Positions 1 through 32,786 of a stretch of 32,786 bases of DNA are shown here, piece by piece. The position numbers and the translations under genes were made by a program. The DNA lies in contig CAITNV010000021.1 of the NCBI GenBank assembly GCA_903893855.1, positions 1 to 32,786 on the forward strand, given 5' to 3'. This stretch comes from Candidatus Tayloriibacteriota bacterium. Its GTDB lineage: Bacteria > Patescibacteriota > Minisyncoccia > Phycocordibacterales > PALSA-1337. The notes under the pieces were generated by a model. The model had not been told where the DNA came from, searched no databases, and saw nothing but the letters and a program-made list of their open reading frames with translations. Positions within the stretch are counted from its first letter, which is position 1. Every line of letters starts with the position of its first letter.

Positions 1-1970
<1,970 letters not shown>

Positions 1971-1976
1971 ACACAG

Positions 1977-1985
1977 AGTATACCA
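1977..1985 (-). promoter_or_regulatory. recJ promoter, extended -10, leaderless spacing
   Basis: On the minus strand TGG-TATACT (TGn plus -10 hexamer) is followed by CTGTGT and then the recJ ATG. Transcription usually begins 6-7 nt after the -10, so the mRNA should start at or next to the A of the start codon. No convincing -35 is seen, as expected for an extended -10 promoter. Confidence 0.7.
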
Positions 1986-2006
1986 GACAAAGCTAAAAAG
2001 GTGCGA

Positions 2007-2012
2007 TATACT
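2007..2012 (+). promoter_or_regulatory. HIT gene promoter -10 box
   Basis: TATACT lies 8 nt before the ATG at 2021, giving a predicted 5' UTR of only 1-2 nt. It shares the 50-bp divergent region with the recJ promoter. No clear -35 is visible. Confidence 0.55.
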
Positions 2013-2020
2013 AAAGCTCT

Positions 2021-2386
2021 ATGGAAAACTGCATATTTTGTAAGATTGTATCGAAAGAAATTCCTGCACATATTGTGTATGAAGATGATTCTTTTATTGC
2101 CTTTTTAGACACACACCCGCAATCCCCCGGACATACTCTCGTCATACCAAAAAAGCACTATCGTTGGGTGTGGGATATGCCAAATGTTGGCGAATATTTT
2201 GAAATTGTCCGCAAGATCGCTCTCGCGCAGAGGAAAGCCTTTAGCGTAGAGCTCGTGCTCAGCCGTATTGTTGGTGAAGAAATTCCTCACGCACATATTT
2301 GGGTTTTCCCTGATAGAATCGCCGCAAACGTCGCGAAAATAGATGATTATGAAGGCAATAAACAACGTATCATTGACGCTCTGTAA
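2021..2386 (+). CDS. HIT (histidine triad) family hydrolase with altered third His
   Basis: 121 aa, typical HIT length. The N-terminus [15 protein letters not shown] with the C-x-x-C pair and the middle [13 protein letters not shown] are standard for HINT/PKCI-type nucleotide phosphoramidases or dinucleotide hydrolases. The triad normally reads H-x-H-x-H; here it is PHAHIWVFP, so the first two His are present (the second is the nucleophile in this family) but the third is Trp. Activity may be retained, since it is the second His that carries the nucleotidyl intermediate. The cytoplasmic substrate is unknown. Its 3' end is only 2 nt from the convergent pgk stop, with no terminator between. The start fits the -10 box 8 nt upstream. 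Confidence 0.9.
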
Positions 2387-2388
2387 GA

Positions 2389-3558
2389 CTACAACGTACA
2401 GTTATTTAGTGCTTCCAAACCGGGTAGTGTCTCAGTAGCTAAATAATCGAGCATCGCTCCTCCACCACTTGAAACGAAACTAAATGAAGATTCGATATTG
2501 AGCTCTGCAATAGAAGCGAGTGTATCTCCTCCGCCGAGAATTGTCGTAGCACCTGCTGTCGCTCCGGCAATTGCTTTCGCGAGTTCGAGAGTAGGTTGTT
2601 TAAAACCCTGTTCATATGCTCCGAGTGTTCCATTCCAAATAATCTGCACTGGTCGTCCTGCACCAACACTCGGTCCTTGAGCAATTATCTTTTCGAGCAT
2701 CAGTACGGTCTCAGGCCCAACGTCCATAATATTATCCTCTGGTGCAAGAGAATCCGGCTTTTTATTGACCGAACTACCTGACGCATCAATAACCGCTACG
2801 TCTACTGGCAATAGTAGTTTCGGATTCGCTAAAAGACTTCCAAGGTTAAAATTCTCCGGCGAAACGAGTGACTTCCCAAGATTGTAACCCTTTTCTTTAA
2901 AAAAATTATTCGCAAGTGCACCCCCGACGAAAACATAATCAGCAAGGGTCAAAAATTTCTCAATAAGTGGAAGTTTGGTCTCAAACTTTGCCCCACCGAG
3001 GATGAAAAAAAACGGTCGCTCAGGATGGAAAGCGAGACTTAAGCGCTTAATCTCCTCCGCGAAAAGGAACCCTGCATAGCTCGGTAAGAACTTCGTCACA
3101 GCTACAACTGAAGCATGTGCTCGATGCGATACCGAAAATGCTTCATTAACATACACATCCGCGAGAGAAGCGAGTTCCTGAGCGAATTTCGTATCATTCT
3201 TCTTCTCTCCTTCATTCATGCGAAGGTTCTCAAGAAGTACAAATCCTCCTTCAGGTAAAGCCTCAACCGCAGCAGCTGCATTACGATAATTCTTCACAAA
3301 AACACATTCAATACCGAGCTTTTTCAAATGACCAACAACTGGTTCCAGAGAAGGTGTCGCTTTTGGATCTGCATTATCCTCAATATGACTCATTAAAATA
3401 GACTTCGCACCCTTCTCTTTAAGATAGGTAAGTGTCGGCATAATCTTCCGAATACGAAAATCATCTGCAACAGCACCGTTAACAACCGGCACATTAAAAT
3501 CGACTCGGGCCAAAACTTTCACCCCTTGTATATGTTCGATATCAGTAAGTATTTTCAT
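2389..3558 (-). CDS. pgk: Phosphoglycerate kinase
   Basis: 389 aa, normal length. It converts 1,3-bisphosphoglycerate plus ADP to 3-phosphoglycerate plus ATP in cytoplasmic glycolysis. Visible: RVDFNVP near the N-terminus, FRIRK, LLENLRMNEGEKKND, NEAFSVSHRAHAS, ERPFFFILGGAKFETK, WNGTLGAYE, the ATP-site ILGGGDT and the terminal SSGGGAMLDYL. The usual SHLGRP substrate-loop motif is instead SHIEDNAD, so the conserved Arg that contacts 3-phosphoglycerate appears replaced while the His is kept. The other substrate-binding Arg residues seem present, so I expect an active enzyme. It lies 3 nt downstream of tpiA and is co-transcribed with it. It converges on the HIT gene. Confidence 0.96.
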   Translation of the reverse strand: MKILTDIEHIQGVKVLARVDFNVPVVNGAVADDFRIRKIMPTLTYLKEKGAKSILMSHIEDNADPKATPSLEPVVGHLKKLGIECVFVKNYRNAAAAVEALPEGGFVLLENLRMNEGEKKNDTKFAQELASLADVYVNEAFSVSHRAHASVVAVTKFLPSYAGFLFAEEIKRLSLAFHPERPFFFILGGAKFETKLPLIEKFLTLADYVFVGGALANNFFKEKGYNLGKSLVSPENFNLGSLLANPKLLLPVDVAVIDASGSSVNKKPDSLAPEDNIMDVGPETVLMLEKIIAQGPSVGAGRPVQIIWNGTLGAYEQGFKQPTLELAKAIAGATAGATTILGGGDTLASIAELNIESSFSFVSSGGGAMLDYLATETLPGLEALNNCTL

Positions 3559-3561
3559 ATA

Positions 3562-4350
3562 TTATTTTTTAGCTGAGACAGCATCGACAACTTTAATAAG
3601 TTCAATAAAACCCGGCACATTCACACTCTCTCTGCCAACGAGGAAACCATCCACATGCCCTTCAGTCATAATGTCTGCTGCATTGCGAAAATTAACCGAG
3701 CCACCATAGAGCACCGGCACCGCTAATGCTTCTTCTTGACCATAGGTATCTGATATGACTTTTTTTACAAAAATAACCATTTCTCTGACAAGTACTGGTG
3801 TCATTGCTTCTTTCGCGCCAATTGCCCATACAGGCTCGTACGCTATGATGAGTTGGCTCAATTGGCGCTTAGGAAATGCTTGGAGTGATGCTTTAATCTG
3901 CTCTCGAAGAGTATTAAGATACGCGCCCTGCGCATCACGAACTGTCTCACCAACACAAAGCACCGCAGTCATACCCGATTGTGTAACAGCAGCCACTTTC
4001 TTAGAGACCTCTACATCTGTCTCACCTCGAGCGCGACGCTCAGAATGACCAACGATAACATATTCGACGCCAATATCAGCGAGCATATGAGTGCTCACCT
4101 CTCCAGTATACGCACCCTGCTCTTCAAAAAAGGCATTCTGCACTCCAGCATGGACTCGATTACCAGACGCACCGCTATTACGCTTTGAGGCTACAAGAGA
4201 TACGAAAGGAAATGGTGGACAAGCTACAACAAGCGTGTGCTCGAGAGTTCGAGCCACTGTTTTGGTCTTTGTAACTATCCTTTTGGCCTCAACTAAAGTC
4301 TGAGGATTCATTTTCCAATTGCCGATAACAATGCTTTGATTTTTTTTCAT
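3562..4350 (-). CDS. tpiA: Triosephosphate isomerase
   Basis: 262 aa, close to the usual 250. It interconverts dihydroxyacetone phosphate and glyceraldehyde 3-phosphate. All catalytic elements are visible: IGNWKMNP with the catalytic Lys, VIVGHSERR with the catalytic His, AYEPVWAIG with the catalytic Glu on loop 6, and the phosphate-binding YGGSVN and GFLVGRES. It is the first gene of a tpiA-pgk operon with its own probable promoter in the 36-nt gap after the pilus operon. The ATG is preceded by AT-rich sequence without a Shine-Dalgarno motif. Confidence 0.96.
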   Translation of the reverse strand: MKKNQSIVIGNWKMNPQTLVEAKRIVTKTKTVARTLEHTLVVACPPFPFVSLVASKRNSGASGNRVHAGVQNAFFEEQGAYTGEVSTHMLADIGVEYVIVGHSERRARGETDVEVSKKVAAVTQSGMTAVLCVGETVRDAQGAYLNTLREQIKASLQAFPKRQLSQLIIAYEPVWAIGAKEAMTPVLVREMVIFVKKVISDTYGQEEALAVPVLYGGSVNFRNAADIMTEGHVDGFLVGRESVNVPGFIELIKVVDAVSAKK

Positions 4351-4372
4351 ATACGTTAAATTAATACTAAAT

Positions 4373-4381
4373 AGTATATCA
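4373..4381 (-). promoter_or_regulatory. Probable tpiA-pgk promoter, extended -10
   Basis: Minus-strand TGA-TATACT sits 22 nt before the tpiA ATG, predicting a 5' UTR of about 15 nt. It lies between the last pilus gene and tpiA. No obvious -35. Confidence 0.5.
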
Positions 4382-4386
4382 CCCTG

Positions 4387-5874
4387 TTACTGATTGGGCA
4401 CCTCTTTCCAAGATATGGTGGAATATTGATTAGTAGCTGAAGGAAATGACGGTGGCGGGCCGTACAAAAGATTGCCATCATAAGTAATATTTCGTATTTG
4501 ATAGCCAGTGCCATCGGTATACGCAAAACCATAGCGTAAATTGCTTGCTATCATACCCGCAAGACTAAGCTTGCTACGAATATAATAATTCCTATATGAA
4601 GAAGTAGTTGGATAATTAGGGTCCGTCGGAGTTGAGCAATTAGAACTATAATAATATCTCCCTGCGCGACCATTCTGAGCCACAAGCGCTGCATCAATCG
4701 TAAGATTATCTGCACTCACAAAACCCACATTGATATTATTCTGAGCAATGAGACCGAGACTATCCTGACCGTTAAAATTCGTATAGGTAATATTATTATT
4801 AATCGTAATGTTCTTATACGTGCTTGGATTAGCGGGAAATGCTCCAGCAGCAATCGTTAGCCGTGCTCCATTAATAGCTCCGTCAATCCAAAGATTATCC
4901 TGCACGAAGATCACACCACTCGATGGAAATGGCACCGCCGAGCGAAATATCGTCTTATTAACTACACTCCACGATCCCCAACCGGTTTGTCCCGACAAAC
5001 CAACTGCATCATTTGAACAAGTGCCACTAAGTGACTGTAGTGATGTCACTTTATAAATATCATACGTGTCATTTGTATGTAGAAGTATGTAATACCCCAA
5101 CACTCCCGATGATGTATAACTACTTCCGCCATTTTGAGCAATCGTCAAAAGCTGAGACAAATCAGTCGTAATATTATTAAAATCGATCACTGGCACGGGG
5201 AACTGCCTTCCGCTTAAGAAAATATTAGCATCTGCTGGTGGTGTGGTGGGTGGCGTCGGATCCCCTGTCGTGTACACGCCGTAACGTTGCACGCCATCAT
5301 TCAAATCCGGATCAATATACTGCGACAAAGCACTCGCAACGATATTATGTGCAATACCATCAAAATGAATCCCGTAGTTCGACTGAATCGGACCAAAAAT
5401 CGTGGTTCCTGAACCGAAATAAATATTGTCATTACTTACCACGGCATACTGCGCGAAAGACGGCACTGCAAATGTCGCTTGTATTGTGCGCGAGAGCGAT
5501 GTACTCGCCATAGTTCCTTTTGAACGCACGGTTACGATAGATGTTCCCGTCGCAGGTGGTGTAATAGTCAAAGCGAATTGCCCGAGAACATTGCCGTCTT
5601 TATCCTGAAAAGGGTGAATATATGGTCCGGGTGAAGTCGACGAAGCATTACCATCATAATAATCTGAAGGAAGATTCGCCAAATGCCAGCGATAATAATC
5701 AATGCCCGATTCCGCAATCTCATAAGCCTGCTGACTATTAACCATTTGGACTGTGCGCTTCAAAAGTGTCGCTCCCCAATTTACCAAAGACATCGTGATG
5801 ACAAGAGCGATCACCGAGAAGACTAAAACATTCACGAGTATGAGACCTTTTTTTGTAGAGCAAAGTTTTCTCAT
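4387..5874 (-). CDS. PilX/GspK-like large minor pilin
   Basis: 495 aa. The N-terminus has a short basic leader, then KKG followed by LILVNVLVFSVIAL, a pilin-like hydrophobic helix (about residues 10-35). The position expected to carry Glu5 of mature pilins is Asn. The AYEIAESGIDYYRWHL stretch (about 45-60) is typical of PilX/GspK-type N-terminal regions. The long C-terminal part is Ser/Thr/Asn/Gly-rich with repeated short hydrophobic strands (for example IFVQDNLWIDGAI, ITINNNITY), suggesting an extracellular beta-helix or beta-sandwich. The start overlaps the stop of the upstream pilin by 4 nt (ATGA), so translation is probably coupled. As last gene of the pilus operon it could be the tip subunit by analogy with GspK; this is inference. 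Confidence 0.8.
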   Translation of the reverse strand: MRKLCSTKKGLILVNVLVFSVIALVITMSLVNWGATLLKRTVQMVNSQQAYEIAESGIDYYRWHLANLPSDYYDGNASSTSPGPYIHPFQDKDGNVLGQFALTITPPATGTSIVTVRSKGTMASTSLSRTIQATFAVPSFAQYAVVSNDNIYFGSGTTIFGPIQSNYGIHFDGIAHNIVASALSQYIDPDLNDGVQRYGVYTTGDPTPPTTPPADANIFLSGRQFPVPVIDFNNITTDLSQLLTIAQNGGSSYTSSGVLGYYILLHTNDTYDIYKVTSLQSLSGTCSNDAVGLSGQTGWGSWSVVNKTIFRSAVPFPSSGVIFVQDNLWIDGAINGARLTIAAGAFPANPSTYKNITINNNITYTNFNGQDSLGLIAQNNINVGFVSADNLTIDAALVAQNGRAGRYYYSSNCSTPTDPNYPTTSSYRNYYIRSKLSLAGMIASNLRYGFAYTDGTGYQIRNITYDGNLLYGPPPSFPSATNQYSTISWKEVPNQ

Positions 5875-6515
5875 AAATTATTTTTTAAATTACGCAGACT
5901 GACTTGGCTAGTATAGGTGACTGGTGCAACAGGTAAATTAGGATTCGTATTTAGCACAAGTGTGATGCGGACAAGGCGGACATTTGAAGCAGTGACCGGC
6001 TGTGCTAATGGCGAACTTGTACCGGTATAGTTGGAATCGAAATAGTCGAAGACATTAACATTTCGAGCATTTCGCACATTTGAAGCGAGGGTGAAGACTG
6101 TACCCGTAGCATTAGGGTATGACAATGGAATGCCAGTTGGAGCAACGACACTTTTAAACAATGTCGTTCCCACTAGCGTATACGTAATCTTTTCAGACAC
6201 CCCGTCGCCATTGTTATCACTAAAGAATGTAAACGTACTTGTACCTGTCGTCACGATTGGGTACGAACCATCACTACCGGGGGTCGCCGATCGCAATTCT
6301 TTAACCATAGTATTTAAAATATTCTGTGCATCCCCTGCCGAGAGAAGCGAGCTACTCTGCACTGAATTGAGATAGTAAATATCGCGCTCGAATCTCGTGA
6401 GCGCAATTAAAATAATTGCACCGATCGCAACAACAACTAATAATTCAACTAAAGTAAACCCTCGGCGATTCGCGAGTATCTTTTGTTTTTTAAAATTGAA
6501 AAAAGTTTGGCGCAT
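5871..6515 (-). CDS. Type IV minor pilin, PilW/PulJ-like
   Basis: 214 aa. It carries a textbook class III prepilin signal: a basic leader (KKQKILANRR), then G cleaved before FTLVELLVVVAIGAIILIAL, with Glu at +5 and a hydrophobic alpha1 helix (about residues 18-42). The rest is a polar domain with the layout of PilW/PulJ minor pilins (an early Ser-rich turn, then SDNNGDGVSEKITYTL, then a C-terminal SLRNL ending). The role is incorporation into a type IV pilus or pseudopilus after cleavage by a PilD-type peptidase that is not in the window. It overlaps the next gene by 4 nt and starts 22 nt after the large pilin gene upstream. No Shine-Dalgarno motif is seen. Confidence 0.85.
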   Translation of the reverse strand: MRQTFFNFKKQKILANRRGFTLVELLVVVAIGAIILIALTRFERDIYYLNSVQSSSLLSAGDAQNILNTMVKELRSATPGSDGSYPIVTTGTSTFTFFSDNNGDGVSEKITYTLVGTTLFKSVVAPTGIPLSYPNATGTVFTLASNVRNARNVNVFDYFDSNYTGTSSPLAQPVTASNVRLVRITLVLNTNPNLPVAPVTYTSQVSLRNLKNNL

Positions 6516-6537
6516 ATATCGGTATGTAATTTACATA

Positions 6538-8322
6538 TTATGGACTAACTACAACAGTCTGCGATGACCACGGAGAATTAATGGTAACTGGTACGGAATT
6601 GGTCGTATACCCTGAAGCACTTGTGGTAAGTGTATATGTACCGGGCGTAAGTCCTTGGAATAATACCTGTCCAGGAGGAGTACATGCTGTGCTAAATGTA
6701 AAAGCGACATCTGAAAGATCGGGAGTATTTGTCGCCGAAGCTGTTGTTAATAAAGCTTGATAGCGAAGGTATCGATCGCCATTGTGCATTGAACCTATCG
6801 AAGAATTGGCGCTCGTATAATATGTCGCACCGGTGCCGTCAGGTCCAACAAAGTTCCAACTCGATGGAGTACTTGAAGGACTCGTGGCGAGCTGCAATTT
6901 CACACTCGTTGTCCCCGAAGCGAGAGGTTGACTCCCCGGTTGCCAGACTAAATTTACAAAGTTACTTGTCGTGCCCGCATCAAACGTAGATGACTGAAGT
7001 AAACCGCTCGAAGGATATAGTCCGGTGAATGGCAATAAATTAACATCCCCCACCGGAGTATTCTTACTTATATGTCCATCATCGCTAAAATATTCATTCA
7101 TCGTATACGCATCGTGTCCTGCCCCACCCGACCAATCAGTCTGATCGATGAAGCCTTGTCCGGTAGTAAGCGTTGAAGAGAAGCCGGACTTCGCTAATGT
7201 AACGGTCGCTCCAGTTAATGGTAAATTCGTCGAGCTATCTTCGACTGTGACGAGCAAACTATCGGGATTCTTCGGAGCCACAACAAGAAGAACTTGCTGA
7301 GCACTCGCTGGGTTTAATTGAACTGGATTTAAAATATTTAATCCTGCAAGATCGTAGCTCGCGCTGTTTAGGCCGAAACTATATGCATCCCATTCCATAT
7401 TATTGAGTGTCATTTTCCCTGTACCGCCAGTTGTCGTCGTAGCTGAATATTTTGGAACATTCGGACCGATAGTTTTCGATCCCGCAAGTGTGAAGCCGAC
7501 ATTCGGCACCAAGGTACAACCATTCGTAACGCTTGAAACCGATAGACTGCTCAATTGATCAATCGAGAAAGAAGCTGAAGTTACTTTCTGTGAAAGAACG
7601 GTAGCGTCTGGCTTAGTAGGAGTAGGGTTCCCTGACGCTCCAGATGGATATGTTTTATCAGTAGAATAACCGGCTTTGGTCACGACAATATGATATGAAG
7701 AGCTCGACGGCGGTACACCAACAATCTGCAATAAACCATCATTGTTGGTTGTATCTACCACCGTGATCGATGGCGTAGTTGAAGTATTCGTAACCGTAAC
7801 TGTAGCACCGACGATCGGAATGCCATTTGCATTAAAAGCTTTAATCGACAAAGCACCATCAACCGTGTCGACAATAAGATTTTTTGGGGCGACCTGACCT
7901 GTGAGTGTTAGTGTCTTAAAATTTTTACAACTATCACATGAGACAGTCACCGCAACTAATTTCTCTGAAGGAGAAGTGCTTGCAGTCGTACTTGCTGAGA
8001 CAGAACCAAGCGATATTGCAGTATTTCTCACAATAGTCGTAACGGTAAATGGAATATTGCCTCGAGTGATGGTCTGAACTTCAGGAATAACTCCAGTCGG
8101 AATTCCTGAAGGGACGCCAACATTGCTATATGACATATTACGAACAATTTCGAATTGTTCATTCGCGAGCTCAACTGCGAGGGTCTGATCTTGATTCGCC
8201 GCAATAACCGCGAAGATAGAAACGTACACTTGATACACAGCCAAAGCAAGTACAAGAAACAAAGCCCCGCCGATTACGGCTTCAATCAGTGTAAAACCTT
8301 GTGCGCGCGACTTTTGATACAT
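6538..8322 (-). CDS. Giant prepilin-like adhesin with Cna-B/carboxypeptidase-regulatory-like domains
   Basis: 594 aa, several times longer than an ordinary pilin. MYQKSRAQG then FTLIEAVIGGALFLVLALAVY is a clear class III prepilin signal with Glu5. After the helix come a small polar domain with a C-D-S-C pair (about 128-132) and a beta-rich domain starting SIKAFNANGIPIVGATVTVTNT (about 158-235), a CarboxypepD_reg/Cna-B-type strand pattern that includes AGYSTD. A second copy appears to begin at about 356 (LVTVEDSSTNLPLTGATVTL) and to finish at about 555-594 (GLTPGTYTLTTSASGYTT), with about 150 residues of another beta-rich module inserted between. It is the third gene of the operon, 3 nt after pilC. 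Likely a surface-exposed adhesive minor pilin; binding target unknown. Confidence 0.82.
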   Translation of the reverse strand: MYQKSRAQGFTLIEAVIGGALFLVLALAVYQVYVSIFAVIAANQDQTLAVELANEQFEIVRNMSYSNVGVPSGIPTGVIPEVQTITRGNIPFTVTTIVRNTAISLGSVSASTTASTSPSEKLVAVTVSCDSCKNFKTLTLTGQVAPKNLIVDTVDGALSIKAFNANGIPIVGATVTVTNTSTTPSITVVDTTNNDGLLQIVGVPPSSSSYHIVVTKAGYSTDKTYPSGASGNPTPTKPDATVLSQKVTSASFSIDQLSSLSVSSVTNGCTLVPNVGFTLAGSKTIGPNVPKYSATTTTGGTGKMTLNNMEWDAYSFGLNSASYDLAGLNILNPVQLNPASAQQVLLVVAPKNPDSLLVTVEDSSTNLPLTGATVTLAKSGFSSTLTTGQGFIDQTDWSGGAGHDAYTMNEYFSDDGHISKNTPVGDVNLLPFTGLYPSSGLLQSSTFDAGTTSNFVNLVWQPGSQPLASGTTSVKLQLATSPSSTPSSWNFVGPDGTGATYYTSANSSIGSMHNGDRYLRYQALLTTASATNTPDLSDVAFTFSTACTPPGQVLFQGLTPGTYTLTTSASGYTTNSVPVTINSPWSSQTVVVSP

Positions 8323-8325
8323 AAT

Positions 8326-9546
8326 TTAAGAAATTACATTCACGAGTGAATATATCGGCGAAATAACTGCAATTGCAAAGAATCCTACGAAGCCTCCGAT
8401 CACCACCATAATTACCGGCTCGAGAATCGACGACATGTCTTTGGTCTGTTGTTCAATATCATCTTCATAATAGACCGCGACACCAAGGAGCATTTCCCCC
8501 ATTTTACCTGTCTCTTCGCCCACACTAATCATCTCGGTGATAAATGTAGGATACAGCTTCTCATGTTCAGAAAAAACTTTAGAAAGTGGTTGGCCCTTCT
8601 TTATCGATTCACCTGCTTTCGAAAGAATCTTTTTATAATGAACGTTCTGGAGCACTTCTTCCGTGATCTTTACTGCATCAACGACATCTACTCCAGAACT
8701 TAACAGTGAAGAAAGTGTACGCGCAGTACGAGCGACATTTACTTCCACAACAATACTTCCGATTACCGGTAATTTAATTAAACAATAATGCAAAACGCTT
8801 TTGCCTTTTGGTAAACGACTTACGATGTACAAGACCGCCAAGAGCACGACAACAATAAAACCAATAAGCACCCCATGATCTCGCAAAAGATTACTCAAGT
8901 TCACAATGAGCAACGTCGAAGCCGGCAATTTTACATTGAGTCCGGTAAATGTCGTAAGCAGAGTCGGCACGATGTACGTGAGCAAAATGACCGCAATGAT
9001 AATCATTGCAACCACTACCACTGCGGGATACATCAGTGCCCCACGAATTCTTCGGACGAGTACATTCGCTCGGTCAAGCTGGAGTGCCACGATCTTCAAT
9101 GATTCAGCGAGATTACCCGACTGCTCTCCAGCCTTCACCATGGAGATGAAAAGCGATGAGAAAACCTTTGGGAATTTCTGCATCGACTCTGCGAGGGTTT
9201 TACCTTTACTAATGTCGGTATTGAGCGAATTAATCACTTTTTTCATAGACTGCTTCTTGGTCTGTCGCTCAATAACGCTCAAAGCTCGAGAAGGAGCGAG
9301 CCCCGCCTGAATCATAGAACCAAGATTCCTTGCGAAATGAATCTTCTCTTGCATATTAATTCCACCAAGACCAACCGAGAACATCCGCTGGAACAAAGAC
9401 TTATCATTAAGACTTTTAAACGACACCACTTCAGATCCAGACTGACGAATAAGTCGATATAACTCGTATCGATCCGCAGCTTCAAGTGTCGCTTCGTATA
9501 TTTCTCCGGTATCCTTTCTTTTTGCTTTATATTGGTAGTGAATCAT
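8326..9546 (-). CDS. pilC: Type IV pilus inner-membrane platform protein PilC/GspF
   Basis: 406 aa, the usual size. Two tandem T2SSF domains are visible: one around ARNLGSMIQAGLAPSRAL, one around ARTLSSLLSSGVDVVDAVKI, each ending in a family-type VKAGEQSGNL / VGEETGKMGEML motif. Hydrophobic segments at about 170-195, 220-240 and 375-400 fit the three-helix topology. It anchors the assembly ATPase to the membrane and passes pilins into the fibre. The N-terminal YQYKAKRKDTGEIYEATLEA is the typical short cytoplasmic strand region. It lies 3 nt after pilB and 3 nt before the giant pilin gene. Confidence 0.94.
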   Translation of the reverse strand: MIHYQYKAKRKDTGEIYEATLEAADRYELYRLIRQSGSEVVSFKSLNDKSLFQRMFSVGLGGINMQEKIHFARNLGSMIQAGLAPSRALSVIERQTKKQSMKKVINSLNTDISKGKTLAESMQKFPKVFSSLFISMVKAGEQSGNLAESLKIVALQLDRANVLVRRIRGALMYPAVVVVAMIIIAVILLTYIVPTLLTTFTGLNVKLPASTLLIVNLSNLLRDHGVLIGFIVVVLLAVLYIVSRLPKGKSVLHYCLIKLPVIGSIVVEVNVARTARTLSSLLSSGVDVVDAVKITEEVLQNVHYKKILSKAGESIKKGQPLSKVFSEHEKLYPTFITEMISVGEETGKMGEMLLGVAVYYEDDIEQQTKDMSSILEPVIMVVIGGFVGFFAIAVISPIYSLVNVIS

Positions 9547-9549
9547 ATA

Positions 9550-11295
9550 TTATTCTGAGACTACTCGAAGCACTTCTTCGATACTGGTTAAACCTTGCAC
9601 ACATTTAAAAACTCCATCCTCAAGCATCGTGAGCATGCCTTCTTTTCGAGCTTGGGCTTCGATGTCTGACGAAGATGAACCTTTAATTACCAGACTTCGT
9701 ATGGTCGGCGTCATACGAAGCACTTCGTGTATGCCGACGCGACTCTTATATCCATTTTCATCTGAGCCAGCAACAACTGCTCGAAAAAGCGGAATCGTTT
9801 CCCAGTTAGCTTCAGCACCGACAACCTTTTCACTCTTCAGAGCCGCAAGCACTCGATCAAGATCGACATGTACTTTAAGCACATTAATCTCATCCTTTGT
9901 AAGGAAATATTTTTCTTTCGAATCTGAGAGTTTTCGAACGAGACGCTGACCAATCACGATATTAATCGTCGATACCAAGAGGAATGGCTCGACCTTCATA
10001 TCAATGAGGCGTGGCATAGCTCCAGCGGCGCTATTGGTGTGAAGTGTTGAGAGTACGAGGTGTCCCGTGAGCGCAGCATTGACCGCGAGTGCAGCAGTCT
10101 CATTGTCGCGGATCTCACCAACCATAATAATATCTGGGTCTTGTCGAACAAGCGTTCGCAATCCTGTAGAGAATGTAAAACCAATCTCAGGCTTGACCTG
10201 CGTTTGATTCACCCGTTTCATCTGATATTCCACTGGATCCTCGATCGTAGAAATATTTACATTTGGTGTATTTAAAATATCGAGTACGGTATAGAGCGTA
10301 GTCGTCTTTCCAGAACCAGTCGGTCCGGTTGTGAGTATCATGCCCACAGTCTGAGTGATAGCGTGATGTACCGCCTCAAGCGCTTCCCCATGAAAGCCAG
10401 AATACTCAAGTGTGAATCCAGACACATTCTCTCGAAGAAGACGCATAACAGTCTTCTCTCCATAATATGTTGGTAGGATAGATACACGGAATGATACGCG
10501 TTCATCATTCATATCAATCTGGAAACGACCATCTTGCGGAAGGCGCTTCTCATCGAGCCGCAATGAAGAGAGCACCTTAATGCGCGCAGTGATCGGTGGC
10601 TCTGCATTCTTAGGCAAGACCATAGCATCATGAAGAATTCCATCAATTCGATATCGTACGAGAGTCTGATCCTCCATAGGCTCAATGTGTATATCCGATG
10701 CGTCCTGAAGAATAGCGTGTTTAAGAAGTGTGTCGACAATACGAATAACCGGCAAATCCTCTGCCATCTTTTTGATACTCTCGGTACTACCATCAATTGT
10801 CTCTGACACCGTCTTCAGAGCTGAAGACTCTTTCATAATAATATCACCGAATTCTGCTTTGAGGCTTTTTTGATACTGGACAATTACACTCTTAATAGAT
10901 TCAGCATCAGTTAGACGTGGAGCGATCTTCAATCGAACTTTCTTTTTTATAAAATCTATTGCCGAGAGATCATCGACGTTCAACATCGCAACCTCGAGCG
11001 TATCGTCACTCTTTTTAAATGCCACAATATTATGTGTTCGTGCAATAGGCTCTGGAATAAGCGAGAGAATATCGAAAGGAATCTTCTGTGATTTGAGCTC
11101 AACGAAAGGAATACCGAGCACATATGCTTGTATGCGACGGAGATTATCAGGAGATATCTTTCCATCAGTGACAAGTACGTCACCGATACTTTTACCCTGC
11201 TGATTTGCTGTGACTTCGGCAGATTGAAGGTCGGCCTGTGTTACGAGCCCTGAGTCAAGGATAAATTTTTTTAATTGAGAATCGTCGATGAGCAT
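9550..11295 (-). CDS. pilB: Type IV pilus assembly ATPase PilB/GspE, lacking the Cys4 zinc motif
   Basis: 581 aa from the ATG at 11293-11295. The track starts 4 codons earlier at a TTG, which I reject because the promoter lies there. Domains: N-terminal MshEN-like region (about 1-140), then the motor domain with Walker A GPTGSGKTTT (about 325), Asp box STIEDPVEY, Walker B DPDIIMVGEIRD and His box TGHLVLSTLHT. It powers pilin polymerisation from the cytoplasm. Most PilB/GspE proteins carry two CxxC pairs that bind zinc; here the equivalents read LSDSKEK and AGSDENG, with no Cys, although the following GYKSRVGIHEVL is conserved. It is the first gene of the five-gene pilus operon. Confidence 0.95.
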   Translation of the reverse strand: MLIDDSQLKKFILDSGLVTQADLQSAEVTANQQGKSIGDVLVTDGKISPDNLRRIQAYVLGIPFVELKSQKIPFDILSLIPEPIARTHNIVAFKKSDDTLEVAMLNVDDLSAIDFIKKKVRLKIAPRLTDAESIKSVIVQYQKSLKAEFGDIIMKESSALKTVSETIDGSTESIKKMAEDLPVIRIVDTLLKHAILQDASDIHIEPMEDQTLVRYRIDGILHDAMVLPKNAEPPITARIKVLSSLRLDEKRLPQDGRFQIDMNDERVSFRVSILPTYYGEKTVMRLLRENVSGFTLEYSGFHGEALEAVHHAITQTVGMILTTGPTGSGKTTTLYTVLDILNTPNVNISTIEDPVEYQMKRVNQTQVKPEIGFTFSTGLRTLVRQDPDIIMVGEIRDNETAALAVNAALTGHLVLSTLHTNSAAGAMPRLIDMKVEPFLLVSTINIVIGQRLVRKLSDSKEKYFLTKDEINVLKVHVDLDRVLAALKSEKVVGAEANWETIPLFRAVVAGSDENGYKSRVGIHEVLRMTPTIRSLVIKGSSSSDIEAQARKEGMLTMLEDGVFKCVQGLTSIEEVLRVVSE

Positions 11296-11306
11296 AATTA
11301 GCCACA

Positions 11307-11315
11307 ATTATACCA
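11307..11315 (-). promoter_or_regulatory. Pilus operon promoter, extended -10
   Basis: Minus-strand TGG-TATAAT lies 11 nt before the chosen pilB ATG. The predicted transcript has a 5' UTR of about 4-5 nt, so it is nearly leaderless. The TTG start used by the ORF track would begin immediately next to the -10 box, upstream of any plausible transcript start. Confidence 0.65.
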
Positions 11316-11361
11316 TATATAGCATACAGTTTATGGCTCTAGTTATGCACAAAATCACCTG

Positions 11362-11390
11362 TTGACATTTCTCGCAAAAAAGGCTAATAT
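11362..11390 (+). promoter_or_regulatory. nusA promoter, consensus sigma-70 type
   Basis: TTGACA (11362-11367), exact 17-nt spacer, TAATAT (11385-11390). This is the best -35/-10 pair in the window. The predicted start near 11397 leaves a 5' UTR of about 64 nt before nusA, in contrast to the leaderless genes elsewhere. I found no convincing riboswitch or Shine-Dalgarno motif in that leader; an AAAGGG lies too far (over 25 nt) from the ATG. Confidence 0.8.
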
Positions 11391-11460
11391 ACAGACATTA
11401 ACAGTTCGCTTAACGGCGGGCTTAGTTTTTTAAAGGGCAATTAATAATACAATAAAATAT

Positions 11461-12615
11461 ATGTTTGATCTTAAAGTAATACATTCTGTGCTAGAACAAT
11501 TGGAGCAGGAACGTGGTATTCCAAAGGAGAAAATGCTTGAAGCAATTGAACTTGCTCTTGCTACAGCGTACAAGAAAGAATATGGCAAAAAAGGCCAGAT
11601 TGTTCGGGCTACATTTGATATGGATAGTGGTAAAGTAGAATTTTTGCAGGTGAAAATCGTCGTTGATGAATCAAAAGTTATCATGGGCGAAGAAGAAGAT
11701 GAACAAGACATTGAGAACACAGCTCAAGACGAGATTCGTGTTCGATTTAACCCAGAACATCATATCCTCCTTGCTGATGCAAAGAAGATTAAGAAAGGTG
11801 CTCAGGTAGACGATGAAGTTGTCTTTCCTCTCGAGCTTAAGGCCGACTACGGTCGTATCGCAGCTCAGACTGCAAAGCAGGTTATCATTCAGAAGATTCG
11901 CGAAGCTGAGAAAGTCTCAGTTGTGAATGAATTCGGTAAGAAAGAAGGCGAAATCGTCTCTGGTACGGTTCAACGTGCAGAACGAGGTGCACTCTTTATC
12001 GATATGGGGCGAGCTATGGGTATTATCCCCTACGAGGATCAAATCCCTGGAGAATACTATAAGCAAGGTGAGCGAATTCGTGCATATCTATATGCAGTAG
12101 AAGAGACACCTAAGGGTATTATGCTCAAGCTTTCTCGTTCACATCCACAATTCTTAAAGAAATTGTTCGAGATCGAAGCTCCGGAAATCGCTCAAGGCAC
12201 CGTTGAGGTCAAGGCTATTGCTCGTGAAGCAGGCTCTCGATCAAAAATCGCAGTTCATTCTATTGATTCACATATTGACCCTGTTGGTTCACTTGTGGGA
12301 CAGCGAGGTGTTCGAGTATCCACAGTTATGAGCGAGCTTGGAGGCGAAAAAATTGATATCATTGAGTGGGATGGAGATGCAAGCAAATTTATCGAGAAAG
12401 CCCTCTCTCCGGCTAAGACTATTAGCATTATCGTTCACAAAGAAGATAATCGCGCAGAAGTAACGGTAGCTGATGATCAACAGTCTCTTGCTATCGGTAA
12501 AGGGGGACAGAATGTCCGACTTGCCGCGAAGCTTACAGGCTGGAAGATCGATATTCGTTCATCTGGCACACTCAGCAAGCCTGCGGAGGAGACAAAGGAA
12601 GCTGCAACAGAATAA
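11461..12615 (+). CDS. nusA: Transcription termination/antitermination factor NusA
   Basis: 384 aa: a NusA core without the C-terminal acidic repeats of E. coli, as in most bacteria. Domains in order: N-terminal RNA-polymerase-binding domain (1-130), S1 domain beginning GEIVSGTVQRAERGALFID (about 160-225), then two KH domains, the first containing DPVGSLVGQRGVRV, the second with DDQQSLAIGKGGQNVRLAAKLTGWKIDI (GKGGQN is the KH loop). It modulates pausing, Rho-independent termination and antitermination. It heads a plus-strand run nusA - two small proteins - tig, with gaps of 4-12 nt and one strong upstream promoter, so the four are probably one operon. The usual partners rimP and infB are not adjacent. 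Confidence 0.95.
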   Translation: MFDLKVIHSVLEQLEQERGIPKEKMLEAIELALATAYKKEYGKKGQIVRATFDMDSGKVEFLQVKIVVDESKVIMGEEEDEQDIENTAQDEIRVRFNPEHHILLADAKKIKKGAQVDDEVVFPLELKADYGRIAAQTAKQVIIQKIREAEKVSVVNEFGKKEGEIVSGTVQRAERGALFIDMGRAMGIIPYEDQIPGEYYKQGERIRAYLYAVEETPKGIMLKLSRSHPQFLKKLFEIEAPEIAQGTVEVKAIAREAGSRSKIAVHSIDSHIDPVGSLVGQRGVRVSTVMSELGGEKIDIIEWDGDASKFIEKALSPAKTISIIVHKEDNRAEVTVADDQQSLAIGKGGQNVRLAAKLTGWKIDIRSSGTLSKPAEETKEAATE

Positions 12616-12627
12616 CTATACACACAT

Positions 12628-13242
12628 ATGAAAAACAGCCTTACCAAAATACTATGTATTCTCACTATCGTACTAGCATGTAGTACGGCTGTTCCTCGTG
12701 CTCAAGCGAAAGAGATAGTAACAACGAACATATCGACAGTGCGTTCAAATAGGACAATATCGAATCCATTATCTTTCGCTTTTCCTGCTTTGAAAGCATC
12801 TATTAACGATCGAATTGAAGCAGACCGAATCAACCTCATTAAGAATCGCGACGCTCGTAATCTTCTCTTACAGACAAGAGCAACGACTTCGGACCTAACT
12901 CGGCTCGACAATAGTGCAAGCACCACAGAGAATATCGCAACACTACAGAAGATTGCGGTTACGATATCGAATCTCGAGAACATTAGAATTCGAACTCTTG
13001 CGCATGCTGATGATGCTAATAAGAGCGCGAAAATAAACTCTGAAATAGATGCGAGTCTCGATCTATCTAATGATGCAATTAGAACAGCATCGACGACATT
13101 GTCCCAGCTTGTAGACGTACTACCGACCACATCTCCGAGCGTATTTGCTTCAACAACTGAGAATATCAATTTTGCCATTTCAATTGCAAAAGAAAGCCTC
13201 GGTTTCGCTCTCGATAGAATAAAACTGTCAGCTGTTAACTAA
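12628..13242 (+). CDS. Exported helical protein of unknown function
   Basis: 204 aa, family not recognised. The N-terminus KNSLTKILCILTIVLACSTA is a signal peptide with a probable signal peptidase I site after AQA (about residue 27). The Cys in VLAC could suggest a lipoprotein, but the -2 Leu does not fit a good lipobox. The mature part is Asn/Arg/Thr/Ser-rich and mostly helical, with long stretches predicted from their heptad-like spacing to form coiled coil (about 60-135 and 140-204) and no Cys, so it looks like an extracytoplasmic helical bundle. It starts 12 nt after nusA and is 4 nt from the next gene. A long antisense ORF across it (12702-13178) is a shadow. Confidence 0.6.
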   Translation: MKNSLTKILCILTIVLACSTAVPRAQAKEIVTTNISTVRSNRTISNPLSFAFPALKASINDRIEADRINLIKNRDARNLLLQTRATTSDLTRLDNSASTTENIATLQKIAVTISNLENIRIRTLAHADDANKSAKINSEIDASLDLSNDAIRTASTTLSQLVDVLPTTSPSVFASTTENINFAISIAKESLGFALDRIKLSAVN

Positions 13243-13246
13243 CTAT

Positions 13247-13522
13247 ATGCACAAACCAAATTCCCTTCTCCGACAAAAAAATAATGAAGGGGGCATCGGT
13301 CCAATTATCGGTGCACTTATCATCGTAGTAATTCTTATTGCCGCTGCAATATATTATTGGGGCCAACATCTCAATACACTAGAAGAACAGCAACAAGCAG
13401 CGATGAGACGTGCAGCAGCATTGCATATCGAGCAAACTCATGTCATCATGTCGGCAAGTTCGACCTTAGGTACGAGTACGAACATATACGATATCCAGAA
13501 AGACCTTAATAGTATTAAGTAA
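13247..13522 (+). CDS. Small single-pass membrane protein, archaeal-pilin-like N-terminus
   Basis: 91 aa, function unknown. A short basic N-terminus (LLRQKNNEGG) is followed by IGPIIGALIIVVILIAAAIYYWG (about residues 17-39), one transmembrane helix. A helical QQQ/Ala-rich segment and a Ser/Thr-rich tail would face outside. The G-x-I-G-P-I-I-G opening resembles the conserved SPVIG start of archaeal pilins and archaellins, but homology cannot be claimed from this. It is embedded 4 nt after the exported helical protein and 10 nt before tig, which suggests co-expression. It could be a membrane anchor or partner of the preceding exported protein. Confidence 0.6.
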   Translation: MHKPNSLLRQKNNEGGIGPIIGALIIVVILIAAAIYYWGQHLNTLEEQQQAAMRRAAALHIEQTHVIMSASSTLGTSTNIYDIQKDLNSIK

Positions 13523-13532
13523 TAATTTACGT

Positions 13533-14645
13533 ATGAAATCAAAAAATACAGCGACAACAACCACAAAAACAACAGAAAAAGGCGACAAAATATACGAAAA
13601 CGCTACCATTACCAAACACCCTAAGGCTAAGGTAGAAGTAACTGCCACACTACCTGCGCATGTCTTCTCTACATACCGCACTGCAGCACTTAAGAACATT
13701 AACGAAGCAATTACTATCGATGGCTTCCGTCAAGGTAATGTCCCTGAAAAGATTCTCGTTACAAAAGTCGGCGAGAAAGCAGTACTCGAGGAAATGGCGG
13801 AGCTTGCTATTAGCGATGTCTACCCTGTTATCATGTTCGATAATAAAATCGATGCTATCGGTCGCCCAGAAGTGAGCATCACCAAGATGGCCCTTGATAA
13901 CCCTCTTGAATTTAAAATTGTAACTGCAGTAGTGCCTGAGATAACACTCGGTGATTATAAAAAGATTGCGAAAGAGACTCCTCTCGAAGAGAAGGTTTCT
14001 AAGAAAGTGAAGAAGGGTGCAAAAGACGCTACAACCGAAGGTGAAAAGGCAGAAAGCGAAAATGAGGACGCGGAAATGTCCGAAGAGAAAGAAATTGACG
14101 AAGCAATCGCTCGCATCAAGAAGTCTCATGAAGCTGATGGAGCGGATCACACTGGTCACGATCACGGCAATTTTGAATCACCTGAATTCCGTGAAAAGGT
14201 CAAAGCCGCTATCATCGAGAACAAACGCCTCGAAACTATCGAAAAACGCCGAATTGCTATGGCGGATAAAATTGTTGCGGAGTCAACCGTAGAACTCCCT
14301 TCTATCCTTGTAGACAATGAGACCAATCGCATCGAAGCGCAGTTCAAGGAAGACATCACTCGAATGGGAGTGACTCTTGATGATTATTTGAAGCATGCCA
14401 AAAAATCCCTCGAAGATTTACGTAAAGAATGGGCTCCACACGCTGAGAAGAAAGCGAAACTCCAGCTCGTCCTCAACAAGATTGCAGATATTGAGAATAT
14501 CCGTGCAGAAGAGAAAGAAATCGAAGCTGAGGTCAATCACCTTCTCGAACACTATAAAGACGCCGATAAAGACCGCGCTTATGCATATGCAGCAGGCGTT
14601 CTAACTAATGAGAAAGTATTCCAGTTTCTAGAGGATCAGAAATAG
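13533..14645 (+). CDS. tig: Trigger factor without PPIase domain
   Basis: 370 aa against about 430 for standard trigger factor. The N-terminal ribosome-binding domain (about 20-150) holds the signature loop as GFRQGNVP (canonical GFRxGxxP). A very acidic/Lys-rich stretch (about 153-185) precedes the linker helix EIDEAIARIKKS. The FKBP-type PPIase domain expected next is absent, replaced by about 20 residues that include a His/Asp-rich DHTGHDHGN. The C-terminal chaperone arms then follow (FREKVKAAIIENKRLETIEKRR to the end). It is a nascent-chain chaperone at the ribosome exit; prolyl isomerisation would be lost, but the PPIase domain is known to be dispensable for holding activity. Last gene of the nusA run, closed by a hairpin terminator. 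Confidence 0.9.
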   Translation: MKSKNTATTTTKTTEKGDKIYENATITKHPKAKVEVTATLPAHVFSTYRTAALKNINEAITIDGFRQGNVPEKILVTKVGEKAVLEEMAELAISDVYPVIMFDNKIDAIGRPEVSITKMALDNPLEFKIVTAVVPEITLGDYKKIAKETPLEEKVSKKVKKGAKDATTEGEKAESENEDAEMSEEKEIDEAIARIKKSHEADGADHTGHDHGNFESPEFREKVKAAIIENKRLETIEKRRIAMADKIVAESTVELPSILVDNETNRIEAQFKEDITRMGVTLDDYLKHAKKSLEDLRKEWAPHAEKKAKLQLVLNKIADIENIRAEEKEIEAEVNHLLEHYKDADKDRAYAYAAGVLTNEKVFQFLEDQK

Positions 14646-14650
14646 TACAC

Positions 14651-14690
14651 AAAAGCCGCTATTGGCTAACGCCAATAGCGGCTTTTGCTT
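14651..14690. terminator. Bidirectional intrinsic terminator between tig and glyA
   Basis: A perfect 16-bp inverted repeat, AAAAGCCGCTATTGGC / GCCAATAGCGGCTTTT, has a 4-nt TAAC loop. It starts 5 nt after the tig stop. The A-tract on one side and T-tract on the other allow it to work on both strands, serving the convergent tig and glyA operons. It is the clearest terminator of the window. Confidence 0.93.
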
Positions 14691-14706
14691 GTCTTTGCTT
14701 GGTATT

Positions 14707-15906
14707 TTAGCTCTGACGAGTGAGGATTTTGTCTATCTTTTGAGCGATAGCGACAAAGTCTTTCTCTTTCTTGCCTCGAGTAGTCTCAGCGGCTGAACCG
14801 ATGCGAATCCCTGATGGATCTGCTGGTGGTCGAGCGTCATATGGAATGGCATTTTTGTTCACAATAATGCCGGCTTTTTCAAGGCGATCGCTCGCTTCTT
14901 TACCCGTGACAGCACCTCTACCTGTCGCAGTCTTTTTGCCTTCCATCCAAGTATCGATAAGCACGAGATGTGAATCTGTACCACCTGATATTACGCGCCA
15001 GCCGAGCTTTGAGAGTTCATTGGCGAGAGCAGTGGCATTCTTCTTGACCTGCGTAGCATATGAGCGAAACGCTGGCGTACTAGCCTCACGAAGAGCAACA
15101 GCCACAGCAGCGATCTGATTCTCATGCGGACCGCCTTGCATCCCAGGGAAAACTGCACGATCAATCTTTTTATCGAGCTCTCGAGCATCGATACGAGCGA
15201 AAATCATTGCTGAACGAGGGCCACGAAGCGTCTTGTGGACCGTCGTAGTAACGATGTCAGCGTATTCAAAAGGTGTAGGATATGCTCGACCAGCGACAAG
15301 CCCTGCGAAGTGCGACATATCAACCATAAGGTAAGCACCGCATGCGTCCGCTATATCTCGGAATTTTTTAAAATCTATCACTCGTGGATATGCTGTAAAA
15401 CCTGCCACAATAATAGCTGGCTTCTCTCGCATAGCAATCTCTTTTAGATTTGCATAATCGAGGAGCTCAGTGGTCTTGTCGACTCCAAAAGGTACTTGTA
15501 GCCAGAACTTACCGCTACCAGACACACGATGTCCGTGAGTGAGATGACCACCGTGATCAAGCGACATTCCCATAATCTTTCCTCCTTGTGGAACCAGTCC
15601 TAAATAGACTGCGATATTTGCAGGTGAACCCGAAAGTGGCTGAACATTAACATGCCACTTCTCTGGAGATAGACTGAAGAGCTTAAGTGCCCGATCCATA
15701 GCTAGAGACTCCACCTTATCAATAATGACATTTCCGCCATAGTAGCGCTTCCCTGGGTACCCTTCTGCATATTTATTAGTGAGTGCTGAACCTAGGGCTT
15801 CAAGAACATCCTTCGAAACATAGTTCTCAGAAGCAATAAGATTAGTAACCTTTTTTTGACGAGCAGTCTCGGCTGCTATTAATTTTTTGATGGCTGTGTC
15901 TTTCAT
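14707..15906 (-). CDS. glyA: Serine hydroxymethyltransferase
   Basis: 399 aa, slightly short of the usual 415. It converts serine plus tetrahydrofolate to glycine plus 5,10-methylene-THF, with PLP, in the cytoplasm. Visible: ASENYVS, TNKYAEGYPGKRYYGG, PLSGSPANIAVY, the MSLDHGGHLTHG motif, VDMSHFAGLVAGR and the PLP-lysine motif TTTVHKTLRGPR; near the C-terminus, PPADPSGIRIGSAAETTRG. All expected active-site segments are present. It lies 12 nt downstream of thyA, supplying the methylene-THF that ThyA consumes. Last gene of the CYTH-dcd-thyA-glyA operon, closed by the bidirectional terminator. Confidence 0.96.
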   Translation of the reverse strand: MKDTAIKKLIAAETARQKKVTNLIASENYVSKDVLEALGSALTNKYAEGYPGKRYYGGNVIIDKVESLAMDRALKLFSLSPEKWHVNVQPLSGSPANIAVYLGLVPQGGKIMGMSLDHGGHLTHGHRVSGSGKFWLQVPFGVDKTTELLDYANLKEIAMREKPAIIVAGFTAYPRVIDFKKFRDIADACGAYLMVDMSHFAGLVAGRAYPTPFEYADIVTTTVHKTLRGPRSAMIFARIDARELDKKIDRAVFPGMQGGPHENQIAAVAVALREASTPAFRSYATQVKKNATALANELSKLGWRVISGGTDSHLVLIDTWMEGKKTATGRGAVTGKEASDRLEKAGIIVNKNAIPYDARPPADPSGIRIGSAAETTRGKKEKDFVAIAQKIDKILTRQS

Positions 15907-15918
15907 TGGAGTTATATA

Positions 15919-16995
15919 TTATTTACTTTTCTTAACCACCTTCTTCTTTGCACTATTATTTTCTTTAAATACCTTCCTGTCCTTTTCGTTAAATCCTCCA
16001 GCTACAGTCATTGGAGCTCTAAGCGGCAAATGTGAATCGTAATCTTCGAGTGTGACCATATCTGGTCTAAAGCTTTGTAAATCTTTTATTTTGTCACTTA
16101 GTACAAGCCGAGCAAATTTCTTTGGTGTTCGAGTTAGCTGCTCTTTTACCTGTGCCATATGATCATCGTATATATGTGCATCTCCGAGAGTGTGGATAAA
16201 CTCGCCTGGTTTATACCCTGTAATCTTTGCAACAATCATCGTGAGTGCCGCATAACTTGCAATATTAAATGGAACTCCAAGAAACACATCGCAGCTTCTC
16301 TGATAAAGAAGACATGAGAGCTTGTCTCCAGAAACATTGAAATGGAAAAGAATGTGGCAAAGCGGGAACGAAAGCGCATCTCCGGGTTTTGCCATTGCAT
16401 AAAGAAATTGAGGATTCCACGCTGAAAGAATCGCGTGTTTTCTCTCGGGGAAATTTTTTAAGGTATCGATAACCCAAGCGAGTTGATCTATCTTCCTACC
16501 ATCAGCCGCAGGCCACGTCCTCCACTGTTCACCGTATATACGAGGTAATTCTCCATGAATCTTAGCAAAAGCATCATCGAGACGTATTTTCTCTACAAAT
16601 TCTTCTTTAGTTAGTGATGGAAGTTGTCCCTTGTCGGCTTTCGATTTATATATTTTATATGGATAATCATCCCAAATCGGCACTCTATTATCGACAAGAT
16701 ATTTGATATTAGTTTGTCCCGACATAAACCAATACAGTTCATGCATAATACTATTCCAAGGAACTTTTTTTGTAGTCAAAAGCGGAAAACCCTTTGAAAG
16801 ATCGAAACGCATTTGTCGACCAAAAACGCTCGTGAGACCATTACCTGTATTGTGATCATGCTTTACAACTCCATTATCGATAATATCCTGAAGCAAATCA
16901 AGGTATTGATACTCTGGGTGGCGAGCTTCTTTAATATTTGCCGAACTCTTCTTGGTAGGCTTCCTAATTATTTTATTTTTGGCTTTTTTTACCAT
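15919..16995 (-). CDS. thyA: Thymidylate synthase (ThyA type) with Lys-rich tails
   Basis: 358 aa against 264 in E. coli. It methylates dUMP to dTMP with methylene-THF, yielding dihydrofolate. Visible: FGRQMRFDLSKGFPLLTTKK (folate/phosphate region), HELYWFMSG, nucleophile Cys in FPLCH (about 213), and YQRSCDVFLGVPFNIASYA (about 231-249, with the phosphate-binding Arg). The extra length comes from a basic N-terminal extension (KKAKNKIIRKPTKKSS), an insert around residues 110-145 like that in longer ThyA subtypes, and a tail of about 23 residues ending KKKVVKKSK. ThyA normally ends near the conserved RAPMTVAG region, where the C-terminus closes over the active site, so this tail is notable. Gap to dcd 6 nt. 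Confidence 0.94.
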   Translation of the reverse strand: MVKKAKNKIIRKPTKKSSANIKEARHPEYQYLDLLQDIIDNGVVKHDHNTGNGLTSVFGRQMRFDLSKGFPLLTTKKVPWNSIMHELYWFMSGQTNIKYLVDNRVPIWDDYPYKIYKSKADKGQLPSLTKEEFVEKIRLDDAFAKIHGELPRIYGEQWRTWPAADGRKIDQLAWVIDTLKNFPERKHAILSAWNPQFLYAMAKPGDALSFPLCHILFHFNVSGDKLSCLLYQRSCDVFLGVPFNIASYAALTMIVAKITGYKPGEFIHTLGDAHIYDDHMAQVKEQLTRTPKKFARLVLSDKIKDLQSFRPDMVTLEDYDSHLPLRAPMTVAGGFNEKDRKVFKENNSAKKKVVKKSK

Positions 16996-17001
16996 AGAAG
17001 T

Positions 17002-17607
17002 TTATTTATTTTTCTTTGATATAACCTTTTTAGTTTTAATTTTTGCTTTTTCTTTTTTTGTTTCTTCTTCCCTTGGATCTACAAAATGTTGCCAATCTCT
17101 TCCTTGGTATCTACCCGTAGTTTTATAGTCCTTGCTTGGCGGACTTGAAAGCTCAGAGAAAAGAATCTGACCTATGCGCATATTCGGACGAAGAATAATT
17201 GGCATATGATTCAGATTACACAATTCAAAAGTAATATTGAGGAAATGACCCGGATTTATTATACCGGCTGTATTGTGGATTATAAGCCCAATACGAGCGA
17301 GACTACTTTTTCCTGAAAGCTGTATGAGATACTTTTCGGACCCAAAATAATCAACCGATGTACCAAGAATACTAATCCCGGGGTGGAGAACAAAGTAGCC
17401 GTCATCGGGTATAATTATTTCACGTACTTCTGGGTAAATTTTATTTACTGGATCTATAGCCATTGTAGCCTGACTATTGTGCACGATGAACTTATTACCA
17501 AGTAAGATATCGTAGCTCGCTGGCTGCATACGCGATTCATCATATCCCTCAATGACGATATGTCCTTCTTTAATCGCTTTTTTTATATCAACGTCTGAAA
17601 GATACAT
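17002..17607 (-). CDS. dcd: dCTP deaminase, possibly bifunctional (dUMP-forming)
   Basis: 201 aa. Trimeric dUTPase-fold enzyme that deaminates dCTP to dUTP; the bifunctional subgroup releases dUMP. Visible: QPASYDILLGN, SGKSSLARIGL (about 98-108), HNTAGIINPG (111-120), catalytic Glu in ITFEL (128), and LRPNMRIGQILF. In monofunctional E. coli Dcd the middle motif is HVTAHRIDPG, while in M. jannaschii and mycobacterial bifunctional DCD-DUT it has a TAG with Gly after TA; this protein has TAG, which favours the bifunctional type (inference). The C-terminus carries a Lys-rich tail (KKEKAKIKTKKVISKKNK) not part of the fold. It lies directly upstream of thyA, feeding it dUMP. Confidence 0.92.
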   Translation of the reverse strand: MYLSDVDIKKAIKEGHIVIEGYDESRMQPASYDILLGNKFIVHNSQATMAIDPVNKIYPEVREIIIPDDGYFVLHPGISILGTSVDYFGSEKYLIQLSGKSSLARIGLIIHNTAGIINPGHFLNITFELCNLNHMPIILRPNMRIGQILFSELSSPPSKDYKTTGRYQGRDWQHFVDPREEETKKEKAKIKTKKVISKKNK

Positions 17608-17619
17608 AGCAATTTTCGA

Positions 17620-18300
17620 TTAATCAATAATGAAAGTATTCTCTGTCCCGTAATATTCAGACCAATGTGCATTATAATGTGCGAACATTCTTTCGAGCCG
17701 ATCTTGAGCAAGCTCAACAACATCGAGTTTTTTCATAACATCGAGGAGGTCATGCTTCACGGCATCTAAAGACCCTTCATCTTGAGTCACTTTTTCAAAT
17801 TCTGCGAGATAGCCATAACCTGCATTCTTATCAATACACACCTGCATATCCCCGCTTTGATACTCTTCTCTTTCTCGAGACCATTTCGCTTGATAGGTAG
17901 CACCGGCATCGAGCAATGCTTTATCAAGCTCTGCTAATGTCATAGGAACAACTGACTCAAACTCGATTCTCTTCACTCCGTTTGAGCTTGAACCGTCTCC
18001 GACCGAAGCCTTTACAACAAGGATAACTTTCCCATCTGCGTCGCGTGTTCGTAGTGACATTTTCTGTCCATGACAGAGGACGTGTTCGAGTTCTTCTATT
18101 TTTTCTTTAGGAATAAATTCTTTTACTTTACTCTTTAAATCATCGAGACTATTCGGCAAATTAAAATAGTGGTTAAGCTGCTTACCCTTCCCGATTAATT
18201 TCGTATCAGGGAAATATTTCTTTAAATTATTCTTGAGTGTCTCTGCATTTTCCTTTGATCCAAGAAGGCTTTTTATTTCTATTTCGTAATTTTTTGCCAT
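17620..18300 (-). CDS. CYTH-domain protein (class IV adenylate cyclase/triphosphatase-like)
   Basis: 226 aa. The N-terminal EIEIK is the ExExK signature of CYTH proteins, which hydrolyse or cyclise triphosphates (thiamine triphosphate, tripolyphosphate, ATP) in a charged beta-tunnel. Further family-like segments: KMSLRTRDADGKVILVVKAS, KRIEFESVV, AKWSREREEYQSGDMQVCIDKNAGYGYLAEFEKV, all alternating Arg/Lys/Glu strands. The real substrate cannot be assigned. It is the first gene of the operon with dcd (12 nt), thyA and glyA, so a role in nucleotide triphosphate handling is conceivable, but this is guilt by association. The start ATG follows AT-rich sequence without Shine-Dalgarno. It is divergent from the DHFR gene across a 98-bp gap. 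Confidence 0.85.
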   Translation of the reverse strand: MAKNYEIEIKSLLGSKENAETLKNNLKKYFPDTKLIGKGKQLNHYFNLPNSLDDLKSKVKEFIPKEKIEELEHVLCHGQKMSLRTRDADGKVILVVKASVGDGSSSNGVKRIEFESVVPMTLAELDKALLDAGATYQAKWSREREEYQSGDMQVCIDKNAGYGYLAEFEKVTQDEGSLDAVKHDLLDVMKKLDVVELAQDRLERMFAHYNAHWSEYYGTENTFIID

Positions 18301-18343
18301 ATATTTTATTTAAAGCAGGGTTTTAATTAATTAATACATGAAG

Positions 18344-18349
18344 TATAAT
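18344..18349 (+). promoter_or_regulatory. Possible -10 box for the DHFR-like gene
   Basis: A perfect TATAAT lies in the 98-bp divergent region between the CYTH gene and the DHFR-like gene. It predicts a start near 18356 and a 5' UTR of about 43 nt. No clear -35. Other AT-rich -10 candidates exist closer to the ATG, so this assignment is weak. The CYTH operon promoter must lie in the same gap, but I could not choose a box. Confidence 0.3.
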
Positions 18350-18398
18350 CCTATTATTGGTATTATCATAGATGACAAAAAGCTAATTTTAATTTCCT

Positions 18399-18911
18399 AT
18401 GAAAGTCTTTATTATCGCAGCACTATCAGCAGACGGGTTCATAGCCAAAAATGCCGAACATGCGGCATTGTGGACAAGTATTGATGATAAAAAACACTTT
18501 GTAGAGCTCACTAAACGAGCTGGTGTTGTGGTTATAGGCTCTACAACCTTCAAAACCATGCCAAGACCGCTCGCTGACCGGCTCAATATTGTCTATTCTC
18601 GCAATGCTGAATCGATACGACCAGCCGATAATGTCGAGGTAACACAAAGCACTCCAGAAGAGCTCATAACAAGCCTCGAAGCCCGTGGATACAGCGAAGT
18701 GGCAATATGCGGAGGGTCACAGATATACACAGCCTTTATGAAATCAGGTTTAGTTACTAGCCTATATATAACCATTGAACCAATAGTATTCGGCCAAGGA
18801 ATTCACCTATTCAATGATATTATTGGCGGCGATAGTGGGCAAAAAATAAAACTAATAAAATCGCGCTCGACAGAAGCCGGCACGATATTTATTGAGTACG
18901 CTATAAACTAA
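18399..18911 (+). CDS. Dihydrofolate reductase / RibD C-terminal-like reductase
   Basis: 170 aa, the size of bacterial DHFR. The N-terminus MKVFIIAALSADGFIAKN fits the first strand and Met20-type region; WTSIDDKKHF carries the Trp and an acidic residue at the substrate-carboxylate position; VVVIGSTTFKTMPRPLADRLNIVYSR matches the NADPH-binding MGRxTxxS-PLPxRxNxVxS pattern; AICGGSQIYTAF matches the GGxxxY motif. DHFR regenerates tetrahydrofolate from the dihydrofolate made by ThyA, and the divergent position next to the dcd-thyA-glyA operon supports that role. RibD-C-type reductases share the fold, so folate specificity is inferred. It converges on rplK with only 4 nt between stops and no terminator. 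Confidence 0.85.
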   Translation: MKVFIIAALSADGFIAKNAEHAALWTSIDDKKHFVELTKRAGVVVIGSTTFKTMPRPLADRLNIVYSRNAESIRPADNVEVTQSTPEELITSLEARGYSEVAICGGSQIYTAFMKSGLVTSLYITIEPIVFGQGIHLFNDIIGGDSGQKIKLIKSRSTEAGTIFIEYAIN

Positions 18912-18915
18912 CGTA

Positions 18916-19338
18916 TTATTTAACATCAACCCCCATAGACCGTGCAGAACCTGCAATGATCTTCATTGCTGCTTCTACGTCATTTGCATTCAAATCCTTG
19001 AGCTTCTTCTCAGCAATCTCTCGAATCTGAGCCTTGGTAATAGTACCAACCTTCTTAGTGTTAGGCTTACCTGAACCCTTCTCTTGCTTGATAGCTTTAA
19101 GAATAAGTGATGTAGCTGGAGGAGTCTTAAGCACGAAATCATATGAACGATCTTCGTAGACTGAGATCTCGACAGGAACGATATCGCCCATCATTTCCTT
19201 GGTAGCATCGTTGAACTTTTTAACGAAATCTCCAATGTTAATACCAGCCTGACCAAGAGCAGGACCTACTGGAGGAGCTGGATTAGCCTTACCGCCGGCG
19301 ATCTGGAGCTTTAATTTCTTTGTGATTTTTTTAGCCAT
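18916..19338 (-). CDS. rplK: 50S ribosomal protein L11
   Basis: 140 aa, standard length. The N-terminal [26 protein letters not shown] is the L11 signature that contacts the GTPase-associated centre of 23S rRNA; the C-terminal [20 protein letters not shown] and [14 protein letters not shown] complete the RNA-binding domain. It lies 27 nt after nusG, in the conserved secE-nusG-rplK order. The usual next gene rplA (L1) is absent: a convergent DHFR-like gene follows at once. Confidence 0.97.
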
Positions 19339-19365
19339 AATTTTGTAGATTATCTGAAATGTACC

Positions 19366-19911
19366 TTATAATTTCTTAACTTGCAAGAAGTCGAGCTCGA
19401 CAGGTGTCTCACGACCGAACATTGACACAAGTACCTTTATCTTGCCTCGATTGTCGTCGACTTCGCTTACTTTACCTTCAAGATCCTTGAAAGGTCCGTC
19501 GGTAATCTTGATAATATCATCGATTGAGAGGTCAATCGTGTGCTTCACTTCCCCAGCATTCATTCGGCCGAAGAGTTCATCAACTTCCTTCTTATTAAGA
19601 GGAACTGGAAAGACTCCGGAACCAACGAAACCAGTAACTCGAGGAGTATTTCGAACAACATACCATGAATCATCGGTCACAATCATATCAACGAGAATAT
19701 ACCCTGGGTAAATCTTCTCTTCTTCTTCAACGCGCTTGCCGGCCTTGATCTTGATCTTCTTCTCCGTTGGAACAAGCACCGCAAAAATACGATCCTCCAT
19801 ACCGAGAGATTCAATACGCTGCTTTAGATTTCGAGCAACAGCATTCTCATATCCCGCATAGGTGTGGATGGCATACCAATTACGTTCGCCGCCAATTTGT
19901 TGTTTTCCCAT
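19366..19911 (-). CDS. nusG: Transcription termination/antitermination protein NusG
   Basis: 181 aa, standard. NGN domain (about 10-115) with NWYAIHTYAGYENAVARNLKQR, the EKIYPGYILVDM strand and the RNTPRVTGFVG motif; C-terminal KOW domain with ITDGPFKDLEGKVSEVD and VSMFGRETPVELDFLQV. It binds RNA polymerase to control elongation and couples to ribosomal protein S10 or Rho through the KOW domain. It follows secE by 42 nt and precedes rplK by 27 nt, the universal bacterial order. No Shine-Dalgarno motif at the ATG. Confidence 0.97.
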   Translation of the reverse strand: MGKQQIGGERNWYAIHTYAGYENAVARNLKQRIESLGMEDRIFAVLVPTEKKIKIKAGKRVEEEEKIYPGYILVDMIVTDDSWYVVRNTPRVTGFVGSGVFPVPLNKKEVDELFGRMNAGEVKHTIDLSIDDIIKITDGPFKDLEGKVSEVDDNRGKIKVLVSMFGRETPVELDFLQVKKL

Positions 19912-19953
19912 GGTTTTTATTTATTCTGTTAATAATAATGTGCGCGTAGCGAA

Positions 19954-20130
19954 CTAAAAGAGCAATGTGAGCAAACGAGAGAAAACATAATCACAAATGC
20001 CCAAAAATGCCGCTGTTCCCACAGACACAGCCACTACAAGAAGCGTGTAGTTAATAGCCTGTGAGCGTGTTGGCCATGTGACATGTGCCATTTCAGCCCG
20101 TGTTTCCTTGATATATTCTGTAATATTCAT
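19954..20130 (-). CDS. secE: Preprotein translocase subunit SecE
   Basis: Absent from the ORF track because it is only 58 aa. Minus-strand ATG at 20128-20130, TAG stop at 19954-19956. The product begins MNITEYIKETRAEMAHVTWP, the SecE signature: an amphipathic helix ending in the conserved V-x-W-P, followed by TRSQAINYTLLVVAV and a single transmembrane helix to the end (about 28-58). SecE clamps SecY in the general secretion channel. Length and single-helix form are those of minimal bacterial SecE. Position immediately before nusG confirms it. It is first gene of secE-nusG-rplK, downstream of a terminator and a nested inverted repeat. Confidence 0.95.
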   Translation of the reverse strand: MNITEYIKETRAEMAHVTWPTRSQAINYTLLVVAVSVGTAAFLGICDYVFSRLLTLLF

Positions 20131-20139
20131 ATATGTATT

Positions 20140-20172
20140 GAATCGAAATCTTCGTAAACGAACCTCCGATTC
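20140..20172 (-). repeat. Nested inverted repeat upstream of secE
   Basis: Outer arms GAATCG / CGATTC (6 bp) enclose inner arms TTCGT / ACGAA (5 bp, 2-nt loop) with a 4/5-nt asymmetric interior loop. It sits between the upstream terminator and secE, 9 nt before its ATG. It could be an mRNA hairpin in the secE leader or a protein operator; I cannot tell which. Confidence 0.5.
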
Positions 20173-20177
20173 TTATT

Positions 20178-20224
20178 AAAAAACCCCTCTGGGGGCAATA
20201 CCAGAATAGTATCTTATGAGGGGC
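20178..20224 (-). terminator. Intrinsic terminator after the SIMPL gene
   Basis: In minus-strand sense CCCCTC pairs with GAGGGG across a 28-nt loop and is followed by TTTTTT. A shorter alternative, CCCC-AGA-GGGG, ends at the same T-tract. It closes the methyltransferase-folD-SIMPL run and insulates secE-nusG-rplK. Confidence 0.7.
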
Positions 20225-20246
20225 TTAAAGTCAAATGTGGGTATAA

Positions 20247-21053
20247 CTAGCGTATTTCGTAGGTAACAGACACAGTATCAGTGATATTCTTCTGACCTTG
20301 AGCGATGACCGGTGCAGCAGCTACAGAATCAACAGACTTAGCTTCAGCGGCATAATACATAGGCTGTACAGCCCCATAGTTATTCTCTGAGAAATTAACC
20401 ACTCGAACAAGATGAACGCCGAGTTCTGCGGCGAGCATATTGGCATTATCCTGTGCATCGGCAATCGCCTTTGATCGCGCGGCGTCCTTAACAACTGCCA
20501 CTTTATCAACAGAGAACTGAAGATTATCAACGTTCTTTACACCAAGAGAACCGACAGTCTGGAAGAGTGTCCCCGCTTTGGTAATGTCTCTAACTTTAAT
20601 CTGTACAGTCTCATCGACATTGTAGCCATTGAGGATTGATTTACCTGTTGGACAAACATTAGTGCTCACGCCGTTTGAAGTAGTGTAGACACAAGGAGGA
20701 GTCTGGTACTCATAGTTGGGGCTAATATTGTATGAGAGAGTCTGAATATCCTTCTCAGCTACTCCCGCACTCTTCATAGCATCAATAGCGGCATTAGCCT
20801 TGGCTGATGCGGCATTCTGTGCTGCAGTTACGGTACTCGCATTCTCGCGAACACCAAAGGTAAATGTAGCTGTATCAGGCACTACAACAATACTACCTGT
20901 ACCATTGACCGTAATTGTATTGGTCGCTGCAGGCAGACTCGATGGCACGAAGAGTGCTTTGATCTGATTGAGAGACACTACAAGTAACATGAGAGTTAGT
21001 GAAAGCCCACAAACAACTGCGATTTTCCAAACATTGTTTTTTGTATGTTCCAT
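20247..21053 (-). CDS. SIMPL-domain (DUF541) exported protein
   Basis: 268 aa. One N-terminal membrane segment (IAVVCGLSLTLMLLVVSL, about 11-28), then a SIMPL-type domain: ITVNGTGSIVVVPDTATFTFGV is the typical first strand (G-x-G-x-v-x-x-x-PD-x-A), followed by AQNAASAKANAAIDAMKSAGVAEKDIQTLSYNISPNYEY, VDETVQIKVRD and a helix AARSKAIADAQDNANMLAAELG. These proteins are anchored or periplasmic; their molecular role is poorly defined. Here an insert after NYEYQTPP holds two Cys (about 131 and 143) that could pair, in line with the disulfide system elsewhere in the window. It follows folD after a 62-nt AT-rich gap and is closed by the terminator. Confidence 0.88.
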   Translation of the reverse strand: MEHTKNNVWKIAVVCGLSLTLMLLVVSLNQIKALFVPSSLPAATNTITVNGTGSIVVVPDTATFTFGVRENASTVTAAQNAASAKANAAIDAMKSAGVAEKDIQTLSYNISPNYEYQTPPCVYTTSNGVSTNVCPTGKSILNGYNVDETVQIKVRDITKAGTLFQTVGSLGVKNVDNLQFSVDKVAVVKDAARSKAIADAQDNANMLAAELGVHLVRVVNFSENNYGAVQPMYYAAEAKSVDSVAAAPVIAQGQKNITDTVSVTYEIR

Positions 21054-21115
21054 AAATGTAAATGTAAAGATTAAATTAAACCAATAAATTAAAATAATAA
21101 ATTACTAAAGTCCCC

Positions 21116-21988
21116 TTATTCTACCATGTCCGCCTTCCCTAGAACTGCATCAATAAGATTTTCAAACAGAGCAAGTACGGTCATCTGTCCGACACCCCCA
21201 GGCACCGGCGTTATAGCCTCAACAATACCTTTAACTGAATCAAAATCTACATCTCCGACAAGCTTACCTTCGACACTTGTGATACCGACATCTATTACTA
21301 TTTGCCCTTTTCGCACATATGATGCATCGATATGGTTGGGCTTACCTATAGCTACAATTAAAATGTCAGCTTCTTTCGTGTATTTAGCCGTATCAAGTGT
21401 CTTACTGTGACAGACCGTCACGGTGGCATTCTCACCTAAGCACATTGCGGCCATCGGCTTCCCTACGAGAGATGAACGACCCATCATGACTACATGCTTA
21501 CCGGCGAGTGGAATATTATAAAACTGTAAAAGCTCTCGCACACCACGTATAGTAGCGGGAAGTATCGCATCTTCACGGGCTTCAAGCCATTTACTCACAT
21601 TCACAGCACCGAGACCATCAACGTCCTTTTTTGGAGCGATAGCGGCGAGAACTGCGTCCTTATTGATAGAGACCGGAAGTGGAAGCTGCACGATAATACC
21701 CTGAACTCCAACATCATTATTGGCAGTCTCGATCACGCGAAGTAGTTCATCTTGCGTCACATCATCACCAAACTGTAAATGCTTCTCATCAACACCGATC
21801 TCCGCTGCGAACTTCTTCTTGGCACGAATGTAATAGTTGGAATCGTCTCTATTCCCCACCTGAATAATAACCAATCGAGGCCGTTTAGAATTGTCCGAAC
21901 CAGAATATCGAGATACGCGCTCAATAAGCGCCTTTTTTAATTCTGCGCGCGCAATTCTGCCGTCGAGTATTTGTGGAATGTGTGACAT
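21116..21988 (-). CDS. folD: Bifunctional methylene-THF dehydrogenase/cyclohydrolase FolD
   Basis: 290 aa, standard length. It interconverts 5,10-methylene-, methenyl- and 10-formyl-THF with NADP. Visible: YIRAKKKFAAEIG with the catalytic Lys, GVQGIIVQLPLP, PKKDVDGLGAVN, the cofactor motif MGRSSLVGKPMA, and TPVPGGVGQMT near the C-terminus. The common PCTPxG segment reads PATIRGV, a mild change. It complements GlyA, ThyA and DHFR to make a nearly full one-carbon folate cycle in one window. It lies 21 nt after the RlmI-like methyltransferase and is probably co-transcribed with it. Confidence 0.95.
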   Translation of the reverse strand: MSHIPQILDGRIARAELKKALIERVSRYSGSDNSKRPRLVIIQVGNRDDSNYYIRAKKKFAAEIGVDEKHLQFGDDVTQDELLRVIETANNDVGVQGIIVQLPLPVSINKDAVLAAIAPKKDVDGLGAVNVSKWLEAREDAILPATIRGVRELLQFYNIPLAGKHVVMMGRSSLVGKPMAAMCLGENATVTVCHSKTLDTAKYTKEADILIVAIGKPNHIDASYVRKGQIVIDVGITSVEGKLVGDVDFDSVKGIVEAITPVPGGVGQMTVLALFENLIDAVLGKADMVE

Positions 21989-22009
21989 GAAATATATAAA
22001 TTATTTAAA

Positions 22010-22897
22010 TTATTGAGCTGTCCAACGTGCGAAAATTCCGGCTGGTAATAGACGCTGTGGACCAAGCGCGCTTATGCTTTCCTCTATAGCAAGCTCACCC
22101 ATTTCGATAGTGCCGCCGAGTCGTCCTTCGAGTTCAAGCAAATTATTCTGATACGCAATAGAAGAATACCCTGCTGAATATCCATTAATAAGAAAGAAAA
22201 GTGGCTGTGGCTTCAAAAGCTTCATACAGTCACGCACAAGTGGCAGGAAGTGCTCTTCTATTTTCCATAATTCTTTGTCCACTCCATGCCCGAAAGCTGG
22301 AGGATCCATGATGATGCCATCGTAGGTGCGACCGCGCTTAATCTCACGAGAGACGAAAGCACGCGCATCATCAAGGATCCAGCGCACAGGCTTGTCAGCA
22401 AGCCCTGAAAGCTCTGCATTCTTCCGAGCCCATGTAATGGCGGATTTCGAACTATCAACATGAACGACATTTGCTCCAGCAGTAGCGCAAGCAAGGCTCG
22501 CTCCACCGGTATAGCCGAAGAGGTTCAACACTTCGATGGTATTCTTCGGAGCCGGCGCTTTCGCAACAATATCCTGTAGCCACTGCCAGTTCGGACTCTG
22601 TTCTGGAAAAAGTCCGACATGTTTGAAAGCTGTAGGTTGAATAAGGAAAGTGAGCCCGCCAAGTGTGATCGGCCAATTCTTCTCTCCACCTTTCATCACC
22701 CATTTACCTTCATCTGCAGTGCGTGTGAAGTGTCCACTCGCCTTCTTCCACTCACTTTCGGGAAGTCTCTTCGACCATAGAGCCTGTGGATCGGGACGCG
22801 ACAAAACTACTTGGCCGAATCGCTCGAGCTTCTCCCCTTCACCTGAATCGAGAAGTTCATAGTCTTTTGATGTCTTTGTAGTGGCGATGGTAATCAT
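22010..22897 (-). CDS. Class I SAM-dependent methyltransferase, RlmI/RlmK-like
   Basis: 295 aa. SAM-binding Rossmann motifs: LNLFGYTGGASLACATAGA (motif I, about 125), VHVDSSKSAITWARKNAELSGL (motif II), and catalytic-region DGIIMDPPAFGHG (motif IV, DPPAF). This set and the preceding FKHVGLFPEQSPNWQW are characteristic of the RlmI/RlmK/YccW group that methylates 23S rRNA. The N-terminal PUA domain of full-length RlmI is absent, so target specificity is uncertain. The N-terminal half (about 1-100) is a short beta-rich segment (YELLDSGEGEKLERFG) seen in such PUA-less homologues. It is the first gene of the run with folD, with an extended -10 box just upstream. Confidence 0.85.
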   Translation of the reverse strand: MITIATTKTSKDYELLDSGEGEKLERFGQVVLSRPDPQALWSKRLPESEWKKASGHFTRTADEGKWVMKGGEKNWPITLGGLTFLIQPTAFKHVGLFPEQSPNWQWLQDIVAKAPAPKNTIEVLNLFGYTGGASLACATAGANVVHVDSSKSAITWARKNAELSGLADKPVRWILDDARAFVSREIKRGRTYDGIIMDPPAFGHGVDKELWKIEEHFLPLVRDCMKLLKPQPLFFLINGYSAGYSSIAYQNNLLELEGRLGGTIEMGELAIEESISALGPQRLLPAGIFARWTAQ

Positions 22898-22904
22898 TAT
22901 TTCT

Positions 22905-22913
22905 ATAGTATCA
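22905..22913 (-). promoter_or_regulatory. Promoter of the RlmI-like methyltransferase, extended -10
   Basis: Minus-strand TGA-TACTAT lies 7 nt before the ATG at 22897; an overlapping alternative TGT-GATACT lies 9 nt before. Either gives a 5' UTR of 0-3 nt, another leaderless or near-leaderless arrangement. Confidence 0.5.
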
Positions 22914-22939
22914 CAGAATCCTCATTATGCCCTATATAG

Positions 22940-22968
22940 TTGCCTCTAGTCAATTTTTAAGCTACCAT
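22940..22968 (+). promoter_or_regulatory. Putative glycosyltransferase promoter overlapping the track's start codon
   Basis: TTGCCT, 17-nt spacer, TACCAT. The -10 box runs into the ATG at 22967, so transcription would start near 22975 and the real start codon would be Met6 (22982) or Met8 (22988). Confidence 0.4.
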
Positions 22969-24247
22969 GTATATCCTAGATATGCCTATGGATTTTACTA
23001 CGATAATGCTTGATATAAGCCTTTTTTTGAGCCTTTATTTCCAAATCTTTCTTTTGGTGTCTTTTTTCGAAGCAGAAGAAAATGAAGAAAAGCTCATTCT
23101 TCCAGCAATCCTTCCAACGGTGACGATCATTGTGCCCTGCTTTAATGAAGCCAAAACTGTTGAGAAAACGATCCTTTCTCTCATGGGTCTCAATTATCCA
23201 ATGGACAAACTCAACATCCTTGTAGTTGATGATGGTAGCGTGGATGAAACATATGCGAATGCACAGCTCGCTGCAAAGCGCTTCCCGAATGTTCGCGTCG
23301 TCACACAAAAAAACGGTGGCAAATACACCGCGCTCAATCTCGGTATTCGTGAATGTACCACTGACATTGTTGGTTGTCTTGATGCTGACTCTATGGTTCA
23401 TCCAGATGCACTTATTAAAATGATTCCGTACTTTAACGATCTCCAAACCATGGCCGTAACTCCAGCAATGCGAGTGCATCAATCAAAAACTTTTCTCCAA
23501 CAGATCCAACGCGCAGAATACAATGTTGGCGTCTTCACCAAAAGAGTCTTTGGTTACCTCGATGCAATCAATGTAACACCGGGGCCTTTCTCAATATTCC
23601 GCCGCACGGTTTTCGATATTATCGGACCATTCCACCACGCTCACAATACTGAAGACATGGAAATTGCTTTTCGAATACAATCGCACGGGTTCCGCATTGC
23701 TAACTGTTACGATGCTCTTGTTTACACCATCACACCTCCGACATTTAAAAAACTCTATCGTCAGCGCACACGTTGGTCATATGGCTTTCTCAAAAATCTC
23801 ATTGATTATAAACACATTATTCTCAATAAAAAATACGGTAATATGGGTATGCTTACGCTTCCCTTTGCAATCGTGGGTATTGTTTTCGTCTTTTATTTCG
23901 CTGGAAGTTTTATATATCAAACGTTACGAGCGCTAGGTAATGACATAGAACGGATGTTGCTCGTCGGAGTACGTGTACCAGAAATATTTACTCACAGTAT
24001 ATGGGCGACAGTACGCGGCACACTCAATGAAATGTATTATCGCTTCGATATGACGAGCGTCCTTGCTCTTATGCTCTTCGCGACAAGTGTATACATCATC
24101 TTTAAAAGCAAAAAAATGTCTGAAGGAAATATGAAACCGTCACGTGACATATTCTATTTTATATGCTTTTATAGTCTCATTGCCCCACTATGGCTTGGTA
24201 AAGCAGTATATAATGTACTTTTATCAAAGAAAACTCCGTGGAGATAA
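22967..24247 (+). CDS. Membrane GT2 processive-type glycosyltransferase
   Basis: 426 aa. N-terminal membrane helix (about 10-35), then a GT-A domain: TIIVPCFNEAKTVEKTILSL, VVDDGSVDET (DDGS binds the UDP-sugar), LDADSMVHPDAL (DxD), NTEDMEIAFR (catalytic ED) and RQRTRWSYG (the Q/RxxRW motif of processive enzymes such as PgaC and cellulose synthase). C-terminal helices at about 300-325, 365-385 and 395-415 would form a translocation pore. Likely a poly-N-acetylglucosamine or other surface polysaccharide synthase; sugar unknown. The D, DxD, ED and QxxRW set is complete. Start uncertain: Met6 or Met8 fit the promoter better. The next gene follows after 15 nt. Confidence 0.9.
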   Translation: MYILDMPMDFTTIMLDISLFLSLYFQIFLLVSFFEAEENEEKLILPAILPTVTIIVPCFNEAKTVEKTILSLMGLNYPMDKLNILVVDDGSVDETYANAQLAAKRFPNVRVVTQKNGGKYTALNLGIRECTTDIVGCLDADSMVHPDALIKMIPYFNDLQTMAVTPAMRVHQSKTFLQQIQRAEYNVGVFTKRVFGYLDAINVTPGPFSIFRRTVFDIIGPFHHAHNTEDMEIAFRIQSHGFRIANCYDALVYTITPPTFKKLYRQRTRWSYGFLKNLIDYKHIILNKKYGNMGMLTLPFAIVGIVFVFYFAGSFIYQTLRALGNDIERMLLVGVRVPEIFTHSIWATVRGTLNEMYYRFDMTSVLALMLFATSVYIIFKSKKMSEGNMKPSRDIFYFICFYSLIAPLWLGKAVYNVLLSKKTPWR

Positions 24248-24262
24248 AATGCGCAAAAACAT

Positions 24263-25024
24263 ATGAAAACATACGATAAACGAAAATACATTTTTGTCCT
24301 CTTGCTGACCATCGGCATTTTTATTGTTGCTTTTTCTCTAAGCAACTACATTAATAATCGTAAAATTGCAGACATCAAAAGCACCGAGGATAGTATATCA
24401 ATCGATATCCTCTCTTCAGAAACACAGTTCGAAATCCTCCAACAATCATCATGTTCTATCGTAAGTGGCTCGATTCTCTCAGATCAACTTTCCAACCTCG
24501 CAACATCAATTGAGACAGCCGAAGCTGCGCACGGTATCGACAGTGACAGCGTTAAAACACTAAAAAAATACTATTCCCTTCTCGAAATCAAAGACTATCT
24601 TTTAATTCAAGAGATTTATCGCCAGTGTGATGCGCGCCCGATATCAATCCTCTATTTTTATTCAAATAGCAAAAACTGTACCGAGTGCACCAATGAAGGC
24701 TATGTCCTTACTGCACTTAAAGAAGAATATCCAGATCTACGAATTTATTCTTTCGACTATGATCTTGGTCTTAATGCGGTATCAACACTTACAACACTGT
24801 ACAAAATCGGCCCGAAACTCCCTGCTATTGTCGTAAATAACCAGACATATACCGGATTCCAAAGCCTCGATACACTGCGTAATATTATTCCCGATATTTC
24901 TGTTGCAGCAGCCACATCGAGTACGAAAAGCGCTACCAATAATTCGAGCACTACGAGTTCAAAGAAAACTAACTCTTCAAATCTCGAGGTAAACGGTATT
25001 TCACCACAACAAAAACAGAAATAA
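24263..25024 (+). CDS. Membrane-anchored thioredoxin-like protein with CTEC motif
   Basis: 253 aa. N-terminal membrane anchor (YIFVLLLTIGIFIVAFSLSNYI, about 9-30), a helical stretch with two extra Cys (about 64 and 122), then a thioredoxin-like domain: ISILYFYSNSKNCTECTNEGYVL holds a C-x-x-C site (CTEC, about 138-141), and GPKLPAIVVN provides the Pro expected next to the active site (cis-Pro loop). The tail is Ser/Thr/Asn/Lys-rich. It would act outside the cytoplasmic membrane in disulfide exchange, but the low similarity leaves oxidant, reductant or isomerase open. Its 3' end overlaps the convergent VKOR gene by 56 bp. It follows the glycosyltransferase by 15 nt. Confidence 0.75.
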   Translation: MKTYDKRKYIFVLLLTIGIFIVAFSLSNYINNRKIADIKSTEDSISIDILSSETQFEILQQSSCSIVSGSILSDQLSNLATSIETAEAAHGIDSDSVKTLKKYYSLLEIKDYLLIQEIYRQCDARPISILYFYSNSKNCTECTNEGYVLTALKEEYPDLRIYSFDYDLGLNAVSTLTTLYKIGPKLPAIVVNNQTYTGFQSLDTLRNIIPDISVAAATSSTKSATNNSSTTSSKKTNSSNLEVNGISPQQKQK

Positions 25025-25430
25025 TAAATAAGAGCGTCGACGTCACAGCCGATACGAGACAATACTGACAGAAAGCGTGTAGAACAAACGCCTGAATACA
25101 AAAGAAATATATCGACATACCCATACCGATCACGGTCGTTGCGAGAACGAGTGTTAATGACTTTTGTTTTGTTACAACATGATGAGACTCAATGTATACG
25201 CCAAGACAGATGAGAATAAAGAGATAATACAAAGCTCCATAGAGAGCCGTCGGAATACCGAACATAACTGAATACGCGCTCGTGAGAACAACTTCACAAC
25301 TTCCAACAAAACACGGTGGAGTGCCATTCTGGAAATGATTGATCGTCAGATACGTTGCATCAACAAAACCAATTGCAGCTATCGCAATTAGAGTATTAAT
25401 GACTAATTTTGGAATGTGTTTGAATAGCAT
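24969..25430 (-). CDS. Vitamin K epoxide reductase (VKOR) family protein
   Basis: 153 aa, four- or five-helix membrane protein. It reoxidises DsbA-type thioredoxins and passes electrons to quinone. Visible: loop Cys pair in CFVGSCEVV (about 40-45), SVMFGIPTALYGALYY with the conserved family-type region, and the quinone-proximal CxxC in FCQYCLVSA (about 120-123). No fused thioredoxin domain is present, unlike many bacterial VKORs; the partner is the adjacent DsbA-like protein, whose stop overlaps the VKOR start by 1 nt (TAATG). The C-terminal 56 bp overlap the thioredoxin-like gene on the other strand. Confidence 0.9.
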   Translation of the reverse strand: MLFKHIPKLVINTLIAIAAIGFVDATYLTINHFQNGTPPCFVGSCEVVLTSAYSVMFGIPTALYGALYYLFILICLGVYIESHHVVTKQKSLTLVLATTVIGMGMSIYFFCIQAFVLHAFCQYCLVSAVTSTLLFIISVFVVVKYRLPRDLKS

Positions 25431-26140
25431 TATTTTGAACTTGTTGTCGATGCTTTCGCAGACACGGCTACAGTCGCTGCATCGTCGATCACTTTCTTAA
25501 ATGCATCATATCCTTGAGGGATAACGATACGAGTGCCGTTTACAAAGAACGTCGGAGTATATGAAAGATCATTTGCAACTGACTCTTGATACCCATTTGA
25601 TACGACATCCGCCACCGCAGTCGAACTATAGTCTTTATAGAATGTTGTCGTGCTAATTCCTATTGCAGTAGCATATCCGAGATAAATAGATGTCGGGTCG
25701 CTATTGTCTTGCCATTCTGCATAGTTGGCGAAGAGTTTATCGTGCATTTCCCAGAATTTACCCTGAAGACCCGCAGCTTGTGCAGCACGTGCTGAGCTTA
25801 CTGCGTTCTGGTGTTGTGGCAATGGGAAATATCGATATGCGAAATACACCTTACCCCCTTCTGCAGCTAAGAGCTGTGTGATAAGTGGAGCATAAGTCTG
25901 ACATGCTGGGCACTGAAAATCAGCATACTCGACGATCGTAACTGGCGCTGAACTCGAACCAATCGTCCAATCGGCTGAACTAATAGGCTTATTAAGTGCA
26001 ATTGGGCTGGAAGGATTAGTTGCTTGACCGGGAGCTTTGTTCCCCGCAGCGACGAGTCCCCAGATTATAAGGCCTAAAATAACGATAAAGATTCCCCAAT
26101 TAAAGAAGCGCTGTAATTTTGAAGTATTTTGTTGATTCAT
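25430..26140 (-). CDS. DsbA-like thiol:disulfide oxidoreductase
   Basis: 236 aa from the ATG at 26138-26140. The track adds 16 codons upstream, across the promoter, so I reject that start. After a short polar N-terminus a membrane anchor (FFNWGIFIVILGLIIWGLVAAG) is followed by a Ser/Pro linker and a DsbA/DsbG-like thioredoxin fold (DSBA_4 type): TIVEYADFQCPACQTYAPL with the CPAC active site, and YTPTFFVNG with the cis-Pro. It should introduce disulfides into exported proteins, such as the Cys-containing pilins. Translationally coupled to VKOR (TAATG). It is divergent from the PAP2 gene. Confidence 0.93.
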   Translation of the reverse strand: MNQQNTSKLQRFFNWGIFIVILGLIIWGLVAAGNKAPGQATNPSSPIALNKPISSADWTIGSSSAPVTIVEYADFQCPACQTYAPLITQLLAAEGGKVYFAYRYFPLPQHQNAVSSARAAQAAGLQGKFWEMHDKLFANYAEWQDNSDPTSIYLGYATAIGISTTTFYKDYSSTAVADVVSNGYQESVANDLSYTPTFFVNGTRIVIPQGYDAFKKVIDDAATVAVSAKASTTSSK

Positions 26141-26146
26141 GTGGCG

Positions 26147-26155
26147 ATTATAACA
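26147..26155 (-). promoter_or_regulatory. dsbA-VKOR promoter, extended -10, leaderless spacing
   Basis: Minus-strand TGT-TATAAT is followed by CGCCAC and then the ATG at 26140: exactly 6 nt. Predicted leaderless. It sits back to back with the PAP2 promoter in a 42-bp divergent gap. Confidence 0.72.
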
Positions 26156-26170
26156 TAAACGTAATAGATG

Positions 26171-26176
26171 TATAAT
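26171..26176 (+). promoter_or_regulatory. PAP2 gene promoter -10, leaderless spacing
   Basis: TATAAT followed by ACAGTG and the ATG at 26183: exactly 6 nt. A TG directly abuts the hexamer, one base closer than a standard extended -10. The track's ATG at 26168 lies upstream of this box, so it cannot be used from this promoter. Confidence 0.65.
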
Positions 26177-26182
26177 ACAGTG

Positions 26183-26845
26183 ATGCAATTTATAACCCCA
26201 GAATATGCCCGCGAATACAAGAGCTGTTTCATCGACAAATCCTATGTGGTGTCACTTATCCTTTCTATAGTATTTTTAGGTGGAGCGCTCGCGATTAACT
26301 ATTACGCGACCCACTATGCGACGGAGCGAGCCGGTAACCCCGTAAGTGACCTTGTTCTCGATAATATCCGTGTATACGATATCGATGGCGCTGCAGTGTA
26401 TGGACCCGTCGTACTATGGCTTGCGGTCACGATACTCTGTCTTCTTCAACCGAAAGTCATTCCTTTTGTTTTAAAGACGATAGCGCTCTTTATCATCGTA
26501 CGTTCTGGCTTCGTAACACTTACGCATTTAGGACCGATTCCTAATCGTATCGTAAATAGCGATGCGCCAGCGTTCCTTCAGGCATTTACCTTTGGTAATG
26601 ACTTTTTCTTTTCGGGACATACTGGCCTGCCATTCCTCATGGCGCTTATTTTCTGGGCAAAGCCTTTGGTGCGATATTTCTTCATTATCACTTCATTTAT
26701 ATTCGGGATCATTATGCTCGCTGCACATCTCCACTATTCTATTGATGTAGTATCGGCGTTCTTTATTACCTATAGCATATTCCATATTGCTCGCGATGTG
26801 ATATTTAAAAAAGATTTTACTCGTTTTAATCAAGCACAGAAATAA
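26183..26845 (+). CDS. PAP2-type membrane protein, sphingomyelin-synthase-like motif
   Basis: 220 aa from the second ATG; the first (26168) lies before the -10 box. Several hydrophobic helices (about 24-45, 75-95, 100-120, 150-195). Active-site motifs: NDFFFSGHTGLPF (His in SGHT) and AHLHYSIDVVSAFFITY (His and Asp), the H-H-D arrangement of the PAP2_C group that includes sphingomyelin synthases and related lipid phosphatases/phosphotransferases. A lipid headgroup transferase or lipid phosphatase acting on the outer face is likely; substrate not assignable. The three catalytic residues seem present. It converges on macB with only 16 nt between stops and no terminator. Confidence 0.82.
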   Translation: MQFITPEYAREYKSCFIDKSYVVSLILSIVFLGGALAINYYATHYATERAGNPVSDLVLDNIRVYDIDGAAVYGPVVLWLAVTILCLLQPKVIPFVLKTIALFIIVRSGFVTLTHLGPIPNRIVNSDAPAFLQAFTFGNDFFFSGHTGLPFLMALIFWAKPLVRYFFIITSFIFGIIMLAAHLHYSIDVVSAFFITYSIFHIARDVIFKKDFTRFNQAQK

Positions 26846-26861
26846 TACTACGTTAGAGAAA

Positions 26862-28100
26862 TTACTCATATCGCAATGCTTCGATCGGACTCTTCTTTGA
26901 CGCTTTATATGCAGGATAACTTCCAAATACAAGACCAACAAGCGCCGAGACGCCAAAACCTAATATAGCTCCAAGCCAAGGAAACACGAATTGCCAATTA
27001 AGATGAAGACCTGCGGACAAGATATATGAAATAATATATGCGAGCGAAGAACCGAGAATGATTCCAACGAGTCCTCCAATACCGGTCAAAAAAACTGCTT
27101 CAAAGAGGAACTGCGTGAGAATATCGCTATTCGTCGCACCAAGCGCTTTTCGCAGACCGATCTCTCGTGTTCGTTCGGTCACCGCTACAAGCATAATATT
27201 CATGATACCGATACCACCGACGAAAAGCGCGATGGATGCCATAGCCACAAGGAACCATGTAAGTGCTGTAGTTATAGTGCCGAGTCGATTCGCTAGGTCC
27301 TGCTGAGTCTGCACCGTGAAGTCATCCTTAGTCGGATCCGTAATGCCGTGCGATTCTTCAAGTGTGAGACGAATGTCATTAGAGGTCACGGGTACTGCGG
27401 CATCAGACACTGCCTGCATAATAACTCTATTAAAATAATTCGTACCCAGAATATAATTCTGCGCAGTCGTATACGGCATGATTACCATGCTGTCAAAGTT
27501 AAATAATGTACCACCGCCAGAAGCCGGCAATATACCCACAACTTTAAAATTCCTGCCTTTAATTTTAACTTTCTGCCCAACAGGATCTGTTCCATCAAAG
27601 AGATGCTCGACGACTTTATTACCCAAGACCACAACATCATTACTTGATGTCACATCATCGCTCGTAAAGAAATAACCTTTCGATGGATTCAAGCTAAAAA
27701 TGCTTGCAATAAGGTCGGTCGCTCCGAATATACTCACTGAATATGCATTTGATTGATACGAAGCAGTCTCTGCACCGAGCACGGTTGGCATAATGGAAAC
27801 AAGCCCTGGGACATTGGCTTTTTTACTTAAAGCAACGATGTCAGCCGGCTTCAATGAATCACTAAAGAGCTGTGCGGTGTCAGATGGACCGGTTGGTTCA
27901 CGCCCGGGGATAACTGCAATGGTGTTAGTTCCCAGACCTTGTACTTCTCCAAGAATAAGATTCTGTGCTCCAGCGCCCAGTGACATTACGAGCATGATCG
28001 CAGTAATACCAATCACAATACCGATAATAGTAAGTATCGAACGAGATCGATTCGTTCGTAGGCCAGTTATCGCTGTTTTTACAATGTGTTTTATGGTCAT
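26862..28100 (-). CDS. MacB-like ABC transporter permease (FtsX fold)
   Basis: 412 aa. N-terminal helix (SILTIIGIVIGITAIMLVMSLG), a large extracytoplasmic MacB_PCD domain (about 45-275), then three helices with the FtsX-domain signature IGIMNIMLVAVTERTREIGLRKALGAT. It ends with the typical SPIEALRYE. Full-length, no fused ATPase. Its start overlaps the ATPase stop by 1 nt (TAATG). Together with the upstream ATPase and fusion protein it forms a MacAB-type mechanotransmission exporter for peptides, lipids or toxins; substrate unknown. Confidence 0.92.
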   Translation of the reverse strand: MTIKHIVKTAITGLRTNRSRSILTIIGIVIGITAIMLVMSLGAGAQNLILGEVQGLGTNTIAVIPGREPTGPSDTAQLFSDSLKPADIVALSKKANVPGLVSIMPTVLGAETASYQSNAYSVSIFGATDLIASIFSLNPSKGYFFTSDDVTSSNDVVVLGNKVVEHLFDGTDPVGQKVKIKGRNFKVVGILPASGGGTLFNFDSMVIMPYTTAQNYILGTNYFNRVIMQAVSDAAVPVTSNDIRLTLEESHGITDPTKDDFTVQTQQDLANRLGTITTALTWFLVAMASIALFVGGIGIMNIMLVAVTERTREIGLRKALGATNSDILTQFLFEAVFLTGIGGLVGIILGSSLAYIISYILSAGLHLNWQFVFPWLGAILGFGVSALVGLVFGSYPAYKASKKSPIEALRYE

Positions 28101-28828
28101 TATTTTACAAGATCATCAGATGCTTTAAGTCTGCGAGCGACCTTTGTGTCACTCTCTATCTCTCCATCGATGAGACGGATGATACGCTCAGAGTGTTCGG
28201 CTGTGGAAGTCTCGTGGGTAATAAGAATGATAGTTCTCCCCTGTCGTTCATTGAGGTCTTGAATGATTGACATGACATTCTTGCCGGATTTCGAATCGAG
28301 ATTACCCGTCGGTTCATCGGCGAATATTACATCAGGATTAGTAACGAGTGCACGAGCAATAGCCACACGCTGTTTCTCTCCACCTGAGAGCTCTGCTGGC
28401 TCATGCTCCATTCTGTGTCCCAAACCAACGGCTTCGATGGCGGCACGGGCCTTTTCATCCCATTGCGCTTCTGGTATATCTGAATACGCGAGTGGCAATT
28501 TAACATTCTCGAGCACCGACGTTCGAGCGAGAAGATTGAAAGCTTGGAAAACAAAACCAATCTTTTCATTGCGCATTTTGGCGAGCTCGTCACCTGTGTA
28601 AGATAAAATATTTTTACCATCAAAAATGTAACTACCTTTACTTGGAGTATCGAGAAGACCGAGCAAATGAAGTAGTGTCGATTTACCTGAACCGGATGGA
28701 CCCATAATCGCCAAGAATTCACCCTTCCTTACCGAGAAGCTCACATCCCGAAGAGCAACGGTCTGAGCTTCCGCATCTCCGTCTTGGTACGTCTTTCGTA
28801 AATGTTTAACCTCGATAATATTGGTCAT
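28100..28828 (-). CDS. ABC transporter ATPase, MacB/LolD type
   Basis: 242 aa, complete nucleotide-binding domain. Walker [11 protein letters not shown] (about 42), Q-loop VFQAFNLL, signature [15 protein letters not shown], Walker [17 protein letters not shown] and switch His in LITHE. The [15 protein letters not shown] segment is typical of the LolD/MacB/FtsE group. It powers the downstream permease from the cytoplasmic side. It starts in a TAATG overlap with the fusion-protein stop and ends in a TAATG overlap with the permease start, so all three genes are translationally coupled. Confidence 0.95.
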
Positions 28829-30369
28829 TAGATTTTGGTATCCACCACAACTTTATCACCTGCGGCGACACCAGAGAGTATTTCTATAGTTCCATCAGAA
28901 CCTCGTAAGCCTACTTTAACTGGAACGGTCTTGTATGTAGATCCGTCTGCATTTAACAATCTAACCTTCTTTGTCCCGCTATTTGTGACAACCGCTCGAT
29001 ATGGGATATTAACTACATTATGTACTTGATGCGTAAGAATATCGGTATTTGCTGTCATACCAGAAAGTATTCGAGAATCTGACTGATCGAAGTAAAGCGT
29101 CACCTTGTATGTCGGTACACCCTGAAGAACAGTCTCTGCAGGATCAATACTTACGACATGCGATTTAAAAGTCACATCAGAACCATATGCATCGAGCGTT
29201 ACCGAAGCGGTGTCGCTCGCAACAATCTTGGCAATGTCAGCTTCTGGTACAAATGCCTCTATTTTATAGACTCCTTTATTAATAACCCCGAAGCTCACTT
29301 GTCCTGCTTGAACAAATTCCCCAACTTTAGGATCTGCGCGACTGACGATACCGTCGATAGGTGCTACAAGTGTGTCTTGATTGAGCGTAGCTTGATAAAG
29401 TGCCACTTGAGCAGACTGGGCGGCTATAGCATCCTTTGAAGAACCAGCATTACTTAAGGTAAATTGACTATTTGCCGAGCTAAGTGCAGAGGTTGCATTT
29501 GCAAGTGTATTTGAAGCAGTTGTAATAGATGTTATACCGCTATTAACCCCCGCCGAAGCGGAATTGACTGCTGCGACATAACTATCAATTAACTGTTGCG
29601 ATAGATTAGAACCGCTGGGAGACAATACATTTACAATACTCGTAAGGTGTAATAAGAAATTCTTTATGACTGCGAGGTGTTGTGACGATCGATTAAGAAG
29701 TGTTGAAACAGAACTTGATGATGAGGCAGAACCATTTATTGCATTAATTTCAGTCTGCCACTGCAATAATTCTCCAGAAGCGTTTAATCGATCTTGATTA
29801 ATAGATACTTGAATCTGCTGAGACTGAGTCGGGACATTGAGCGTAGGATTAACGCTCTGCGGGTTGGTAAAAAGCTTATCCGCATAATTATTAAGTGAGC
29901 TCTGTGCAGTTACGAATGCCTCATTGTACGTATTAACCGCCGCTTGCGTAGCATTCGTAAGTGCGACTTGTGCAGATAGAACTTGCGCTTGATCTGCGGC
30001 ATATTCTTCAGGTCGAAGTCCACGAGTCATATCAGAGAGTTTTGCTTGTGCAGATGTAAGTGCGGCTCTATCAGTTGCACTATTTAAAGCAGCTAGTACA
30101 TCGCCAGTTTTAACCTGATCTCCTACCGCAACGTTTCGGAGTGCGAGTACGCCGCTCTTTTGGAAAGAAAGATCGGCTTTATCAACAGGCACTACCTGTC
30201 CTGTTACGCTCACAGTCTCAGTCACATCGCCAACTGTTGCAGTTGCGAATTGTAGAGCTGTAGATCCTGCAGTTCGAGCACGCACAATAAGTACGATAAT
30301 AATCAGTAAAATAATACCGAAAGTAATCGTATACTTCCTTTTTCCTTTTTTAAAAATAGTAATAGCCAT
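28828..30369 (-). CDS. MacA-like periplasmic adaptor / membrane fusion protein
   Basis: 513 aa against about 370 for E. coli MacA. One N-terminal membrane helix (ITFGIILLIIIVLIVRA), a biotinyl-lipoyl half-motif (VALRNVAVGDQVKTGDVLAALN, about 75-95), a very long helical-hairpin region (about 100-345) rich in Ala/Ser/Gln, the second lipoyl half (LVAPIDGIVSRADPKVGEFVQAGQ), then beta-barrel and membrane-proximal domains ending GLRGSDGTIEILSGVAAGDKVVVD. The hairpin is clearly longer than usual, perhaps to span a thick cell envelope, since no outer-membrane TolC is expected here (inference). First gene of the three-gene transporter operon with its own promoter. Confidence 0.9.
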   Translation of the reverse strand: MAITIFKKGKRKYTITFGIILLIIIVLIVRARTAGSTALQFATATVGDVTETVSVTGQVVPVDKADLSFQKSGVLALRNVAVGDQVKTGDVLAALNSATDRAALTSAQAKLSDMTRGLRPEEYAADQAQVLSAQVALTNATQAAVNTYNEAFVTAQSSLNNYADKLFTNPQSVNPTLNVPTQSQQIQVSINQDRLNASGELLQWQTEINAINGSASSSSSVSTLLNRSSQHLAVIKNFLLHLTSIVNVLSPSGSNLSQQLIDSYVAAVNSASAGVNSGITSITTASNTLANATSALSSANSQFTLSNAGSSKDAIAAQSAQVALYQATLNQDTLVAPIDGIVSRADPKVGEFVQAGQVSFGVINKGVYKIEAFVPEADIAKIVASDTASVTLDAYGSDVTFKSHVVSIDPAETVLQGVPTYKVTLYFDQSDSRILSGMTANTDILTHQVHNVVNIPYRAVVTNSGTKKVRLLNADGSTYKTVPVKVGLRGSDGTIEILSGVAAGDKVVVDTKI

Positions 30370-30390
30370 ATTTTGTTTGTTACTCTACCT

Positions 30391-30399
30391 ATTATACCA
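30391..30399 (-). promoter_or_regulatory. macA operon promoter, extended -10
   Basis: Minus-strand TGG-TATAAT lies 21 nt before the macA ATG, predicting a 5' UTR of about 14 nt. No clear -35 or Shine-Dalgarno motif. An imperfect GTCC/GGAC hairpin lies just upstream. Confidence 0.62.
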
Positions 30400-30413
30400 C
30401 GTCCATAGACGGA

Positions 30414-31385
30414 CTAGAGAAGCGGGTTAATAGCCTTGCCCGTCTCGAGAAAGCTAATCACATTTGATGCCGCAGCGACCGCCATTTCATTACGTGCTGT
30501 CGGACGAGCAGAGGCAATGTGTGGGGTAAGGATAACATTCGTAAGGTCAGCAAGCCCTGAAGATAGCTTCGGCTCAAATTCAAATACATCAAGGCCAGCA
30601 CCGGCAATCTGCTTATTCTGCAATGCTTTAACAAGAGCAACTTCATCGATCACCGGCCCGCGCGCTGTATTCACAATGAGAGCCGTCGGTTTCATGAGCT
30701 TGAGGCGATCTTCATTGATGAGGTGTCGGGTGGCATTATTAAGTGGTACATGAATCGTGACGATATCGCTCATTTTCAAGACCTCCTCAAGTGAAGGTAT
30801 GAATTCTGCTCCAGAATTCTTCTCGATTGACGGGTTCCGGACAATGTCATAATAGACCACGCGCATACCAAAAGAATGCCCAGCCATCTCTGCCACCTTC
30901 TCGCCGATTTTACCCGTGCCCACGATGCCGACAGTTTTTCCATTAAGATCCGTGCCAATAAGGAGCGAAGGTGACCAGCCTTTATATTTACCTTCTTTAA
31001 CAAAACGGTCTCCTTCTACGAGTCGCGTAGATAGAGCGAGAATAAGAGCCATAGCATGTTCGGCTACACAGTATGAAGATGTACCTGCGGCATTAGTGAG
31101 AGTTACTCCACGGTCTTTAGCATCTTTACTATTAAAATTATCGAAACCAACCGCATAGTTCGCAAAAATCTTCGCCGTCGGGACAGCATCAAACACTTCG
31201 CTGTCGATAGGATCAGTAGGAAGTGTAATGACAGCATCGTAAGGCTGTGCTTTAACTGAAGCGATAATATCCTCTTTGGTTGGAGGATCGATATATGGCG
31301 CCACATCTACCTCATACCCCTTATCTCGAAGCATGGTAATGCCAATATCCGGAATTGCACGTGTTATACAAATTTTTTTATTCAT
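30414..31385 (-). CDS. D-isomer-specific 2-hydroxyacid dehydrogenase (glycerate/glyoxylate reductase-like)
   Basis: 323 aa from the Met18 of the track ORF. The track start (31436) and Met16 lie upstream of or inside the predicted transcript start; MNKKICITRA is a typical family opening. NAD(P)-binding motif GIVGTGKIGEKVAEMAGHSFGMRVVYYD (about 148-175); catalytic Arg in NTARGPVIDE, Glu in GLDVFEFEP, His in LTPHIASA. These features fit the glyoxylate/hydroxypyruvate reductase (GyaR) group, but lactate or other 2-hydroxyacids are possible. Cytoplasmic. Its stop is 44 nt upstream of the macA start, with the macA promoter between, so they are separate units. It is divergent from the NDH-2 gene. 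Confidence 0.9.
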   Translation of the reverse strand: MNKKICITRAIPDIGITMLRDKGYEVDVAPYIDPPTKEDIIASVKAQPYDAVITLPTDPIDSEVFDAVPTAKIFANYAVGFDNFNSKDAKDRGVTLTNAAGTSSYCVAEHAMALILALSTRLVEGDRFVKEGKYKGWSPSLLIGTDLNGKTVGIVGTGKIGEKVAEMAGHSFGMRVVYYDIVRNPSIEKNSGAEFIPSLEEVLKMSDIVTIHVPLNNATRHLINEDRLKLMKPTALIVNTARGPVIDEVALVKALQNKQIAGAGLDVFEFEPKLSSGLADLTNVILTPHIASARPTARNEMAVAAASNVISFLETGKAINPLL

Positions 31386-31391
31386 ATCCAT

Positions 31392-31397
31392 AGTATA
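31392..31397 (-). promoter_or_regulatory. Hydroxyacid dehydrogenase promoter -10, leaderless spacing
   Basis: Minus-strand TATACT is followed by ATGGAT and then the ATG at 31385: exactly 6 nt. It decides the start choice MNKK over MDMNKK and over the long track ORF. Confidence 0.65.
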
Positions 31398-31447
31398 TAA
31401 GACAAAGCGAAAGTGAAAAAGCCTCCTTGTATGCACATAGCTTTTAT

Positions 31448-31456
31448 TGCTAAACT
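31448..31456 (+). promoter_or_regulatory. NDH-2 gene promoter, extended -10, leaderless spacing
   Basis: TGC-TAAACT is followed by AAGCCA and the ATG at 31463: exactly 6 nt. A TTGTAT 18 nt further up may be a -35. Predicted leaderless. Confidence 0.65.
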
Positions 31457-31462
31457 AAGCCA

Positions 31463-32731
31463 ATGAATTCAACAAATAATCAAAAAATCCCTCATATCGT
31501 CGTCCTCGGAGCTGGCTTCGGTGGAGTCTATGTAACTAAAAAGATGCTCCACGCTGTTCGGGCAGGCTTGATTGATGTGACTATCGTTAATCGAACCAAT
31601 TATTTCCTCTTTACTCCCCTACTCCACGAAGTCGCAACAGGGGCACTTTCGCCTACATGCGTCGCTGAACCTTTACGCGAAGTATTCCATGGAACCAAAG
31701 TACGTGTAGTCCAAGGAAATGTCGATTCTATTAATACCGCAAATAAAACCGTCACCATATCTGGTAACCCGATAGCGTATGATTCTCTCGTCATAGCAAC
31801 CGGCGCTGAGACCAACTATTATGGAATTGCGGGGGCACAGGAGAATACACTTCCTTTGAAAAATCTCTACGACGCTGCGCGAATACGATCTGTTATTATT
31901 GATAGATTCGAAAAAGCAGCGACGACGAAAGATAAGAGCGAAAAAGAAAGTCTTCTATCATTCGCCGTAGTTGGAGGTGGAGCAACTGGAGTAGAAATGG
32001 CGGCTGAACTAGCAGAATTCGTCGCGGGAATATCGGAGCGCTATTATAGTATTCACGATTGCACACCAGAGATCGCAAAGGTGAGCATCGTTGATACTGG
32101 ACCAGAACTTTTGCAAATGTTTGCGCCGAGCTTACGTAAAGCTGCCGAGAATCGCCTCATCAAAGCAGGTGTAGCTGTATACCACAATAGTGCAGTTACC
32201 TCAGTCACACCGGAGGGATTAACGCTCGCAAATTCCACAACCATCCCCGCTAAGACCGTGATCTGGTCTGCTGGTGTGAAGGCTATTATTCCAAAATTCG
32301 AAGATATACAGCCGACACTGGTGAAGGGTCGCATATCGGTTAATAATTTTTTCCAAATGTTGAATAGTGAGAACGTCATAAGCGACATTTTCGTTCTCGG
32401 AGATGTGGCGTCATACCCTACCCCATTACCAATGCTTGCGCAGGTTGCTGAAGGACAAGCAGCCACTGTGGCTAAGAATATTTGTGCGCAAGTTAGTGGT
32501 CGGCCACTCGCAGGCTTTACCTACAAGTCAAAAGGAAGCATGGTATCTGTCGGACAATGGTTCGCAATCGGTGAAATATTTTCAATGAAAATCAGCGGTC
32601 GTATTACATGGTGGATGTGGCGCACAGTTTATCTCTTCAAATTTGCTTCATTCAAAAAACGCGTACGAATCATGTTTGAATGGACACTCGAACTATTCTT
32701 CCCACGAGATATTACGAAAATTATTAACTAG
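31463..32731 (+). CDS. Type II NADH dehydrogenase-like flavoprotein
   Basis: 422 aa, the length of bacterial NDH-2. FAD-binding VVLGAGFGGVYV (about 13-24), TPLLHEVATGALSP, IATGAE, NADH-binding FAVVGGGATGVEMAAELAEF (about 167-186), and the second FAD motif VLGDVASYP. The quinone-site motif usually reads AQxAxQ; here it is AQVAEGQ, so the second Gln is shifted by one. The C-terminal ITWWMWRTVYLFKFASFKKRVRIMFEWTLELFF is an amphipathic/hydrophobic membrane anchor. It oxidises NADH without pumping protons and reduces quinone; sulfide:quinone-type relatives are less likely given the NDH-2 motifs. It could share a quinone pool with VKOR. Divergent from the hydroxyacid dehydrogenase. Confidence 0.9.
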   Translation: MNSTNNQKIPHIVVLGAGFGGVYVTKKMLHAVRAGLIDVTIVNRTNYFLFTPLLHEVATGALSPTCVAEPLREVFHGTKVRVVQGNVDSINTANKTVTISGNPIAYDSLVIATGAETNYYGIAGAQENTLPLKNLYDAARIRSVIIDRFEKAATTKDKSEKESLLSFAVVGGGATGVEMAAELAEFVAGISERYYSIHDCTPEIAKVSIVDTGPELLQMFAPSLRKAAENRLIKAGVAVYHNSAVTSVTPEGLTLANSTTIPAKTVIWSAGVKAIIPKFEDIQPTLVKGRISVNNFFQMLNSENVISDIFVLGDVASYPTPLPMLAQVAEGQAATVAKNICAQVSGRPLAGFTYKSKGSMVSVGQWFAIGEIFSMKISGRITWWMWRTVYLFKFASFKKRVRIMFEWTLELFFPRDITKIIN

Positions 32732-32754
32732 CTAATCAAGACAATCGGTATGTA

Positions 32755-32784
32755 GTAAAACAGCCTAATATGGGCCTATTTTAC
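32755..32784 (+). terminator. Possible imperfect hairpin terminator after NDH-2
   Basis: GTAAAA / TTTTAC outer arms with a partly paired AGCC / GGCCT core (one mismatch, one bulge) lie 23 nt after the NDH-2 stop. The window ends 2 nt later, so a T-tract cannot be checked beyond TATTTTAC. Confidence 0.35.
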
Positions 32785-32786
32785 AG

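Follow-up and report, generated by a model that had tools for sequence, protein, structure and literature searches.

The question raised by this locus is how a 594-residue prepilin, encoded among pilus assembly genes, is put together and what it might display on the filament. In the window, by which we mean the whole 32,786-nucleotide stretch of DNA that was analysed, the gene for this modular minor prepilin, P0001, lies on the minus strand at positions 6538–8322, as do all the features of the window located below on the minus strand. It was defined from the open reading frame and its translation, with an ATG at 8322 and a stop codon at 6538–6540, and is present as a single copy in the source genome, which comprises 935,889 bases in 62 contigs. 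The first-pass annotation had read a prepilin signal on the protein, and profile searches bear this out: P0001 scores 23.5 bits against the N_methyl family (PF07963), for which the cut-off is 21.2, and 17.7 bits in a single-protein scan. Residues 1–9 (8296–8322) make up a class III (prepilin) leader, MYQKSRAQG/FTLIE, with predicted cleavage after Gly9, and the type IV pilin signature is present in the form of Gly at position −1, Glu5 and a hydrophobic N-terminal helix. The prepilin had been called giant; its 594 residues are typical of the family and not peculiar to one genome.

Pilus assembly genes adjoin the P0001 gene, with pilB and pilC directly upstream and two pilin-like genes downstream. 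The extension ATPase PilB is encoded at 9550–11307 (T2SSE, E 4e-116; MshEN) and the platform protein PilC at 8326–9546 (T2SSF, E 1e-53). Downstream come a second prepilin of 214 residues in a PilW/GspJ-like position (5871–6515; N_methyl, E 1.6e-8; conserved synteny) and a GspK/PilX-like, prepilin-like protein of 495 residues (4387–5874; conserved synteny), and these are followed by tpiA, pgk and recJ. The 495-residue protein may be a GspK-type subunit; its family match is weak (E 0.037), and its mature form has Asn rather than Glu at position 5, which fits such a subunit. Homologues of P0001 are also found next to pilBC in related genomes, as the earlier annotation had envisaged, and the order pilB, pilC, P0001, PilW-like, GspK-like is conserved in most of the relatives examined. 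Elsewhere in the source genome (contigs C15, C20, C21, C44 and C54) there are at least three PilB-type ATPases, a PilT-like ATPase of 394 residues (C20) and 14 N_methyl prepilin matches distributed over several clusters. The organism is therefore likely to build at least two different type IV filaments, and with at least three PilB-type ATPases in the genome, the filament that carries P0001 is not certain.

The mature protein begins with a pilin module (residues 10–148; 7879–8295), delineated from AlphaFold2 (AF2) secondary structure and the alignment of orthologues, in which a helix spanning residues 12–62 precedes β-strands between residues 82 and 144 and a C129-x-x-C132 motif. Three further domains follow, which we refer to as the stalk, with boundaries from hidden Markov models that are accurate to a few residues. 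Stalk domain 1 (CPD1, residues 153–256; 7555–7866) is CarboxypepD_reg-like and reaches 33.1 bits against PF13620 when scanned alone, the cut-off being 32.3. Stalk domain 2 (CPD2, residues 257–353; 7264–7554) is a diverged copy of the CPD1 fold (hhalign of domain 3 against CPD2, E 1.7e-4), too diverged to give a confident Pfam match inside the whole protein. The third domain, D3, is in two parts, an opening half, D3a (residues 354–393; 7144–7263), and a closing half, D3b (residues 546–594; 6541–6687), which score 18.9 and 25.9 bits alone against PF13620, both under the cut-off of 32.3. Scanned as a whole, P0001 matches PF13620 over three stretches with 53.7 bits and the SpaA prealbumin-like family PF17802 with 34.4 bits.

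The split unit had been described as a second Cna-B/CarboxypepD_reg-like domain. The fold class was well chosen, as the CarboxypepD_reg and SpaA prealbumin-like matches indicate, but Pfam Cna_B is not among the families matching P0001 with E ≤ 1, and the unit is the third of its kind, since the domains at 153–256 and 257–353 precede it. Nor do the three stalk domains have, in their first strands (strand A), any Lys for a Lys–Asn isopeptide bond that is conserved in 90% or more of the 61 orthologues. A search of PDB sequences with full-length P0001 gave no match. Structural comparison of the AlphaFold2 models with Foldseek related the row of domains to stalk pilins and CnaB stacks, among them GBS52 (3phs; TMt 0.45) and to the Bacillus anthracis TIE protein BaTIE (6fwv; E 3e-10), and D3 to the regulatory domains of carboxypeptidases N and D (2nsm, 1.6 Å over 45 columns; 1qmu).

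Between D3a and D3b lies a module, MOD, of about 150 residues (394–545; 6688–7143). Sequence comparison confirms that it is nested within the third stalk domain, as the first-pass annotation had proposed, and the boundaries given there were almost exact: a domain from about 356 to 555–594 is here placed at about 354–594, and an insert running from TDWSGGAG (residue 395) to LSDVAFTFS (around 543) at about 394–545. D3a matches positions 3–35 of PF13620 and D3b positions 38–71, so that segments adjacent in the profile are some 160 residues apart in the protein. Two orthologues, L036 (452 residues, genome G023) and L037 (456 residues, G031), sit at the same syntenic pil locus and align to residues 1–389 and 546–593 of P0001, the module being missing. 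In relatives with the base architecture from other families (L140, L147, L151, L173 and L174, for example), D3a and D3b are likewise contiguous. When the module columns are omitted, the spliced D3 aligns with CPD1 across the junction with an hhalign probability of 97.5% and an E value of 7e-12, and the residues that D3 has in excess of CPD1 fall exactly at that junction; the module itself has a probability below 1% of relation to any stalk domain. The full architecture recurs in 61 distinct orthologues, which rules out a misassembly or an oddity of a single genome.

Structure prediction from a five-sequence alignment went part of the way. AF2 produced confident strands in both halves of D3 (pLDDT up to 89 in D3a and 74–93 in D3b) but left the insert below 50, so that the case for a nested geometry is made by the sequence comparisons. 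Judged by the order of strands in the model, the insert occupies the C–D loop, which joins strands three and four of D3. The lack of a confident fold for the insert can be cited for a reading in which the C-terminal region is a series of consecutive, independent domains and the CarboxypepD_reg likeness of its two ends is coincidental. We regard that reading as extremely improbable, because it is contradicted by the continuity of the profile match, by natural module-less forms in which the D3 halves are joined, by their contiguity in other families and by the alignment of the spliced domain with CPD1.

MOD is found outside the stalk context as well. It divides into an N-terminal part, MODn (residues 394–433), and a self-sufficient core of about 112 residues, MODc (434–545). 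The core occurs at the C-terminus of exported-looking proteins of 270–290 residues and of another class of pilins of about 620 residues, and as tandem pairs in proteins of 1,700–2,300 residues (L098, L101, L102, L103 and L105); fibronectin type III (fn3) or phosphatase-type immunoglobulin repeats lie alongside in L098 and L101, the two that were scanned. Searches of Pfam, NCBIfam and PHROGs, and of PDB sequences with two profiles, gave no significant match to MOD; the best PDB matches, an agglutinin (E 0.8) and an endoglucanase (E 0.26), were judged to be due to chance. A von Willebrand factor A (vWA) domain was matched neither in P0001 nor in MOD. Among known carbohydrate-binding and discoidin families, none was significant, the closest being F5_F8_type_C at E 0.0066 (three of 53 members) and the CBM families at E above 0.03; these weak hints (E 0.007–0.07) would be compatible with a jelly-roll fold. 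MOD is an independent, widespread and unnamed domain, carried by 84 of the 380 Patescibacteria genomes sampled, and it merits a family model and a structure.

The composition of MOD bears on what it might bind. Across orthologues it is acidic, with a median pI of 4.3 and a median charge of −6, and 12.5% of its residues are aromatic, against 6–7% in the other parts of the ectodomain. One reading of P0001 places it, as a receptor, at the tip of a pilus for DNA uptake (competence), with MOD binding extracellular DNA in the manner of ComZ. This Thermus pilin, for which a tip position has been proposed, has an inserted β-domain, a β-solenoid, and binds DNA (PMC6561018), and the N-terminus of P0001 weakly matches the competence minor pilin ComGE in NCBIfam (E 0.012), along with GspJ (E 0.007). 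Such a receptor is nevertheless improbable here, and the acidity of MOD in most orthologues, unlike a DNA-binding surface, lowers its standing; moreover, no com gene was recognised beside the P0001 gene in the conserved locus. The composition suggests a head-like character for MOD.

The distribution of MOD among relatives was examined in a family sample and a phylum sample, each with one genome per species and mostly metagenome assemblies, so that the counts describe species and the frequencies refer to that sample. Within the taxonomic family, the protein is of the full form in most genomes and module-less in two, while four have a bare pilin of about 145 residues at the shared locus. In the bare pilins (L044, L045, L046 and L047; about 136–153 residues), which sit at the pilB–pilC locus, the whole ectodomain is gone. 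In a tree of the neighbouring pilC, which makes no use of the P0001 gene, full forms surround the module-less pair and bare pilins arise twice; these positions indicate that both the module-less forms and the bare pilins are losses, and that the whole stalk has, on this tree, been lost at least twice at conserved pil loci. Since MOD and the stalk are lost within loci that are otherwise conserved, MOD is not essential to the pilus.

At the level of the phylum, 85 of 380 genomes have members of the protein family that the stalk profile recognises. In a tree of 104 scaffold sequences, obtained by a quick search and midpoint-rooted, with a support of only 77 for the extended group, the guest-free forms occupy deep branches, three changes are needed to explain the D3 module, and module-less L036/L037 and a second such pair, L138/L139, fall inside the module-bearing group. 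The approximately unbiased (AU) test rejects a single clade of module-bearing proteins that leaves out L036/L037 and L138/L139 (p 3.7e-5), which requires at least two losses of the module, or a regain. The possibility that module-less forms are ancestral within the family is ruled out by this test together with the nesting of those forms among full forms in the pilC tree.

The D3 loop is not the only place at which the stalk accepts a guest. In L159–L166, relatives from the same order and class, some 130–145 residues that constitute a distant homologue of MOD interrupt domain 2 just beyond its first strand (hhalign 92.5%, E 5e-7, 128 columns). The same A–B loop of CPD2, around residue 269, holds about 375–395 residues in L168 and L169, where propeller-like repeats are apparent on direct viewing of the sequence; in L168, Pfam returns only a sub-threshold β-propeller repeat. 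In L170 (G233:C1:466500-474500, minus strand, 834 residues), the guest in this loop is an entire Ice_binding domain (PF11999, E 4e-63, profile positions 1–208 of 208), so that this protein carries two nested guests, Ice_binding in domain 2 and MOD in domain 3. With guests in the loops of both domains, the stalk is an insertion-tolerant scaffold with two guest sites, and comparison of the relatives demonstrates that guests are lost and exchanged at these sites while the host domain remains.

Two cysteines lie close to the guest sites. Cys269 in CPD2 (7516–7518) and Cys547, at the downstream edge of the insert (6682–6684), are candidate disulfide partners on the grounds of their co-occurrence in orthologues: all 61 full forms have the two residues, as do both module-less forms L036 and L037, they are also kept in L138/L139, and neither has an equivalent in L035, which is without D3. 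The pair is absent from most guest-free relatives. A requirement for the cysteines in holding the module is ruled out, as the module-less forms retain them, and for the same reason we consider the pair to be a lineage marker. Were the disulfide to form, it would place the two guest sites side by side. L035 itself (L035:3-1283), from Berkelbacteria, has domains 1 and 2, but its C-terminal domain, where domain 3 would otherwise be, appears to be a different one, IPT/TIG-like on visual inspection.

A lock of this kind between CPD2 and D3 could also belong to a structural part. On such an account, the stalk and MOD would join the PilW- and GspK-like subunits in capping, spacing or stabilising the pilus tip or the priming complex, and MOD would have no external ligand; the trio of genes to which the MOD-bearing protein belongs does resemble the GspI/J/K or PilV/W/X priming complex. 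Yet MOD and the stalk have been lost repeatedly while the trio persists, and unrelated guests replace one another at a single loop, behaviour that fits a variable head better than a structural part that is fixed. A purely structural role thus seems to us unlikely, if somewhat less so than that of a DNA receptor.

We consider it probable that P0001 is a modular minor type IV pilin in which the stalk is a mounting scaffold and the nested module a ligand-binding head. The protein would be processed by prepilin peptidase and incorporated as a minor subunit by the PilB/PilC machine, with the short pilin part anchoring it in the filament and the three transthyretin/CarboxypepD_reg-like β-sandwiches forming a stiff stalk that projects from it. 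Display would most likely be at the pilus tip, together with the PilW- and GspK-like neighbours. The acidic, aromatic-rich MOD in the C–D loop of the third domain would be the head, its ligand perhaps a glycan or a protein, and its use would presumably be in attachment to other cells or surfaces. Held by two connections, the head would be fixed at the side or the end of a β-sandwich without free-swinging linkers, and because a guest is inserted by both ends, it can go without destroying the host domain. While the comparisons of orthologous sequences establish the nested architecture, the independence of the guest, its loss and exchange, and the setting in a pil locus, an adhesin role is plausible by analogy with Streptococcus sanguinis PilB and TM7x PilX2.

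The S. sanguinis proteins PilB, which has a vWA domain, and PilC, which has a lectin domain, are modular pilins, the former an adhesin (PMC8179133, PMC9934059). Like P0001, they combine a class III leader and a short pilin part with a large extra domain or domains for display on the filament, which in P0001 are three CarboxypepD_reg-like domains and MOD. In S. sanguinis the extra part is grafted at the C-terminus, whereas in P0001 the module lies inside another domain and the insert has no database family. Pilins with PF13620 are among the 15 commonest modular architectures catalogued in 2021, several of which have representatives in candidate phyla (PMC8179133, PMC9934059). Stalk domains 1 and 3 of P0001 match PF13620/PF17802, domain 3 being split by about 150 residues. 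In TM7x, PilX1 (jelly-roll) and PilX2 (RCC1 propeller) are minor pilins, and deletion of PilX2 impairs host binding (PMC12206443). These, too, are patescibacterial minor pilins with β-domains; to judge from their descriptions, on which our comparison is based, the domains are C-terminal and not nested.

Guest domains within a stalk have precedents in other pili. In RrgA, GBS104 and Mfa5, two chain segments build up an Ig-like stalk domain that has an adhesive domain inserted in it (PMC7893114, PMC7835359), an arrangement that P0001, by sequence comparison, shares. Those proteins have vWA guests in CnaA- or IgG-like hosts and belong to sortase-assembled or type V pili with isopeptide bonds; P0001 is a type IV pilin with a transthyretin (TTR)/CarboxypepD_reg host, a guest that is not vWA, a possible disulfide and no conserved Lys in strand A. 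Thermus ComZ and GspK of the type II secretion system, minor pilins for which a tip location has been proposed, likewise have an extra domain within a fold (PMC6561018, PMC8179133); in their case it interrupts the pilin sheet itself, whereas that of P0001 is in the stalk beyond the pilin. Domain insertion as such is common, with a reported share of about 20% among multidomain proteins (PMC13114784), which limits the surprise. In the literature covered, which included few subscription papers, there is no description of nested modules in Patescibacteria pilin stalks. What is new relative to known systems is the TTR-like stalk in a type IV modular pilin, the undescribed nested module and the second, promiscuous guest site.

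Host recognition by Patescibacteria is largely unexplained (PMC12206443), and in methanogen-attached Paceibacteria pilBCDMT is present together with a clustering of genes whose products have pilin signal peptides (PMC9763046). A conserved stalk linked to pil genes, with a head that close relatives have exchanged or lost, offers concrete candidates for determinants of host or surface recognition, for which the natural module-minus and stalk-minus orthologues are ready controls. More tentatively, and with the balance of our judgement somewhat against it, Patescibacteria might share an ancient pilus-stalk platform, a pilin with three TTR-like domains, on which swaps of the guest retune the partner cell or surface recognised by the pilus of an episymbiont. 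Its two loops, perhaps drawn together by a disulfide, would have taken up nested guests repeatedly: MOD, its distant homologue, β-propellers and an ice-binding-type domain.

Two minor observations concern insertion at other points in these proteins. In the second class of pilins that contains MOD (L078:5851-7749 and L084:4318-6252), MODn is found at about residues 165–205 and the core at the C-terminus, with an LVIVD β-propeller between them; the L078 copy adjoins pilBC. With MOD in two pieces around the propeller, it may itself be a host of insertion. In L168 (G245; 946 residues), the pilin module is apparently interrupted by about 155 residues, the pilin profile matching over positions 1–104 and then 104–140, and this would represent a possible third insertion site.
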